64,000 bases of DNA from Desulfuromonas sp. (lineage in GTDB: Bacteria > Desulfobacterota > Desulfuromonadia > Desulfuromonadales > BM501), in contig NZ_PKUB01000041.1 of NCBI RefSeq assembly GCF_002868845.1, positions 203-64,202 of the forward strand, written 5' to 3'. The notes below the pieces were generated by a model. That model worked only from the letters and a program-made list of their open reading frames with translations. It searched no databases and was not told the DNA's origin. This document shows, in pieces, positions 1 to 64,000 of this stretch (positions are counted from its first letter, which is position 1; every line of letters begins with the position of its first letter). The position numbers and the translations under genes are program-made.

Positions 1-1299
1 GGAGTAGCTCGCGATGACGACCCTGTCCTGTTCGTCGGCCCACACGCTGTTGAAGTAGCCGATGTCCCCGGCCGTCGCCACCGTCTCCCGGCTCCAGGCC
101 GAACCGTCGAGACGGGCCAGCTTCAGGTCCTGGAAGGAGTAGCCGGCGTGGGACGCCATCTCCCGGTAGGCGATCAGCGGCTGCCCGGCACCGTCGAAAC
201 CGAGGCTGCAGTCGGCCCCGACCCGGCGGCTGTCGTCGACGGTCTCGGTCGTCCAGCCGGTGTCCCCCTCCCTGGCATAGCGCAGGCAGTCCTCGTCGTC
301 CCGGCCGTCGTCGTAGTCCTTGACGTAATAGGCCGCCACTACCCGGTTTTCGACTTCGGACCAGGCGGCGCTGACCCCGCCCACCGCGCAGCCTGTCTCG
401 ACCCACTCCCGGACCCATTCGCCGTCGACCTTGCGGGCCGCCCGCAACCCCCGGGTTCCGTCGGACAGTTCGGCGTAGTAGAAGACCGCGGGGTTGCCGG
501 CGCCGTCGAGAACGACAGCGGCGTGGTCGCCCACGTTGATCTGTTCGTTATTTTCCTCGTAATCATTGCCCTCGACCGTCTCTTCGAGCCCCGGGGCACT
601 CGGGTTGGCCGGGTCGATCAGCACGTAGCGCAGGTCCGGGTAGCGGAAGTTCATGGCGTCGCACCCTTCGTAGTAGAACTGGTAGACGGCGTGGAGCAGA
701 CCCTGGCCGTCCACCGCCGCCGCCATCCCGGCCCCGGCGAGGCCGTCCTGGAAGACCGGGTTGCGGGGGTTCTCGCCGATGGCCGCTGTGTACTCCTGCC
801 ACCCGCCCCCCGCCGGGAGGCTGAACATGGCGTCGGATTGCTGGGCGTTGCCGCACTGCCGGGCCTGCCCCCCCTGGTAAAGGAGGACCGGTTCGCCGCC
901 GGCACCGGCGGCGAGGCTCAGGCCGTTGCCCGTATCGACCGCCGCCACCCGTTCCCCCGCGAGGTCCGATCCGCCATCCCTATATGCGGCCTCGGGATCG
1001 AATTTCAGGTAGGTGACCCCGTGGGGCCGCTCGGCGAGACCGGTGCCCTCGAAGTAGGCGATGTGGACCTGGCCGTCGCCGGCCGGGGCGGCTGCCACCG
1101 AGGGGACCGTCAGGCCCGCCGCCGCCACCGGCAGCAGGGGCGTCTGCTCCCAGGCCGCCGGATCGGGGGCATCCGATCCGGGCGGATCCGATTCGCCCCC
1201 CCCGCCCCCCCCGCAGGCGCAAAGGAGAAGGCACAGCAGCAGGGGCAGAATCCGCAGCCGGGAACCTGGATTATTGCTGAGCGAATCGATTGAAGGCAT
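1..1299 (-). CDS. secreted lipoprotein, partial (3' end beyond window)
   Basis: An open reading frame on the minus strand starts with ATG at 1299 and is still open at base 1. The N-terminus is a lipoprotein signal: a hydrophobic stretch ends in LLCAC followed by a Gly-rich run, so the Cys of LLCAC is the likely lipidation site. The rest is made of repeated short units of the type 'VDGQGLLHAVYQFYY', 'LDGAGNPAVFYYAEL' and 'FDGAGQPLIAYREM', which look like blades of a beta-propeller. Its start overlaps the end of the upstream TPR gene by 29 bases, so it is probably the last visible gene of the Agl/Glt-like operon. I do not recognise a specific family. Position suggests an outer-membrane or periplasmic accessory, which is inference. 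Confidence 0.75.
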   Translation of the reverse strand, partial: MPSIDSLSNNPGSRLRILPLLLCLLLCACGGGGGGESDPPGSDAPDPAAWEQTPLLPVAAAGLTVPSVAAAPAGDGQVHIAYFEGTGLAERPHGVTYLKFDPEAAYRDGGSDLAGERVAAVDTGNGLSLAAGAGGEPVLLYQGGQARQCGNAQQSDAMFSLPAGGGWQEYTAAIGENPRNPVFQDGLAGAGMAAAVDGQGLLHAVYQFYYEGCDAMNFRYPDLRYVLIDPANPSAPGLEETVEGNDYEENNEQINVGDHAAVVLDGAGNPAVFYYAELSDGTRGLRAARKVDGEWVREWVETGCAVGGVSAAWSEVENRVVAAYYVKDYDDGRDDEDCLRYAREGDTGWTTETVDDSRRVGADCSLGFDGAGQPLIAYREMASHAGYSFQDLKLARLDGSAWSRETVATAGDIGYFNSVWADEQDRVVIASYS

Positions 1300-3595
1300 G
1301 GTAGTACTCCCTGGATCTCGGGTGGATCAGTTCATCGTTCGGCGCGGAGGGCATGCTCACGCCCAGGTCCATGTAAATCGTCCGGGCCTTGCCCATATGC
1401 TCGTAGTATTGGTAGATACCGGCCAGGTTCACCCGCGCCGCCCGGTGGTCGGCCTGACAGGCGATGGCCTTGTGGAAGGCGTCCTTGGCGATCTGGTCCT
1501 CGTTGCAGTACAGGTAGGCCACCCCCAGGGTGTTGTACAGGGAGGCCTTGCCGGCGGGATCGTCGTCGCCCGCCCCCTCCAGGGCCCTCTGGGCGATCAG
1601 GATGGCATGGCGGTAGTCGCCCCTCTTCAGGTACCGGACCGCCAGCGCCTGCAGACGGCCGGGATCGCCCGGTTTCTCCAGGGCCTGCAGGTGGAGCCCC
1701 TTCAGGCCGGGATCGGCCAGCCATTCCGGGCCGGTCTCGACGGTCGGGGCCGCCGCCTGCCCGCCCCCGCCGTTCCGGCGGAAATAGGCGGCCAGATCGG
1801 CGTCGCAGATCTCCCATTTGCGGGCCATTTCGATGGCGTTCTGCAGGTAGTCGTCCCCCTTCTCCTCGTAGCCGGCGGCCTTTTCGGCGACGATGCCGGC
1901 ATACTGCTCCTGCTGTTCCGGCGTCAACTCGGGCAGGGGGGCGCCCCGGAGGAATCGGGCGAATTCGTGGTTGACCTCGCAGGCCCGGTTGCAGGCGGCC
2001 AGGGCGTACTCGGGGCTCTGCAGCTTCATGACCTTGTGGTAGCCCTTGAGCAGGGAACCGAGGAGATCCCCCTTCCGGCGGACGATCGCGTCGTCGATGC
2101 TTCCCCCTAGCTGCAGGTCCATGTAGTCCCGGTACTGCCCCGCCAGAAAGCCGAATTCCATCCCGGCCAGAGCGTCTTTCATCGCCGGATCCTGATCGCC
2201 GCCGTTCTTCTCGAAGCCTATCCGGGCCGCTTTCCGGAACTTAGCGGCACCCTGGCCGTCGCCGCCCTGGCGATAGAGTTCGGCGATGGTGGCCTGGGCT
2301 CTGGTTCGGGACGTCCCCTGCAGCTTGCCCTCGCGTTCCAGGAGGAGCCGCAGGGCGCCCCGGTCGTCACCGAGCTTCAGGTTGTTTTCGACCAGGGTCC
2401 AGACGATCTCCACCTTGTCCCGGTACTTGGCCGAGGTGCCGGCGAGCAGCTGGGCGTAGTCGGCGTTGGCCAGCCGATACTGCCCCAGCCCCTGGCGGAT
2501 CTGGGCCGCCTGGTAGAGGAAATCGGCGCTGCTGGCATGCCGGGGCAGGCGCCGGGCGAACTCCTCCAGGGACGCGGCGAGCCGGCGGAACTGGGAGGCG
2601 TTGAGACAGGTCTCGATGACCAGGTTGAGGGTTTCCTCCACCTTGGACGACTGGGGATATTTCCGCAGCAGGTCGTCGGCCGCCCCGAACAGGGTCGGCA
2701 GGTCCCGCAGCTCGGAGCTGGAGGCGACCACCGCCTGCAGCGCCTGCTCGCCGAGGGAGGAGGACTGGTGCTTTTCGGCGAAGGCGATCAGGCCCTTCTT
2801 GCCCTGGTCCCAGTTCTCCACCGCCGCCAGCGCCAGGGGATTGAGCACCTTGGACTCGGAGGCCTGGACGATTCCGGCGACCTCGGCCTTCAGGTCCCGG
2901 TCCAGGGCGCCGTTTTTCAGCACCCCCCGGCCGAAGGCCACAAGGCCCTCGTAATCTTCGGTCAGGTTGTAGGCGTCGAGAATCAGGTGAACCGCCGCCT
3001 TCGCTTCGGCCGACTGCGGGTAGGCGGTCACGAAGCGGGAGAACTCGTCGATGGCGACCCCGTACTTGCCCTCGTTGTAGGCGACCCAGGCCACGTTGAA
3101 CAGAACGTTGGGGACCTTGTCGGCCCGGGGGTACTCGGCCGTGTAGGTCTTGCCGACGGCGCGCAGGCCGCTGCGGGCGTAGACCTTCTCGTAGGCGCTC
3201 AGGTCCTCGGTGTTTTTCAGGGCCAGGTAGTAGGAAAGGACGGCGCTGTAGAGGCCGTCCCGGCGCTCCCGCTCCGAGCGCACCCGGCTGCCGGCCAACG
3301 TCTCGAACTGCTTGCCGGCCTCCAGGTAGTCCTCGGCCGAGAAGAGGGTCTCGGCGTAGTTCATCGCCATCTCGTCGTACGCCTCGCTGGCGTCGAAAAA
3401 GTCGAGGTAGTTGCGATAAGCGGCGGCGGCGAGGCGGAATCCCTCGGCCGACTTGCCCTTCAGGGCCTTCTGGTGGAGGTGGGTGACGATGTCCCGGGCG
3501 TAGAGTTCGTATTCGTGGGCGTTCTTCTCCTTGACCTCGTCGGCGATGTGAGTCGAATACTTCTGCGTCTCCAGGGCCTTGACGATCAGGGCCAT
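1271..3595 (-). CDS. C-terminal part of large TPR protein (GltD/AgmU-like), cut off by an in-frame TAG
   Basis: The reading frame is continuous with the upstream piece (3716-4684) except for one TAG at 3716-3718. Between that TAG and the ATG at 3595 there are 40 in-frame, clearly protein-like residues (for example LAALENDPEKLLLYAGRVFE) and no ribosome binding site before 3595. This is therefore most likely the second half of one gene of about 1137 residues, not a separate gene. It consists of degenerate TPR-type helical repeats, with a clear TPR near the end (NTLGVAYLYCNEDQIAKDAF). A secreted TPR protein of this size next to AglRQS-like motor genes resembles Myxococcus GltD/AgmU; that assignment is by context and length. 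It overlaps the following lipoprotein gene. Confidence 0.7.
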   Translation of the reverse strand: MALIVKALETQKYSTHIADEVKEKNAHEYELYARDIVTHLHQKALKGKSAEGFRLAAAAYRNYLDFFDASEAYDEMAMNYAETLFSAEDYLEAGKQFETLAGSRVRSERERRDGLYSAVLSYYLALKNTEDLSAYEKVYARSGLRAVGKTYTAEYPRADKVPNVLFNVAWVAYNEGKYGVAIDEFSRFVTAYPQSAEAKAAVHLILDAYNLTEDYEGLVAFGRGVLKNGALDRDLKAEVAGIVQASESKVLNPLALAAVENWDQGKKGLIAFAEKHQSSSLGEQALQAVVASSSELRDLPTLFGAADDLLRKYPQSSKVEETLNLVIETCLNASQFRRLAASLEEFARRLPRHASSADFLYQAAQIRQGLGQYRLANADYAQLLAGTSAKYRDKVEIVWTLVENNLKLGDDRGALRLLLEREGKLQGTSRTRAQATIAELYRQGGDGQGAAKFRKAARIGFEKNGGDQDPAMKDALAGMEFGFLAGQYRDYMDLQLGGSIDDAIVRRKGDLLGSLLKGYHKVMKLQSPEYALAACNRACEVNHEFARFLRGAPLPELTPEQQEQYAGIVAEKAAGYEEKGDDYLQNAIEMARKWEICDADLAAYFRRNGGGGQAAAPTVETGPEWLADPGLKGLHLQALEKPGDPGRLQALAVRYLKRGDYRHAILIAQRALEGAGDDDPAGKASLYNTLGVAYLYCNEDQIAKDAFHKAIACQADHRAARVNLAGIYQYYEHMGKARTIYMDLGVSMPSAPNDELIHPRSREYYHAFNRFAQQ

Positions 3596-3715
3596 ATCCC
3601 GGTCGGCATGTTCGAAGGTGCCGATGGCCCGAACGCACTCGAAGACCCGCCCGGCGTAGAGAAGGAGCTTTTCCGGGTCGTTCTCCAGGGCCGCGAGGGT
3701 CCGGTAGATCGCGCC

Positions 3716-3718
3716 CTA
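3716..3718 (-). other. in-frame amber codon inside the large TPR gene
   Basis: On the minus strand the codons read ...AAG TGG CAG CAC TAG GGC GCG ATC..., and the protein-like frame continues on both sides. A single C-to-T change from CAG (Gln) would restore the gene, and the context is ACTAGG. TAG is used as an ordinary stop elsewhere in the window (for example at the ends of the TolQ-like gene, the GAF gene and the mutase), so general recoding is unlikely. Confidence 0.85.
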
Positions 3719-4684
3719 GTGCTGCCACTTCTTTTTGATGAAATAGCGGTAGGCCAGTTTTTCCAGGGCCACCATGTAGACCGGCCGGGACCAGCTCAGG
3801 GTTTCGAAATAGTCGAGCGCCTCCCGGGGCGATTTCTCCTTGTACTGCTCGACATAGCAGAAGGCCAGGTCGATGAGGGACTCCAGCTTGATGTCGACCT
3901 TGCGATAGGTGTCGATATCGACGTCCTGCTCGGCCCCGGCGGTTTTGACCGCCGCCTCGAAGAGCTCCAGGGCCTGGCCGTAGTCGGCCTCGTTGATGTA
4001 GCACCAGGCCAGCTTGTAGCGGGCGATGGCCAGGGCCGGACTGCCGCTGAAGCCGAGCACCGCCTGGTAGTGCCGTTTGGCCAGGTCGAGTTCCTGCTGG
4101 GTGAAAAAGTGGTCGCCGAGCAGCAGGTAGGACTCGGCGGCATAGGCGCTGGCGGGGTACTTCCTGATAATGGTTTTGTACTCCTGGAGCATCTCGTCAA
4201 TCTGCCCCAGTTCCCGGAACTCGTGGGCCATGAAGAAATGGACCTTGGGCCGGTATTTGAATTCGGGGAAGTTGCTCAGGATCCGCTGGTAGACCTCGAG
4301 AGCCTGCTTCTTCAGGGTGTTCGATTCGAGATGGTTGAGGGACTTGCCCCCCTCGGGCAGTTCGGCCTTGCGGATGAAGTAGACGGTCCGGGACTTCTCG
4401 ATGTAGAGTTCGGCCAGCCGCAGGTAGAGTTCGGGCAGGTAGGGCCGCTGCCGCGATTTGTCGATGAGCGACTTGGTGTTTTCGATGGCCAGGTCGATCT
4501 TGGTCTTGTCCTGCTTCAGGCGCTGCAGAAACCGCTCCTGCTCCCGGGCCTTTTCCTCGCTGCGCAGCTCGTAGGTGGCGGCCGCCTCGTCCAGGCCAGC
4601 GGCAGCCGGGTGCGGCAGAAGGAGAAGCAGCGGCAGGGCCAGCAGAAGGGCCAGCAGGATCTTCGGAGTGCGTTGTCTTATCAT
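3716..4684 (-). CDS. N-terminal part of large secreted TPR protein (GltD/AgmU-like)
   Basis: The ATG at 4684 overlaps the stop of the preceding TPR gene in an ATGA arrangement, which supports this start over an upstream ATG at 4720. The protein begins MIRQRTPKILLALL with a hydrophobic signal peptide ending near PAAAG. TPR-like repeats follow, such as LYLRLAELYIEKSR and ESYLLLGDHFFTQQELDLA. It ends at a TAG at 3716 in the middle of a repeat. The same frame continues downstream for 40 residues to the next ATG and then for 774 more. Either the cell makes a truncated 322-residue product, or TAG is read through, or the base is a mutation or assembly error. Confidence 0.7.
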   Translation of the reverse strand: MIRQRTPKILLALLLALPLLLLLPHPAAAGLDEAAATYELRSEEKAREQERFLQRLKQDKTKIDLAIENTKSLIDKSRQRPYLPELYLRLAELYIEKSRTVYFIRKAELPEGGKSLNHLESNTLKKQALEVYQRILSNFPEFKYRPKVHFFMAHEFRELGQIDEMLQEYKTIIRKYPASAYAAESYLLLGDHFFTQQELDLAKRHYQAVLGFSGSPALAIARYKLAWCYINEADYGQALELFEAAVKTAGAEQDVDIDTYRKVDIKLESLIDLAFCYVEQYKEKSPREALDYFETLSWSRPVYMVALEKLAYRYFIKKKWQH

Positions 4685-6195
4685 TTGAAAAAGATGTCCC
4701 ATTCTTCCAGGGAGTCGCACCGGTTCTCCAGCACGACCTCGAAATCGTCCAGTTCGTCGTTCCAGAATTCCCCCTGGAAAGCGAAGGCCACGACCTTTTC
4801 CTCACCGCCAACCGACTGCCCCTGGTCGCGGTAGTGGTAATCGGAGACCCGCTGGTACATGTCCAGGCCGATCTCGTACTCCAGCAGGTGAGCCTCTTCC
4901 TCGTAGCGGAGCAGGCTCTCGGCCAGGCTCTCGTACTCGCGCTCAACGTGCTCCTGCAGGCGCCGAGACGTCTCTTCGGTCTGCAGGGCGTAGATTTTCT
5001 CCAGGTGCTGCCGCAGCTCCGGGTCCTCCAGCGCGCCCGCGGCGGTCCGCTCCCGCTCGAGCAGGCGCAGAAAGCGGTAAAGGGTTTTGACGGTGCGCTT
5101 TTCCATCATCACGGTCAGCAGTTCGCTGTTCTCGGCCACGTCGCCCCGGCCGTAGATGAAATCGAGGGCGTCGCCGTAGCGCTCGTGGAAATCCTCGACC
5201 ACGTTCATGGCCCGGTTGTAGTGGCAGACGTCTTTGTAGATGAACGATTTGAGGATGAAGAACTCGGGGGTGAAATGGCGCCAGAAACCGGGGGCCTCGA
5301 AGGCGTAGAGCAGGCCCATGGCCTTTTCCGGGCGGCCGAGGCGGTACTGGGCCCAGGCCCGTTCCATGAGGTATTTGGCCTGCTCCACGTTCGGCTTTTC
5401 GAGGTCCTGGTAGACCAGAAAGGCCTCCTCGAAACGGTCCTGTTCGAACAGGATGCGGGCCAGGGTGACCCGGGCCTCGTCCTTCTCCTCCGGGGGCGCC
5501 GAATCGGCACCAAGAATCTCCGACAGCAGGGCCTCGGCCTCGTCGAGACGGTCGGCATAGATCCGGCGAAGGGCTTTCTGGAAAAGGTATTTGTAGTAGT
5601 AATGGCTGCCCGGCCGGATCCGCTCCAGATGCTCGCTGCCCCACTCCGTGTAGCCGTGTTCCCAGTCGTAGATCCCCTGGTAGTAGTTGATGAAGTTCTG
5701 CAACTCGTCGTCGACGAAGCCGAGCTCCTGGCCGCTGAGCACGTTCAGCACCACCTCCTCCCGGTCGAAGGGCCGGGTGCGGGCGATCCGCTCCAGCAGC
5801 TCCAGGGAGTAGGAAACGATCTTGGCGTTGGGCTTCTTGGTCACCAGGTGGGACAGGGTGTCGACGGCGGCATGGGAGAGCCCGGTCTCGTGCAGGCTCA
5901 GTCCGAAGAAGAAGAGGGCCCATTCGTAGTCCTCGTCGTCGAAGCTGTGATTTTGCAGATAGCGGTAAAGGTGGGGGATGGCGGCCCGGTAGTCCTTCCG
6001 GCTGAACAGCTCGTAACCGCGGCTGAACGCATCCTCGCCGACCGGCGCTCCGGCCTCCGCCGCGGCCGCGACCGACGGCCCCGGCCGGGGCTTCCCGCGA
6101 AAAAGGTCAAAGATGCCGGCCTCGCCGCTGGGGGCCGTCCCGAAAAGGAAGACGGCCAGAAAAACAGCCGATACTATTTTATTTGTCTTGGTCAT
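4681..6195 (-). CDS. secreted TPR protein, GltE/AglT-like
   Basis: The product of 504 residues begins MTKTNKIVSAVFLAVFLFG with an apparent signal peptide. Helical repeat units follow, for example AFSRGYELFSRKDYRAAIPH and ARILFEQDRFEEAFLVYQDL, typical of tetratricopeptide repeats. A charged, coiled-coil-like stretch rich in Glu and Arg lies near residues 370-440. The start overlaps the end of the upstream beta-barrel gene by 17 bases and the stop overlaps the next TPR gene (ATGA), so it is translationally coupled within the operon. In Myxococcus the Glt complex has a large and a smaller TPR protein (GltD, GltE); this gene matches the smaller one by size and place. Function outside gliding bacteria is not known. 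Confidence 0.75.
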   Translation of the reverse strand: MTKTNKIVSAVFLAVFLFGTAPSGEAGIFDLFRGKPRPGPSVAAAAEAGAPVGEDAFSRGYELFSRKDYRAAIPHLYRYLQNHSFDDEDYEWALFFFGLSLHETGLSHAAVDTLSHLVTKKPNAKIVSYSLELLERIARTRPFDREEVVLNVLSGQELGFVDDELQNFINYYQGIYDWEHGYTEWGSEHLERIRPGSHYYYKYLFQKALRRIYADRLDEAEALLSEILGADSAPPEEKDEARVTLARILFEQDRFEEAFLVYQDLEKPNVEQAKYLMERAWAQYRLGRPEKAMGLLYAFEAPGFWRHFTPEFFILKSFIYKDVCHYNRAMNVVEDFHERYGDALDFIYGRGDVAENSELLTVMMEKRTVKTLYRFLRLLERERTAAGALEDPELRQHLEKIYALQTEETSRRLQEHVEREYESLAESLLRYEEEAHLLEYEIGLDMYQRVSDYHYRDQGQSVGGEEKVVAFAFQGEFWNDELDDFEVVLENRCDSLEEWDIFFK

Positions 6196-6901
6196 TGGCT
6201 CTCAGGTATCGCTTGAAGTTGTCGACCGAGGTTTTCTGCACCGGCTGGCGGGGCGCCAGGTCGAAACGGTATCCCAGGCCCACCCCGAGATAGACCAGGT
6301 TGTCGGTGCCGTCCTCCTTGAAGTTGAGCAGGTCCCGAAACTCCAGGTTGACGCAGAATTTCTCGTTCAGAAAATACTTGCGGCCGAGACCGAAACTGAG
6401 GGAAAGGGCGTTTTCGCTGGTCTGCTCGCCGCTGCTGCTCTTCCGGTCGTAATTGACCAGGCCGGCCCCTGCCAGCAGGTAGGTTTCATGGTTGACGACC
6501 TTTTTGTTCCAGAGGGCGTCCTTGCCGTAGGAGGGCTTCCAGATCAGGTTGCTGTGGACGGTGAAATTCAACTCGTCGAACTCGGTCGGGGTCACGCCGA
6601 AATCGTCTTCCAGGTCGCTCTTGACGTCCTTTTCGTTGTTGAAGATCCATTGCCCCCGCACCACTTCCCATGCCAGGTGCTCGTCGAGGTTGAAGATGTA
6701 ATTGAACCCAAGGGGGTAGGCGTAAAAATAGTCGTCGTTGGGAACGAAGCCGGCGGCGAGACCGATTTCGTGATGGCGGTCGAAGATCCGGTTCTGGATG
6801 GCGTAGACCGGTTCATCCTCGTCGGGCGACTGGGCGAGTGCGGCCGGGGCTCCGAACAGCAGCGACAAAAGAATGATGAAGGAAACGGTCCTGTGTTTCA
6901 T
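6179..6901 (-). CDS. outer-membrane beta-barrel domain protein (Glt-like)
   Basis: The ATG at 6901 starts a 240-residue protein with a signal peptide (MKHRTVSFIILLSLLFGA, cleavage near ALAQ). Alternating aromatic/polar strands follow, such as HEIGLAAGFVPNDDYFYAY, LSLSFGLGRKYFLNEKF and LVYLGVGLGYRFDLA, which fit an eight- to ten-stranded barrel. This matches the outer-membrane beta-barrel family that myxobacteria keep beside FHA/TonB-C and TPR gliding proteins (GltH-type). A short gap separates it from the FHA protein upstream, and it overlaps the TPR gene downstream, so it is co-transcribed. It is the likely outer-membrane port of the trans-envelope complex; that role is inference. Confidence 0.75.
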   Translation of the reverse strand: MKHRTVSFIILLSLLFGAPAALAQSPDEDEPVYAIQNRIFDRHHEIGLAAGFVPNDDYFYAYPLGFNYIFNLDEHLAWEVVRGQWIFNNEKDVKSDLEDDFGVTPTEFDELNFTVHSNLIWKPSYGKDALWNKKVVNHETYLLAGAGLVNYDRKSSSGEQTSENALSLSFGLGRKYFLNEKFCVNLEFRDLLNFKEDGTDNLVYLGVGLGYRFDLAPRQPVQKTSVDNFKRYLRANDQDK

Positions 6902-6915
6902 CGAATTCAAACTCC

Positions 6916-9408
6916 TTAAAAACCGACGACGTCGAAAATAAAGGGATAGGAGACCATGACCTCGGCCCCCCTGGGTTCGGGAAAATCCCACGACTTGATC
7001 GAACGCTTGATGCAGGCATGGAGGCTGTCGGAGCGGACGGAGGAGGACTTGATCCGCACCTCTCCCACCGCGCCGTCGGTCAGGATCCGCCACTCGAAGG
7101 CCATCTTGCCCATCAGGGCCGGATCTTCGATCAGGGCCGTTTCGTAGCAGTAGCTGATTTCGTCCATGTGGGCGTCGATGACCTTCTTGACTTCCTCGCG
7201 GCTCATGCCGCCCTGGATCTGAACCGGGGCCTTGAGGTCGGCCGAGACCATGGCCATGACCTGGTTCCGGCCGGTCCGGCCCTTGTCCAGGGCCGCGATG
7301 CCGGCGCTCGCCACGACCTGGGTCGCCCCCCGGGTGTTCACCAGTCCCATCTTGGGGATTTCGATTTTCGAGCTGCCCAGTTTCCCCGTGATGCCGCCGA
7401 CCTTGAGGGTGCCCTCGCTGGCGTGGGAGGTGGAGACGGCGGCGATATTGGTCACCGCGGCCAGGGCTTCCTTGGCCCCGGCCTGGACCCCGTCGGAAAT
7501 GCCGAGGGCGCCGAGAATCCCTTCCTTCTTGATATTGCGGTTCAGGGCATTGCCTGCTTGGGGCGACGAGGCGGGAGCGGCCTTGGCCACCTGCCTGGTT
7601 TGGGGCGGCGCCGCCTTCTTGCTCGCCACCTTGGTCTTTTTCGGGCTGGCTTTCCGGACCGTTTTGACCGGCGGCTTCTTTTTCGGCTTCGGCTTGACCT
7701 CGGCGAGCTTCTTTTCCACCGGCGGCTTCTTCGGCGGTTCGAGCCGGCGGGCGTCGATCTGAACGAAACGGGCCTCGGGCGGCTCGAGCCGGTCGGTGCC
7801 GGGCAGGGAAACGAACATGCCGGCCAGTAGCAGCACGAAAAGGTGGAACAGGGTGGACGTCGCCAGGGTGCGCAGCACGTTGCCCCCGGACCGGGGCGCA
7901 TCGGCGACACGCGGACTCGGACGGGCGAAGGTCCGGCGGATCAGATATTCGTCCCCGCCATGAGCGACGACCGCCCGACCGTGCACCGGGACCGGCGCCC
8001 TGAAGACTTTGCGGAGTCGGCCGGCCCGGTTGGCCGGGACGCACAGCCGATCGCCCTCCAGGGGCTGTTGCCCGTCCCGCAGAATTTTGGCGACGGACTG
8101 TTCCTGGTCGAAAAAGACGAAGGAACCCTCCTCGCCGCCGTTTTCGGCAATACAGAAGGGACGGCGCTGTCCCCGGGCCAGGTATTTGTCTTTGGGGCCG
8201 AGATAGCGGATATCCACCACCTGGTCGCGGCGCGTTCGGATGACCTGGAGGACAGGCTGCCGCTGATCCCGACCCTGGTCCCGGCCCGCCTCCGCGGTCA
8301 GCTTGTCCCGCAGGGAGAAATCGGCCTCGACGTCCTCGCGCTCCTCTTCGTCGTCCTCTTCCCGGTCGAGGTGGGGGCTGCCCAGCCAGGAGGTCGAAGG
8401 GACGGCCCCGGGGGTCGCCGGGCTTTCGCCGTTGGCCGGCTGCCGGGTGGCCCGCGGAGCATCGAGGGGCCTGGGCGCGGAAGGAGCGTGCAATCCCCGG
8501 GGATCTTCAGGAGCGCCCCTTTCTTCCTTACCTCCGCTCTCATCAACGGGTTTGCCGGCTTCGGCCGGTGTGTCCGCCCCCCCCCCGGTCAGAGTCTGCA
8601 GGCATTCCAGAATCTCCGGGTCCTCCTGGCTCGGTGGAAGTTCCGGTCCTTCAGGTGCCCGGGGCGGACGCAGAGTTTCCTGCGACCCGGGCCTCGTGTA
8701 GGTTTCCCTCCCGGCCAAAGGTTCTTGAGCTTCATCGGCGCTTGCCGGCTTCTTGGCCGGTTGGGGCTTTTTCGCCCTCTTCGCCTTACGGGCTTGCCAG
8801 GACCTCAGAACCCGGGGAAGGGAAGACGTCTCGGGGGAATCGACGACCTCTTCCCTCTCCCCGGCGTCAACAGTCTGGACCTCTTGGGAGGTTGCGGGGG
8901 CCGGCGGGATATCATCCCCTCTCCTCTTTGAAACGCCCGGGCCGGCCTCTGTGTTCGGATCAACCTTTTTCCGCCCTTCGGTCTCCCGCTCCACGGGTTG
9001 AAGCCGGGTGGCCTTGCGCTTGATCGGTTTCAGCCTGACCTTAATGGTGTAACGGCCGATCCGTATGGCATCCAGAGGGCCCAGCAGACAGGTGGTGACC
9101 GCCTCGTCATTGACCCGGGCTAGCCCGCTTTCGGTCGGGTCATGGATAATGACCCGGGCATCCTCGACCCGAACCACCACCTGAATGTCGGCAATACGGG
9201 GATCGTGCAGAACCAAGTCGGCGCCCGGCCCCTTGCCGATGACCACCGTGGCCTTGTCGAAACAGTCCCAGCCGAGATAATCCTCTCTTTCAAAAACGAA
9301 AAACTGCGCCACAACCCCGGCAAGCGAACCGGGTCCGTCCTGGCCTCCGCCCGCCGGCTTGGCGGCCGAAGCCTCTTCTTTCTTCGCTGATGATCGGTTC
9401 ATCGTCAT
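6916..9408 (-). CDS. FHA-domain protein with transmembrane segment and AgmX/PglI (TonB-like) C-terminus
   Basis: The protein has 830 residues. The cytoplasmic N-terminus carries an FHA-like module (about residues 35-130: VVIGKGPGADLVLHDPRIAD, then IRIGRYTIKVRL). A long Pro/Glu/Arg-rich linker reaches about residue 370, and a second beta-rich region covers about 390-490. One transmembrane helix (LATSTLFHLFVLLLAGMFV) is near residue 520. A Lys/Pro-rich periplasmic spacer, as in TonB, precedes a C-terminal domain near 720-830 (EVRIKSSSVRSDSLHACIKR). This layout is that of GltG/GltJ (AgmX/PglI), which link the inner-membrane AglRQS motor to periplasmic and outer-membrane partners. It sits between the motor genes and the beta-barrel gene. 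Confidence 0.85.
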   Translation of the reverse strand: MTMNRSSAKKEEASAAKPAGGGQDGPGSLAGVVAQFFVFEREDYLGWDCFDKATVVIGKGPGADLVLHDPRIADIQVVVRVEDARVIIHDPTESGLARVNDEAVTTCLLGPLDAIRIGRYTIKVRLKPIKRKATRLQPVERETEGRKKVDPNTEAGPGVSKRRGDDIPPAPATSQEVQTVDAGEREEVVDSPETSSLPRVLRSWQARKAKRAKKPQPAKKPASADEAQEPLAGRETYTRPGSQETLRPPRAPEGPELPPSQEDPEILECLQTLTGGGADTPAEAGKPVDESGGKEERGAPEDPRGLHAPSAPRPLDAPRATRQPANGESPATPGAVPSTSWLGSPHLDREEDDEEEREDVEADFSLRDKLTAEAGRDQGRDQRQPVLQVIRTRRDQVVDIRYLGPKDKYLARGQRRPFCIAENGGEEGSFVFFDQEQSVAKILRDGQQPLEGDRLCVPANRAGRLRKVFRAPVPVHGRAVVAHGGDEYLIRRTFARPSPRVADAPRSGGNVLRTLATSTLFHLFVLLLAGMFVSLPGTDRLEPPEARFVQIDARRLEPPKKPPVEKKLAEVKPKPKKKPPVKTVRKASPKKTKVASKKAAPPQTRQVAKAAPASSPQAGNALNRNIKKEGILGALGISDGVQAGAKEALAAVTNIAAVSTSHASEGTLKVGGITGKLGSSKIEIPKMGLVNTRGATQVVASAGIAALDKGRTGRNQVMAMVSADLKAPVQIQGGMSREEVKKVIDAHMDEISYCYETALIEDPALMGKMAFEWRILTDGAVGEVRIKSSSVRSDSLHACIKRSIKSWDFPEPRGAEVMVSYPFIFDVVGF

Positions 9409-9473
9409 TGCCCCGGGATAAAATCAGATTTCAGTTGCATTCGACAGAAGGGAAAGTCCTTTATCCGGCCTTC

Positions 9474-9803
9474 TCACCGCCGGGAAAAGCGCTCCCGGGT
9501 GGTGTCCACCACCTCGGCATCCTCCCGGATCTCCCGCCGGTAATCCCGGCGACAGTCGAGCATGCTTTGGATGTCGCTTTTCTTGCGGTTGAGCAGGTAG
9601 ACCGCCCCGGACTTGATCGACTGGCCCATGACATAAGCATTGCCGAAGTCGATGCGACTGAGAAGCGCCTCCCCCTTGCCGTCTTTTCCCTCTTCGCCCC
9701 AGGCCCGATTGCCCGGCCAGGCCGGGGCCAGCAGTTGTGCGGCCAGGACCAGGGCAAGGATCGGCAGCCATCGCTTCTTCGTCGTCTCCCTCATGGCTTT
9801 CAT
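9474..9803 (-). CDS. small periplasmic protein of the Agl/Glt-like operon
   Basis: The ATG at 9803 overlaps the TGA of the upstream ExbD-like gene (ATGA), which fixes the start. The product has 109 residues: a signal peptide (LPILALVLAAQLLAPAWPG) and then a short charged domain containing DFGNAYVMGQSIKSGAVYLL and a Cys-Arg-rich segment (DCRRDYRREIRED). I do not recognise the family. Tight coupling to the motor genes suggests a periplasmic partner of the motor or of the FHA protein. It could correspond to one of the small Glt proteins, which cannot be settled by eye. Confidence 0.6.
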   Translation of the reverse strand: MKAMRETTKKRWLPILALVLAAQLLAPAWPGNRAWGEEGKDGKGEALLSRIDFGNAYVMGQSIKSGAVYLLNRKKSDIQSMLDCRRDYRREIREDAEVVDTTRERFSRR

Positions 9804-10303
9804 TTCTCCAGAACCGCGAACTGCAGGTTGGGATAGCCTGCCATGCCAGCCGTTTTGATGATGCTGTTGATGGTTTTGAAGGAGTGCCGCCGGTCGCACA
9901 GAAAAAGGAGGTGGTTTTGGACCTCGTCCGGCCCCGTCTCCGCCGCCGCTTCCGCGTCGGCTTTCTCCCGGTACTCCTTGAGCCGCTGGTAAAGGCTCGA
10001 TGATTGCGGCTTGTGCGAATCGAGGCCCTGAATGGTTTCCCCGTCCAGGGTGGCCACCACCTCGCCCTCCAGCTGAAGACTCGTTTGGGTCATGACCAGC
10101 TTGATGTTCTTGGTGTAATCGAGTTTGGCCGCCGACTTCGGCAACTCCAGGCTTTGGTCGAGCTGCAATGTCTCGGGGGTGCTCGAGAAGGAGACGAGGA
10201 GGAAAATCATGATGATGGTGAACATGTCCATCATCGCGGTGATTTGCAGCCTCGGCGTCACCGTCCCCTGCCTGGAGCGCCGTCCGATCTGTCCCAGTGC
10301 CAT
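9800..10303 (-). CDS. ExbD/TolR-family motor protein (AglS-like)
   Basis: A 167-residue product with the ExbD architecture: a short basic cytoplasmic N-terminus, one transmembrane helix near residues 25-45 that contains the family Asp (TAMMDMFTIIMIFLLVSF), and a periplasmic domain. In ExbD, TolR and MotB this Asp carries protons. The gene is the second of two adjacent ExbD-type genes following a TolQ-type gene, the same set as aglR-aglQ-aglS of Myxococcus. It overlaps the next gene by ATGA. Family assignment is firm; the AglS identity rests on order. Confidence 0.85.
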   Translation of the reverse strand: MALGQIGRRSRQGTVTPRLQITAMMDMFTIIMIFLLVSFSSTPETLQLDQSLELPKSAAKLDYTKNIKLVMTQTSLQLEGEVVATLDGETIQGLDSHKPQSSSLYQRLKEYREKADAEAAAETGPDEVQNHLLFLCDRRHSFKTINSIIKTAGMAGYPNLQFAVLEK

Positions 10304-10312
10304 GTGCGCTCC

Positions 10313-10819
10313 CTACCCGACCCGCTCGGACAACACCACCTTCGGGAAGAGCGGCGTCTCCTCGGAATACCTGGCGGCATCCATGGTCTCGATGATGGCG
10401 TGGTAACGGACGCTGTCCTCCGGTATCACGATAATGGTGTCGCTCGCGGGGTATCGGCTCTTGATCTGCTCCAAGTGGCCGACCATCTGGCCAAAGGCGT
10501 ATTCCTGGTCCTTCGACTTCTCGATGGTGGCATCGAGCCGCTCCAGGGTGCCGGCATCCAGTTCGTCGGCCAGGGCGGACATCTTGATGCCGCCTTCCCC
10601 CAGCTCGACGATCACCGTGACCTTGACCTTCTGCTCCGGGGCCGCCTCGCTCACCGTCTCGGCCCGAACCGGAACCGAGGTGTTGATCGCCTTGAGGTGA
10701 AGGAAGCTGGCCGACATCAGCAGGAAGGGGATCAGCACCAGGAACATGTTCATTACCGGGACCATGTCGATGTCGACGTCCTGCTCCACCTTCTGTCTTC
10801 TCCTGGCTAGCCTTGACAT
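10313..10819 (-). CDS. ExbD/TolR-family motor protein (AglQ-like)
   Basis: A 168-residue ExbD-type protein. Its transmembrane helix near residues 18-38 carries the proton-channel Asp (DIDMVPVMNMFLVLIPFLL), and the periplasmic part includes the typical ExbD ending (YPASDTIIVIPEDSVRYHAI). Its start lies inside the end of the TolQ-like gene (13-base overlap), so the two are translated together. It forms the proton-driven stator-type motor with the TolQ-like and the other ExbD-like product. In Myxococcus, AglQ of this type powers gliding; in a Geobacter-like host the output is unknown. Confidence 0.85.
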   Translation of the reverse strand: MSRLARRRQKVEQDVDIDMVPVMNMFLVLIPFLLMSASFLHLKAINTSVPVRAETVSEAAPEQKVKVTVIVELGEGGIKMSALADELDAGTLERLDATIEKSKDQEYAFGQMVGHLEQIKSRYPASDTIIVIPEDSVRYHAIIETMDAARYSEETPLFPKVVLSERVG

Positions 10820-11448
10820 TCCAGGTCCTTTTCTCTTTTCAGAGCAGAGAGGGTGTTGAGCAGGCCGAGGGCCTTTTCCTCGAACTTTTCGATCAGGTGA
10901 TCACCCCGGTTGTTGAGGACGTAGAACCCGACCAGGCAGGGGATGGCCACGATCAGGCCGAAAGCGGTCGTCAGCATGGCAACGGAGATACCGGCTGCGA
11001 GAATTTCCTGCTTGGCCGCTTCCGAGGCGCTGCTGACCCCCTGGAATGCGGTGATAAGACCGATGATCGTCCCAAGCAGGCCCAGCAGGGTGGAGATGTT
11101 GGCGAACATGGTCAGGTAGTTGATGCGCGCTTTGACCAGGGGGATTTCCCCCATGATCTTCTCTTCCATCGCCAGTTCGATGTCTTTATCGCGTTTGTCC
11201 GATTTCAATAATCCCGCCTTCAGAATCCGGCCCAGCGGGTGTTTTTCGATCTTGGCGCATTCTTCCAGCGCGGCACTGTAATTCAGGCTTTCAAGGGCCA
11301 ATAAGATCTTTTGATAGGCCTTGTCGGTATTGAGTTTTAGCCGGAAGAACAGAAAGCTCGCTCTCTCGCAAAACAGAGCAAGAGAGATAATAGAGACCGT
11401 TAAAATTACATACATAAAAAGTCCGCCATCTTGAAAAAATGAAAACAT
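10807..11448 (-). CDS. TolQ/ExbB/MotA-family motor protein (AglR-like)
   Basis: The start at 11448 (MFSFFQDGGLFMYVIL) is preceded by a strong GGAGG seven bases upstream, better than the in-frame ATG at 11496. The product of about 213 residues has the three-helix ExbB/TolQ plan: TM1 near the N-terminus (YVILTVSIISLALFCERASF), a cytoplasmic stretch, and two closely spaced C-terminal helices (ANISTLLGLLGTIIGLITAF and AMLTTAFGLIVAIPCLVGFY). It is the first gene of the Agl/Glt-like operon. Upstream lie about 540 bases of AT-rich leader and then a riboswitch with a terminator. Confidence 0.88.
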   Translation of the reverse strand: MFSFFQDGGLFMYVILTVSIISLALFCERASFLFFRLKLNTDKAYQKILLALESLNYSAALEECAKIEKHPLGRILKAGLLKSDKRDKDIELAMEEKIMGEIPLVKARINYLTMFANISTLLGLLGTIIGLITAFQGVSSASEAAKQEILAAGISVAMLTTAFGLIVAIPCLVGFYVLNNRGDHLIEKFEEKALGLLNTLSALKREKDLECQG

Positions 11449-11984
11449 GAAAACACCTCCTGTTGGTTTTTTGAATTCTATGTAAAAATGAACCATTCCT
11501 TCTGGTTACATACTCAGCCTTTAGGGCGTTTATGTTTATTTAGTGATTCCCAAATATCAAAACCAAACCCCTGCCTAGAGCAATTACAGTACCAGGAATG
11601 TACTTCTCATTATTTTTCAAACACATAGACAATCCTTAGATACTTTTTTCGAGAAAAAATATAGATATGTTGCCTATCAGCAACACTTTCTTTGCAGACT
11701 GCCTCTAAATTGTCGATATTTTATGTACAACAGTTGTCGCTTCAAGATTCCGAATTTTTTCGCAGCCAATTAGTATGGCCATCAAAAACAAAAAAACGAC
11801 TATGAATCAATCAGGTACATATTTTTTTCATTTAAAGTTCACTATCAAAGTTTCTCCTGAAATCCGGGCCAATAGTGTCTCTATTTGGTGACAGATGATT
11901 ACTAAAACCTCTTGTTTGCAGACGCGAGGCTTCAAGATCGCACAGTGGCTGTTGAACACTGGGCATTTACCGTAATACTCGTTT
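11449..11984 (-). other. AT-rich leader between riboswitch terminator and the motor operon
   Basis: About 530 bases with much lower GC than the flanks. Only short open frames of 25-28 codons are visible, without convincing ribosome binding sites, so I call no gene. The region is the apparent 5' leader of the motor operon. It may hold a second promoter or a small RNA, but nothing specific can be supported. Confidence 0.4.
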
Positions 11985-12023
11985 CAAAAACAAAAACGCC
12001 CACATTCCAGATGGAATTGGGCG
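11985..12023 (-). terminator. intrinsic terminator downstream of the riboswitch
   Basis: On the minus strand CGCCCA-ATTCC pairs with GGAAT-TGGGCG around an ATCT loop (one bulged G), followed directly by a T-rich run TTTTTGTTTTT. It lies about 40 bases after the riboswitch aptamer, the normal place for an expression-platform terminator. Confidence 0.85.
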
Positions 12024-12062
12024 CACTTATCCTTTCCTAATTTGTAATTAGGTTTTGCGGCA

Positions 12063-12147
12063 CCCTTTTCGGTAACCCGGCCATCCAGATAGTGGACCCG
12101 TGGCTTTGCGTCACCAGATCACTCTGGCTTTGCCATTATCGAAGGGG
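12063..12147 (-). ncRNA. GEMM-I cyclic-dinucleotide riboswitch
   Basis: Read on the minus strand, the element starts with CCCCTTCG and ends with CGAAAAGGG, which pair as stem P1. Inside are the hallmark GGCAAA, a CCAGA-GTGA-TCTGG hairpin with a GNRA tetraloop, the invariant GACGCAAAGCC, a second hairpin, and the 3' GGGTTACCG. These match the GEMM-I class (Vibrio Vc2). By my alignment the base at Vc2 position 20 (first G of GGCAAA) is G, as in c-di-GMP binders; the cGAMP variants of Geobacter carry A there. The ligand call is inference. A terminator follows, and the next gene on this strand is the TolQ-like motor gene. Confidence 0.92.
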
Positions 12148-12163
12148 AATATTTAGTGTTTTG

Positions 12164-12191
12164 TTTATAAACCTGTGATGAACAGGAGCAA
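12164..12191 (-). promoter_or_regulatory. candidate sigma-70 promoter of the riboswitch transcript
   Basis: On the minus strand TTGCTC (12191-12186) and TATAAA (12169-12164) are separated by 16 bases. A start about 7-10 bases later would place the 5' end just before riboswitch stem P1, which is the geometry expected. Confidence 0.55.
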
Positions 12192-12625
12192 AAGGAATGC
12201 CATGAAGGGGAGTCTAAAGTATAAACATCCAGAATTGTTTTGTTTTTTATTTGGCGGGGAGGGGGTTGAAAATATAGCTTGGGATTTTAAGCAGCCTATT
12301 TAGAAGATCTTGTGACAATCTATGGCGAAACGCTCCTGAATTTCACGCAGTGCTGGCGGAAGCCTTGAACTCTTTCGCAACAAAGCTTTTAATTTTAAGC
12401 TCTTAAAGGCACGGGGGAGGTTGCCTTGCTCCTCGACAAGCCCCAAACCTAGTCCCCTTTTGTCACAAGGAAGACCCTGGTCCAACGGACACGCGCACAG
12501 ACCGCAGGTTCAAGGAGGAGAAATGAGTGTACGCATCTGGTCTGAATCCGCGTCTCTAAAAGCCCGAGACGCATCCACAGCCTCTGCGGTGTGTGTTTAA
12601 CATCCAGGCAGGGCAAGCCTTCCGA

Positions 12626-12787
12626 CTAACCTCCGACCGCGCCGAACCAGCCCTTAATCAGTTCCATCACACCACCGCTGCCGACCGCCGCGCTCACCAA
12701 CGCCAGGACGGCCCATGCACCGATCAGAAAAACCACCGCAAATGTCAGGACAACGGAGGCCCGGAAAACAACCTTCAGGGCTCTCAC
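12626..12787 (-). CDS. small single-pass membrane protein, possibly frameshifted
   Basis: A minus-strand frame from GTG at 12787 gives 53 residues with one strong hydrophobic helix (VVLTFAVVFLIGAWAVLALV) and an amphipathic tail ending in LIKGWFGAVGG. The same frame is open upstream through protein-like, charged sequence (NDKHGVRAATEIGVREKSD) but without a good start. A second frame starting with ATG at 12929 (MVEREKVKKGGSGRSKKEFG) stops close to where this one opens. One frameshift would join them into a protein of about 95-100 residues. Start and integrity are therefore uncertain and I do not recognise a family. Confidence 0.4.
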   Translation of the reverse strand: MRALKVVFRASVVLTFAVVFLIGAWAVLALVSAAVGSGGVMELIKGWFGAVGG

Positions 12788-12799
12788 CCCGATGTCCGA

Positions 12800-13343
12800 C
12801 TTCTCCCTGACCCCGATCTCTGTCGCCGCCCGAACGCCGTGCTTATCGTTCGTTATCGCATGTTTAATGTCCGAACTCCTTTTTCGACCTGCCGGACCCG
12901 CCTTTCTTTACCTTTTCTCTTTCAACCATAACCAAAAAGATAAACTTTGTCAAAAAGCCTTTTGTTTTCATTAACTTCAGATCCCGGAACGACCTCTCCC
13001 GCGCCGTGCCCGGGCCGCCGCCCCGCCCGGCCGTCACCTACCCGGAGCGGGCGAAGACAAAGGTAATCGTTGACTTTGCGCGGACTCCGTGGTAAGCAAA
13101 CGCAGGAAATCAAAGAGAGGTTTCGTGGCTATTTTCGAAAAGGGACAGGTCAAGGCGATAGAGGCTGCGCGAGCTAGCAGCGCGGCGCCCGTACGCCGCC
13201 TCTGCGCCCGGCTCCTTGCCATGTGACCCTCACCGGATCTGCTTGAACAAAGGCCATGGGCGGCGAGTCCATGGCCTTTTTCGTATCCGGAAGGCCGGGC
13301 GCCCTTGCGGCGGCTTCAATATCGGAGAGCGGGGAGAACAACC
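12800..13343. other. intergenic region before the aminotransferase
   Basis: Apart from the possible upstream half of the small membrane protein gene, I see no gene here. A short minus-strand open frame at 13034-13222 is very basic and lacks a ribosome binding site. The last 30 bases hold the aminotransferase ribosome binding site. Confidence 0.4.
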
Positions 13344-14648
13344 ATGCGCAACAACATCGTACACATCGGTGCCGGAGAGCTCACCTACGAGATCCGGGCC
13401 ATCGTCGAAATCGCCGAAAAGCTCCAGCACCTCGGGATCAAGACCAACATGGAGAATATCGGCGACCCGATTGCCAAGGGGGAGAAGATCCCCGAATGGA
13501 TGAAGGCCATCGTCGCCGACCTGGCCATGAAGGACTGTTCCTACGGCTACTGCGCCACCAAGGGCCTGCTCGAGACGCGCGAGTTCCTCGCCGAAGCGAA
13601 CAACAAGCGGGGCAAGGCCCAGATCACCGCCGAGGACATCATCTTCTTCAACGGCCTGGGCGACGCCATCCAGAAGGTCTACGGCCTGCTGCGCCGGGAA
13701 GCCCGGGTCATCGGCCCCTCCCCCACCTACTCCACCCACTCCTCGGGCGAGGCCTCCCACGCCGGGCAGAAGCCGGTCTCCTACCGCCTCGACCCGGACA
13801 ACAACTGGTACCCCGACCTGGACGACCTGCGCCTGTCGGTGAAGTACAACCCGGCCATCTCTGGGATCCTCATCATCAATCCCGACAACCCCACCGGCGC
13901 CGTCTACCCGGAGCGCATCCTCAAGGAAATGGTCGCCATCGCCCGGGAATTCGACCTCTTCATCATCTGCGACGAGATCTACCACAACATCGTCTACAAC
14001 GGCGAGGCGACCAAGCCGATCTCCGACCTGATCGGCGACGTGCCGGCCATCGCCATGAAGGGGATCAGCAAGGAACTGCCCTGGCCGGGGGCCCGCTGCG
14101 GCTGGATCGAGGTCTACAACGCCGACAAGGACCCCATGTTCCAGCGCTACATCCAGAGCATCCTCGACTCCAAGATGGTCGAGGTCTGCTCCACCACCCT
14201 GCCCCAGAAGGCGATCCCTCCGATCATGAGCCACCCCGAGTATCCGAAGTACCTCGAGGAGCGCAAGATACGCTACGAGAAGTTCTCCAACCTCGCCTAC
14301 GATATCCTCAAGGAGGTCCCCGGGATCAAGGCCAACCGGACCAACGGCGCCTTCTACATGAGCGTGGTCTTCGAGCGGGGCAAGCTCACCGGCGGACAAA
14401 GCCTGCCCATCGAAAACCCCGAGGTGAAGAGCCTGGTCGAAGGGCTGGTCGGCGAGCCCGGGGTTTCCCTCGACAAGCGCTTCGTCTACTACCTGCTCGC
14501 CTCCACGGGCATCTGCGTGGTGCCCATCTCGTCCTTCTGCACCCCGGAGCTCGGTTTCCGCATCACCCTGCTGGAAAGGAACGAGAAGGAGTTCGTCCGG
14601 ATCTTCAAGACCATCGGAAAAGCCATTACCGACTACCTCGGTTCCTAG
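13344..14648 (+). CDS. PLP-dependent class I/II aminotransferase
   Basis: The ATG at 13344 follows GGGGAGAACAACC. The 434-residue protein has fold-type I aminotransferase motifs: the NPDNPTGAVYP loop near residue 178, an Asp-Glu-Ile-Tyr PLP contact (FIICDEIYHN), and the Schiff-base Lys in GISKELPWPGARCGWIE near residue 240, with the phosphate-binding Arg. The substrate cannot be read from the sequence; alanine- or aspartate-type transamination are the main options. It is followed by a GC-rich hairpin and appears to be transcribed alone. Confidence 0.85.
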   Translation: MRNNIVHIGAGELTYEIRAIVEIAEKLQHLGIKTNMENIGDPIAKGEKIPEWMKAIVADLAMKDCSYGYCATKGLLETREFLAEANNKRGKAQITAEDIIFFNGLGDAIQKVYGLLRREARVIGPSPTYSTHSSGEASHAGQKPVSYRLDPDNNWYPDLDDLRLSVKYNPAISGILIINPDNPTGAVYPERILKEMVAIAREFDLFIICDEIYHNIVYNGEATKPISDLIGDVPAIAMKGISKELPWPGARCGWIEVYNADKDPMFQRYIQSILDSKMVEVCSTTLPQKAIPPIMSHPEYPKYLEERKIRYEKFSNLAYDILKEVPGIKANRTNGAFYMSVVFERGKLTGGQSLPIENPEVKSLVEGLVGEPGVSLDKRFVYYLLASTGICVVPISSFCTPELGFRITLLERNEKEFVRIFKTIGKAITDYLGS

Positions 14649-14671
14649 CCCCTCCCCGACTCTCCCACACC

Positions 14672-14702
14672 GCAGGCCGGCCCCCGGGCCGGTCTGCGGA
14701 TT
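14672..14702 (+). terminator. GC-rich hairpin after the aminotransferase
   Basis: CAGGCCGG and CCGGTCTG pair around a short C/G-rich loop about 25 bases after the stop. The T-run is weak, so this may be an inefficient or factor-dependent terminator. Confidence 0.5.
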
Positions 14703-14752
14703 AAACGCCCCGGAGCGATTTACCTCCCGGGGCAGAGTGATACCCTTACCGC

Positions 14753-16117
14753 ATGACCACTCTCGTCAAGCCCAACCTGGACCGACCGGTCGCCTCGCCC
14801 CAAGATCTCGTCGACTACCTGGCACACGCTGCAAAGCCCCGGGAGCGCTGGGGCATCGGCGCCGAACTCGAAAAACTGGTGGTCGATGAGCGCACCGGCG
14901 AGGCGGCCTCCTTCGAGCAGATCGAGCGCTTTCTGGGCAGCCTGGAGCAGTCCGGTCGATGGCAGGGCATCCGGGAGGAGGGGCGCCTCATCGCCCTGGT
15001 CGGGAAGACCAGCTCCATCACCCTGGAGCCGGGCGGCCAGATGGAGCTTTCCGGCCGGCTCTGCCCCGACATCCACTGCTGCCAGGTGGACTTCGCCCGC
15101 CACATCGACCAGGTCCTGGCCACCGCAAAAACCGAGGGGCTCGCCTTTCTCGGCCTGGGGGTCCAGCCCTTTTCCCCCCTGACGGGCATCGACCTGGTCC
15201 CCAAGGAGCGCTACGGGGTGATGGCCCCCTACATGAAGCGCACCGGCGAAATGGGGCTGCGCATGATGAAGCAGACCGCCAGCCTCCAAGTCAACCTCGA
15301 CTTTTCGGACGAAGCCGACTGCATCGCCAAGCTGCGCCTGTCCCTGTCCCTTGCCCCCCTGCTTTACGCCCTGTTCGCCAACTCGCCGATCCTCGAAGGG
15401 CGCCCGAGCGGCTTTCTCTCTACCCGGGGCGAGATCTGGTCGCGCACCGACCCCGACCGAACCGGTCTCATCCCCCCCCTGTTCGAGGAGGGGGCCGGCT
15501 TTGCCGCCTACGTGGACTGGGCCCTCGACGTGCCGATGTATTTTATCGCGCGCAGGGGGACGTTTCTCGACATGACGAAGGAGCGCTTCACCTTCCGCCG
15601 CTTCATGGCCGAGGGCTTCGCGGGGCACCGCCCCCTCCTCGCCGACTGGGACCTGCACCTCTCCACCCTCTTCCCCGAGGCGCGGCTTCGCCCGCAGATC
15701 GAGATTCGCTCCGCCGACAGCCTTTTGCCGGAGCAGACGATGGCGATGGCGGCGCTGGTGAAGGGCCTGCTGTACGGCGAGGAGTCCCGACAGGAGATCT
15801 GGGCTCTGTTCCGGAACCAGGACGCCGCCGAACGGGACCGGCTCTGGCGGCAGTCCTGGCGCCTCGGCCTGAAGACGCCCATGGGGAAAAGGACCCTGCG
15901 GGAGGTGGCCCTGGAAGCCCTGGACATCGCCCGAAGGGGGCTGCGAGCGGAGCGGAAAAGAGACGCCGGAGGAGCGGATGAAAGCATCTACCTCGAGGGC
16001 ATCGAGGAAATCGCCGAGAGCGGAGTGACCCTGGCCGAGCGGCTGCTGGCGCAGTGGACCGGGTCGCGCCGGGAACAACTGGCCACCCTCATGGCCCATT
16101 GCCGCTTCGGGGGCTGA
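14753..16117 (+). CDS. gshA: glutamate-cysteine ligase (plant/proteobacterial GCS2 type)
   Basis: The 454-residue protein makes gamma-glutamylcysteine, the first step of glutathione synthesis, in the cytosol. Characteristic segments of the plant/alphaproteobacterial class are RWGIGAELEKLVVDERTGE, the active-site motif ITLEPGGQMELSGR near residue 95, and MKQTASLQVNLDFSDEADC near 172. RPQIEIRSADSLLPEQTMAM lies near 318. Length is normal for this class. No gshB is visible in the window. A gamma-glutamylcyclotransferase-like gene lies convergent just downstream, which suggests local clustering of gamma-glutamyl metabolism. Confidence 0.92.
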   Translation: MTTLVKPNLDRPVASPQDLVDYLAHAAKPRERWGIGAELEKLVVDERTGEAASFEQIERFLGSLEQSGRWQGIREEGRLIALVGKTSSITLEPGGQMELSGRLCPDIHCCQVDFARHIDQVLATAKTEGLAFLGLGVQPFSPLTGIDLVPKERYGVMAPYMKRTGEMGLRMMKQTASLQVNLDFSDEADCIAKLRLSLSLAPLLYALFANSPILEGRPSGFLSTRGEIWSRTDPDRTGLIPPLFEEGAGFAAYVDWALDVPMYFIARRGTFLDMTKERFTFRRFMAEGFAGHRPLLADWDLHLSTLFPEARLRPQIEIRSADSLLPEQTMAMAALVKGLLYGEESRQEIWALFRNQDAAERDRLWRQSWRLGLKTPMGKRTLREVALEALDIARRGLRAERKRDAGGADESIYLEGIEEIAESGVTLAERLLAQWTGSRREQLATLMAHCRFGG

Positions 16118-16351
16118 CGGCGCCCCTGTGCGAAAGCACAGTCGGGCACTGTCGCTCCGGTTTCGCCTTTTTACGGGTTCCCACGTGGCAGGGCCCGCCT
16201 CCCCCCGATATAGTAGGAACCATCAAGGGCCTGTTGTGGCAGGCGGGCCGGCGATAAAAACCTTCCTTCTTCTGTTCCGATGCTAGCAAAGCTTTGGGGC
16301 CGGATTTACGGGGCGCCTTCCCCCGGTCCGGCCCTGTAGCTTTTTCTGGCC

Positions 16352-16801
16352 CTACCTTGAAGCGTCCATGGTGTCGTGGGATTTCAAAAAGGTGATGTAA
16401 TCGCCGGAGAGCCGATGGGCCTCTGCGCCCCGTACGATCGGCCCCAGGTAGTCGGGGCTCGGCTTGAGGCCGGTGCGGAACTTGGTGGCCCGGTAGGCGA
16501 CGCAGTCGAGTTCCCCCTTTGAACTCTGCACCACCACCGCCTGGCGACGGTAGTGCCCCCGGTCCACCCCCTCGTAGACGTCGAGGCGGGCCAGGCTCTC
16601 CTCGGGAACATCGTAGACCACCCCCTCGACGGCATTCCCCCGGTGGTCCTGCAGATCGGCCTTGCCCGTTCCATCGTCGCCGGGCTTGAAAAAGACCAGG
16701 CGCATGTCGCGCACCTTCCCCCTGCACATCTTGGTAAAGGTCACTCCCCGAGCGGCCAGGGTCTCCTCGTCCATGTTGACGCCATAGGCAAAGTACAGCA
16801 T
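16352..16801 (-). CDS. gamma-glutamylcyclotransferase-like (GGCT/AIG2 fold) protein
   Basis: The ATG at 16801 is preceded by GAGGAGGAGCTC, a better start than the upstream ATG at 16840. The 149-residue protein starts MLYFAYGVNMDEETLAARG, which matches the family N-terminal 'FaYGSN' substrate loop with Val in place of Ser. Further on, LARLDVYEGVDRGHYRRQ carries the Glu expected to act as base. Such enzymes release 5-oxoproline from gamma-glutamyl compounds. Convergent placement with gshA supports a glutathione-related role. The Ser-to-Val change in the loop is unusual and could alter substrate. Confidence 0.8.
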   Translation of the reverse strand: MLYFAYGVNMDEETLAARGVTFTKMCRGKVRDMRLVFFKPGDDGTGKADLQDHRGNAVEGVVYDVPEESLARLDVYEGVDRGHYRRQAVVVQSSKGELDCVAYRATKFRTGLKPSPDYLGPIVRGAEAHRLSGDYITFLKSHDTMDASR

Positions 16802-16931
16802 GAGCTCCTCCTCGATAGGGTTTGCTTCCATTCTAACCAAAATCGCTACCCTGTCCCGCCGAAGCCCTTGAAAATTGCCCGGCGACCTGATTCAATATCA
16901 ACGTCCCTTCCCCCTGCAAGGAGGCCCTGCC

Positions 16932-18950
16932 ATGACCCTGCCGGAGATCCCCCACCCCCTCGCCCGCGAGGCCGTCGACACCATCCGCCTTCTGGCCGCC
17001 GACGCCGTGGAAAAGGCCGCCTCCGGCCACCCCGGCGCCCCCATGGAGGCGGCGCCCATCGCCTACCTGCTCTACGCCCGCCACCTGCGCCACAACCCCC
17101 GCAACCCCGGGTGGCCGGGCCGCGACCGCTTCGTTCTGTCCTGCGGCCACGCCTCGGCCCTGCTCTACAGCACCCTGCACCTGACCGGCTACGACCTGCC
17201 CATGGATGAGTTGAAGAGGTTCCGCCAACTCGGCAGCCCCTGCGCCGGCCACCCGGAATTCGGGCACATCCCCGGCATCGAGACGACCACCGGCCCCCTC
17301 GGCCAGGGCCTCGCCGCGGCCGTCGGAATGGCTATGGGGGAACGCTTCCTCTCCGAAAAAATCGACGGGGAGCTCTTCGGAACCCGGATCTTCGCTCTCT
17401 GCTCCGACGGCGACCTGATGGAGGGCGTGGCCGCCGAGGCGGCCTCCCTGGCGGGGCACCTCGGCCTCGGCAACCTGACCGCCCTCTACCTGGACAACCG
17501 CATCACCATCGAGTGGAGCACGGAGCTGTCCTTCAGCGAGGAGGTGGCGACCCGCTTCCTCGCCTACGGATGGCAGGTGCAGCGGGTGGAGGGGGAGAAC
17601 CTGGCCGAGATCGACGCCGCCCTGGTCCGGGCCAAGGCCGACGGGCGCCCCTCGCTGATCGTCGCCCGCACTCACATCGCCCAGGGCGCCCCCCGCAAGC
17701 AGGACACCGCCGCAGCTCACGGCGCCCCCCTCGGCGCCGAGGAACTGGCCCTGACCAAGCGAGCCTACGGGCGAGACCCCGAAGGCTCTTTCGTCGTCCC
17801 CGAAGCGGTCCGGGCCCACCTGGCCGAATCCACCGAACGGGGAGCGCGCCGCGAAGCCGAGTGGCAAAGGCGCTTTGACCGCCTCAGGGAGACACCCGGT
17901 TCGCCCCTGACCCCCTGGCTGCAGATGCAGGGAGGAGGCTTTCCCGACGGCTGGGACCGGGCCCTGCCCCGCTTTTCCCCCGAAGACGGCCCGCTCGCAA
18001 CCCGGGTGGCGAGCGGGGTGGTGCTGAACGCGCTGGCCTCGCGCCTGCCCCTGCTGCTCGGAGGTTCGGCCGACCTCGGCCCCTCCAACAACACGGCCCT
18101 GAAGGGCGAAGCGTCCTTTTGCGCGGAGCGGGCCGGCCGAAATCTTCACTTCGGGGTGCGCGAGCACGCCATGGGGGCGATCCTCAACGGCCTCTGCCAC
18201 GTCGGCCTGATCCCTTTCGGAGGCACCTTCCTGGTCTTCTCCGACTACATGCGGCCGCCGATTCGCCTCGCGGCGATGATGGGCCTGGGCCCGATCTACG
18301 TCTTCACCCACGACTCGATCGGCCTGGGCGAAGACGGCCCCACTCACCAGCCGGTAGAGCACCTGGCGGCCCTGCGAGCGATCCCGAACCTGAGCGTCAT
18401 CCGCCCCTGCGACGCCAACGAAACGGCCGAAGCCTGGCGCCTCGCGGTCGAGAGGCGCACCGGTCCCACGGCCCTGGTCCTTTCCCGGCAGTCACTGCCG
18501 ATCCTCGATCGGGAACTCTGCGCCCCCGCCGACGGCCTTCGCCGCGGCGGCTACGTGCTGGCCGGGGAGGAAGGGAGTCTGGACGCGATCCTTATCGCCA
18601 CCGGCTCTGAGGTGCACCTGGCCCTGGAGACACGGGCGCTGCTGGAGAAGAAAGGGCTTGGGATCCGGGTCGTCTCCCTGCCCTGCTGGGAGCTGTTCGA
18701 GCAGCAGGAGCGGACCTACCGGGAGGCCGTTCTGCCTCCCGCCTGCCGGGCCAGGGTCGCGATCGAAGCGGCGGCCCCCCTCGGCTGGGAGCGCTACGCG
18801 GGGCACGAAGGGATCGTCGTCGCCATGACCGGCTTCGGCGCCAGCGCCCCGGGAGGGGAACTGATGGAACATTTCGGATTCACTGCGGAAAAGGTTGCAG
18901 GAAAAGTCAGGGCTTTGATTGATCTCAGGGATGGGGGAGATAAAGGGTGA
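16932..18950 (+). CDS. tkt: transketolase
   Basis: The ATG at 16932 has AAGGAGG nine bases upstream. At 672 residues it has full transketolase length. ThDP-binding landmarks are [19 protein letters not shown] near residue 30, [19 protein letters not shown] near 155 and the [14 protein letters not shown] segment. The central domain shows [17 protein letters not shown] with the catalytic Glu, followed by [20 protein letters not shown]. It moves two-carbon units in the non-oxidative pentose phosphate pathway. Neighbouring genes include a phosphofructokinase and sugar phosphorylase, a loose carbohydrate group. Confidence 0.95.
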
Positions 18951-18971
18951 ACTGATCGCTCTTTGCTCTTC

Positions 18972-19003
18972 GGGGGTCGACGCCTGCGGCGCCGACCCCC
19001 GAG
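18972..19003 (+). terminator. strong GC hairpin after transketolase
   Basis: GGGGGTCGACGCC pairs with GGCGCCGACCCCC around a short loop, lying between the convergent transketolase and a small minus-strand gene. There is no T-run, so termination strength is unclear. Confidence 0.5.
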
Positions 19004-19016
19004 GCCGCTTTCCGCC

Positions 19017-19211
19017 TCAATACGCAGAACGCCTCTCAGGACCTGAATAATCAGCATTGCCTCCCGGGTTTCTCAAGGCATCTTCGTCCACCCTGGCCCA
19101 TTGGCCTGAGCGCTCGAACCAGGCAATCGTCCTGGAGGCGAGGAGTTTTTTCAGCAAGTGGGGGCGAACAAGCTGCTGCTGTCCATCGGTGTACTCGACT
19201 CGAATCATCAT
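19017..19211 (-). CDS. small conserved-looking protein of unknown function
   Basis: A strong ribosome binding site (AAGGAGAAGAGCCC) precedes a double ATG at 19211. The 64 residues run MMIRVEYTDGQQQLVRPHLL, then a SRTIAWFERSGQWARV segment, and end GPERRSAY. The strong ribosome binding site and protein-like composition support a real gene. The first half reads like a small beta-domain and the GPERR tail is common in Geobacter-type small proteins. No function can be assigned. Confidence 0.65.
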   Translation of the reverse strand: MMIRVEYTDGQQQLVRPHLLKKLLASRTIAWFERSGQWARVDEDALRNPGGNADYSGPERRSAY

Positions 19212-19359
19212 GGGCTCTTCTCCTTCGTAAAAGCAAGGTTACTTATAACGATAGAAATGACCCTTTCTTCGATCTTTCAAGCCCTCCGGTACGCCCTCCC
19301 CTTCTGCAAATAACAGCACCGGGAATGCAATGAATGATACTTTATTGCACCCTGGGCTC

Positions 19360-19938
19360 TCAATTCCGCAATCCGGCCGCCTTTTCGATCCCTTCAAAAT
19401 CGATGGCCTTGAAATAGGCCTTCAAATCCTGCTGCGAGGCCTCGTGCCCCTGGACCGACACGAGGACCGCCCCCCCGAGCACAGTCTGCAGCGACTGCTC
19501 CTCGGCGATGACCTTGCGCCCGTCGATGATCTTGATCTTTTGCCCGGCGCCGCCGAACATCGGGTTGGAGAAGACCATGGCCATGGCCTGGATCATCGGC
19601 GAATTGGAGGCGACCGAGATGGTGATTTCCGCATCGTCCTTGAAGTAGCGGCGCTCGGCGTTGATTCCGCCTCCCATCACCGCCGAGCCGGCAAAGCCCG
19701 ACTCGGCCTCCTCGGCGTTCCATCCCGAAAGGGGGGCGGGGAGCAAATCCGAGAGCTGCTCGGCCTTGGCCTGGCGCACCAGGGCCGACGCCGTATCGAG
19801 GGCGGTCAGGGTGGTGGAGAGGTCTTTCCTTTCGTAGGCGCTCAGGGCCTCGTCGATCTGGTCGGTGACGTCGTCGGCCTGCACCGGGACGCTCAGCATC
19901 AGGCCTCCGGTCAAGAGCATCAGGATGGCTCGTTTCAT
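19360..19938 (-). CDS. conserved periplasmic protein of unknown function
   Basis: The start at 19938 (MKRAILMLLTGGLMLSVPVQA) is preceded by GGAGGATGTCC. The product has about 192 residues: signal peptide with cleavage near VQADD, a helical region (IDEALSAYERKDLSTTLTAL), then a Gly-rich module (SGFAGSAVMGGGINAERRYF) and a beta-alpha part (IKIIDGRKVIAEEQ). I do not recognise a named family. It appears monocistronic, with an AT-rich promoter region to its right. Confidence 0.7.
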   Translation of the reverse strand: MKRAILMLLTGGLMLSVPVQADDVTDQIDEALSAYERKDLSTTLTALDTASALVRQAKAEQLSDLLPAPLSGWNAEEAESGFAGSAVMGGGINAERRYFKDDAEITISVASNSPMIQAMAMVFSNPMFGGAGQKIKIIDGRKVIAEEQSLQTVLGGAVLVSVQGHEASQQDLKAYFKAIDFEGIEKAAGLRN

Positions 19939-20157
19939 GGACATCCTCCACAAAGATTTTGTCCTGCCTAAAGTCCCATTATAGTCGATCTCCAGGCATG
20001 TCAACGCGGAGGCTCAATTATCGGAACATAACCTTGCGGAACGATGCGGCCGAAACGATACACCGCGTAGAGCGCTCTATTTCCCGCCCCGACCCCCAAG
20101 TCCCCGCTGAAGCTTCTTGCTGGGATCAGCCTTCCGACGACGAAAGCGACCGGCCTT

Positions 20158-21474
20158 TCAGCCCGGCATAGATGCCGGTTGCCCGGTCGTCTCCAGCACC
20201 CGCTGCCAGAGGTCGCTGCGCGGATCAATTTTTTTAGTGCGGGCCACGCTCAGGGAGATGGGGATATAGGTAAAGTTCTGATTCCAAAGCCCGACCACCA
20301 GGTCGGTCTTGCCCGCCATTCCCGCATGGGCCGCGTGCTGCCCGAGCATCAGGCAGAACTCCGAATCGAGGGCGCCCGCCGGGAGGCTGCGAATGGTGTA
20401 GCTGGGATCGATGTACTTGACGGTCGTCTCGATGCCGCGTTCCCGGAAATGGAGCCCGATCTGGTCGCGCAGAAAGACCCCGACGTCCTTGAGGCGCAGG
20501 TTCCCGGAGGCATCCTGTTCCTGGTGGGCGGGGTCCTGCAGGATGTCCTGCCCCGCCCCTTCGGCCACCACAACCACCGCATGGCGCCTTTGCCCGAGCC
20601 GCCGCTCCAGGGCCGCCAAAAAACCTTTTTCGCCATGGAGGGAGAAAGGGACTTCTGGCACCAGGCAGAAATTGACATCGCCGCTGGCCAGGGAGGCATG
20701 GGCGGAGATAAACCCCGAATGCCGCCCCATGAGCTTGACCAGCCCGATGCCGTTGTATGCGCCGACTGCTTCGGTGTGGGCGGCATAGATGGACTCCCGG
20801 GCCTCGGAAACGGCGGTGGTGAACCCGAAGCTGCGCATGGTCCAGTCGAGATCGTTGTCGATGGTCTTGGGCACGCCGATGACGGCGATGGACAGCTGGC
20901 GACGGGTGATCTCCTGACAGATTGCCGATGCCCCCCGCAGGGTGCCGTCGCCGCCGATGGTGAAGAGGATTCCCACGTTCTGCCGGACCAGGGTATCGAC
21001 CATCTCGGAGATGTCCTGGGGCCCCCGGGAGGAGCCGAGCAGGGTGCCGCCCCGCTCGTGGATGGTGCTAATCAGTTCCAGGGTCAGTTCGAGCGGCGGG
21101 TCGCTGCTCTTTCCGGTCAGACCGAGGTAGCCGTAGCGGAAACCGAGGATCCGCTGCACCCCGTAGCCGTGCCGAAGCGTCAGCACGATCGAACGGATGA
21201 CATCGTTGAGCCCCGGGCAAAGGCCGCCGCAGGTCACGATGCCGCAGGTCAACTTTTTCGGGTCGAAAAAAATCTTCCGCCGGGGGCCGGCCATTTCGAA
21301 AGCCGGCGGCTCCCGGCCCGACTGGAGAAAGGGCTGCAACGGCCGGGTGCTGGAAAAAAGGAGCACCCGGTCGCCTTCATCGATGAAACCGTCTTCCGCC
21401 ATTGGCAGCGGTGAAGGCACCGTGCAGGCCCCCAGCGTCGGCACCTGGACATCACTCGGACTGGGCAGCTCCAT
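20158..21474 (-). CDS. 6-phosphofructokinase, ATP-type of the PPi-PFK-like branch
   Basis: The start at 21474 has AAGGAGAGACG before it. The 438-residue protein carries the PFK landmarks LTCGIVTCGGLCPGLNDVIR near residue 80, FTIGGDGTLRGASAI near 175, GVPKTIDNDLDWT near 206, and KLMGRHSGFISAHASLA near 252. The combination GGDGT with PKTIDND resembles plant and trypanosomatid ATP-dependent enzymes more than classical bacterial PfkA (GGDGS, PGTIDND) or true PPi enzymes (GGDDS). It phosphorylates fructose-6-phosphate; the phosphoryl donor should be tested. The gene follows the GH65/beta-PGM pair on the same strand. Confidence 0.88.
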   Translation of the reverse strand: MELPSPSDVQVPTLGACTVPSPLPMAEDGFIDEGDRVLLFSSTRPLQPFLQSGREPPAFEMAGPRRKIFFDPKKLTCGIVTCGGLCPGLNDVIRSIVLTLRHGYGVQRILGFRYGYLGLTGKSSDPPLELTLELISTIHERGGTLLGSSRGPQDISEMVDTLVRQNVGILFTIGGDGTLRGASAICQEITRRQLSIAVIGVPKTIDNDLDWTMRSFGFTTAVSEARESIYAAHTEAVGAYNGIGLVKLMGRHSGFISAHASLASGDVNFCLVPEVPFSLHGEKGFLAALERRLGQRRHAVVVVAEGAGQDILQDPAHQEQDASGNLRLKDVGVFLRDQIGLHFRERGIETTVKYIDPSYTIRSLPAGALDSEFCLMLGQHAAHAGMAGKTDLVVGLWNQNFTYIPISLSVARTKKIDPRSDLWQRVLETTGQPASMPG

Positions 21475-21521
21475 CGTCTCTCCTTCGACCCGTTCCCAAC
21501 AGGCATAATTTGCAGGAAATT

Positions 21522-23909
21522 CTAGTTTTCCGGCCCTTCGTCACCGGCGCTGAGCGCCCTGGTGACCGGTTCGCCCTTGACCAGGGAAATCTCCTCCCCC
21601 CGGTGGCTGATGACCAGCCCAGTCCCCTCCCGCAGCAGATAGGTCGCTTCCCCCTGGACGATGTCCACCTCCAGGTCCTGTCCCCTGATTTTCAAGGGGA
21701 AGAGGAGTCGCTTCATCTCCGGGGGCAGCCGCGGGTTGAAGGAAATGGCGCCATTGTAGTCGCGCAGTCCCGCCAGGCCATAGACCATGACCATCCAGGT
21801 TCCCCCCATGGAGGCGATGTGACAGCCGTTGCTGACATTGCCGCCGATATCGGCCAGATCCATGAGCACCGCGTAGCGACCGTAGGCGAGGGCCTTCTTC
21901 ATGTCGCCGACCTCCGCCGCGACGATGCTCTGGATGCAGGCCGAAAGGGAGGAGTCGCCGGTCGTCAGGGGGTCGTAGTATTCGAAGGTGCGCTTTTTCT
22001 GCTCGGCTGAGAACTCGTGGCCCAGCAGGAAGAGGGCCAGAACCACGTCGGCCTGCTTGATCACCTGGTGGCGGTAGATGACGAGGGGGTGATAATTAAG
22101 GAGCAGGGGGAACCTGTCCCGGGGCGTGTTCGCCAGGTCCCAGACCTCGTGGTTGAGGAAGCTGTCATCCTGGGGGTGAATACCGCTCTCCTTGTCGAAG
22201 GGGACGTACATGCTGTCCGCCGCCGTCTTCCAGGCCTCGACTTCGGCCGGGTCAAGACCGGTCTTGTGGACCAGCAACTCGTAGTACTGGGGATAGTTCT
22301 GGCGCAAAGTGGTCACCGTCTCGGCAGCGAACCACAGATTTTCCCGAGCCATGAGATTGGTGAAGGTGTTGTTGTCGACCACCGTGGTGTACTCGTCCGG
22401 GCCGGTCACTCCGTGGATGCAGAACCTGCCGCCCTTGCGGCTTGAATAAAACCCGAGGTCCTCCCACACGCGGGCGGTTTCGACCAGCATCTCGGCCCCC
22501 TCGTTGTACAGGAGGGCCTGGTCGCCGGTGACGTCGACATACTTCTTCAGGGCGTAGATGATGTCGGCGTTGATGTGGAACTGGGCGGTTCCGGCGGCGT
22601 AGTAGGCGGAGGCCTCCTCCCCGTTGACGGTCCGCCAGGGAAAGAGGGCTCCCTTCAGGTTCACGGCGCGGGCCCGCTCCCTGGCCCTGTCGAGCATGCT
22701 GTAGCGGAATTTGAGCAGATTCCTGGCGATCCTCGGTTCGGTGTAGATGAGAAAGGGAAGGACATAGATTTCCGTGTCCCAGAAATAGTGCCCCTCATAG
22801 GTCTGCCCGGTCAGCCCCTTGGCGGGGATGCCCACCCCCTCGGCCCGGCCGCTGGCCTGCAGGATCTGGAAGAGGTTCCAGCGCAGGGCCTGCTGCATTT
22901 CCGCCGGCGGTCGCTTGGTGGCGGTAGGATCCCCTTCGATCCGGACGTCGCTGCGCCGCCAGAAATCGTCCAGAAACCGGACCTGACCCTCCAGCACCTC
23001 GTCGATGCCTCCCCTGACGGCCCGATTCAAGGTGCGCTCGGCCCGGGCGCAGAGCTCTTCCGGCGGGGCGCTGCGCGAGGAATGATAGCTCATGTACTTG
23101 ATCAGCTGGATCGGCTTGCCCGGCTTGGCTTCGACCGAGAGGGCCATGTGCCCCGACTCCCCGGCGCATTCGCTGAAACATTCAAAAGGGCACTCGGTGT
23201 CGATGACATGCTCCACCCCGCAGGCCAGGGTCATCCCACTGTTCTTGACCCGGTACGCCAGCATGATGCGGTTGTTCTCGACATAATGCTGCTCCGGCAC
23301 GAGCACCTTTTCCTTGAACCCGCGGGCCTGGCGCGGGTCGTCCCGGCCGGCCTGGTTGGGCTGATCGCCGAGCACCTCGGAGGAAATCACCACCGGCGCT
23401 TCGGCATTGAGGACCGTGACCTGATAGGAAATGGCCGCCAGGTGCCGGTGCTCGAAGGAGACCAGGCGCCGCGATTCGATCAGCACCTGTTTGCCCGAGG
23501 CCGTTTCCCACAACAGTTTCCGGTCCAGGGTCCCCGCGCGCATGTCGAGGATCCGCTCGAAAAGCATCAGGGTGGCCGATGGCAGGAAAAAGGGCTCGTC
23601 GTCCACGAACAGGCGGATCACCTTGCAGTCGGTGACGTTCAGCATGGTCTGCCCGGTCTTGGCAAAACCGAAAGCCTCCTCGCCGTAGACGATGGGCCAG
23701 GTTTCGTGGAACCCGTTGATGAAGGTGCCGGAATGGGAGACCGGCCGGCCCTCCTCGAAACTGCCGCGCATGCCGAGATAGCCGTTGCCAATGGAGAAAA
23801 TCGTTTCAGTCTGAGCCAGAAAACGGGGATAAAAGGCCGTTTCGATGATTTTCCACTCGTTGACCGGATAGATCTGTTTCGGCGGATTCAGGGTTTCATG
23901 TCGAATCAT
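21522..23909 (-). CDS. glycoside hydrolase family 65 disaccharide phosphorylase
   Basis: I chose ATG at 23909 (MIRHETLNPPKQIYPVNEWK) because homologous-looking sequence starts there and AGGA lies upstream; an in-frame ATG at 23963 has no ribosome binding site. The protein has about 795 residues: an N-terminal beta-sandwich, then an alpha/alpha barrel with YFWDTEIYVLPFLIYTEP and HGVTGPDEYTTVVDNNTF. The Glu of GPDEY is the catalytic acid of this family, followed by a small C-terminal beta domain. GH65 enzymes phosphorolyse maltose, trehalose or kojibiose to beta-glucose-1-phosphate. The adjacent beta-phosphoglucomutase fits that product. Which disaccharide is used cannot be read here. Confidence 0.9.
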   Translation of the reverse strand: MIRHETLNPPKQIYPVNEWKIIETAFYPRFLAQTETIFSIGNGYLGMRGSFEEGRPVSHSGTFINGFHETWPIVYGEEAFGFAKTGQTMLNVTDCKVIRLFVDDEPFFLPSATLMLFERILDMRAGTLDRKLLWETASGKQVLIESRRLVSFEHRHLAAISYQVTVLNAEAPVVISSEVLGDQPNQAGRDDPRQARGFKEKVLVPEQHYVENNRIMLAYRVKNSGMTLACGVEHVIDTECPFECFSECAGESGHMALSVEAKPGKPIQLIKYMSYHSSRSAPPEELCARAERTLNRAVRGGIDEVLEGQVRFLDDFWRRSDVRIEGDPTATKRPPAEMQQALRWNLFQILQASGRAEGVGIPAKGLTGQTYEGHYFWDTEIYVLPFLIYTEPRIARNLLKFRYSMLDRARERARAVNLKGALFPWRTVNGEEASAYYAAGTAQFHINADIIYALKKYVDVTGDQALLYNEGAEMLVETARVWEDLGFYSSRKGGRFCIHGVTGPDEYTTVVDNNTFTNLMARENLWFAAETVTTLRQNYPQYYELLVHKTGLDPAEVEAWKTAADSMYVPFDKESGIHPQDDSFLNHEVWDLANTPRDRFPLLLNYHPLVIYRHQVIKQADVVLALFLLGHEFSAEQKKRTFEYYDPLTTGDSSLSACIQSIVAAEVGDMKKALAYGRYAVLMDLADIGGNVSNGCHIASMGGTWMVMVYGLAGLRDYNGAISFNPRLPPEMKRLLFPLKIRGQDLEVDIVQGEATYLLREGTGLVISHRGEEISLVKGEPVTRALSAGDEGPEN

Positions 23910-23983
23910 GACAGTCCTGTCTCTGAGTTCATTCCCTTCGCCCCTTCGGGGCCTCTCCGTCATAGCAACGAGCCAGGAAGGCC

Positions 23984-24733
23984 CTACAGCATTTCACTCA
24001 GATCGCTGACCACGACATCGGCGCCGTTTTCCCTCAGAGAATCGGCGTTGCCGTGCCGGGCGACTCCGATCACCAGCCCGAAGCCTCCACTGCGGCCGGC
24101 CTGCACCCCGCTGATGGCGTCCTCCACCACCACGGCCCGCGATGGCGGGACGCCGAGCTGCTCGGCGGCCTCCAGAAAGGTGTCCGGGGCCGGCTTTCCC
24201 GGCAGGTTGAGGCCGGCGGCCACCACCCCGTCGACCCGCCGGTCAAACAGATCCTCGATGCCCGCCGATTTCAAAACAGCCTGACAGTTCTTGCTCGCCG
24301 AGACGACGGCCGTCTTGATTCCCACAGCCCGGATTTTACGCACCAGGGCCACTGAACCTTCGAATACCTCCACCCCCTCGGCCTCGATCGCTTCCTGAAC
24401 CATTTCATCCTTGAGGTTGCCGAGACCACAGACGGTTTCACCGCCCGGCGCCGACTCCGGTTCCCCCTCGGGCAGTTCGATGCCGCGGGAGGCAAGAAAA
24501 CTGCGAACCCCGTCGTAGCGGAGCTTGCCGTCCACGAACTCCTTGTAATCGAGATCGATGTCGAAGGGCTGAAAGCTTTCATTGCCCTCGGTGGCTCGCC
24601 GCAACAGGAATTCGTCGAACATTTTCTTCCAGCAGGCGGCATGAATCTTTGCCGTCCCGGTCAGAACCCCGTCCATGTCGAAAAGCACCGCATCCACCTT
24701 CTCCGGAGTCAGCAACTGCTGTAGCTCGTTCAT
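23984..24733 (-). CDS. beta-phosphoglucomutase (HAD superfamily)
   Basis: A 249-residue HAD phosphatase-fold protein. Motif I is LFDMDGVLTGTAKIHAACWK near residue 19 with the nucleophile and acid/base Asp pair (DMD). Motif II is TAVVSASKNCQAVL, and motif IV is VVVEDAISGVQAGRSGGF. A helical cap domain lies between. It converts beta-glucose-1-phosphate to glucose-6-phosphate via an aspartyl phosphate. The gene lies 20 bases upstream of the GH65 phosphorylase and the two must work in sequence. Confidence 0.88.
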   Translation of the reverse strand: MNELQQLLTPEKVDAVLFDMDGVLTGTAKIHAACWKKMFDEFLLRRATEGNESFQPFDIDLDYKEFVDGKLRYDGVRSFLASRGIELPEGEPESAPGGETVCGLGNLKDEMVQEAIEAEGVEVFEGSVALVRKIRAVGIKTAVVSASKNCQAVLKSAGIEDLFDRRVDGVVAAGLNLPGKPAPDTFLEAAEQLGVPPSRAVVVEDAISGVQAGRSGGFGLVIGVARHGNADSLRENGADVVVSDLSEML

Positions 24734-25085
24734 CGTCCCTCGTCCCCTTCGATCAAAATGATTGCAAGACGAACCGTCCGAGCCGCGCCGTCCCGACCGC
24801 AGCGGCTTCGCGAACGCCCTTGGCGGCCGCCGCCCATTTGACCACCAGGCCGGCGCCGGGAGAATGTGGCCGCCATTTGCCCAGAGCCATTAAAACATAC
24901 CAGATTCCAGGTGGGTTGAAAGTCCCCGGCCCGGGGCCCGGCCCTGCCGGAAGCCCGGCGGATCAGTCCCTGCGAATCCTGCCGGACGAAGAAAACCGGA
25001 TCAACCGGCAGAAGGCGGCCCGGAACCCGGCTTCAGGTTGCGCGACCAGGAAGATCCTCAGGCGGCATCCACACCCCATCCAAAG

Positions 25086-25116
25086 AAAAAGGGCGGCCCG
25101 ACGGCCGCCCTTTTTC
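25086..25116. terminator. bidirectional intrinsic terminator
   Basis: AAAAAGGGCGGCC and GGCCGCCCTTTTT form a perfect stem with A- and T-runs on both sides, 30 bases after the minus-strand lipoprotein gene. The rest of 24734-25085 holds no gene that I can support. Confidence 0.85.
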
Positions 25117-25145
25117 TTGTGCAGAGTTTTAAAGTTTCGCCCGGC

Positions 25146-26087
25146 TCAGAGGGTTCCGGTCTCGACGGTGCCGTCGGACATCTCGATGCGGTAATGCCCG
25201 TCGCTCTCGAAGTCCAGCAGGGCCCAGGTGCCCTCGCCGCCGGAAAACTTGACCTGGCCCTCGGAGGGCTGGTCGTCTTCGAAGAAGATCTCCAGAGGGT
25301 CGAGGGTCTCGAAGTCGATGTAGCCCGCATCGTGGTCGTAGTAGCGACCGCCCATCCGCACCTCGTAGAAGGTGGCGCGCTCCTTCTCCTCGACCTTGTA
25401 GTCGCTGAGCCAGTAGGTCTTGCCGGTGCTCTCGTCCTCGAGGACGAGGTCCATCTTGATCTTCCCCTCGGTGCGGCCGTCGAGCTCCACCTCGAAGTCC
25501 ATGCCGACGTTCCCCTGGACCGTCACCTCCTCGCCGTCGGCCTCCACCGAGAGGGCCGGGAAGGCCATGGTCAGGTCCATTTCCCTGCTCAGGGGGTCGA
25601 TGTCCCCCCAGAAGTCGGCGGGGCCTGAGATGGTCACCCCCTCGGAGCAATAGTCGTAAAAGTCGATCGTCCCCTCGACCTTCCAGTTGAGGGGGTTGAT
25701 GTCGGCCTCCCAGTCGGCATAGCCGTCGCCGCAGTCGCCGTAGATGGTGGCATCCCCGGGGAGAAGGTCGAGGGACTCGGGCCCGCCCAGATTCATCTCC
25801 CTCATGGCCTCCTCCAGCACCCCGGCCAGCGAGAGGGGGAGAGGCTCCCCGCCCTGCCGGTCGGCGCTCAGGGGGATGACGGCGATCTCGACCTGGGAGT
25901 CCCCACCCAGGTAGGCGTCGAGGACCACCTGTTCGAAGTTCTCGGCGGTCAGGACGACGCCGCTCGTGTTGCCGGTGTAGGCATCGGAGATATCGACCTT
26001 GTCGCCGTCTCCCCCCCCGCAGGCGGCCAGGAAAAGACACAGCAGGGTCGTCAGGGCGATCCGGGTTCGGGTGGTTCCTCGGGTCAT
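25146..26087 (-). CDS. secreted lipoprotein of unknown function
   Basis: The product of 313 residues has a lipoprotein signal (TTLLCLFLAACGGGDGDKVD, lipobox LAAC). A beta-rich acidic body includes repeated strands such as NWKVEGTIDFYDYCSEGVTI and GNVGMDFEVELDGRTEGKIK. The pattern of long antiparallel strands suggests a lipocalin-like or barrel-like lipoprotein; no family is recognised. It stands alone between two terminators. Confidence 0.75.
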   Translation of the reverse strand: MTRGTTRTRIALTTLLCLFLAACGGGDGDKVDISDAYTGNTSGVVLTAENFEQVVLDAYLGGDSQVEIAVIPLSADRQGGEPLPLSLAGVLEEAMREMNLGGPESLDLLPGDATIYGDCGDGYADWEADINPLNWKVEGTIDFYDYCSEGVTISGPADFWGDIDPLSREMDLTMAFPALSVEADGEEVTVQGNVGMDFEVELDGRTEGKIKMDLVLEDESTGKTYWLSDYKVEEKERATFYEVRMGGRYYDHDAGYIDFETLDPLEIFFEDDQPSEGQVKFSGGEGTWALLDFESDGHYRIEMSDGTVETGTL

Positions 26088-26114
26088 GGTTTAGTTCCTC
26101 CAGGATGGAATGGG

Positions 26115-26148
26115 AAAGGCCGCTCCCCGGCAACCGGGGAGCGGCCTC
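26115..26148 (-). terminator. intrinsic terminator after pepF
   Basis: On the minus strand GGCCGCTCCCCGG pairs with CCGGGGAGCGGCC, followed by TTTCCC. It lies just after the oligoendopeptidase stop and before the lipoprotein start. Confidence 0.75.
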
Positions 26149-26183
26149 AGTCTAGCGCAAAACCTGAAAAATGGGTAGGCCTT

Positions 26184-27977
26184 TCAGGCGGGTCCGGATG
26201 CCAGGGCCTTCAGTTCTTCCAACAGGCTCCGGGTAAAGTCGAAGCCCTTCTGCCAGAAGCCGGGGTCGGTCAGGTCGATGCCCAGGGGCCGCAGCCCCTC
26301 CTGCGGCGGACGGCTGCCGCCGAGACGCAACAGGTCGAGGTACTTGGGCACGAAGGAGGCGCCCTCCTCCAGGTACTTCTGGTAGAGGGCGAGCACCAGC
26401 AGCTCCCCGAAGACGTAGGAGTAGCAGTAGAAGCGGGAGTGGATGAAGTGCCCGATATAGCTCCAGCCCCAGCGATAGGAGGGGATCATCTCCACGGCGT
26501 CGCCGAAGAGCCGGGCGTTCTCCTCCTGCCACAACCGACAGAAGTCGTCAGCCGAAAGGAGCCCCCCGGCGCGCTTTTTGTGGGCGGCCAGCTCGAATCG
26601 GGTGAGCACGTTCTGGCGAAAGGTGGTGGCGATGATGTCCTCGAGCTTGGCGCAGAGCAGGGCGATCTTCACCCCCCGGTCCTCCTCCCGCTGCAGCAGG
26701 TGCCGTGTCAGGAGCATCTCCCCGAAGACGCTCGCCGTCTCGGCCATGGGCAGGGAGGGGTAGTAATGGAAGAAGTTCTGCCCCTGGGCCAGGGTGTTGT
26801 GGATGCCGTGACCCAGCTCGTGGGCGAGAGTGGAGACGTCGCGGGGGGTGCCGGTGAAGTTGAGCAGGACGTAGGGGGCGAGGCCCGGCATCATCGGCAT
26901 GCAGAAGGCGCCCCCGGTCTTGCCCGGCCGGGGCGGTACGTCGATGCGCCGCTCGGCGAAGAAGCCCTCGGCCGCCAGCGCCATTTCCGGGGCGAAGCCG
27001 CCGAATGCCTCGAGGACCAGGTCCCGGGCCTCGGCGTAGGTGAAAGTGCGTCCCTCTTCTTCGACCGGGGCATAGATATCGGTGTTCTTGAAAGTCTCCA
27101 GGCCGAGCAGGCGCCGCTTCAGGCCGAAATACTCCCGGGCCAGACCGTAGTTCGCCTCGGCGGTCTCCATCATCCGCTCCACCATCTCCGGCTCGGTCTC
27201 GCTCGCCAGGTGGGTGGGGGTCATGAGGTCGGGGTAGCCGCGCAGGTCGACCTCCTTGCCGTGGTCGAGGAAGATGTTGTTGAAGCAGGAGGAAAGCACG
27301 AGGGCGTTTTCGGCGTGCTTCTCCAGAAAGGTCGCGAAGGCCGTCTCGCGGGTCCCGCCGTCCGGATGGTGCAGCAGCGCCAGCAGCTCCTCCCCGGTCA
27401 CCTCCCGGGGCTCCTCCTCGCCGGGGAGGGTGAAGAGGTAGCGGAGGGAGGAGGACAGCTCCTCGAAGAGCTGGACGAAGGCCTGCTTTCCGGTCAGGTC
27501 CTTGCGCTGCAGGGCCTGCTCCACCTCCTCGGAGAGGGTGTAGGGAGCGTGGGCGCGGGCGTTGTCCAGGTAGTGTGCGTAGGGGGCCACGGCGGGGTCG
27601 GCGAGCAGGGCGGCGAAGCGCTCCCCCTCGATGCGCAGGATCTCCAGCTCGAAGAAAAGGACCGTCTCGGTGGCCTCGCTCCAGGCCTCCCGGGCCCGGG
27701 CGAGCAGGGCCCGGTGCCGGTCCGGGGTGCTGTCGCCGGAGAAGAGGAGCTGAGCGTAGAGCAAGGGCTTCAGACCCCGCCGCTGCAGGGCCTCGAACCG
27801 CCCCAGGGCCGTCGCCAGGTGCTGCGGGGTCAGATCCTCGCTGGCGATCCGCCCCCGGAATTCGCCCCGGAAGGCCTCGGCCAACTCCCCGGCAGCGGCG
27901 AGGTAGGCTTCCCAGCGGGGGTCTTCGGGACCATCGTAGAGGGACGAAAGATCCCAGTCCATTGCGTCTTTGCTCAT
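26184..27977 (-). CDS. pepF: M3-family oligoendopeptidase F
   Basis: The ATG at 27977 is preceded by AAGGAGG. The 597-residue cytosolic metallopeptidase has the zinc site HELGH in STLAHELGHGIHNTLAQG near residue 389, with the third ligand Glu expected in MAETASVFGEMLLTRHL about 25 residues later. PYVLLNFTGTPRDV and the late SYIGHFIHSRFYCYSYVFG segment are typical of PepF. It degrades short peptides. Length is normal for the family. Confidence 0.93.
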   Translation of the reverse strand: MSKDAMDWDLSSLYDGPEDPRWEAYLAAAGELAEAFRGEFRGRIASEDLTPQHLATALGRFEALQRRGLKPLLYAQLLFSGDSTPDRHRALLARAREAWSEATETVLFFELEILRIEGERFAALLADPAVAPYAHYLDNARAHAPYTLSEEVEQALQRKDLTGKQAFVQLFEELSSSLRYLFTLPGEEEPREVTGEELLALLHHPDGGTRETAFATFLEKHAENALVLSSCFNNIFLDHGKEVDLRGYPDLMTPTHLASETEPEMVERMMETAEANYGLAREYFGLKRRLLGLETFKNTDIYAPVEEEGRTFTYAEARDLVLEAFGGFAPEMALAAEGFFAERRIDVPPRPGKTGGAFCMPMMPGLAPYVLLNFTGTPRDVSTLAHELGHGIHNTLAQGQNFFHYYPSLPMAETASVFGEMLLTRHLLQREEDRGVKIALLCAKLEDIIATTFRQNVLTRFELAAHKKRAGGLLSADDFCRLWQEENARLFGDAVEMIPSYRWGWSYIGHFIHSRFYCYSYVFGELLVLALYQKYLEEGASFVPKYLDLLRLGGSRPPQEGLRPLGIDLTDPGFWQKGFDFTRSLLEELKALASGPA

Positions 27978-28141
27978 CGTTCAGGCCTCCTTGGTCAGGG
28001 TGCTCGGCGAAGAAACGTTAACGGCTGAAAGCCTCTCTGTCAATCCCGTTGTTCCACCGCCGCCCCCCATTGACAAACAGCCCCCCCCGCGGCTACCCTT
28101 TGCCCATGAACGCGTCCCCTGAACCACCGACGGAGAAAGAG

Positions 28142-29119
28142 ATGAAACGCCGCCTGCCTCCCATGCTCCCCCGTTACCTGGTCCAGGCGGGATTTCTCGC
28201 CCTCTTCGCCTGGTGCGCCCTGCGCTTCGGCCGCTGGGTGGCGCTCCTGCAGGAGGGGACCCTGCCCGGCTTCGAGCGGCCCCCGGCGGTGGACGGCTTC
28301 CTCCCCATCAGCGGCCTGATGGGGCTGCGCAACTGGGTTCAGACCGGAGAGCTGCACCCGGTCCACCCCGCGGCGGCTCTCATCCTCCTGGCGGCCCTGC
28401 TCACCGCCCTGCTGCTCAAGCGGGGGTTCTGCTCCTGGGTCTGCCCGGTCTTCCCCCTCTCCGAGGGGCTGTGGCGGCTGGGACAGCGCCTGTTAGGCCG
28501 CAGCTTCGCCCCCCCCTTCTGGCTCGACCTGCCCCTGCGGGGCCTCAAGTACCTGATCCTCGGCTTCTTCGCCTGGCAGATCCTGTGGCTCATGCCCCTG
28601 CCGGGACTGCGCGCCTTTCTTTCAGCCCCCTACCACAAGATCTCCGACATCCGCCTGCTGCAGTTCTTCCAGGACCCCTCGGCGGTCACCCTGGCGGTGC
28701 TCGCCGTCATGGCTCTGGCCTGCCTCTTCGTGCAGATGGCCTGGTGCCGCTACCTCTGCCCCTACGGAGCCCTGCTGGGGCTGGTCTCCCTGTTGTCGCT
28801 GGGCAAGGTCGGCCGCGATGCGGCCCGCTGCAGCCGCTGCGGTCTCTGCTCCGCCCGCTGCCCGGCCTGGCTGCCGGTGATGCAGAAGAAGACGGTCCGC
28901 TCCCCCGAATGCTACGCCTGCTACCGCTGCGTCCACGGCTGCCCCTCGCCGGGCGCCGTGGAGATGAAGCTGGCCGGCCGGATCGCCCTCCCCTCGGCGG
29001 TCTTCGCCCTGCTGCTGATCCTTCTCTTCGTCGGCATAGATCTCTACGGACGGGCCGCCGGCCGCTGGCAGAGCGACGTCTCCCCGGCGGAGATCATGCG
29101 CCTGCTGGTGCGGAGATAA
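28142..29119 (+). CDS. membrane-bound polyferredoxin (NapH/NosR-C/CcoG-like)
   Basis: The ATG at 28142 has GGAGAAAGAG upstream; in-frame ATGs further upstream have no ribosome binding site. The protein of about 325 residues has five or six transmembrane helices. Two cytoplasmic cysteine motifs of the NapH type are visible: GFCSWVCPVFPLSEG near residue 98 and MAWCRYLCPYGALLG near 200. Two ferredoxin-type 4Fe-4S clusters follow (CSRCGLCSARCP and CYACYRCVHGCP). Such proteins pass electrons across or along the inner membrane. The partner is not obvious here as the gene stands alone. Confidence 0.85.
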   Translation: MKRRLPPMLPRYLVQAGFLALFAWCALRFGRWVALLQEGTLPGFERPPAVDGFLPISGLMGLRNWVQTGELHPVHPAAALILLAALLTALLLKRGFCSWVCPVFPLSEGLWRLGQRLLGRSFAPPFWLDLPLRGLKYLILGFFAWQILWLMPLPGLRAFLSAPYHKISDIRLLQFFQDPSAVTLAVLAVMALACLFVQMAWCRYLCPYGALLGLVSLLSLGKVGRDAARCSRCGLCSARCPAWLPVMQKKTVRSPECYACYRCVHGCPSPGAVEMKLAGRIALPSAVFALLLILLFVGIDLYGRAAGRWQSDVSPAEIMRLLVRR

Positions 29120-29228
29120 ACCGGCCGCGGCGGACGCAAAAACTTTGACGGAAAAACCGCCCTGTGGTAATAGTTATCCATTATTAGAATACATCGATAC
29201 CCTCTCATAGCGCCGTACAGGAGGTTTC

Positions 29229-29741
29229 ATGAAGGTCGAGGAATTCTGCCATCAGCTCGAAGAGCAGCTTGCCCCCCTGGCCGACGCCGAACAGCGGATC
29301 GAAACGGCCGTCCAGGCCGTTTCCCGGGCCTACGGCGTCAGCACCGAAGAGGTGGCCATCTTTTCCCTGGACGCCGGCCGCACCATTCTCCACTTCCGCT
29401 GGCCTCTCAAGCTGAAAAAACTCGGCTTCATCCCCCTGTCCTCCCACGACTCCCTGGCCTCCCGCACCGTCCGCGACAACAAGGCCTTTCTCAACAACCG
29501 CTTCTCCTCGGCGCCCCACACCTCCATCTTCGAACGGGTCCGCCTGGAAGAGGGCCGCGTGGAGAAACCCCTGCCGATCCAGAAAATCATCAGCGTCCCC
29601 ATCTCCGGAGAGGGCCAGGTCAAAGGGGTCATCCAGGTCTCGCGCAAAGCGGCAAAAGCCAACGAGGGGGTCAAGGACTTCGTGAAAAACGACCTGACCA
29701 CCCTCGTTGCCATCGCCAAGGTCCTCGGCAAGCACCTTTAG
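29229..29741 (+). CDS. GAF-domain protein
   Basis: CAGGAGG lies eight bases before ATG 29229. The 170-residue protein starts with a helical segment (EQLAPLADAEQRIETAVQAV). A GAF-like fold follows (VAIFSLDAGRTILHFRWPL, then IISVPISGEGQVKGVIQVS) with a C-terminal helix. There is no output domain. Single GAF proteins of this form are frequent in Geobacter-type genomes with no defined ligand. An intrinsic terminator follows directly. Confidence 0.8.
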   Translation: MKVEEFCHQLEEQLAPLADAEQRIETAVQAVSRAYGVSTEEVAIFSLDAGRTILHFRWPLKLKKLGFIPLSSHDSLASRTVRDNKAFLNNRFSSAPHTSIFERVRLEEGRVEKPLPIQKIISVPISGEGQVKGVIQVSRKAAKANEGVKDFVKNDLTTLVAIAKVLGKHL

Positions 29742-29752
29742 TCCTCTTCCGA

Positions 29753-29781
29753 CCCCGCCCCCTCCGGGCGGGGTTTTGTTT
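29753..29781 (+). terminator. intrinsic terminator after GAF gene
   Basis: CCCCGCCC and GGGCGGGG pair around CCTCC, followed by TTTTGTTT. It isolates the GAF gene from the lexA promoter immediately downstream. Confidence 0.85.
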
Positions 29782-29785
29782 GCCC

Positions 29786-29814
29786 TTGACTTACGCAAAA
29801 CTTACGCATATGCT
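29786..29814 (+). promoter_or_regulatory. lexA promoter with direct-repeat operator in the spacer
   Basis: TTGACT (29786-29791) and TATGCT (29809-29814) are 17 bases apart. The spacer holds two copies of CTTACGCA at an 11-bp period (TTACGCA at 29791-29797 and 29802-29808). Repeats one helical turn apart inside the promoter of a lexA gene are a likely autoregulatory operator. The sequence is unlike the E. coli SOS box. Confidence 0.7.
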
Positions 29815-29852
29815 CCTTCCATACCATGCACCCTGACCCTGCGAGACCGCAA

Positions 29853-30455
29853 ATGAGCCCCCTGACCCCCAAACAGAAGCGCATCCTCGATTTCATCACC
29901 GGACACATCGAACAGCAGGGCTACCCTCCCTCGCAGCAGGAGATCGCCCGAGCTTTCGGCTTCCGCTCCCTCGGCACGGTACAGAACTACCTGGTACGCC
30001 TGGAACGGGAAGGCGCCTTGCAGCGAGACTGGAACGCCCGCCGGGGCCTGCGCCCGGTGCGCCAAGCTCCCCGCGGCGTGGAACTGCCGCTGGCGGGGAC
30101 CGTGGCCGCCGGCAAGCCGATCGAGGCCGTGGAAACGCCGGACATCCTGGAGGTCCCCCCCTCCATGGCGGGCCGCGGGGAGAACTTCGTCCTGCGGGTG
30201 AAAGGCGATTCCATGGTCGGCGACGGAATCCTTGACGGCGACTACGTGGTGGTGCGAAAGCAGGCGAGCGCCGACAGCGGCCAGACGGTCGTCGCCCTGA
30301 TCGACGGCGAGGCCACGGTCAAACGGCTGCATCGCCGAAGCGAAAGCGTCGAACTGCACCCCGCCAACCCCGCCATGGCCCCCATCACCGTCGAGCCCGG
30401 CAGCGACTTCCGCATCGAGGGGGTTGTTGTCGGGGTGATCCGGCACTGCGAGTAA
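29853..30455 (+). CDS. lexA: LexA repressor
   Basis: I chose ATG 29853 (MSPLTPKQKRILDFITGHIE); an ATG at 29826 would lie only about 5 bases from the predicted transcript start. The 200-residue protein has a winged-helix DNA-binding domain (GYPPSQQEIARAFGFRSLGT). The autocleavage region is PLAGTVAAG, and the S24 catalytic pair is Ser in VKGDSMVGDGI and Lys in GEATVKRLH. It represses SOS genes and cleaves itself with RecA. It heads a cassette with imuB and dnaE2, so it probably controls DNA-damage-induced mutagenesis. Confidence 0.93.
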   Translation: MSPLTPKQKRILDFITGHIEQQGYPPSQQEIARAFGFRSLGTVQNYLVRLEREGALQRDWNARRGLRPVRQAPRGVELPLAGTVAAGKPIEAVETPDILEVPPSMAGRGENFVLRVKGDSMVGDGILDGDYVVVRKQASADSGQTVVALIDGEATVKRLHRRSESVELHPANPAMAPITVEPGSDFRIEGVVVGVIRHCE

Positions 30456-30456
30456 G

Positions 30457-30532
30457 AGCCGTGACGCGTAACGCGTGACGCGCCTCCCCACTACCCTTGT
30501 CACGCGTCACCTGTCACGCGTCACGGTCTTAC
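30457..30532. repeat. 7-bp periodic repeat forming an inverted repeat between lexA and imuB
   Basis: The segment reads GTGACGC-GTAACGC-GTGACGC and, after a short spacer, GTCACGC-GTCACCT-GTCACGC-GTCACGG. Both blocks have an exact 7-bp period and are inverted relative to each other, so the transcript can fold into a long hairpin in the leader of imuB. Confidence 0.8.
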
Positions 30533-30537
30533 ACCCT

Positions 30538-31728
30538 ATGCGCTCCATCCTCCACCTTTCGATTCCAGCCTTTCCCGTGGCCGTGGCCCGGGTGACCGAA
30601 CCGGCACTGCGTCAGCATCCGGGGGCGGTGGCCCCGGCCCATTCGGAGCGGGCCCTGGTCCAGGCGGTCTCCACGGAGGCCCGGGCGGACGGGGTGCGCG
30701 AAGGGATGCCCGTCTACCGGGCCCGACGCTTCTGCCCCGCCCTCAAGCTCCTCCCCCCCGACCCGGCCCTGGCCGGGCGGGCGATGAAGGCCCTGGTGGA
30801 GCTGACATCGGCTTACACCCCCCTGTGGGAACCGGGGCGAACCGGCCGGCTCTATCTCGACCTGACCGGCACCGGCCGCCTGCTCGGCCCGGGCCGGGAT
30901 GCGGCGGCTCGGCTGGAGCGGGAGATTCGCGACCGCCTGCGCCTGGCCGGGAACGTCGGGGTGGCCGCGAACAAGCTGACTTCGCGCATCGCTTCGGACT
31001 ATCTTGACAAGCCCGGGGTCTGCGACGTGCTGCGGGGCAGCGAGGGGAACTTCATCGGCCCCCTGCCCGTCTCGGTCCTGCCGGGGATGGGGGAAGCCCG
31101 CACCCGGCTCCTGCTGGAGGAACTCAACCTGCGCCGGGTGGAAGAGCTGGCCCGCCTCTCCCTGGCCCAACTGCACCTCGTCTTCGGCCCCCTCGACCTG
31201 CTCATGCAGCGGCGGGCCCGGGGGATCGACCCCTCCCCCGTCCTGCCCCCCCGGCGAATCCCGATGGTGGCTGAGGAGGCCCTCCTGCCCCGGGAGGAGA
31301 ACGACGACGCCCTGCTGATGGCCGAGGTGTGCCGCCTCGCCGAAAGGTGCGGCTTTCGCCTGCGCGAGCGGGGCCTGGGCGCGGGGCAGCTGAGCTTCAC
31401 CCTGCACTACGCCGACGGGGTGGCGGTGCGCCGCTCGGCGACCCTGCCTCGCCCCGAGAGCACCGATGCAGCCCTGCTGGCGGCGGCCGGGGAACTCTTC
31501 CGCAGGGCCTGCGAGCGGCGGGTGCGGGTCAAGTCGATGCGCCTGGCCTGCGGACGCCTCGCCCCGGCAGGCCGCCAGCTGGACCTGTTCGGCGACCACG
31601 ACACCTCCCCCCAGGAGAAGGCCCTGCAGCAGGCCCTCGACGAGCTGCGCGGCCGCTACGGCATGAACGCGGTGAGGCGGGGGAAGAGCTTGGCTCCCGG
31701 CTCCCGGCTTCTGGATTCCGGCGCCTAA
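30538..31728 (+). CDS. imuB: ImuB, inactive Y-family polymerase-like mutasome subunit
   Basis: The 396-residue protein has the Y-family fold (palm, fingers, thumb with helix-hairpin motif SVLPGMGEARTRLLLEELNL). The catalytic acids are missing: the N-terminal 'D-x-D' becomes HLSIPAF, and the SxDE block becomes PLWEPGRTGRLYLDLTG. Near the C-terminus RQLDLFGD is a beta-clamp binding motif of the QLxLF type. Both points are features of ImuB, the clamp-binding scaffold that recruits the DnaE2 polymerase. It lies four bases upstream of dnaE2. No imuA is present between lexA and imuB. Confidence 0.87.
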   Translation: MRSILHLSIPAFPVAVARVTEPALRQHPGAVAPAHSERALVQAVSTEARADGVREGMPVYRARRFCPALKLLPPDPALAGRAMKALVELTSAYTPLWEPGRTGRLYLDLTGTGRLLGPGRDAAARLEREIRDRLRLAGNVGVAANKLTSRIASDYLDKPGVCDVLRGSEGNFIGPLPVSVLPGMGEARTRLLLEELNLRRVEELARLSLAQLHLVFGPLDLLMQRRARGIDPSPVLPPRRIPMVAEEALLPREENDDALLMAEVCRLAERCGFRLRERGLGAGQLSFTLHYADGVAVRRSATLPRPESTDAALLAAAGELFRRACERRVRVKSMRLACGRLAPAGRQLDLFGDHDTSPQEKALQQALDELRGRYGMNAVRRGKSLAPGSRLLDSGA

Positions 31729-31731
31729 GCG

Positions 31732-34731
31732 ATGTTCGCCCACCTCCACGTCCACTCCTCCTTCTCCCCCGGCTGGGGCGTGCGCACGCCGCGGGAGATG
31801 TGCCGCCGGGCCCGCGCCCTCGGCATGACCCACCTGGCCCTGACCGACCGCAACGGCCTGTACGGCATCCCCCACTTTCTGGAGGTGGCCGCCGAGGAAG
31901 GGATCCGCCCCATCATCGGCTCCGAGGTGGCGGCCGGAAAGAACCGGGCGCTCCTCCTGGCCCGGAACGAAGAGGGCTACGCCAACCTCTGCCGCCTCCT
32001 CTCCGAGCGCCACTGCCGCACCGGCTTCTCCCTGCCCGAAGCGCTGCCCCCCCTGCGCCGCGGCCTGGCCGTCCTCAGCGACGACCCCGAGGTCCTCGAA
32101 TCGCTGCGCCGCGGCGGCCGCGACGACCTCTACGTCGAGCTCTCGCCGGGGCACGCCATGGGCCGCGCCCTGGCCCTCGCCCGCAGCCTGCGGCTGCCCC
32201 CCGTCGCCACCTGCCGCGCCGTTTCGATCGAGGCGGAGGACTTCGAGCTGCACCGGGTGTTGCGGGCCATCGCCACCAGCGCCAAGCTCTCCCGCCTCGC
32301 TCCCGAGAGCTGCGCCCGGGAGGGAGACCGCCTCCTCTCTCCCCGGGAGCTGGCCGATCTCTTCCCCCACTGCCCCGAGGCCCTGGAGAACGCCGCCGGG
32401 ATCGCCGCAGGGTGCAAAACCGACTGGGACTTCTACGCCACCATCTTCCCCGCCTTCCGGGGGATGGAGAAGGAAGAGGCGATCGAGGAACTGGCGCTGC
32501 GGGCCCGGGCCGGGGCCCGCAGCCGCTACGGGGCCATCGACGCCGTTGTGGAAGCGCGTCTTCAGAAGGAGCTGGCCATCATCGGCGCCAAGGGCTTCGC
32601 CCACTACTTCCTGGTGGTGGAGGAGATCGCCCGACAGTCGCCGCGCACATGCGGGCGGGGCAGCGCCGCGGCCTCCCTGGTCTCCTACTGCCTCGGCATC
32701 ACCCACGTCGACCCGATCCGGCACAACCTCTTCTTCGAGCGCTTCCTCAACGAGGGGCGCATCGACCCGCCGGACATCGACATCGACTTCCCCTGGGACG
32801 AGCGCGACGGCGTGCTCGATTTCGCCTTCGCCCGCTACGGAAGCCGCCGGGCGGCCATGGTGGCCAACCAGATCGGCTTCAGGGGACGGGCCGCCCTGCG
32901 CGAGACGGCCAAGGTGTTCGGCATCCCGGAGGCCGAGATCAAGATGGTGACAAAGCGCATCTCGACCTACTGGGAGGCGGAACAGTCCGTCGCGGCGACG
33001 GGCGCACATCCCCTGTTCGCCGGCGACCCGCTTCCCCCCGAGTGGCGCCGGATTCTCCGCATCGCCGGCCGCCTGAAGGGGCACCTGCGCCACCTCTCCC
33101 TGCACTGCGGCGGCCTGGTGATCGTCCCCGACGAGATCCGCCGTTTTGTCCCGGTGGAGGTCTCCGCCAAGGGGCTTCCGGTCATCCAGTGGGAGAAGGA
33201 CCAGGCGGAGGCCGCCGGCCTTGTCAAGATCGACATCCTCGGCAACCGCTCCCTGGCGGTGATCCGAGACGCCCTGGAGGCGGTGAAGGAGAATACCGGC
33301 CGCGACATCGACTACGCCGCCTGGGACCCCCTCGCCGACGAGGCGACCCGGGCGCTAGTGCGGCGCGGCGAGACCATGGGCTGCTTCTACATCGAGTCCC
33401 CCGCCACCCGCCAGCTGCTGCGCAAGATGTGGGGCGGCCCGGAGGCAGGCGGCCGCGACCTCTTCGAACATCTGGTCATGGCCTCTTCCATCATCCGCCC
33501 GGCGGCCAACACCTATATCCGCGAGTTCGTCGCCCGGGTGCGGGGCAGGTCCTGGAAGCCGCTGCACCCCCTGCTCGGGGAGGTACTCGACGAGACCTAC
33601 GGCATCGCGGTCTACCAGGAGCAGATCACCCGGATGGCCATGGCCATGGCCGGGTTCTCCCCCTTCGAGGGGGACCAGCTGCGCAAGATCATCAGCAAGA
33701 AGCACAAGGGGAAAAAACTGGAGGACCTGCGGCGGCGCTTCCTCGCCGGCGGCGGGGAGAAAGGGATCGCCCCGGAGGTCCTGGAGCGGGCCTGGAAGCA
33801 GATCCTTTCTTTCGGCGGCTACTCCTTCTGCAAGCCCCACTCGGCCTCCTACGCCCTGGTCAGCGTCAAGTCCGCCTGGCTCAAGGCCAACTACCCGGCC
33901 GAGTTCATGGCCGCGGTGATCTCCAACGAGGGAGGCTTCTACTCGCCCCTGGCCTATCTCTCCGAGTGCCGGCGCCTTGGGCTCAAGGTGCTGCCCCCCG
34001 ACGTCAACGCCAGCGGCCGGCACTACACGGGCGCAGGGCGCGAGGTGCGGGTCGGCCTGATGCAGATCGGGGGCCTGACCCGTCAGGGCCTGGAGACGGT
34101 TTTGAATGAACGGGCCCGAGGAGGACCCTATCGCAGTTTCGGGGATTTTTTGCAGCGGGCGCCCCTCGGTCCGGCCGACGCCCGGCTCCTGGTCAAGGCG
34201 GGGTGTTTCGACGCCCTGGAGAGGCGGGAGAGCCGGCCCCGCCTGGGCTGGGAAATCCTGCGCTTTCACCGCGCCCCCCGGGGACAGAGCGAAGAACTGT
34301 TCGCCCGGCCCGCCGCGGAGCTGCCCGCCCCGCCCCCCTTCGAGGCGGCCGCGGTGCTGCGCCAGGAGATCGAGACCCTCGGCATGCTGGTCTCCTGCCA
34401 TCCCCTGGTCCCCCACCGGCGCCCCCTCGCGAGGGCCGGGACCGTGCCGGCGGCCGAACTATCCCGCTGGACCGGGCGCTACGTCAGCGTCGCGGGGTGG
34501 TGGGTGACGGGGAAGGTCGTACAGACCCGCAAAGGGAGCCCCATGGAGTTCCTCTCCTTCGAAGACACCACGGCCATCTTCGACGCCACCTTCTTCCCCA
34601 GAACCTACGCGCGGTTCTGCCGCAAGCTCTCCCGGCTGCGCCCCTACCTGCTCAAGGGACGGGTGGAGGAGGAGTTCGGGGTGGCGACCCTCAACGTCGA
34701 ATGGGTCGGGTTTCTCGACGAGGCCGCCTGA
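31732..34731 (+). CDS. dnaE2: error-prone DNA polymerase III alpha-type subunit DnaE2 (ImuC)
   Basis: The 999-residue protein begins with a PHP domain (MFAHLHVHSSFSPGWGVRTP). The polymerase core shows CGRGSAAASLVSYCLGIT and the catalytic acids in PPDIDIDFPWDERDGVLDF near residue 350. The fingers and thumb region has FSFEGDQL-type sequence and SFGGYSFCKPHSASYALVS near 690. An OB-fold follows near the end (YVSVAGWWVTGKVVQTRKG). It is shorter than replicative DnaE and lacks the C-terminal tail, as usual for DnaE2. It carries out SOS translesion synthesis with ImuB. Confidence 0.93.
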   Translation: MFAHLHVHSSFSPGWGVRTPREMCRRARALGMTHLALTDRNGLYGIPHFLEVAAEEGIRPIIGSEVAAGKNRALLLARNEEGYANLCRLLSERHCRTGFSLPEALPPLRRGLAVLSDDPEVLESLRRGGRDDLYVELSPGHAMGRALALARSLRLPPVATCRAVSIEAEDFELHRVLRAIATSAKLSRLAPESCAREGDRLLSPRELADLFPHCPEALENAAGIAAGCKTDWDFYATIFPAFRGMEKEEAIEELALRARAGARSRYGAIDAVVEARLQKELAIIGAKGFAHYFLVVEEIARQSPRTCGRGSAAASLVSYCLGITHVDPIRHNLFFERFLNEGRIDPPDIDIDFPWDERDGVLDFAFARYGSRRAAMVANQIGFRGRAALRETAKVFGIPEAEIKMVTKRISTYWEAEQSVAATGAHPLFAGDPLPPEWRRILRIAGRLKGHLRHLSLHCGGLVIVPDEIRRFVPVEVSAKGLPVIQWEKDQAEAAGLVKIDILGNRSLAVIRDALEAVKENTGRDIDYAAWDPLADEATRALVRRGETMGCFYIESPATRQLLRKMWGGPEAGGRDLFEHLVMASSIIRPAANTYIREFVARVRGRSWKPLHPLLGEVLDETYGIAVYQEQITRMAMAMAGFSPFEGDQLRKIISKKHKGKKLEDLRRRFLAGGGEKGIAPEVLERAWKQILSFGGYSFCKPHSASYALVSVKSAWLKANYPAEFMAAVISNEGGFYSPLAYLSECRRLGLKVLPPDVNASGRHYTGAGREVRVGLMQIGGLTRQGLETVLNERARGGPYRSFGDFLQRAPLGPADARLLVKAGCFDALERRESRPRLGWEILRFHRAPRGQSEELFARPAAELPAPPPFEAAAVLRQEIETLGMLVSCHPLVPHRRPLARAGTVPAAELSRWTGRYVSVAGWWVTGKVVQTRKGSPMEFLSFEDTTAIFDATFFPRTYARFCRKLSRLRPYLLKGRVEEEFGVATLNVEWVGFLDEAA

Positions 34732-34869
34732 ATCCCCATGCCGCCCGCTCCTTTCGCTTGCTCGGGACACATGGGGTTAAAAACTTGAGAACCAGCCCCA
34801 AAAACCGGCCTCACGCCCGTTCGCCTGCGCTCACTCAAGCCGCAAAGACGCAAAGAAAGGCCGATCCGC

Positions 34870-34905
34870 CCCTGCCTTCTCTGTGTCTCCGTACCTCCGT
34901 GGCCA
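34870..34905. repeat. 8-bp periodic intergenic repeat
   Basis: The block reads CTCTGTGT-CTCCGTAC-CTCCGTGG-CC, an 8-bp period. The same unit recurs near 40146-40228 and more weakly near 36890-36950. It lies just upstream of the terminator between dnaE2 and the next convergent gene. Confidence 0.65.
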
Positions 34906-34909
34906 ACGA

Positions 34910-34937
34910 AAAAGCCCCGGCAAAAAGCCGGGGCTTG
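34910..34937. terminator. bidirectional terminator between dnaE2 and the VCBS-like gene
   Basis: AAAAAGCCCCGGC pairs with GCCGGGGCTT around AAAAA. It lies between the convergent ends of dnaE2 and the minus-strand gene. Confidence 0.8.
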
Positions 34938-34968
34938 AGGTTTCAGGGGAAGGAGGAAGTCTCCAGAT

Positions 34969-36753
34969 CTACTGAATCTCGTAGATCAGCACCGAGGAGC
35001 GGGGAGTCGCCTTCTTGAACAAGTCGCCGTGGGAAAAGGCCACAACCGTAACGAGCTCGTCCGCCCCGTCGTTGTCGGCGTCGGCGACCCGGAAATCGGC
35101 CAGATAACCGCCCACGCTGCCGGTCCGCCAGGTCTCCACCATGGCAAAGCCGTCCCACCTCATCGCCTTGAGGTGGCTCTGGCGGAACTCGCGGTAGGCG
35201 CTCCCCAGACGCGAACCCTCGTTGACCGGGACCAGCACCTCGCCGCCGTTCCGCTCCAGGCGCGCCTTCAGAAAGACGAAACGCGGTCCCGGCTCATAGG
35301 CTTCCTCGGTGCGCACCATGAACGATTCGGACCCGCCGAACTGGTCTTCGCTCTCCCACAGCTTGGCGCCGCCGGCATCGAGGACCTGCAGCCGGTCCCC
35401 GCCGGAAAGGTTGGCCAGCAGGGAATCACCCTTCGCCCCCTCGAAAGGAACAAAACAGTACAGGGCCAGATTCCCGGGCAGCTTCACTGCAGGGCCCCGC
35501 TTGAGCTGGCGGTCTTCCCGAACCACGCGGAAGAGGGAGCCGCTGAAATCGTCTTCCCCCGCTCCCATTCGCTGGGCAAGGAGCACCGGCCCTTCTTCGG
35601 GCAGATCCACCCGGCGGAACCACCAGGGGACCCGGGAGATGACCTCCTGCAGTCCGCCCTCGACCAATTCCACCACGAAGGAGGCCAGCTCCTCTCCCCG
35701 CCCCGCGGTGAGGTAGAGTTCCAACCTGCCGTCGCCGTCCAGGTCGGCCCCGTCCAGGGAAATGAGCTTGCGGGAGTCTTTGAGCGGCAGGGTGGACAGC
35801 GGATCGAAACCCTTCGCCGCAACCCGTCCGATCTCCAGCCGGTCCTTGAAACAGACGGCCACCTCCAGGCGGCCGTCACCGTCCAGGTCGCCGACCTCGA
35901 TGCCGACGGGCTGGCCCTTGAGCTCCGCACTGGACCAGACCCCCTCCAGGCCCGCCGCCTCCTTGCGGATAATCGCCCCCCGGCCTTCTGCCGGAGCCAG
36001 CGAGGCGCTCAGCGTTGAACCCGCGAGCTGGCCCGAAGTTGCAGCCGTTGCCGAAACTGCGGGCGCGGGCACGGCCGGCGGGGCCGGGGGCTGCGCGGGA
36101 GAGAGGGGGAGCGCCGGGAAGGCGGTCCCTGCGAAGCCGCCCAAAGCCTCGGGGGGATAGGATCTCAGGGTCTGGAAGGCACCGTCCTTCACCCCCAGCC
36201 CGTATTCATCGAGCAGAAAAACCAGGACCGCCCTTTGCCCTTCGAGAGGGCCTGCGGGACGGGGCCTGGCCGCCTGGGCATCGGCATAGGGCGTCCAGTC
36301 GAGATGGGGCAGTCTCTCCCTCAACGCCTGAAAGAGGGGTTCTCCCCCTCCGGTGTCATCCCAGAAGAGGGCCGGCAGGTTTTCCCACCGCCGGATGCGA
36401 TCACCGGGGCTCAGGGCCTCGCTGGCGCTCAGAATGGAGGCATAGGAGTATCCCTCCTTGACCCGCGTCACCTGGACGAACCCCTTGACCGCGTCGAGGG
36501 TGCCGAGAACTTTCCCCGTGGTCGGGTGGACAACCCTCTCCCCGGGTCCCACCACGCTGAACAGGTCGCCCACTCGGGTTCCCTGGGTGGCGTCCAGGTC
36601 GACCAGCCATTCAGTCCCCACCGTCATGACCAGAGAGCCGGGGACCGGCAGCAGGTCCTTGGCCACGTCGTCGGTCAATTCGGCCTGGCCCGGGAAAGGT
36701 CTCAGAAGAAGGGAGATCAGGACCAGAAATACGCAGAGCGAAAACCGTTGCAT
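34969..36753 (-). CDS. secreted FG-GAP/VCBS-type beta-propeller-like protein
   Basis: The 594-residue protein starts MQRFSLCVFLVLISLLLRPF with a signal peptide and GGAGATTGTTCTC before the ATG. The first third has a FlgT-like beta domain (ATQGTRVGDLFSVVGPGERV, LGTLDAVKGFVQVTRVKEGY). A Pro/Ala-rich linker near residues 215-250 leads to a propeller-like region. That region has three calcium-loop motifs of the FG-GAP type: DLDGDGRLEVAVCF, DLDGDGRLELYLTA and DADNDGADELVTVV. It is probably periplasmic or surface-exposed. Its precise role is unknown. Confidence 0.75.
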   Translation of the reverse strand: MQRFSLCVFLVLISLLLRPFPGQAELTDDVAKDLLPVPGSLVMTVGTEWLVDLDATQGTRVGDLFSVVGPGERVVHPTTGKVLGTLDAVKGFVQVTRVKEGYSYASILSASEALSPGDRIRRWENLPALFWDDTGGGEPLFQALRERLPHLDWTPYADAQAARPRPAGPLEGQRAVLVFLLDEYGLGVKDGAFQTLRSYPPEALGGFAGTAFPALPLSPAQPPAPPAVPAPAVSATAATSGQLAGSTLSASLAPAEGRGAIIRKEAAGLEGVWSSAELKGQPVGIEVGDLDGDGRLEVAVCFKDRLEIGRVAAKGFDPLSTLPLKDSRKLISLDGADLDGDGRLELYLTAGRGEELASFVVELVEGGLQEVISRVPWWFRRVDLPEEGPVLLAQRMGAGEDDFSGSLFRVVREDRQLKRGPAVKLPGNLALYCFVPFEGAKGDSLLANLSGGDRLQVLDAGGAKLWESEDQFGGSESFMVRTEEAYEPGPRFVFLKARLERNGGEVLVPVNEGSRLGSAYREFRQSHLKAMRWDGFAMVETWRTGSVGGYLADFRVADADNDGADELVTVVAFSHGDLFKKATPRSSVLIYEIQ

Positions 36754-36953
36754 GAGAACAATCTCCTGTTTTCCGAAAAGGACTCAAGGGGCGGGTGACA
36801 CCGCGAATCTTCCTGCCATGAGCGGGACGAGTATTGGAACTACGACTCAGAATGATGCAAAGGGAAAAGGCCCGGGCGACTTCTTTATCACCGTTTCCTT
36901 GCGCCCTTCAGTGCCACCTTCGCGGCTTTGCGTGAAAGCCCTTGTGGTGCTCG

Positions 36954-36983
36954 ATAAAAAAAGGCCGGGCACAAGGCCCGGCC
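36954..36983 (-). terminator. intrinsic terminator after the porin gene
   Basis: On the minus strand GGCCGGGCC and GGCCCGGCC-type arms pair around a short loop, followed by a T-run (AAAAAAA on the plus strand). It is placed 45 bases after the porin stop. Confidence 0.8.
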
Positions 36984-37029
36984 ACATGATAGGACAGACG
37001 GTCGCCATTGGCAACCGACGCAATATTAC

Positions 37030-38289
37030 TTAGAAGGGCACGTGGATCATGGCGATCGCAGCGTAGGCGTCGTCAGGATCGTTGCCAGCAGCGGTGCCTT
37101 TGTAGAAGTCGCCGAAACCGGCATAGGCAACGCGCAGGCTGAGGTCCACCTTCTCGGCGAACTTCTTGCCAACCTGGGCAGCGGCTTCGAAGCCCATGCC
37201 CTCGCCGTCCACAACGCCGACATTATCGTCGTTGGCGTCGTCGGTGACGGCGGAGAAGTAGCCGAGGCCGAACTTGGTGTACATGTCCATGGGCATGTTG
37301 AAGCTGCCGCTCAGGACCGCGCCCCAGGCGCCGAAGCCGGCGTTGACGGCGTCGGTGAAGACGTAGCGGTTCTTGCCGGCGTCGGTGACGTACTTGTCGA
37401 CGAGGAAGAAGACCAGGTTCTCATTGACGAACTCGTAGGCGCCGTAGTTGCCGGTCCAACCGTTGTTGTCGGCGGAGTCGTCGTCTTCGCTGAAGTAGAA
37501 GAGACGCAGGCCGAGCTGGCCGTTGTCGAGCTTCATGTTGCCCTTGACGGTGGCGGCGTAGCCGGTGCCGTCGGAACTCGCGGTCTCGTCGTCCTGGCTC
37601 AGGAAGACGCCGAAGCCGTTGATGGCCATGTTGCCGAAGCGCACGTCGCCGTTGAGGCCGGCGTACAGGGCGGTGTTGCCGTCGAGGTCATCGGAGTTGT
37701 CAACCAGGTAGTAGACGCCGCCGCCGAGGGTGAGGGCGTCGCTGAACTTGTTGGAGACGCCGAGGCCATAGAGATCAACGTCGTCGGTCTCGCTACGGTC
37801 GTTCTCGTTCCACTTGGACCAGATGAGGCGCACATCGGCGGTACCGAGCTTGCCGGTGCCGACCGCGCCGGCCATGTCGTCGAAGAAGACAACGCCGTCG
37901 AAGTCGTCCTTGATGCCCTGAACGCCGAGGCGCAGGTTGCAGCCGCTGTCGGGGAACTTGACGTTGAGGAAGGCGTTCTTGGTTTCGAGGTTGATACTGT
38001 CGGCGCCACGCTTGCCGTCGTTGCCGCCTTTGCCGTTCTCACCCCAATCTGTGTCGACTTCGCCGTAGTAGACGAAAGAGACGCGGTCGGTGAGGCTGTA
38101 GGTCATTTTCATGCGCAGGCGCTGGTTGACGAAAGTCTGATCGGTCGGCTCTTCGACGCCGGCCACCTTCGTCTGCTGGAGATAGCCCTGCGCCCGGTAG
38201 TAGCCGTTCAGCTTGAACTCGGCAAAGGCCGGGGTGGCGATGGCCAGGGCCAGAGCCACAACGAACAAGGTCTTTAAAATTCTGCTCAC
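37030..38289 (-). CDS. outer-membrane porin-like beta-barrel
   Basis: I chose GTG at 38289 because AGGAGG lies eight bases upstream; the ATG at 38343 lacks a site. The product of about 419 residues has a signal peptide (ILKTLFVVALALAIATPAFA). Many amphipathic strands follow, for example FKLNGYYRAQGYLQQT, MKMTYSLTDRVSFVYYGEVD and KVDLSLRVAYAGFGDFYKG. It ends in aromatic Phe (IHVPF), as outer-membrane barrels do. Acidic loops rich in Asp and Asn suggest cation selectivity or calcium binding. It follows a small lipoprotein gene in the same direction. Confidence 0.85.
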   Translation of the reverse strand: MSRILKTLFVVALALAIATPAFAEFKLNGYYRAQGYLQQTKVAGVEEPTDQTFVNQRLRMKMTYSLTDRVSFVYYGEVDTDWGENGKGGNDGKRGADSINLETKNAFLNVKFPDSGCNLRLGVQGIKDDFDGVVFFDDMAGAVGTGKLGTADVRLIWSKWNENDRSETDDVDLYGLGVSNKFSDALTLGGGVYYLVDNSDDLDGNTALYAGLNGDVRFGNMAINGFGVFLSQDDETASSDGTGYAATVKGNMKLDNGQLGLRLFYFSEDDDSADNNGWTGNYGAYEFVNENLVFFLVDKYVTDAGKNRYVFTDAVNAGFGAWGAVLSGSFNMPMDMYTKFGLGYFSAVTDDANDDNVGVVDGEGMGFEAAAQVGKKFAEKVDLSLRVAYAGFGDFYKGTAAGNDPDDAYAAIAMIHVPF

Positions 38290-38369
38290 TTTTGCCTCCT
38301 GAATGAATAATTTAACCCCTCGCGTATTTAAATACCTCCACAAGGGCTTGGGACAACCTGAACAATCAA

Positions 38370-38513
38370 TTAATCATGGTCAACGGGAACTTCGAACTCG
38401 TACCCGCAAGCGGGGCACTTGACGCGGGCGGCTTCGCCTTTCTTCATACCAGCGCAAGCGGAAAGGGAGAGGGCCAGCACGGACACCAACAGGACAGAAA
38501 TCAGTTTTTTCAT
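38370..38513 (-). CDS. small lipoprotein with a CPxCG motif
   Basis: AAGGAGGTGAAAGG directly precedes ATG 38513. Only 47 residues long: a signal ending in a lipobox (LALSLSACAGMKKGEA) and a mature part VKCPACGYEFEVPVDHD. The single CPxCG knuckle could bind metal when dimerised or could be redox-active. It lies 80 bases upstream of the porin gene with its own promoter candidate, so the two are probably co-transcribed. No function is known to me. Confidence 0.75.
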   Translation of the reverse strand: MKKLISVLLVSVLALSLSACAGMKKGEAARVKCPACGYEFEVPVDHD

Positions 38514-38603
38514 CCTTTCACCTCCTTTCATTCGTGAATGATTGAACTTTGGGTCATTTTGACCACAAAAACACACATCCAAACAGAACCCTATTTAAGC
38601 ATA

Positions 38604-38631
38604 ATTATACTTAATACAATATCAATGCCAA
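38604..38631 (-). promoter_or_regulatory. promoter of lipoprotein-porin unit
   Basis: On the minus strand TTGGCA (38631-38626) and a perfect TATAAT (38609-38604) lie 16 bases apart, about 90 bases before the lipoprotein start. The rest of 38640-38990 is AT-rich with no supported gene. Confidence 0.65.
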
Positions 38632-38997
38632 TATTCAGAAAACCCCAAAACAAACCCGGGCCTCGTAAGGAGCCGATTTGTCGGGACTTTTTTCGCCCCC
38701 AAAACCGTCGGCCGCCGAACCGAGGATCCGAGACCTGTAGAACCTTTGCCACAGTGTTGTTTTTACGCAACGGTTAAACATCACTTCGCCTAATAAATGC
38801 ATACCAAGGATAATAGAAGACCTTTTCGGGTTGTCAATATATTTAATGTTGCAGAAAACAAAAAACGCCCGGGGCGAGCTCCCTTCAAGCGCCGGATCGG
38901 CCGATCCTAGAGAACCTCATCTGCAAGCGGCAACCCTTTCTCGCGTTTTCCAACGAACAAGCGGGTCAAAACACCACAGGGCATCCGCTTCCTTCGG

Positions 38998-39501
38998 TTA
39001 TTCCGAGTCGCCAACGTCAGCCATCTTGTCAACCTCAAGAATCAACTGCTTGGCGCTCATGATACTGCCGTCGCGGCGAACCTTGAATTCCTGATCAATA
39101 AAAAGCACCCGCGGAATCAAGTAGACATTGTATGCTTTTCGTACAGACCCGTCATCGAGCAGAGTCACAAAATCGAGATTGACGGTGTTTTTTTCGCGAT
39201 ACTTCCGAACCATGGACTCGGAGTCCTGAAGGAACACCTCCAATACCGCCACGTTTTTCTCTTTGAGATAGGCCTCAGCGTCTTCAATGGCTTCCGACTG
39301 TTGCTTGCATGTCGGGCACCAGGTGGTGGCCAACTTGAGAAGAATGATCCTGCCCCGGTAATCGGAAAGGCGGACCGTCTCCCCCTCGAGCGTCGGCAGT
39401 TTGAAGTCGGGGGCCGGTTCTCCCTGTTCCATGGCGGGAGCGAGTGCGGGAAGCAAGAAGAGGAATGAAAAGACCAGGGCCAGTTGTTTCCATCTCAGCA
39501 T
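38998..39501 (-). CDS. periplasmic TlpA-like thioredoxin-fold protein
   Basis: GGGGAGG precedes ATG 39501. The 167-residue protein has a signal peptide (LVFSFLFLLPALAPAM), then the TlpA/peroxiredoxin-like opening GEPAPDFKLPTLEGETVRLS. The active site is LLKLATTWCPTCKQQSEAI near residue 60 (CPTC), and the cis-Pro loop is NVYLIPRVLFID. It probably reduces disulphides or acts in cytochrome maturation in the periplasm. It stands alone, about 220 bases from the epimerase. Confidence 0.85.
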   Translation of the reverse strand: MLRWKQLALVFSFLFLLPALAPAMEQGEPAPDFKLPTLEGETVRLSDYRGRIILLKLATTWCPTCKQQSEAIEDAEAYLKEKNVAVLEVFLQDSESMVRKYREKNTVNLDFVTLLDDGSVRKAYNVYLIPRVLFIDQEFKVRRDGSIMSAKQLILEVDKMADVGDSE

Positions 39502-39719
39502 TTGAGGACCTCCCCGAAAATGGATGAAACCTCCTGCCAGCCCAGTCTAACAACCCCCCGTCGGGAGTCAAGCACCAACCCGCACCCCCTGTTTTAAAAT
39601 TTTAGGGTCCAGTATATTTTTCTTTTCTGACCTGTCAAGACAATTTTCATGTTGTGCCGCCAAGGTCCTGTTTTTTAAATCTAAAACACGGAACTTTTTT
39701 CAACAAACATTGTTTTGTT

Positions 39720-40127
39720 TTATCTTTTTGGGGTTTGACATAGCTCGGTCAGAACGCCCCCGGTAGCCTTGGGGTGGAGAAAGGCGATGCGGGTGCCGTG
39801 GGCGCCGCTGCGCGGAACTTCGTCGATGAGGCGAATCCCCTTGGCCTTGAACTGAGCCAGGGTCGTCTCGACATCCTCCACCTCATAGGCGACGTGGTGG
39901 ATGCCCTCACCGTTCTTTTCCAGGAACCGGGCCACCGGGGAATCGGGGGCGGTCGGCTCGAGCAGCTCGATCCGGCTCTCGCCGACGGCCAGAAAGGCGA
40001 CCTTCACCTTCTGCTCGGCGACCTCCTCGGCCCCCTCGAAAACCATCCCCATCACGTCCCGGTAGAAGGGAACGGACGCATCGAGGCTCTTGACGGCCAT
40101 TCCGATGTGATTGATTTTTTTTGTCAC
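39720..40127 (-). CDS. mce: methylmalonyl-CoA epimerase
   Basis: I prefer the GTG at 40127 (GTG ACA AAA AAA ATC), which has AAGGAG nine bases upstream; the ATG at 40136 abuts that site. The 135-residue protein has the vicinal-oxygen-chelate fold. Key segments are KINHIGMAVKSLDASVPFYR near the N-terminus with metal His, EGIHHVAYEVEDVETTLAQ with the second His, and a Glu-containing end (GGVLTELCQ). It interconverts the R and S forms of methylmalonyl-CoA and serves the mutase encoded upstream. Confidence 0.92.
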   Translation of the reverse strand: MTKKINHIGMAVKSLDASVPFYRDVMGMVFEGAEEVAEQKVKVAFLAVGESRIELLEPTAPDSPVARFLEKNGEGIHHVAYEVEDVETTLAQFKAKGIRLIDEVPRSGAHGTRIAFLHPKATGGVLTELCQTPKR

Positions 40128-40145
40128 GGCAATCATCTCCTTGAA

Positions 40146-40228
40146 TGTAAAAGGCCACAGAGCCACAGAAAACACGGAGAGAGACCTCTAAAGGACTCTT
40201 CTCTTTGTCTCCGCGTCTCTGTGGCCAA
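40146..40228. repeat. inverted repeat built from 8-bp units between mutase and epimerase genes
   Basis: GGCCACAGAGCCACAG at 40152 onward and CTCCGCGTCTCTGTGGCC ending at 40228 are inverted copies made of CCACAGAG-type octamers. They enclose a short centre with AGAGAGACCTC and GGACTCTTCTCT, and can fold into one long hairpin. Confidence 0.75.
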
Positions 40229-40243
40229 TTGTTTCTACAGCCC

Positions 40244-41899
<1,656 letters not shown>

Positions 41900-41970
41900 G
41901 TCATAGCTCCTTTCAGTCACAAAACCAGAAGCCGTCCCTACGGCTCCGACTCCCCGGTTTTCGGCTTCTG

Positions 41971-42007
41971 CAAAAAGAAAAAGGACCGACCAGGGTCGGC
42001 CGATCCT
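41971..42007 (-). terminator. intrinsic terminator after the XRE-cupin regulator
   Basis: On the minus strand GGATCGGCCGACC pairs with GGTCGGTCC around CT, followed by TTTTTCTTTTT. It separates the regulator from the mutase gene, so the mutase probably has its own promoter or relies on read-through. Confidence 0.8.
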
Positions 42008-42092
42008 CCGGTCTTGTCTCTATAAGGGGGGCGATTGTTCCTCTGCCCTCCGATGCCCGATCAAGAAGGGCGGGGTCGCTCTTCGCCGGCAG

Positions 42093-42659
42093 TCAGCGAG
42101 TTACAACGGCAACCACCTGAACCTCCTGGCCATCGTAAGAGAGAAGGCGGTGCTTGAGCTCTGAATCGAAGTAGATCGCATCCCCCGCCTCGAGGATAAT
42201 GCGCTGGTCTTCGAGAATGACCTCCGCCTTGCCCTTGAGAATGAGCAGGAACTCCTCCCCTTCGTGATTGTAGAGGGTCTCCTCCTCGGCCCGCTCGGAG
42301 ACGGAAACCAGAAACGGCTCCATCTTCTTATTGCGCTTGCGGAAGGAGAGGGCCTCGTAGGTGTACCCGTGGCCGGTTCCTGCCTTGGAGATCACTCGAC
42401 TTGCGACCCGCCGCTCCCCGCTGCGCACAACCTCGAACTTGCGTTCCTCCTCCTCCTCCTCGAAAAACAGGCCCATCTTCACGTCGAAGAACTTGGCGAG
42501 CTTGGAGAGGGTCGCGATGGGGGGCGAGACGTTGTTGTTCTCGATTTGCGAAATCAGGGCGGGAGAGAAACCCGTCTCCCGAGCCACGTCCTGCAGGGTA
42601 AGCTTGCGCGCTTTGCGAAGTTTCTTGATCTTGGAGCCGATATTGAATTCCAGAGCCAT
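42093..42659 (-). CDS. XRE-family regulator with C-terminal cupin domain
   Basis: The 188-residue protein has an N-terminal helix-turn-helix (KIKKLRKARKLTLQDVARET, SPALISQIENNNVSPPIATL). A linker with a run of Glu follows, and then a cupin barrel (TLYNHEGEEFLLILKGKAEV, DAIYFDSELKHRLLSYDG) that likely senses a small ligand. It sits beside the mutase and divergent from nothing nearby. Its promoter carries the same operator-like inverted repeat as the carboxylase operon promoter, so it is a candidate repressor or activator of propionyl/methylmalonyl-CoA metabolism and of itself. Confidence 0.88.
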   Translation of the reverse strand: MALEFNIGSKIKKLRKARKLTLQDVARETGFSPALISQIENNNVSPPIATLSKLAKFFDVKMGLFFEEEEEERKFEVVRSGERRVASRVISKAGTGHGYTYEALSFRKRNKKMEPFLVSVSERAEEETLYNHEGEEFLLILKGKAEVILEDQRIILEAGDAIYFDSELKHRLLSYDGQEVQVVAVVTR

Positions 42660-42705
42660 ATTCGATCCCGTAAAAAGAAATAAAAAATGGTTTTATAGGA
42701 GCGCA

Positions 42706-42751
42706 GATATAACCGAAAACGCAGGAATTGTCAACAGGATTGTTTATTGAG
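42706..42751 (-). promoter_or_regulatory. promoter and operator of the XRE-cupin regulator
   Basis: On the minus strand TTGACA (42734-42729) and TATATC (42711-42706) are 17 bases apart. An imperfect inverted repeat GTCAACA-ggat-TGTTTAT (plus strand, 42730-42748) overlaps the -35 box. Confidence 0.7.
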
Positions 42752-42759
42752 GGTAAAAC

Positions 42760-43431
42760 CTATTTACTGTCATTAAAGCCACCCGCCCCCGCTGAGGCCC
42801 AGGTTTCAAATTCCCCAAAAACTCCCAAACTTATGTTTTAATTTTCGACTCGGGGCGCGTCCCGACCGAATCGAGACGAGCTCCAGGAATCATTCCCCCG
42901 CTTCCATCAACACCGGGAGCGCTCCCTCCCTGCGGAGGCAAAAAAAGACGGGACACCAAAACTGTGCTTTTGGGACCCCAATGCGCCCCTCCCCCCCAAG
43001 GAAACAGCTCTCACCCATGACCTGGGCAACCACGGGTCGGAAAACCGCCCGTTTCACCCGTTCAATCTAAACGGAGTTGAGGAATACGCGGTTTAGGATT
43101 GGCCTGACCACTTCTCCAGTCGTTTTTTTTTGGAACCCCGGCTGTCCACCCGACCCCATTCAGGGGGGAATTTTCAAAATCCTGGTCTATTTCAGAATTT
43201 CTATATCAATTCAAAGACTTGGGCCCCGAAGGTGGGGGCGTTATGGGGGGGGACAAATTTGGCTTTTTCAAACCACCGGTATGTCCAGCAAAACAAGAAA
43301 GTCTCGTAACATGCTGTTTTGGCGAAGCTTTTGGCGTTTTTTCCCTTGCACAATGTTTCTATGAGCGTATAATTTTCTACAACGTTACCCTTCTGGCCAT
43401 TTTTACCATAACAAGCGAAAGGAGCCTCGGC
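42760..43431. other. intergenic region without a supported gene
   Basis: About 670 bases of mixed composition containing several homopolymer runs (for example eight T and seven G). No open frame here shows protein-like sequence with a start signal. The last 15 bases hold the ribosome binding site of the next small gene. Confidence 0.5.
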
Positions 43432-43647
43432 ATGAAATGCCCCGTCTGCAAAAACACCGACCAGCACATCGAGATCGACGTCCACGCGAACGGCTTCGAT
43501 GAAGAGATCATCGAGTGCGATATCTGCGGAACGACCTGGTCGGTCAACCACGGCGTTTCGGAGGTCGTCAAGGATTCCCAGGAAAAATCGTTCCTCGAAG
43601 CAACCTCTGAATGCGTTGAAGGGGACGATTACTGCTGGGTCGCCTGA
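43432..43647 (+). CDS. small zinc-ribbon-type protein
   Basis: GAAAGGAGCCTCGGC precedes ATG 43432. The 71-residue protein has two Cys pairs, MKCPVCKNTD and IIECDICGTTWSV, arranged as a zinc ribbon. An acidic C-terminal half follows (LEATSECVEGDDYCWVA) with two more Cys. Function unknown; similar short Cys-rich proteins often act as metal-binding adaptors. A terminator lies about 150 bases downstream. Confidence 0.78.
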   Translation: MKCPVCKNTDQHIEIDVHANGFDEEIIECDICGTTWSVNHGVSEVVKDSQEKSFLEATSECVEGDDYCWVA

Positions 43648-43793
43648 TCCCCCCACTGGACAACCCCTCTAGTCCGGAGTGGGCCTCTATCGCCTGAATC
43701 CGGGCGGGACCCCCTTTTCCCGGCCTAGCGCCCACGGGAAGGGACCGTTTCCCGCTTTCAGCAAATCGACTCCAAACCCGCCCCCGAAACAAC

Positions 43794-43822
43794 AAGCCCC
43801 GCCTGGATCAGGCGGGGCTTGA
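43794..43822. terminator. terminator between convergent zinc-ribbon and carboxylase genes
   Basis: AAGCCCCGCCTG and CAGGCGGGGCTT form a perfect 12-bp stem around GAT. The A- and T-runs are short on both sides. Confidence 0.75.
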
Positions 43823-43867
43823 ATGTCTCTCCAGGTGATTCTTTGGGACCGTTAGCGCTATCGCGCT

Positions 43868-46783
43868 CTAGAGCACAGCCTCCAGGTATTCAGCGGTCCG
43901 ACCACGCTTTTCCTTTTCGATCGCCTTCGGATCGACATCGACGAACTTCTCGTCAGGGGTCACCTTGAAGAGCGGCTGCCCCTTCTGGACGATGACCCCG
44001 TCGCCCCCCTCGATGAGGATCTTGTCGATGGTCCCCGAGAAGGGTGCCGGGACCTTGTTGAACATCTTCATGACCTCGAGGATAAAGAGCGGCTGGCCCT
44101 TCTCGAAATGATCGCCTTCCTTGGCGAAGGGCGGCATTCCCGGGGCCTCCTGGGCGTAGTACATGCCGCCGCCCGGCGTGACGATTTCGTCGGCCTTGGT
44201 CGCCGGCGGGGGAACCAGCACCTTCTTCATCGCCGCCTGGAGGTCTGGATCGTTCAGATATTCGGGAATCGTCACCTCGAGATCATCTTCGACCTTAAAA
44301 TCGTAGAAGTTGGTCTTCTGGGCAACCATGAAGAGCATGCCGAGAAGTTCGTTGCCGATCTCGTAGCCCTGGTGGGCGGACTGGACCTGGGCCCAGGTCT
44401 GCGCATCGTAACCGCCCTGGGGTTTTTCCCTGTTCAGCAGTTCGTTAAGTTTGAGGAACTCGCCCTTTTCCAGACCGAAGGTCTTGCGAAGCTCGGCGTA
44501 GAAGGCGAGGGCGCTTTCGAGCAGATCGCGGTCATGCGTCCAGATCACCTCGGCGGCCGGGGCCTCGGGACGCCAGGTCATGTGCAGGTACTCGTAGGTC
44601 TCTTCCAGGATAACCAGGGGATTTCGCAGCCAGAGGACCTTGCCCTTCTCGAGCTTGAAGTTCTGCCTGTTGAGGCTCAACCAGCCGGAAAGGAGATGCG
44701 GGTCTGCCAACAGCTTCTCCATCGGCCGGGTCAGCAGGGTGCCCTTGCGGTCGAGGGTCTCCGAAACCGATTTTGCCGCTTCGGGCTCTCCGCCGTAGAG
44801 CTTGCCGTAGTGCTTCTTCATGGCCAGGAACGCATAGACAACGTCGAGCTTGGCGGCCTCTTCCTTCAGCTTGCCGACGAGAGTCAGGTAGGGAACGACG
44901 AAGCGGGTTGTCGGCTTGGCCATCACGTTGTTGCCGATGAACCAGTTGACCAGGCCGTAGTGGAACTCGAGGTTGGTCGCCAGGTCGGTACCGCGCAGTG
45001 TCGTGCTGCGCAGGACCTTCGACAGATGGTTGTAGCTTTCGAGGCGGTCTTTCTCCTTGGTCAGGAGCAGGGCGATGTTGGAATCGTAGGCTCCGGCAAC
45101 CGTGTAGCGCATGAACTGGCCGGTGTCGGGGTTGACCATGCAAATCCCCTGGTCATCGCGGATCTCCCCTTCGATCGGGGTCGACCAGTAGCGGATGACG
45201 CCGCCGGCGCTCGGCGACAGGGAGCAGTCGGTAGCGTTGAGCCGGGCCTCGGCGCCGGCGCCGAAACGGGGCAGGCGCTCCGGACGGGGAAGGCGCTCCT
45301 TGTGCTCAGCGAGCAGAGCCATCGCCTCGACCAGCGACTCGACAATGAAGAAATCGTTCTTGTCCTTGGGGTTGGTGAATTTGAGGCTGTAGACCAGCTC
45401 GGTCACCCGGTGCTCGACCTGAATGCGGGTGTTGACCTCCATGAAGTAGTGGCGGCTGCCGTCGACGATGCACTCGAAGGTCGAGGCCGAATCGAGGCCG
45501 ACGGCCTTGCCGAAGCGCTCCGACTCCTCCTCCATCCGCTTGAGGACTTTCAGGTCCGACTCCAGGGCCTTGACCTGAGCCTTGAGGCCGGCCTTCTTGG
45601 CCTTTTCGATTTCAAGCGCCAAAGCCTCCTGGGTCACGGAGATCTCGAGCAGCTTCTGTTCGTGCATCTGCAGGGAGCAGTCGCGGCCGCCGAGGGCGAT
45701 CGCCCACTCGCCGTTGCCGAGAAGCTGAATCTCATTGTGCCGGGTCTGCTCGATGTTGAGCTCGACGAGAACGTTCTTGTTGTCGCCGACGCCGTTCGCC
45801 TTGACCTCGAGCAGGACCTCGCGAACCAGCTCCGGCGCGTCGGCGGCGGCTTTCTTGACGTCGGCGTCGGTCGGGTTTTTCTTGGTCAGCAGGGACGCGC
45901 CGAGGATCCGCTGCCCCTTGCCGCCCCCGCCGCCGATGGCCTTGAGGCGGATCCGGGCGCCGGGATAGTCCTTGAACATCGCCGCACATTCGGCCTCGAC
46001 CTGGGCGCCGAGCTCTTCCATGGAGAAGAGGTCGATCCCCTTGTCGTAGGAGGCGAAAAGGATCTTGTCGGCCAACTCTTCGAGAGAGAGCGTCTCGTCC
46101 TTGAGCACCTTGGCGTCAACCTTGAGCCCCTCGGCCTTGACCAGCGCCAGCAGCGCCTCGCGGCTCGGATGCTTCTTTACCAGGGTGCGGGCGGTGACGT
46201 TGTCGATGCCGGGGGTGACCGAGACGTCGACGGAGAGGGCGGTGCGCTTCGCCTCGTCCTTCTTGCCTGCGCCGCGCTGGGTCGCGGCGCAGGGGCCGAT
46301 GAACTTGAGCCCGGCGTCCTCGATGGCGGCGACGAACTCATCGTCTTCGGCCATGAAACCGTAGCCGGCGAAAATCGCGTCGTAGCCGTTGTCCTTCGCA
46401 ATCGAGATAATCTGCCCGATGCGCTCGATGCGCTCCTCCTTGCTGGCCCCGGTGTAGTCGGGAACCCGGTGGACGCGGCTGTTGTCGGTCAGCTTGCGCA
46501 GCTCGGGCGAAAGGGCGTTGGGATAGACGATCGAGTCCTTCTCGGAGAGGAGAATGCCGTAGTGGGCAATCCCCATCTCGTCGTAGACGTCCATCGCCTC
46601 CTTGCGGATCGGGCCGCGGCAGACGATCAGGGGCTTGAGTTCCTCGCAGGAGAAAGAGCGGACCCACTCGGAGGAGGAGAGGCTCAAGCGGCGATCGCGG
46701 TGAATCAGCGGATTATTCTGATAGTAGTCAGTCGTCTGTGCCATCGGTTTTATCTCCAAATCGAAACCTACGTTCGCTTTCAT
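43868..46783 (-). CDS. biotin-dependent acyl-CoA carboxylase, biotin carboxylase plus biotin carrier
   Basis: The protein is up to 971 residues; a second possible start is ATG 46744 (MAQTTDYYQNNPLIHRDRRL), which has GGAG upstream. It has an N-terminal biotin carboxylase domain with KAIGGGGGKGQRI near residue 280 and the active-site EVNTRIQVEHRVTE near 450. A long middle region follows, then a C-terminal biotinyl domain with the biotinylation Lys in ILEVMKMFNKVPAP (VMKM instead of the usual AMKM). It lies 20 bases downstream of the carboxyltransferase gene and would form one enzyme with it, probably propionyl- or another acyl-CoA carboxylase. Substrate is inferred from the methylmalonyl-CoA genes nearby. 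Confidence 0.88.
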   Translation of the reverse strand: MKANVGFDLEIKPMAQTTDYYQNNPLIHRDRRLSLSSSEWVRSFSCEELKPLIVCRGPIRKEAMDVYDEMGIAHYGILLSEKDSIVYPNALSPELRKLTDNSRVHRVPDYTGASKEERIERIGQIISIAKDNGYDAIFAGYGFMAEDDEFVAAIEDAGLKFIGPCAATQRGAGKKDEAKRTALSVDVSVTPGIDNVTARTLVKKHPSREALLALVKAEGLKVDAKVLKDETLSLEELADKILFASYDKGIDLFSMEELGAQVEAECAAMFKDYPGARIRLKAIGGGGGKGQRILGASLLTKKNPTDADVKKAAADAPELVREVLLEVKANGVGDNKNVLVELNIEQTRHNEIQLLGNGEWAIALGGRDCSLQMHEQKLLEISVTQEALALEIEKAKKAGLKAQVKALESDLKVLKRMEEESERFGKAVGLDSASTFECIVDGSRHYFMEVNTRIQVEHRVTELVYSLKFTNPKDKNDFFIVESLVEAMALLAEHKERLPRPERLPRFGAGAEARLNATDCSLSPSAGGVIRYWSTPIEGEIRDDQGICMVNPDTGQFMRYTVAGAYDSNIALLLTKEKDRLESYNHLSKVLRSTTLRGTDLATNLEFHYGLVNWFIGNNVMAKPTTRFVVPYLTLVGKLKEEAAKLDVVYAFLAMKKHYGKLYGGEPEAAKSVSETLDRKGTLLTRPMEKLLADPHLLSGWLSLNRQNFKLEKGKVLWLRNPLVILEETYEYLHMTWRPEAPAAEVIWTHDRDLLESALAFYAELRKTFGLEKGEFLKLNELLNREKPQGGYDAQTWAQVQSAHQGYEIGNELLGMLFMVAQKTNFYDFKVEDDLEVTIPEYLNDPDLQAAMKKVLVPPPATKADEIVTPGGGMYYAQEAPGMPPFAKEGDHFEKGQPLFILEVMKMFNKVPAPFSGTIDKILIEGGDGVIVQKGQPLFKVTPDEKFVDVDPKAIEKEKRGRTAEYLEAVL

Positions 46784-46803
46784 TCAATAGCCCCCTCGCC
46801 AGC

Positions 46804-47433
46804 CTAGTGGAACTCGCGCTGGACGCCCTGCCACGCCGAAGGCTTGTAATGGCGGAGGAGGAAGTTCATGTTCTTGCCGAGCTCCTGGCGCAGGTCGGTC
46901 GGCATCACGATCGAGGAGATGGAGCCGAGGGCCAGACCCTCCTTCGGGTTCATCAGTTCCTTCTCGTAGCGCAGGTTGAGCTCCGCCTCCTGGGCCTTGA
47001 GCCAATCGGCGGCCTCTTTCTCGGCGTCTTTCTTGGCCTCGGTCCCGTCCATGCCGGCGGCGATGCGCTCGGCCGCCCCTTTTTTGATCATCTCGGAGAG
47101 GGAACCGCGCAGCTTGCGCAGCTCGCCCTTGTAGACGAACTCCTTGCCCGCCGGCCCCATGACCGCCAGGCGGGTCGTCGGCAGGGCGAGTACCAGGTCG
47201 GCGCCGGTCGGGTAGTTGTTGTAGGAGGCGTAGGCGCCGCCGAAGGCGTTGCGCAGGATCAGCAGGATGCGCGGGGTGCGAACGTCGACGATCGAGTCGA
47301 GCATCGAGCGGCCGGCCTGAACGATGCCGCGGGCCTCCTGCTCGCGCCCGGGGAGGAAGCCGGTGGTATCCTCCATGAAGATCAGCGGGATATTGTAGAT
47401 ATTGCAGAAACGCACGAACCGAGCGATCTTCAC
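46804..47433 (-). CDS. C-terminal part of acyl-CoA carboxylase carboxyltransferase, cut off by in-frame TAG
   Basis: The frame continues directly from the upstream piece after one TAG. The thirteen residues between the TAG and the first possible start (GTG 47433) match the family (AVASGQIDCDSAV). This part holds the second crotonase-like half of the carboxyltransferase: ARFVRFCNIYNIPLIFMEDT, TGFLPGREQEARGIVQAGRS, ILRNAFGGAYASYN and the ending PTDLRQELG...QREFH. These contain acyl-CoA and biotin binding elements, so a protein truncated at the TAG could not be active. There is no ribosome binding site before 47433, so this is not a separate gene. Confidence 0.8.
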   Translation of the reverse strand: MKIARFVRFCNIYNIPLIFMEDTTGFLPGREQEARGIVQAGRSMLDSIVDVRTPRILLILRNAFGGAYASYNNYPTGADLVLALPTTRLAVMGPAGKEFVYKGELRKLRGSLSEMIKKGAAERIAAGMDGTEAKKDAEKEAADWLKAQEAELNLRYEKELMNPKEGLALGSISSIVMPTDLRQELGKNMNFLLRHYKPSAWQGVQREFH

Positions 47434-47469
47434 CGCCGAGTCGCAATCGATCTGGCCTGAGGCGACCGC

Positions 47470-47472
47470 CTA
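47470..47472 (-). other. in-frame amber codon inside the carboxyltransferase gene
   Basis: On the minus strand the codons are GTC GCC AAC AAC TAG GCG GTC GCC; homologues have V-x-N-x-x-x-V here with an amino acid at the TAG position. As in the TPR gene, the context is ACTAGG and one C-to-T change from CAG, or a change from TCG, would explain it. Confidence 0.88.
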
Positions 47473-48528
47473 GTTGTTGGCGACGAAACCGACCACGTTG
47501 CCTCCGAGGCGGCCGAAGGCGGTGATCGCTTCGCGGGCGCGGCCCGGCTGCATCTCGAAGTAATCCCCGTGATCGCAGATCTGCTGGATGACGATGGAAA
47601 CGTCGAAAGGCGTGTTGAAGCCCGTCGGCGAGTTGAAGGCCTTTTTGAGCAGGGTGTTGATCTCCCAGGTCTTGCGCTCGAGAGGATCGCTCGTCTCCTG
47701 GAAGGGCGCCATGGAGAAATTGTTGTCGGGAAGGTAGCTCAGCAGGCGCACCGCGGTGCGCAGGGCCGCCGTCTCGTCGGCTACGGTCAGGTCGGCCACG
47801 CCGGAGCTGCCGTGAACCTTCGGGCCGCCCAGCTCCTCGGGAGTGATGTCCTCGCCGAGGACCGACTTGACGACGCCGGGGCCGGTGAGGCCGAAAAAGG
47901 TATCCTCGGGCTGGATGACGAAGCTGCCCTGGCGAGGCAGGTAGGAGCCGCCGCCGGCGTTGAAGCCGAACATGCACATGATAGAGGGGACCACGCCGCT
48001 GATCTTGCGCAGGGCGGTGAAGGCCTCGGCGTAGCCGTCAAGGCCGCCGACCCCGGCCGGCACGAAGGCCCCGGCCGAGTCGTTCATGCCGAGAACCGGG
48101 ATCCCCTTCTCGCCGGCCATGTTGAAGAGCTTGGCCAGCTTGCTGCCGTTGGTGGCGTCGATGGAGCCGGCGCGGACGGTGAAATCGTGCCCGTAGAGGG
48201 CGACGTCGCGGCCGCCGATATTGAGAATGCCGGTGACCAGGGAAGCGCCGTCGAGATTCTTGCCCCAGTTCTGGAACAGAATGTTCGGGTCTTCGTCGGT
48301 GAGAACCTTGATCCGCTCCCAGACGGTCATGCGCTTCTTGAAGTGCTGCTTCTCGATCTGTCCGACGGCGACCGACTTGACCGGACGCTGGATCAGCTCG
48401 TAGCCTTCTTTCATGACCTCTTCATAGCCGCCGGTCGCACCGGCGATTTCCCCCGGGATGTTGAATTCGACTTCCTCCCGTGGCGCCAAAGGATTCTTCA
48501 AGGAAGGTTTGATCAATTTTTTGGACAT
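47470..48528 (-). CDS. N-terminal part of acyl-CoA carboxylase carboxyltransferase
   Basis: Starts at ATG 48528 ([20 protein letters not shown]) or nine bases earlier; AAGGGATG lies just upstream. This is the first crotonase-like half of an AccD/PccB/MmdA-type carboxyltransferase: [40 protein letters not shown] and [28 protein letters not shown] lies right before the TAG. Downstream sequence resumes the family pattern at once. The full gene would have about 573 residues. A clear promoter with an operator-like repeat lies upstream. Confidence 0.85.
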
Positions 48529-48754
48529 TTCGGTCATCCCTTTTGAATAAATAAATGAACGGATCTCCGGAAAACGACTCTCTGTGCTGCGAACCAGCCT
48601 ATCGACAACTCGGACTGCCTGAAACCGCCAAAAACGATACGGTTCCGTGAAAAACGCCAAACGCCGCCGAACCCCTCCCGGGGCTGCCGGACAGAAGGCT
48701 CGCGCGCAGGATGCTATTTCCCACCAAAAATAAAAAGAAGTTCTATTCGGGGAG

Positions 48755-48796
48755 GATATAACGGAAATGGTCGAAATTGTCAATAAAATTATTTAC
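48755..48796 (-). promoter_or_regulatory. promoter and operator of the carboxylase operon
   Basis: On the minus strand TTGACA (48783-48778) and TATATC (48760-48755) are 17 bases apart, identical boxes and spacing to the XRE-cupin promoter. The -35 box overlaps the near-perfect inverted repeat GTCAATAA-AA-TTATTTAC (plus strand, 48779-48796). Confidence 0.75.
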
Positions 48797-48837
48797 CTTA
48801 GATAAAAACATTTATTCAGATTAAAGAGCCGCTTTAA

Positions 48838-49053
48838 CTACTTAGCCGCCTCCCCTTCCCCGCCTTCGGCCCCCTTCCATCGCACCCGGATTTTCAAACT
48901 TTCGTTTTGTTTTTCAATCCCCCCCTCCACCAAGCCCCCGCCAGGACGGCTCAGAACGACCGGAGGCATATTGACTTTTTTCTCCGGATCCACTACTTTA
49001 ATTCTGGTCCATGGCGCTTCTGCGGGAGATTCCAGCCCCTTTCCACACGACAT
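48838..49053 (-). CDS. possible small protein of unknown function
   Basis: An open frame from ATG 49053 gives 71 residues (start MSCGKGLESPAEAPWTRIKV, end KGAEGGEGEAAK). No convincing ribosome binding site is visible and the composition is not strongly coding. It runs opposite to the upstream region of the next gene. I list it only as a possibility. Confidence 0.25.
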   Translation of the reverse strand: MSCGKGLESPAEAPWTRIKVVDPEKKVNMPPVVLSRPGGGLVEGGIEKQNESLKIRVRWKGAEGGEGEAAK

Positions 49054-49078
49054 CAATTCCAACGAGGTACATACATCC

Positions 49079-50164
49079 TTGCAAGTTGAACCTTTCGATT
49101 GGCCTCTAGGCATCCGCCTTTGGCCCAACGAGCGGCGCCGGGTCCGGCGCCTGCGGGAGGGTTACGACTACTCCCCGATTGAAAATTCGAGCGACTCCTT
49201 TCGCTTCACCGCTGTCTCCGGCGCCGCCAAGGTCCCCGGGGTCTTCCGCTCCTTTGCCGACTGCCTTCCGGAGGAGTCCTTCCTGATCCTGGAGTTCTAC
49301 CAGGAGGAACACGAAGCGGCCCCTGACGAGCAACCCCTTCCGGCGGTCTACTACTCCCCCTACCTCCCCACCAACGAGATCCTGGAGACCCTCGAACCCT
49401 ACCTGCCCCGCCTCATCCACGACGGCTTCGTCGGATTCGGGCTGGCTAACAACCGGGCGGGCATGGAACTGTTCTACTCGGAAGAGAAGGTCCTCACCTT
49501 CTTTACCGGCAACCACCTCCGGGTCACGGACATGCTGGCCCGCCACGGCCTTCATCACCGCTCGGACCTGCTCTATCCCACCGACCTTGGACACGATCAC
49601 CTCTCGCTGCTGTGCCATCCCCAGGGCACCCTCCCCCAGCCCTTCAGCGCCCTCAGCGAAACGGAACTCGACTATGTCCATTTCTGCGGGGAGGTCACCC
49701 AACTTCTCGACATGTACCCCGTGGAGGAGAGTCTTTCCTTCTTCCTCTCCAAAAAGGAGCAGGACCTGATTGAGGCGCGCCTCCAGGAAAACCCCGACCT
49801 CGCCGAGTTCGCCGAGGAGGATTTCGGCACCCTGCTTCTGGACTGGGACGATTTCGTCAGCGAATGCTCCACCGCCTTCGAAGGGGACCTCTGGGACTAT
49901 CGCCAGGGGCTTAAACTGCGGGACATGATCGAGTACGTCCTGGAGGGGATCCCCGCGACCCTCTCCGGCAAGGTGCGCGAAATCATCGCCAGTTCAGACG
50001 AGAAGTTCCAGCAGAACCTGACCGACCGGCGCAAGCGTCTCGACCCTCCGGGGCCCGGGCCGGCTCAGGATGACCGTTTCTGGTACCGGGGCATGGTCCG
50101 CAACCAGGGCGCCTACCTGCGCCGCGACCTGATCCGCCAGGGCTGGTTCAAGCCTGCAACCTGA
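49079..50164 (+). CDS. protein of unknown function
   Basis: The most likely start is TTG 49079, with CGAGGT ten bases upstream; the frame is open further left but that part is not protein-like. About 361 residues, soluble and acidic, with no signal peptide or membrane segment. Recognisable stretches are EPFDWPLGIRLWPNERRRVR, FVGFGLANNRAGMELFYSEE and LTFFTGNHLRVTDMLARHGL, with a Leu/Glu-rich helical C-terminal half. I do not recognise a family. It stands between the carboxylase promoter and mqnB and shows no operon partner. Confidence 0.7.
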   Translation: MQVEPFDWPLGIRLWPNERRRVRRLREGYDYSPIENSSDSFRFTAVSGAAKVPGVFRSFADCLPEESFLILEFYQEEHEAAPDEQPLPAVYYSPYLPTNEILETLEPYLPRLIHDGFVGFGLANNRAGMELFYSEEKVLTFFTGNHLRVTDMLARHGLHHRSDLLYPTDLGHDHLSLLCHPQGTLPQPFSALSETELDYVHFCGEVTQLLDMYPVEESLSFFLSKKEQDLIEARLQENPDLAEFAEEDFGTLLLDWDDFVSECSTAFEGDLWDYRQGLKLRDMIEYVLEGIPATLSGKVREIIASSDEKFQQNLTDRRKRLDPPGPGPAQDDRFWYRGMVRNQGAYLRRDLIRQGWFKPAT

Positions 50165-50284
50165 GCCGGGAGGGGCTCTGACCGGGCAACTGCACACCTT
50201 TTCCCGCCCCGGACCGACGGAACCAGGCTGTACGTCCCAGGGTCAAGACAGCCGGGCAAAAGGGAAGGACTGCTTTCGTTCGCG

Positions 50285-50336
50285 TGGACTCCTGCAGCCT
50301 TTTGCCTTTCACCTAGAACCTGTTACCTTTCTCCTG
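50285..50336. repeat. degenerate 7-bp periodic repeat before mqnB
   Basis: Segment reads TTTTGCC-TTTCACC-TAGAACC-TGTTACC-TTTCTCC, five units sharing a final CC at a 7-bp period, ending just before the mqnB start codon. Confidence 0.55.
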
Positions 50337-50341
50337 AAGCC

Positions 50342-51088
50342 ATGATCGCCCTTATCGCCGCCATCCCCATGGAAACCGAACTGCTGCGCAAAGCAATGGC
50401 GCCCTGCGAAGTGCGCCGCAGCGGCGGCTGGGACCTCTTTCTGGGCCCCCTGCACGGGCAGCTCGTTCAGCTGCTCCACAGCGGGGTGGGCAAGGCCAAC
50501 GCCGCGGCCGCCACCGCCACCTTGCTCACATCCTGTCAACCCGCCGCGGTCATCAGCCTGGGCTGCGGGGGAGCGTACCCGGGAAGCGGTCTCGCGGTCG
50601 GCGACCTGGCCCTGGCCACAGAGGAAATCTACGGCGACGAAGGGGTTCTCGCCCCCGGCGTGTTCCAGGATATGGACCAAATCGGACTGCCTCTCGTCAA
50701 GCGGGACGGTCGCCCACTGTTCAACCGCTTCCCCGCCGACCCCTCCCGGCTGGAATCGGCCCGCCCCGCCCTTGAACGCACCGCCGCGATCACCGGCCGA
50801 ACCCTGGCGACGGGAGGCTTCGTCACCGTCTCCACCTGCTCGGGCACCGAAGCGGCCGGGACGACAATGGCCCGCCGCACCGGCGGCATCTGCGAGAACA
50901 TGGAAGGCGCGGCGGTGGCCCAGATCTGCGCCGTTTACGGAATCCCCTTCCTTGAAATCCGCGGCATCTCCAACCTTGTGGAAGACCGGGACCTGTCCCG
51001 CTGGGACCTGAAGGGCGGCGCCGACATCGCCCAGCGAGCGACCAAGGACCTGCTCGCCAGCTGGCAGCCGGGGAGTCCCTTCGCATGA
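50342..51088 (+). CDS. mqnB: futalosine hydrolase
   Basis: The 248-residue protein is a nucleoside-phosphorylase-fold hydrolase: MIALIAAIPMETELLRKAM at the N-terminus and VISLGCGGAYPGSGLAVGDL near residue 77. The purine-site motif ENMEGAAVAQICAVYGIPF lies near 188, and FLEIRGISNLVEDRDLSRW carries the catalytic Asp region. It splits futalosine to dehypoxanthine futalosine in the menaquinone pathway. It overlaps mqnD by four bases (ATGA), so they are translated together. Confidence 0.93.
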   Translation: MIALIAAIPMETELLRKAMAPCEVRRSGGWDLFLGPLHGQLVQLLHSGVGKANAAAATATLLTSCQPAAVISLGCGGAYPGSGLAVGDLALATEEIYGDEGVLAPGVFQDMDQIGLPLVKRDGRPLFNRFPADPSRLESARPALERTAAITGRTLATGGFVTVSTCSGTEAAGTTMARRTGGICENMEGAAVAQICAVYGIPFLEIRGISNLVEDRDLSRWDLKGGADIAQRATKDLLASWQPGSPFA

Positions 51089-51921
51089 CCCGGACCCTGA
51101 CCCTCGGCTACTCCCCCTGCCCCAACGACACCTTTATCTTCTACGCCCTGATCCACGGCCGGATTCCCCTGCCGGGCCTCGCCGTCCGAGAGCGCCTCGA
51201 AGACGTGGAGACCCTCAACCAGCTCGCCCTGTCCGGGGCCCTGGACCTGACCAAGGTCTCCTACCACGCCCTGGGCCACCTTCGCTCCGAATACGCCCTG
51301 CTACGCAGCGGCGGCGCCCTGGGACGGGGCTGCGGACCCCTCGTCATCAGCCGGGGAAAGACCACCATGGAGGCCCTCAGGGGCAGGCGCATCGCCATCC
51401 CGGGGCGACTCACCACCGCCAACCTCCTCCTCCAGCTTTACGGCGAGGGCTACGAAGACGTCCTGGTCCTCCCCTTCCACGAGATCATGGACGCCGTCGC
51501 CGCCGGCGAGGCCGAGGCCGGGGTCATCATCCACGAGTCGCGCTTCACCTTCCTCGACCAGGGCTTCGTCGAGCTCTGCGACCTCGGCCGCTGGTGGGAA
51601 GAGGAGACCGGCCACCCCATCCCCCTCGGCGGCATCCTCGCCCGCCGCTCCCTCGGGGCGGAGATGATCGGCCTGATCGACCGGGCCATCCGAAGCAGCC
51701 TCAAGTACGCCCGCGCTCACCCCGAAGAGACGAGGGCCTACATCGGGCACCACGCCCAGGAACTGGACAACAAGGTGGTCGCCAGCCACATCGACCTCTA
51801 CGTCAGCGACTTCTCCCTCAACCTCGGGGAGGAGGGGGTGGGGGCGGTGGAGGATCTGCTGCGGCGCGCCGAGGAGCGCGGCCTCATCCCTTCCTGCGAA
51901 CGGCCCCTCTTTTTGTCCTGA
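51085..51921 (+). CDS. mqnD: 1,4-dihydroxy-6-naphthoate synthase
   Basis: The 278-residue protein has a periplasmic-binding-protein fold: LTLGYSPCPNDTFIFYALIH is the diagnostic N-terminal motif. DLTKVSYHALGHLRSEYALL and EAEAGVIIHESRFTFLDQGF line the active-site cleft. It converts cyclic dehypoxanthine futalosine to 1,4-dihydroxy-6-naphthoate. Its coupling to mqnB confirms the futalosine route to menaquinone; mqnA, mqnC and mqnE are not in the window. Confidence 0.95.
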   Translation: MTRTLTLGYSPCPNDTFIFYALIHGRIPLPGLAVRERLEDVETLNQLALSGALDLTKVSYHALGHLRSEYALLRSGGALGRGCGPLVISRGKTTMEALRGRRIAIPGRLTTANLLLQLYGEGYEDVLVLPFHEIMDAVAAGEAEAGVIIHESRFTFLDQGFVELCDLGRWWEEETGHPIPLGGILARRSLGAEMIGLIDRAIRSSLKYARAHPEETRAYIGHHAQELDNKVVASHIDLYVSDFSLNLGEEGVGAVEDLLRRAEERGLIPSCERPLFLS

Positions 51922-52130
51922 GCTCTTCCTTTGCCACCATTTCGGAATCTCCGAGGATTCGTCCATCTTTGGCCTGTCGATGGCGGGGACTCGCCCCCGC
52001 AGGCGACCAGGGGATTGCCCGCCCAACCCCCTGGACCCAAGGACGCCCCCGACACCTTGCCCCCCATCGGTGACGGGGGTCCCCTCCGCTGCGCAGAGGG
52101 AAATCTCCACCTCGCGAAACCCCCTAAAAA

Positions 52131-52164
52131 CAAAAAAAGGCAACTCCCACCCGGGAGTCGCCTT
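52131..52164. terminator. bidirectional terminator between mqnD and serA
   Basis: AAAAAAAGGC-AACTCCC and GGGAGT-CGCCTTT pair around ACCC, with A- and T-runs on both sides, between convergent genes. Confidence 0.85.
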
Positions 52165-52178
52165 TCTCGATCCGACAA

Positions 52179-52195
52179 CTTACAGCTTACAGCTT
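52179..52195. repeat. short 7-bp direct repeat after serA
   Basis: CTTACAG-CTTACAG-CTT, just after the serA stop on the minus strand. Short, but it shares the 7-bp period of other intergenic repeats in the window. Confidence 0.5.
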
Positions 52196-52203
52196 GCCCG
52201 GTC

Positions 52204-53793
52204 TCAGCGCATCTGCACCGCCTTGATGAAATGGGAGTCGACCGCCTTGGCGATCCGATCCAGGGTCGCCTCGTCGGCGGGGGTGTCGAGGGAGAGGACC
52301 ACCATCGCCTCGCCCGCCTTGGCCCGCCGCCCCAGGCTCATGTTGCCGATGTTGACGCTGGCCTCCCCGAGGATGGTGCCGATCTTGCCGAGCAGGCCCG
52401 GCCGGTCGGCGTAGCTGATCACCAGCATATGCTCCTCGGGGGTGAAGTCGGTCTGGAAATCGCGCATCTTGACGATCTTGGGGATTCCCTCGAAGAGGGT
52501 ACCGGCGATGGTGCGCCGCCCCTCGGGGGTCTCGACGGTGACCGTGACCAGGCTGGAGAAGGACTCCGACTCGGTGGTGCGCACCTCCTCCACGGCGAGG
52601 CCCATGGTCTTGGCCACCAGGCGGGCGTTGACCATGTTGACCTCCTGCTCGGTCTGCCGGTTGAGCAGGGCGGCCAGGCCGCAGACCGTCAGGGGGGCGC
52701 AGTCGTAACGGGCGATCTTGCCGTTGTAGGCGAAGATGGCCTTGGCGGGATTGGGGGGCGCGAGCTGGGCGACGAACTCCCCGATCTTGCTCACCAGGCC
52801 CATAAAGGGCTTCATGTGGTCCATCAGGTCGGGGTCGAACTTGGGAATATTGACGGCGTTTTCCATGGGCCGCCCGTCGAGGTAGTTGATGATCTCCCGG
52901 CTGACGTCGACCGCCACGTTCTTCTGGGCCTCGAAGGTGTTGGCCCCCAGGTGGGGGGTCACCAGCATGCGCGGGTGGCCGATGAGCTTTTTGAGGACCT
53001 CGGAACTGGGCGGCTCCTCGCTCCAGACGTCGAAGGCCGCGCCGGCCACCTTGCCGCTCTCCAGGGCGGCGAGCATCGCCGCCTCTTCGATAATGCCGCC
53101 ACGGGCGCAGTTGACGACGATCACCCCGTCCTTCATCCGCTCGAAATGGTCCCCGGAGATCATCCCCCGGGTCTCCTGGTTGAGGGGGGTGTGAACGGTG
53201 ATGATGTCGGAGTAGCGCACGATGTCGTCGAGGCTGACCAGCTTGACCCCGAAATCCTCGGCGCGCTTCTCCGAGATGTACGGGTCGCAGGTGATGACCT
53301 CGGCCTCGAAGGCCTTGGAGCGCCGGGCGACCCGGCCGCCGACCTTGCCGAGGCCGATCACGCCGATGGTCTTGCCCTTCAGCTCCGAGCCGGTAAAGGG
53401 GGCGCGCTTCCAGTCGCCGCCCTTGAGGCTGGCGTTGGCGACGGTGACGTTGCGACAGAGAGAGAGAAGGATCGCCATGGTGTGCTCGGCCGCCGAGTTG
53501 ACGTTGCCGAAGGGGGCGTTGACGACGATGATCCCCTTGTTGCTGGCGCTCTCGACGTCGACGTTGTCGATGCCGACCCCGGCGCGGGCCACGATCTTGA
53601 GGCTGGCGGCGTGCTCGAGCAGGGCGGTGTCGATCCGGGTGCCGCTGCGGGTGATGATCGCCTCGTAGCCGCCGATGATCTGGTGGAGTTCCTCCACCGG
53701 CAGGCCGAGGCGGACATCGACGGCCACGCGGGGGTCGTCAAGGAGGGGCTGGAGCCCTTCCTGGGAAATTTCGTCGGTAATGAGGACCTTCAT
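52204..53793 (-). CDS. serA: D-3-phosphoglycerate dehydrogenase, long ACT-domain type
   Basis: ACAGGAGCGCCC precedes ATG 53793. The 529-residue enzyme has the NAD-binding motif KTIGVIGLGKVGGRVARRSK near residue 145. Catalytic Arg, Glu and His lie in NCARGGIIEEAAML and LVTPHLGANTFEAQ. An intervening domain and a C-terminal ACT domain follow (LVISYADRPGLLGKIGTILG). It starts serine biosynthesis from 3-phosphoglycerate and is likely serine-regulated through the ACT domain. The N-terminal start MKVLITDEISQEGLQPLL is normal. Confidence 0.95.
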   Translation of the reverse strand: MKVLITDEISQEGLQPLLDDPRVAVDVRLGLPVEELHQIIGGYEAIITRSGTRIDTALLEHAASLKIVARAGVGIDNVDVESASNKGIIVVNAPFGNVNSAAEHTMAILLSLCRNVTVANASLKGGDWKRAPFTGSELKGKTIGVIGLGKVGGRVARRSKAFEAEVITCDPYISEKRAEDFGVKLVSLDDIVRYSDIITVHTPLNQETRGMISGDHFERMKDGVIVVNCARGGIIEEAAMLAALESGKVAGAAFDVWSEEPPSSEVLKKLIGHPRMLVTPHLGANTFEAQKNVAVDVSREIINYLDGRPMENAVNIPKFDPDLMDHMKPFMGLVSKIGEFVAQLAPPNPAKAIFAYNGKIARYDCAPLTVCGLAALLNRQTEQEVNMVNARLVAKTMGLAVEEVRTTESESFSSLVTVTVETPEGRRTIAGTLFEGIPKIVKMRDFQTDFTPEEHMLVISYADRPGLLGKIGTILGEASVNIGNMSLGRRAKAGEAMVVLSLDTPADEATLDRIAKAVDSHFIKAVQMR

Positions 53794-53808
53794 GGGCGCT
53801 CCTGTCAA

Positions 53809-54117
53809 AAGGTGGTCCTGGCACCGGGCAAGGCGGCGCCATCTTTTTCAGAAGCGAGAATCTTAGACCTTTTGCCCCCCCCTGTCAACGCCGTAAACGG
53901 CTGAATTTGCGCGCTCTGCCAGCCGGAGAAAACCGCCCCCCGGCGGCCCCCTTTTCCAGGTGGGATCAATGACCCTCCTGCGGCGGGGGACATCAAGAAA
54001 AGGTATTCGCAAACAGATCTGCTTGTTCTAAGATGAATCTTCAGAAACCGTCCCCATCACAAGTCGGAAATGCGGAGGCATTTCTGGTCCGTTGGGGAAA
54101 ACCTCGGGAGAAAATAA
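53809..54117. other. intergenic region between serA and the phospholipase-like gene
   Basis: Roughly 300 bases between divergent genes. It must hold both promoters; no gene is visible. GGGAGAAAATAA at the right end is the ribosome binding site of the next gene. Confidence 0.4.
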
Positions 54118-54816
54118 TTGTCCAGGCTAAGTGCCACAATCCTTGCGCTCTGCGTCTGTTTCTGGGCGGTCGACTCGGCCGCCTGGCACGACGAAACCCA
54201 CCTCGCCGTCGCCAGGGCCGCGGGCTACGCCAAGTGGTACAACGCCACCGGCGCGGACATGGCGAAGCTCAAGGCCGGGCTGACCGAGCAGCACAACCAC
54301 TACGTCAACAACCGGACCGGGACGGTCGTCACCGCCGAGGCCGTCCTTCGCCAGGCGGGTCGCTACAACACGATCGAGCCGCGCGGCCACCTCTACGGGG
54401 CCATCCTCGCCTCGGTCCGGGACTACATGGGTGCGAAAGCCGAGGGGAAGTACGGCGAATACCACCTGGGATTCGCCGCCCACTACCTCGGCGACCTCTC
54501 GATGCCGTTGCACAACACCGAGTACGACGCCTTCAACAGGAAGAACCACGCGAAGATCGACGGAATGGTCGATGCCGGCATCCTGGAGCGCCCCGGCCGG
54601 ATCGAGACCTACCCGGTGACGGTGCGATCCGAGGCGGATCTGGCGCGCGAGGTGGCCCGGGTGGCGAACCTGGCCAGGGAACTGGGAGAGAGGATCAGGG
54701 CCGAGAAGCGGCTTCCGACAGAAGAGGAGGCCTACGCGCAACTGGGTCACAGCGCCTCCCTGCTGAAGGCGGTGATCGTCTACACGGAGGCTCCGCGCCT
54801 GGCGCCGAGAGGGTGA
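54118..54816 (+). CDS. secreted S1/P1 nuclease / zinc-dependent phospholipase C-type enzyme
   Basis: The start is TTG 54118, with GGGAG seven bases upstream. The signal peptide (LSATILALCVCFWAVDSAA) would be cleaved just before WHDETHLAVARAAG, leaving an N-terminal Trp. In this family the mature N-terminal Trp itself binds zinc, which supports both start and cleavage. Further zinc ligands are likely in the GKYGEYHLGFAAHYLGDLSM segment (HxxGD) and the nearby PLHNTEY. Whether it cuts nucleic acid or phospholipid cannot be decided. 232 residues, a little short for the family. Confidence 0.8.
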   Translation: MSRLSATILALCVCFWAVDSAAWHDETHLAVARAAGYAKWYNATGADMAKLKAGLTEQHNHYVNNRTGTVVTAEAVLRQAGRYNTIEPRGHLYGAILASVRDYMGAKAEGKYGEYHLGFAAHYLGDLSMPLHNTEYDAFNRKNHAKIDGMVDAGILERPGRIETYPVTVRSEADLAREVARVANLARELGERIRAEKRLPTEEEAYAQLGHSASLLKAVIVYTEAPRLAPRG

Positions 54817-55049
54817 TAGGAATCTGCTTTTTCGGGGTCGGCGCCGCAGGCGCCTGAAATGGGCCGCTTCGCCGCCCCCCCTTCGACCCACAACTTTTAC
54901 TACTCATTCATTAGGGCTGTCAACTCAAGCATCCCCCAAACGCCCCCCCGCCCGGCAAACAACCCTCCCAAAAGCCTCAAAATCCAGGCCCTGAGAGCCT
55001 ATTCCGACCACACTTCCGCCGCAACCTCCCTCCCATCCTATTCAAATCA

Positions 55050-55170
55050 ACCGAATGCACGGCTCTTCATAACCGCCCCAGCCGCCATCGACAGGCTCAT
55101 AGGCAGAATAATCGCATCCGACCATCGGCGCCGGCGATGGTCGGGTCACCGGCTTGACCTTCGTCCAGAG
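55050..55170 (-). mobile_element. fragment of IS91-family transposase C-terminus (left copy)
   Basis: Minus-strand translation gives LWTKVKPVTRPSPAPMVGCD and then YSAYEPVDGG up to a stop. The DNA from 55101 to 55168 matches 58830-58894 almost base for base, in the same orientation. It is a short relic of the transposase 3' end. Confidence 0.7.
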
Positions 55171-55372
55171 GGCGATGGCTGCGGAGGTCCAGTTGATCGA
55201 GTCGAGCGGGGGGTGTTCGAGGTCGTCGTGGACGGAACGCTGGCCTATTCGAAAAAGCAGACCGGCGAGATCCCCGATGAAGCGCGGTTGGTGGAAAAAA
55301 TAGAGCCGATCTCTCCACCGGCGCGGGCGCCTGGGCAGGGAGACCCGGTTGGCCCGGTGCCCGAGAAAAAGC

Positions 55373-55409
55373 AAAAAGGCCCCGCCTCCCGGGAGGCGGG
55401 GCCTTTTTA
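55373..55409. terminator. bidirectional terminator after the LRR gene
   Basis: AAAAAGGCCCCGCCTCCC and GGGAGGCGGGGCCTTTTT form a perfect 18-bp stem, 17 bases beyond the LRR gene stop. Confidence 0.9.
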
Positions 55410-55425
55410 TCGCTACGTTTCAATC

Positions 55426-58400
55426 CTACAGCAGGGCCTGCAGCCTGTCGACCGCATCGATGATGATGGGATAGACCAGGCCCTGGTCGGTGCAGTCCAT
55501 GATCCAGTCGTTCTTGTCCGGGGCGCCCTTGGTGGCGCAGCCGTCGGTCTTTTTCAGCACGTCGTTCTCGAGCTTGCTCAGCGCCTCGGCGAAGAGCCCC
55601 GCGTCGACGTCGGCGTAGGCATCCTCGACCATCCCGATGACGACGGCCATCTTCTTGGTCATGGTGTTCTGCTGGTTGCCGTTGCTGAAGCTGGCGGGGT
55701 CCAGTTCGTTGATGGTCTCGATCGCCGTGTCCAGGACCTCGGAGACCGTCGCCGGGCTGTCCACGATCAGCACTTCGATGTTGCTCGTGGCGCTGTCCGA
55801 GCCGTCGCTGACGGCCAGGCTCACCACGTAGAGCCCGGGCTGGTCCGCCGTGAAGCTCGGCTGGGAGGAGAGCGGATCGCCGAGCAGGGCGCCGCTGCCG
55901 TCCGGCAGCGAGGCAAAGCTCCAGCTGAAGGTCAGCGGGTCGTTGTTGGCGTCGGAGCTACCCGTGCCGTCCAGGTAGATGGTCTCCCCGAGCTCTCCGG
56001 ACTGGTTCACACCGGCATCGGCCACGGGGGGGAGGTTGGCGAAGGAGACGGTGACCGTGGCCGGGGCGCTTTCGGCGCCGAAGACGTCCGTCGCGACGAG
56101 CGAGAAGAGGTAATCGCCGTGGGCGTCCGCGACGAACTGGGGGGTCGGCGAGGCCTGGTCGGAGAGGGTCGCCGCGCTGCCAGCCGGTTTGGCGGCGATG
56201 CTCCAGAGGACCGAGAAGGCGTCGCCGTCGTCGTCGTAGCTCTGGGTCGCGTCGAGGGTGACCAGCGTTCCGGTCAGGGTGACGGCCTGGTCCGCGCCGG
56301 CGTCGGCGACCGGCGCCGAGTTGTAGGTGCTCAGCACGACCTGGTCCGCGCTCGCGCTGACCAGTCCCATGCTGTCGGTGACGATCAGTTCGACCGTGTA
56401 GTCGCCGACGACGTCGGGGGTGAAGGACGGGCTGACCGTGTCCGCGGCGGCCAGGGCGGCGGTGCTGCCGGCCGGCTGGCTGACCATCTGCCAGGAGTAG
56501 CTCAGGGGGTAGGCGCCGTCGGGATCGCTGGAGCCGGACCCGTCGAGGAGCACCGGGGAGCCGACGTGAACGGTCTGGTCCAGGCCGGCGTCGGCGGCGG
56601 GGGGATCGAAAAGGCCCGTCCCGCTCAGGGTGATCTCGAGCGTGCCCTCGTCCGGGTCGTCGCTGGAGACGACGACGGTGGCCGAGGCGGCTCCGGTTGT
56701 GGTGGGCGCATAGCCGACCTCGAACTGAGCGCTGGCCCCGGCTGCCAGAAGGAGGGGGAGGGCCGGTGGGGAGACGAAGGCCATGTCGCTACTGCTTGCC
56801 CCGCCGAAGTCGATGCCGAGGAGGGTCAGGTCGGCGGTGCCGACGTTGGAGACCGTGAAGACCTGCGAGGCCGCCGACCCACTGCCGACGAGGCCGAAGT
56901 CGTGGGACAGGGGCGCGACCTCGATGTCGCGGGTGCCGGCGGTGCTGGCTGTGACGACGGGTGCGAAGTCGCTGACAACCCGATTCTGGTTGTACGGGTT
57001 GCTGTCGGTAAAGCTGCGCAGGCGGAAGTAGTAGGTGGTGGCAGGATCGAGGTTGTCAACGGTTTTAGAGGAATACCGGAGGGTGTCAACAAGGGTGTAG
57101 GGCCCCTCCTCGGCCGTTGCGAAGTACAGCTCGTAGCCCTTTTGCCCCCACTGGTAGGGGATATGGGACCATGTCAAAGAGACGGAATTTTCCGTCTGGT
57201 TGGACACCCCGAAGTTCTCAGGTGGCAGAGCCTGCGCATCAAGCCATCCGCTCTGGGAATGTGTATCGACGAACTCTTTGAGAAGAGGGTTTGAGGTGTA
57301 AAGGGCATTCCAGTGGATCTGCAGGAACGTCAGACCGGTCAGGTTTGACAGCTCGTAGGGCATTTCCCCTTTTAATTGGTTGGCGTGCACGTTGAGCTGA
57401 TTGAGGGAGAGGAGGTTGCCCAACTCTTTGGGAATGGCGCCCATGAGCTGGTTCTTGGAAAGGGACAGGCTCTTCAATGCAGGGAGGTTCCCCAGTTCCG
57501 GGGGGATCTCGCCGCTCAACTTGTTATTGTCGAGGAACAGGTAGGTGAGGCCCGGCATGTTCCCCAGTGCCTGGGGGATGTGTCCGTTTAGCTGGTTGTG
57601 GCCCAGATTCAAGTAAGTCAGGCCGGACAGGTTCACCAGTTCCGGAGGGATGGCACCGGTGAGCTTGTTGGAGTGAAGATCGAGATGTGTAAGGTCGCTC
57701 AGGGAGCCCAACCCGGGAGGAATGGTCCCGGAGAATTGGTTGTAGTTAAGATTTGTGTACCGCAGCAGAGGGTATGCCGTTAGGAAGTTGACGCTTCCGG
57801 TCAGACCGTTTTGGGCAAGGTTCAGGTGGTGGAGTTGGGAAAGATTCGTCAACTCGGAGGGGACGTCTCCGGACAATTGGCATTTATAGAGGTCAAGCCA
57901 TTGCAGGTTGACCAGGTTACCCAGTTCCGGGGGGATCGAGCCTCCGAAGTCGTTCCATCCCAAGTGCAGGCGGGTCAGGTTGGTGATCGCCCCTACCTCC
58001 GGCGGGATGGGGCCGGTCAGCTGGTTGTAGTAGAGGTCCAAGGACCTTAAATTTGACAGGGCAGAGATCTGGGGCGGGATCGCCCCGGTGAGGTTGTTGT
58101 AGTCGAGCCTTATGTGCTGGAGTTGCGCCAGGTCTGTGATTTCGACCGGAATGGGCCCGACGAGATTGTTTCTGCTCATGGAGATCTGGCTGACCTGGCT
58201 GGTTCCATAGCACATGATGCCGAACCAGGTGCATTCCGAGCCGACCGCCGCGAACCCGTCGGCCTCCAGCGGTCCGTCCTTCCAGCCGCTGTTGTTGGTC
58301 CAGTTGTCCCCGCCGGTGCTGTTGTAGAGGGCGATGAGCGCCTCCCGGTCGGCGGCCGGGATGGCGGCGTGGGATGCGCCGGCCATCACGGCGGTGAGGA

Positions 58401-58437
58401 TCAGGGTGAACAGGATGCCCTTGGCCATTCGTTTCAT
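55426..58437 (-). CDS. large secreted protein with plant-type LRRs, FN3, ASH/HYDIN-like and PKD-like domains
   Basis: GGGGGAGATCCACA precedes ATG 58437 (MKRMAKGILFTLILTAVMAG, signal peptide, cleavage near SHAA). About 1003 residues. An N-terminal cap (DREALIALYNSTGGDNWTNN) and about thirteen leucine-rich repeats of the plant-specific form (LTGAIPPELVNLSGLTYLNL) reach about residue 390. An FN3 domain follows near 410-500 and an ASH-like immunoglobulin module near 510-610 (VAPLSHDFGLVGSGSAASQV). Three PKD/REJ-like units come next (ADAGLDQTVHVGSPVLLDGS and relatives), then a helical C-terminal domain with two Cys. It is probably surface-exposed and adhesive. The gene is framed by IS91 fragments. 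Confidence 0.88.
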   Translation of the reverse strand: MKRMAKGILFTLILTAVMAGASHAAIPAADREALIALYNSTGGDNWTNNSGWKDGPLEADGFAAVGSECTWFGIMCYGTSQVSQISMSRNNLVGPIPVEITDLAQLQHIRLDYNNLTGAIPPQISALSNLRSLDLYYNQLTGPIPPEVGAITNLTRLHLGWNDFGGSIPPELGNLVNLQWLDLYKCQLSGDVPSELTNLSQLHHLNLAQNGLTGSVNFLTAYPLLRYTNLNYNQFSGTIPPGLGSLSDLTHLDLHSNKLTGAIPPELVNLSGLTYLNLGHNQLNGHIPQALGNMPGLTYLFLDNNKLSGEIPPELGNLPALKSLSLSKNQLMGAIPKELGNLLSLNQLNVHANQLKGEMPYELSNLTGLTFLQIHWNALYTSNPLLKEFVDTHSQSGWLDAQALPPENFGVSNQTENSVSLTWSHIPYQWGQKGYELYFATAEEGPYTLVDTLRYSSKTVDNLDPATTYYFRLRSFTDSNPYNQNRVVSDFAPVVTASTAGTRDIEVAPLSHDFGLVGSGSAASQVFTVSNVGTADLTLLGIDFGGASSSDMAFVSPPALPLLLAAGASAQFEVGYAPTTTGAASATVVVSSDDPDEGTLEITLSGTGLFDPPAADAGLDQTVHVGSPVLLDGSGSSDPDGAYPLSYSWQMVSQPAGSTAALAAADTVSPSFTPDVVGDYTVELIVTDSMGLVSASADQVVLSTYNSAPVADAGADQAVTLTGTLVTLDATQSYDDDGDAFSVLWSIAAKPAGSAATLSDQASPTPQFVADAHGDYLFSLVATDVFGAESAPATVTVSFANLPPVADAGVNQSGELGETIYLDGTGSSDANNDPLTFSWSFASLPDGSGALLGDPLSSQPSFTADQPGLYVVSLAVSDGSDSATSNIEVLIVDSPATVSEVLDTAIETINELDPASFSNGNQQNTMTKKMAVVIGMVEDAYADVDAGLFAEALSKLENDVLKKTDGCATKGAPDKNDWIMDCTDQGLVYPIIIDAVDRLQALL

Positions 58438-58600
58438 TGTGGATCTCCCCCCTCGGTTCTCTCGGTGCGGTTCGGCAGGGAGCGGGCTTCGCCGGCCACC
58501 CGCTGGCCGGGTCAAAGCGTTCCCTTTGCCCTCACAAATCGAAAAAAAGCCGCCAAAACCAGTACCGGTTCCCTGATCCAAGCGACTTCAGCATATAAAG
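58438..58600 (-). promoter_or_regulatory. structured leader of the LRR gene
   Basis: The leader folds into two strong hairpins. One is GGGCAAAG with CTTTGACCC (minus strand, about 58530-58505). The other is a perfect CCGGCCA-GCGGG-TGGCCGG just after it. I could not match this to a known riboswitch class. Confidence 0.35.
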
Positions 58601-58677
58601 GCCCTTGAGTCGTCTTTCAGGGCCGATTAGAGCAGGTCATCTTTTTAGCACATATCTTTTTAATCCGTCAATCTTCA

Positions 58678-59688
58678 TCAGTTCCGGGCCATGATAGAGG
58701 TCTCGGGTGATCGCAGGAGGGGACGGGGAGGAACCCCTTTTTTGCCTTTCTCCATGCCTCTTCTGCCCCCTCCGCAGAGCGGTGCGAACCGGCCGGCGGC
58801 ATCGGGCGGCAGCGTCGCGACGGCTGAGAGGCAGAATAATCGCATCCGACCATCGGCGCCGGGTGGCCGGGTCACCGGCTTGACCTTCGTCCAGAACCCG
58901 AGGTGTTCCAATATCCGCCGAATCACCACCGCTTCGTTGATGAAGCTGACGATTTCCATCTCAGCCCCACAGTGCGGACACGCCAGCGGATCGACCTCCC
59001 AGACCTTCTTGATGCATTCGCGCCAGACCTTTAAAGGAATCCGTCGCGGCTTATGCTCCGCGACGCCTAAAGCCTCCACCGGGGGATCGGACAGAAACCC
59101 TTCACCCGCCTCAACACCCCTTTCAAGTTTCGCAGTAGCCGATCCCCCCGTGCCCGGTTGTAATACCATCCGTAATACCGCACCAGTCACAGCCCCGATG
59201 CCCCCCCCCTTTAACACCGAGCACCGTTTGGAAAAAGGAAAGGAGACACATATTGGCGCAGAGGCAGAGCCTGCTTAGCAACTGGCGGTCGTACTTGAAA
59301 TCAGGTCGCAAAATGATGGGGATGCTGAAGAAGTACTGCCGGTGAGGGACAGGGTGAAGGATGACATCCTTCAGGTGCTAGCCAAACTGGATCCCCTTTT
59401 TGCTGTGACAGCTGGGGCAGAACCAGCGCCCCCGGCAGCTGAAGGCGAGTAGGTACCATGGCGACAATCGGGACAGCGAACGCGGGCAAAACCTTCACGC
59501 AGGTCGCCGCACTTGAGATAATCCTTGACGACATCTCTGACGACCAACCGGAAGAAGCCGTATGATCTGGCGAACCGCTATTGGTACTGCCCCTCGAAAC
59601 TGCCACAATGCCGGTCGTGCAGCGTCCAGATAGGCGACTGCTGCGGTGTGCGCGGGTGGTAGCCGGCCGGTTTCTCTTCTGCGAACAT
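58678..59688 (-). pseudogene. degenerate IS91-family transposase (right copy)
   Basis: Minus-strand translation from ATG 59688 shows family sequence in pieces. The pieces are YHPRTPQQSPIWTLHDRHC, an internal stop, VVRDVVKDYLKCGDLREGFA with CPDC, then a frameshift to LAFSCRGRWFCPSCHSKK and a stop. Next come VPHRQYFFSIPIILRPDFKY and CANMCLLSFFQTVLGVKGGG, and a jump across a large internal deletion. The C-terminal KVWEVDPLACPHCGAEMEIV and HLGFWTKVKPVTR follow. It keeps the zinc-finger and C-terminal parts but lacks the Tyr catalytic core. It is dead; its C-terminal 65 bases recur at the other side of the LRR gene. Confidence 0.85.
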
Positions 59689-59764
59689 GTGCATCCCTGG
59701 GCATTGGAAAAGCCCAACAATACAACATGATTTAGTTGAAAATATTTCATAAAACGACTCAACT

Positions 59765-60433
59765 CTACTTTGCTAAGCGATACAATCGGAAGTCCTCCTC
59801 ATGCTTCTGATATAAAATCTTCAACTCCTCCTTGCTCAGAAAGCTTTTATCTAACGGGGTATAGTTTGGGAACTTCTCTTGTGTTACGTTTTTAGGTGTA
59901 ATAATTTTTATTTCTTTGTTGGTTTCTCTTTGAAGCCAAATTCTCAATTTCTCTTCAGAGCCTTTTATAGCAAAACATTCCATCCTATTCACAATCGAGC
60001 GAACAGGTTCGTCGTCAACCTCACGCAAAAACTGTACTTGAAAATTTTCCTTCCGCTCCATTATGTCTGTTATTGGAGGCTTTGACAAAGTACTTTTATG
60101 GTATGGATGGTTTGTCATTGCACATTTATAATTTCTTTCACTTATAATTCGCTCTATCGGATCCCTGATGACAGTTACTGGCTTTATATGGCCCCTTTTG
60201 TGTAGACTGGCCATGTAAGGATTTTTCAACATGTCACGAAAAGATAGATGGCCAATTATTGCTTTTTTACCTGAAAAATACTCCAAGGGCAAAGAGGCAA
60301 ACCCAGACCCATCAATGTCAGCCCCAAAATTTGGATCCCAGACCTTTATGCAGTCCTTAAAGCAAAAAGCATCATAAAACAATTCCTTAATTGTTGTCCC
60401 ACCACTCTTGGGAATATGTGGGAAAAAGTACAT
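59765..60433 (-). CDS. sulfotransferase-family protein
   Basis: The 222-residue protein starts MYFFPHIPKSGGTTIKELFY, whose HIPKSGGTT is the 5'-phosphosulfate-binding loop of PAPS-dependent sulfotransferases. VTVIRDPIERIISERNYKC near residue 88 is the 3'-phosphate-binding motif. It resembles carbohydrate 2-O-sulfotransferase types. Base composition is far more AT-rich than the surroundings and codons end in A or T, so it was probably acquired by transfer. It sits between IS91 and IS30 relics. Substrate unknown; a surface polysaccharide is a reasonable guess. Confidence 0.82.
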   Translation of the reverse strand: MYFFPHIPKSGGTTIKELFYDAFCFKDCIKVWDPNFGADIDGSGFASLPLEYFSGKKAIIGHLSFRDMLKNPYMASLHKRGHIKPVTVIRDPIERIISERNYKCAMTNHPYHKSTLSKPPITDIMERKENFQVQFLREVDDEPVRSIVNRMECFAIKGSEEKLRIWLQRETNKEIKIITPKNVTQEKFPNYTPLDKSFLSKEELKILYQKHEEDFRLYRLAK

Positions 60434-60659
60434 AGAGTCCTCCGTGAATATGTTTAAAGTATGGTGTATTAATCCGGCGAACAGCCAATTATTACCAGGA
60501 ATGATAAACAGGAAAAAAATAAGTACCTAGCAAAGACCATCATAATATCAACCGCGGAAGACAAATAAGAGTTTAATAGCGACCGAAATAGAAATCGGAA
60601 ACTTAGGCATTTGTCGCTGTTAAATCTTAAAGGGTCACTGTTATTACTTTGATGGGGGG
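60434..60659. other. AT-rich intergenic region right of the sulfotransferase
   Basis: Short open frames only, none with a ribosome binding site. The AT-rich composition continues that of the sulfotransferase gene, so this belongs to the same acquired segment. Confidence 0.4.
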
Positions 60660-60860
60660 ATGGGGCCAACCGTTTGCGATGAAAAAGTGCACCTTTGCCT
60701 TCTGGGCTTTTTTGTGGTCGCCGAAATTTTCACATACCGCCCTCGAAAGTGTCTTGGATACCAGACACCCCAGGAGGTCTTCGATGAAGCTCGGGGTGGT
60801 GCACTTGCAACTTGGAGTTACCATGGACGAAAGGATAAAAATTTGCCATTTTGAGAGAGG
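60660..60860 (+). pseudogene. remnant of IS30-family transposase C-terminus
   Basis: Plus-strand translation contains TYRPRKCLGYQTPQEVFDEA followed by RGGALAT. The motif N/Y-RPRK-LGY-TP-EVF is the hallmark end of IS30 transposases. The sequence upstream does not match the DDE domain, so only the last part survives. Confidence 0.7.
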
Positions 60861-61240
60861 GAAGGCACCCAATGGTTGAAAAACAGAAGGCCATTACCAC
60901 TCACCAAACCGTCACTTCTTGTTATCACACCATAATGATATTGACAACATTAAATGCCCAGGCACCTTCCTGTTGCCATGGCGTGGATTCAACATTTATT
61001 GAAAAAATGGTGGCAACGCCTGACTTCAGCAATTAACGAAATGACCAGAATTTTGTGCATTTTTGAGCGATGTGCAAGGCAAAAAGGGCGAAGGACAAAA
61101 GATGGTCGAGACAGTGGAGAGTTGATCTATTAACCAGGAGAAAGTGGCCAATTGCGTTGACTACTATACTCGCCGGCAAACAGGACCCAAAAAACAATAA
61201 AAGAATAACGACTTGACACTACCCCCCCCTGCGCCATGCC
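60861..61240. other. AT-rich intergenic region without supported genes
   Basis: Short open frames only; no protein-like sequence with a start signal. It continues the accessory segment around the transposase relics. Confidence 0.4.
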
Positions 61241-61249
61241 TGGCGCACA

Positions 61250-61290
61250 AAAAAAGAAACCCCCGGGTTGCAAAGACCCGGAGGCTTCTA
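61250..61290 (-). terminator. intrinsic terminator after the Cys-rich small gene
   Basis: On the minus strand CTCCGGGTC pairs with GACCCGGGG-type sequence across a short loop (CCGGGTC-TTTGCAA-CCCGGGGG), followed by TTTCTTTTTTT. Confidence 0.7.
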
Positions 61291-61359
61291 TGTACGAATA
61301 GGCATTTTAGGCATACCCGCCCCCCCTGCGCCTGGGAGGATGCACCCGGGAGAAGGTCG

Positions 61360-61638
61360 TTACTTGACCACCCTCAGGCTGGGCCCCTTCTTTTCTTCCG
61401 GCTTCGCCTCTTCCTTTTCTCCCCCGTCGGGAATTTCGGATGGCTCGTCCTCCGAGCCGAAATGGGGCAGGGTCCCGTCCCCGACCATCCTGGTAACGGA
61501 CTCGGCGATGGTCAGGCACTGTTTGGTGCAAACCTTGCGGGCGGGACAGACCGTGCAGTCGGCCTCGCCCCCTGCGGCCCGCAGGGCATGAATGACCAGA
61601 TCGACGCTCTCGATCTGGTTGAGGGGGATGAGGAACAT
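61360..61638 (-). CDS. small cysteine-containing protein of unknown function
   Basis: AAAAGGAGTCCCC precedes ATG 61638. The 92-residue protein has four Cys in a compact cluster (ADCTVCPARKVCTKQCLTIA). A flexible acidic and Lys-rich tail follows (EKEEAKPEEKKGPSLRVVK). The Cx2Cx6Cx3C pattern could bind an iron-sulfur cluster or zinc. It lies downstream of aroF on the same strand, separated by a tandem repeat. No family recognised. Confidence 0.72.
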   Translation of the reverse strand: MFLIPLNQIESVDLVIHALRAAGGEADCTVCPARKVCTKQCLTIAESVTRMVGDGTLPHFGSEDEPSEIPDGGEKEEAKPEEKKGPSLRVVK

Positions 61639-61652
61639 GGGGACTCCTTTTC

Positions 61653-61720
61653 GCTGATAGCTGATAGCTGATAGCTGATAGCTGATAGCTGATAGCTGAT
61701 AGCTGATAGCTGATAGCTGA
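61653..61720. repeat. tandem 7-bp repeat (AGCTGAT) of about ten copies
   Basis: GCTGATA repeated without interruption for about 68 bases between aroF and the small Cys-rich gene. The array is perfect except at the ends. Confidence 0.97.
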
Positions 61721-61747
61721 AACCCTACCCGACACCGGGCAGGGCGG

Positions 61748-62785
61748 TCAAGCCCCCTCGGGCAACCGCAGGGTCTTACCGGAGACCGCGGCGAACTCGG
61801 CCAGCTTGCGCATCATCGCCGCGAAGTCTTCGGGGCGCAGGGACTGGGCCCCGTCGCTGGAGGCCTTTTCCGGCTGGGGGTGGACCTCGACGATGAGGCC
61901 GTCGGCGCCGGCGGCCACGCTGGCGTAGCACATGGGCGCGACGAGGTGGGCGTGGCCGGTGGCGTGGGAGGGGTCGATGATCACCGGCAGGTGGGTCTGC
62001 GCCTTGAGGACCGGTACCGCCGAGATGTCGAGGGTGTTGCGGGTGGCGGTCTCGAAGGTGCGGATGCCCCGCTCGCAGAGGATGACCTTCTGGTTGCCCT
62101 CGGAGAGGATGTACTCGGCGCTCATCAGGAACTCCTGAATGGTCGTCGCCATCCCCCGCTTGAGGAGGATCGGCTTGTCGAGCTGGCCGAGCATCTTGAG
62201 CAGGGCGAAGTTCTGGGTGTTGCGCGCCCCGACCTGCATGACGTCGGCGTAGCGGGCCACCAGCTCCACGTCGCGGGGGTTGACCACCTCGGTGACGATG
62301 GGCAGGCCCGTCTCCCGGCGGGCCAGGTCGAGGAGCTTGAGGCCCTCCTCCTCCATCCCCTGGAAGGAGTAGGGGCTGGTGCGGGGCTTGAAGGCCCCGC
62401 CGCGCAGAACCTGGGCCCCGGCCGCCTTGACCGCCCGCGCGGTCTCGACGATCTGCTCTTCGCTCTCCACCGAGCAGGGCCCGGCCATGACGATCAGCTC
62501 GTCGCCGCCGACCGCCAGTCCGGGGGCGATCTCCACCGCGCTCGGCTCGGGCTTCACCTCCCGGCTGGCCAGCTTGAAGGGTTTGAGGATCGGCACCACG
62601 CTCTCGACCCCCGGCAACGACTCGAGGGCCTGAAGGACGGCCTTGCCCCGCTCGTCGCCGACCGCGCCGACGACGTTGCGGGTTTCGCCGTGGATGACGT
62701 GGGGCGTGTAGCCCAACTCGCGGATCTGCTTCTTGACCTCGGCCAGTTCTTCCTTGCTGGCCCCCTGCTGCATAACGATGATCAT
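61748..62785 (-). CDS. aroF: 3-deoxy-7-phosphoheptulonate (DAHP) synthase, type I beta with N-terminal regulatory domain
   Basis: AGGAGGAGCTAAACC precedes ATG 62785. The 345-residue enzyme has an N-terminal ferredoxin-like/ACT-like domain ([20 protein letters not shown]), as in Thermotoga DAHP synthase. The KDO8P-synthase-like barrel follows: [55 protein letters not shown], and metal ligands in [11 protein letters not shown] and IVEVHPQP. It starts the shikimate pathway. Its 5' leader holds an aromatic-rich peptide gene and terminators, so it is likely controlled by attenuation as well as by allostery. Confidence 0.95.
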
Positions 62786-62833
62786 GGTTTAGCTCCTCCT
62801 GGATCGATATGGGTGGACGGTTCTAAACAAAAC

Positions 62834-62859
62834 GGGCCGCCCGGTATCCCCGGCGGCCC
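62834..62859 (-). terminator. second terminator-like hairpin in the aroF leader
   Basis: On the minus strand GGGCCGCCGGGG pairs with CCGGGCGGCCC around ATA, then GTTTTGTTT. It lies between the attenuator and the aroF ribosome binding site. Confidence 0.75.
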
Positions 62860-62881
62860 TTTCATTCATCGATCCAAAACG

Positions 62882-62921
62882 AAAAAACCACGGAAGACCC
62901 GGAATAGGTCTGCCCGTGGTT
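62882..62921 (-). terminator. attenuator terminator in the aroF leader
   Basis: On the minus strand AACCACGG pairs with CCGTGGTT, with an inner AGACC/GGGTCT pairing, followed by TTTTTTCGTTTT. Its 5' arm (CGGGCAGAC, 62916-62908) is also perfectly complementary to GTCTGCCCG (62981-62973) near the 3' end of the leader peptide gene, giving mutually exclusive structures. Confidence 0.85.
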
Positions 62922-62950
62922 GCCTGATCTGGCGATGTGATCCTTCTTCT

Positions 62951-63043
62951 TTACGCCGACAGACTTTCACCCCGGGCAGACGACCCAAAATAAAAGCCGT
63001 ACCAAAAGTAAAAGCTGCTAAAGCTGGCGAAAAAGAAGCGCAT
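62951..63043 (-). CDS. aromatic-amino-acid-rich leader peptide of aroF
   Basis: ATG 63043 opens a 30-codon frame ending TAA at 62951. The peptide begins MRFFFASFSSFYFWYGFYF and ends with GESLSA; of its first 19 residues, eight are Phe, three Tyr and one Trp. GGGA lies seven bases before the ATG. Such density of pathway end-product codons directly upstream of a terminator and a DAHP synthase gene is the signature of transcription attenuation (compare the E. coli pheA leader). A ribosome stalled on these codons would leave the downstream GTCTGCCCG free to pair with the terminator 5' arm. Confidence 0.9.
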   Translation of the reverse strand: MRFFFASFSSFYFWYGFYFGSSARGESLSA

Positions 63044-63074
63044 CAAAAGATCCCAAAAGTGAATTTGTTTTTCT

Positions 63075-63103
63075 TTACTAACAAATAACCGGACAAAAAG
63101 CAA
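63075..63103 (-). promoter_or_regulatory. candidate promoter of the aroF leader
   Basis: On the minus strand TTGCTT (63103-63098) and TAGTAA (63080-63075) are 17 bases apart, about 32 bases before the leader peptide start and just after the end of otsA. Confidence 0.5.
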
Positions 63104-63116
63104 GCACCAATTGCCC

Positions 63117-64000
<884 letters not shown>

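Follow-up and report, generated by a model that had tools for sequence, protein, structure and literature searches.

The type I-beta DAHP synthase gene in the DNA analyzed here (a stretch of 64,000 nucleotides from Desulfuromonas sp., hereafter the window) is very probably controlled by a ribosome-mediated transcription attenuator that responds to Phe, Tyr and Trp codons. The element combines a 30-codon leader with a predicted intrinsic terminator, hairpin H1 and its U-tract, that sits between the leader and the gene. The earlier note had described the leader, a 9-bp pairing and a terminator in front of DAHP synthase, and all three were confirmed: the reading frame has 30 codons, the complementarity of strand 2 to strand 3 is perfect over 9 bp, and H1 folds at about -22.2 kcal/mol (z -5.1 against shuffles). 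Its description lacked a second, terminator-like hairpin (H2), the 1:2 hairpin within the leader and an outer stem. We see roughly an even chance that the element in the window is one of a family of aromatic attenuators spread through the phylum. In this family, one stalled ribosome would put two successive terminators out of action as each pairing leads to the next (2:3, then 4:5, against 3:4 and 5:6), and the regulon would comprise DAHP synthase, ADH synthase, phenylacetate-CoA ligase and ABC transporters for amino acids.

The leader and its competing hairpins

The leader begins with an ATG at 63043 and ends with a TAA at 62953-62951 on the minus strand (Table 1). Its Shine-Dalgarno sequence is weak in the window, and no clear sigma-70 promoter was seen just upstream of it; a simple pattern scan for promoters and terminators found nothing and missed even H1, and is hence uninformative. 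The apical part of the 1:2 hairpin is continued by basal pairs between the leader start (63038-63026) and the leader end (62957-62946). Nine contiguous pairs with H1 were reached by 10 of 5,000 shuffles of the leader tail. The outer stem encloses H2 and ends directly 5′ of the DAHP synthase Shine-Dalgarno sequence.

Table 1. Features of the DAHP synthase leader region, in positions of the window
Feature	Positions	Strand	Sequence	Basis
Leader ORF, 30 codons	62951..63043	-	MRFFFASFSSFYFWYGFYFGSSARGESLSA	conserved aromatic run
Strand 1, core control codons	62987..63013	-	Phe-Tyr-Phe-Trp-Tyr-Gly-Phe-Tyr-Phe	
1:2 hairpin, apical part (62998-62984 with 62976-62962)	62962..62998	-	GGCUUUUAUUUUGGG : CCCGGGGUGAAAGUC	folding
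Strand 2, antiterminator segment	62973..62981	-	GTCTGCCCG	
Strand 3 core, part of H1 5′ arm	62908..62916	-	CGGGCAGAC	
Hairpin H1 (strands 3:4), predicted attenuator terminator	62886..62921	-		folding
U-tract of H1	62876..62887	-	TTTTTTCGTTTT	
Hairpin H2 (strands 5:6), second, terminator-like, GC-rich	62834..62859	-	GGGCCGCCGGGGATACCGGGCGGCCC	
T-rich tract 3′ of H2	62825..62833	-	GTTTTGTTT	
Outer stem (62875-62868 with 62808-62801)	62801..62875	-	GGATCGAT : ATCGATCC	
Shine-Dalgarno of DAHP synthase	62795..62800	-	AGGAGG	
Type I-beta DAHP synthase, regulated gene	61748..62785	-		PRK08673 E 2.3e-153, TIGR01361 E 1.5e-120

We propose that a ribosome on the leader would sense charged tRNA for Phe, Tyr and Trp, with transcription of DAHP synthase as the output. 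When these tRNAs are charged, the ribosome would run through the leader and the 1:2 hairpin would re-form behind it, hiding strand 2, so that strands 3 and 4 could fold as the H1 terminator and transcription would stop. A stall on the aromatic codons would instead leave strand 1 occupied and strand 2 able to pair with strand 3; with 2:3 formed, H1 would be blocked and RNA polymerase would read through. Strand 4, once free, would then pair with strand 5 and disarm H2 over much of the phylum and perhaps in the window. Leader translation, stalling, termination and the response to starvation are the steps that we infer in this scheme.

Folding of the window locus was simulated with the ribosome at the stop codon, at the last Phe codon and at the Trp codon. 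In the earlier note, a ribosome at the stop codon was taken to cover strand 2, which is geometrically wrong in this sequence: the stop comes some 20 nt after strand 2, and thus a ribosome halted there does not mask it. By folding, strand 2 is predicted to be sequestered by the 1:2 hairpin. Simulation of that state gave no 2:3 pairing and a full H1, consistent with the 1:2 hairpin re-forming behind the ribosome. Occluding strand 1 shifts the ensemble toward 2:3. A stall at the last Phe leaves the two alternatives about balanced (6.3 expected pairs for 2:3 and 7.0 for 3:4), and one at the Trp codon gives only 0.4 expected 2:3 pairs, the remainder of the 1:2 hairpin still holding strand 2. In these models, the last Phe-Tyr-Phe codons may therefore matter most in the window, and the effective control codons there may be only the last few. 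Among Geobacterales, a stall at Trp is already enough to free strand 2 (0.1 to 6.6 expected pairs).

Leader genes near a start codon can raise downstream translation (PMC4833913), and translational coupling or re-initiation, rather than termination, might on that ground be the main effect of the leader. In the window, however, 165 nt separate the leader stop from the start of DAHP synthase, with a U-tract terminator in the interval, and we regard this explanation as highly improbable.

Three other observations concern the surroundings of the locus. Directly 3′ of DAHP synthase (about 61660-61720, minus strand) lie some eight tandem copies of the 7-base unit AGCTATC. Several overlapping ORFs at 58678-59762 resemble, by eye only, transposase fragments beside an LRR-type protein. 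The only Rfam match in the window is a c-di-GMP-I-GGC riboswitch aptamer at 12067-12143 on the minus strand (61 bits against a gathering threshold of 59).

Conservation and coevolution in two orders

The named relatives are Desulfuromonas, Desulfuromonadales MAGs, Pelobacter, Geobacter and Geotalea, and the order names used for our locus sets are inferred from them. Of the 136 genomes of the order, 133 have a match to DAHP synthase with an E value no higher than 1e-60. An aromatic leader, typically F-x-FWYGFxFRPSARG, precedes nearly all orthologues in the two orders, including 76 of 77 loci on the Geobacter side. The paralogous DAHP synthase of the window's genome (L002) has no such leader, and distant orthologues (Nitrospinota, NC10 and others) are mostly without one; L083, L058 and L059 are among a few that have it. 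In L083, from a Nitrospinota MAG, an independent-looking aromatic leader, GYFCYYYFFGFWYYFSYG, stands before the DAHP synthase orthologue, and the 5′ arm of its terminator matches the leader tail by eye (CGACCCAT : ATGGGTCG). The covariance model R1, mainly a sequence profile given that RNAalifold supplied only 5 base pairs, matches 119 of the 136 genomes of the order with E down to 1.7e-39, essentially with one strong match per genome, at DAHP synthase.

Over 184 loci, a 14-codon run contains on average 6.2 Phe, 1.6 Tyr and 1.1 Trp; Trp is present in 97% of the runs and all three aromatics in 85%. Every gap inside the leader (53 in alignment A2 and 3 in A1) is a multiple of three, a pattern consistent with translation, and column entropy by codon position was uninformative. 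By this comparison of sequences, the element is not chance. An RNA structure that is strong and conserved ahead of a gene for amino acid synthesis might also point to a metabolite riboswitch or T-box in place of a ribosome-read attenuator, but the aromatic coding and its frame are conserved, and no T-box or known riboswitch matches here at the Rfam gathering threshold; we give such an RNA hardly any credence. At the same threshold, the window has no Phe_leader, Trp_leader or His_leader match either.

Pairings were tested by comparing the duplex energies of cognate arms with those of arms exchanged between species, giving a permutation z that ignores shared ancestry and so ranks helices without assigning probabilities. 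The antiterminator 2:3 and the two hairpins scored strongly in Desulfuromonadales (n = 106; z -10.7 for 2:3, -16.5 for 3:4 and -16.4 for 5:6) and in Geobacterales (n = 23; -4.0, -7.7 and -8.2), and a better hairpin parse gave -16.0 and -13.3 for 3:4 and -22.0 and -13.7 for 5:6 in the two orders. An all-against-all window scan, which was given none of these helices, recovered the same ones and added the base of the 1:2 hairpin (z -7.8 and -7.5). By MAFFT columns, 84% of 2:3 is paired, an understatement caused by a one-base shift of one clade, and the duplex tests were for this reason used instead. One clade has swapped a whole segment on both sides of a pairing (CATCGACCCG : CGGGTTGATG). An outer stem in Geobacterales, which encloses both H1 and H2, covaries with z -6.6 and is the counterpart of the outer stem in the window. 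A pairing of strand 2 with the 3′ arm of H2, strong by eye, was rejected for lack of coevolution (z -0.7 and -0.1).

Comparative sequence thus establishes the leader, its codons, the pairings and their coevolution. Both 2:3 and 3:4 coevolve, and the mutually exclusive antiterminator includes the 5′ arm of H1. The earlier note had proposed conservation of the codons and of the pairing in related genomes as a check, and leader, pairing and terminator proved to be conserved and coevolving in the two orders. Its reading of the locus as ribosome-mediated attenuation is supported by this pattern.

The second hairpin and the wider phylum

H2 is present and coevolves in both orders, and in a large part of the family it probably belongs to the switch. 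The 3′ arm of H1 (strand 4) is complementary to the 5′ arm of H2 (strand 5), and the 4:5 pairing coevolves in Desulfuromonadales (z -5.9, n = 94), in Geobacterales (-4.7, n = 56) and in other loci of the phylum (-8.2, n = 42; -19.4 against -15.9 kcal/mol when permuted). In the same three sets, 3:6 gave z -3.5, 0.8 and -1.5, and 4:6 gave -0.5 in the last of them. Were H2 a tandem duplicate of H1, the complementarity of 4:5 could be a mere by-product of two alike hairpins, and a CCATGG/CCGTGG core is common to H1 and H2 in many phylum loci. Such a duplicate predicts that 3:6 is as complementary as 4:5, however, and the phylum set averages -19.4 kcal/mol for 4:5 and -12.4 kcal/mol for 3:6, with -21.0 and -12.8 kcal/mol in Geobacterales; 4:5 also reaches into loop bases. 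We think this origin of the complementarity unlikely.

A more serious contender, to which we assign slightly less than even weight, is a plain four-segment trp/phe-type attenuator (1:2, 2:3 and 3:4), with H2 as a separate leaky terminator or mRNA-stabilising hairpin outside the switch. The window itself favors this reading. Measured against a genome-wide terminator background for which the window and 20 stretches sampled in two relatives were used, its 4:5 duplex (-14.0 kcal/mol) is no stronger than that of random terminator pairs, about one-third of which, from the same lineage, match it; H2 moreover stays folded in all equilibrium ensembles simulated for the window, leaving a relay there unsupported by folding. 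In Geobacterales, only about a quarter of 48 parseable loci lose half or more of H2 under a simulated stall. The mean for Desulfuromonadales (-13.6 kcal/mol) is likewise reached by about a third of random pairs, and only one hairpin is present in some relatives and in some loci of the phylum. Against a four-segment switch stands the coevolution of 4:5 in all three data sets, which exceeds that of 3:6. In the comparison with random terminator pairs, here from one Geobacterales genome, 1.2% of the pairs attain the Geobacterales mean of -21.4 kcal/mol. In 17 Geobacterales loci, the best 8-nt window of H1 holds no more than four T, and H2 has five or six in nearly all of them. With the H1 U-tract lost, control would reach the gene in these loci only if 4:5 passes the signal on, and a four-segment switch would be useless there. 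The Geobacter-side clade with little or no H1 U-tract and a retained T-rich tail of H2 consists of L193, L198, L200-L202, L238 and L263-L277.

Related elements occur elsewhere in the phylum. At E 1e-4, R1 matches 106 of the 394 genomes of the phylum; 20 of the 106 belong to the class that the window comes from, and among the stronger matches in other classes 60 were examined. Two hairpins could be parsed in 42 of these 60, a few of the parses being still doubtful. Across the phylum, the switch looks, from sequence, like a relay of the his-operon type (2:3 and 4:5 against 3:4 and 5:6), usually with two terminators. Because R1 largely profiles a T-rich codon run and a GC hairpin, the matches may include independently evolved attenuators as well as homologues.

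The first gene downstream is DAHP synthase at L290, L302, L311 and L318, at L319 with a match below the curated score, and by Pfam at L313, L330 and L349. It is ADH synthase at L305, phenylacetate-CoA ligase PaaK at L292 (slightly under the curated cut-off), an AMP-binding ligase at L331 and the periplasmic binding protein of a LIV-type transporter at L298, L306, L322, L328, L337, L342 and L348; first genes of the remaining loci were assigned from the appearance of the N-terminus only. Two loci, L336 (2-isopropylmalate synthase, with no aromatic leader) and L323 (a TPR protein, with a weak leader), may be chance matches or different elements. Tyr-rich (e.g., YYYYGYLRRSAL) or Phe-rich leaders with tandem hairpins precede LIV-type binding proteins at L295, L298, L301, L306, L328 and L343, which suggests Tyr- or Phe-specific variants of the switch before these transporters. 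Phe-rich leaders also stand before phenylacetate-CoA ligase-like genes at L292-L294, L296, L297, L299, L300 and L304; here, a catabolic or interconversion gene is apparently under a starvation-type attenuator, which is unexpected.

Significance and comparison with known attenuators

For bacteria of the Desulfuromonas and Geobacter type, the attenuator would supply a specific regulator, open to testing, of the first, shared step of aromatic synthesis. It further suggests that aromatic starvation may be read, over a large phylum, by a double-terminator relay and not by the textbook single switch, and this relay is the part worth testing. The earlier note's view that attenuation logic had been placed on a DAHP synthase held up, and its novelty is smaller than it appeared, as DAHP synthase attenuators are already known from Corynebacterium (aroR) or proposed in Acholeplasma. 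A search of literature mostly outside subscription journals returned no description of the element before DAHP synthase in relatives of Desulfuromonas and Geobacter.

In Corynebacterium glutamicum, a Phe-Tyr-Phe leader, aroR, attenuates the DAHP synthase gene aroF (PMC4046766); this attenuation is also credited to Neshat 2014 in a passage of PMC11802643. As is proposed for the window, an aromatic leader peptide precedes DAHP synthase and limitation leads to read-through, but aroR belongs to an unrelated phylum and has a short control run. The Acholeplasma uORFC-13-1 motif, a predicted Phe-containing uORF followed by a terminator, is found exclusively upstream of aroF (24 examples; PMC8632094); it differs in phylum and structure and is reported with at least one Phe codon. 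A putative attenuator before the aroA′-aroB′ operon of Desulfovibrio vulgaris, from the Merino database, appears in a 2005 table of tyrA-linked attenuators (PMC1173090, Table 7). This is an ADH-synthase operon, the gene class of L305 and its look-alikes, and the table gives the attenuator as a prediction with no mechanism; it does not list the DAHP synthase of Desulfuromonas or Geobacter relatives.

The pheA and trp attenuators of Escherichia coli (pheL and trpL) work through 1:2, 2:3 and 3:4 alternatives with a ribosome on Phe or Trp codons (PMC11802643, PMC10989985). Each controls one branch, whereas the element in the window mixes three aromatics at the common first step. The his operon attenuator of Salmonella and E. 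coli (hisL) has AB, CD and EF stems with BC and DE as alternatives (PMC10989985, PMC10065794). It has the six-segment logic of the relay proposed for the aromatic family, in which a stall frees one strand and the alternatives propagate to the last terminator. The aromatic family differs from it in sensing Phe, Tyr and Trp codons and, in the window, in a last relay step (4:5) that is not above background. It differs also in the middle hairpin: H1 mostly carries a U-tract of its own, which would make two terminators, except in one Geobacter-side clade where this tract is lacking. That clade is a natural test of the relay, and such natural variants offer ready tests of both its working and its evolution.
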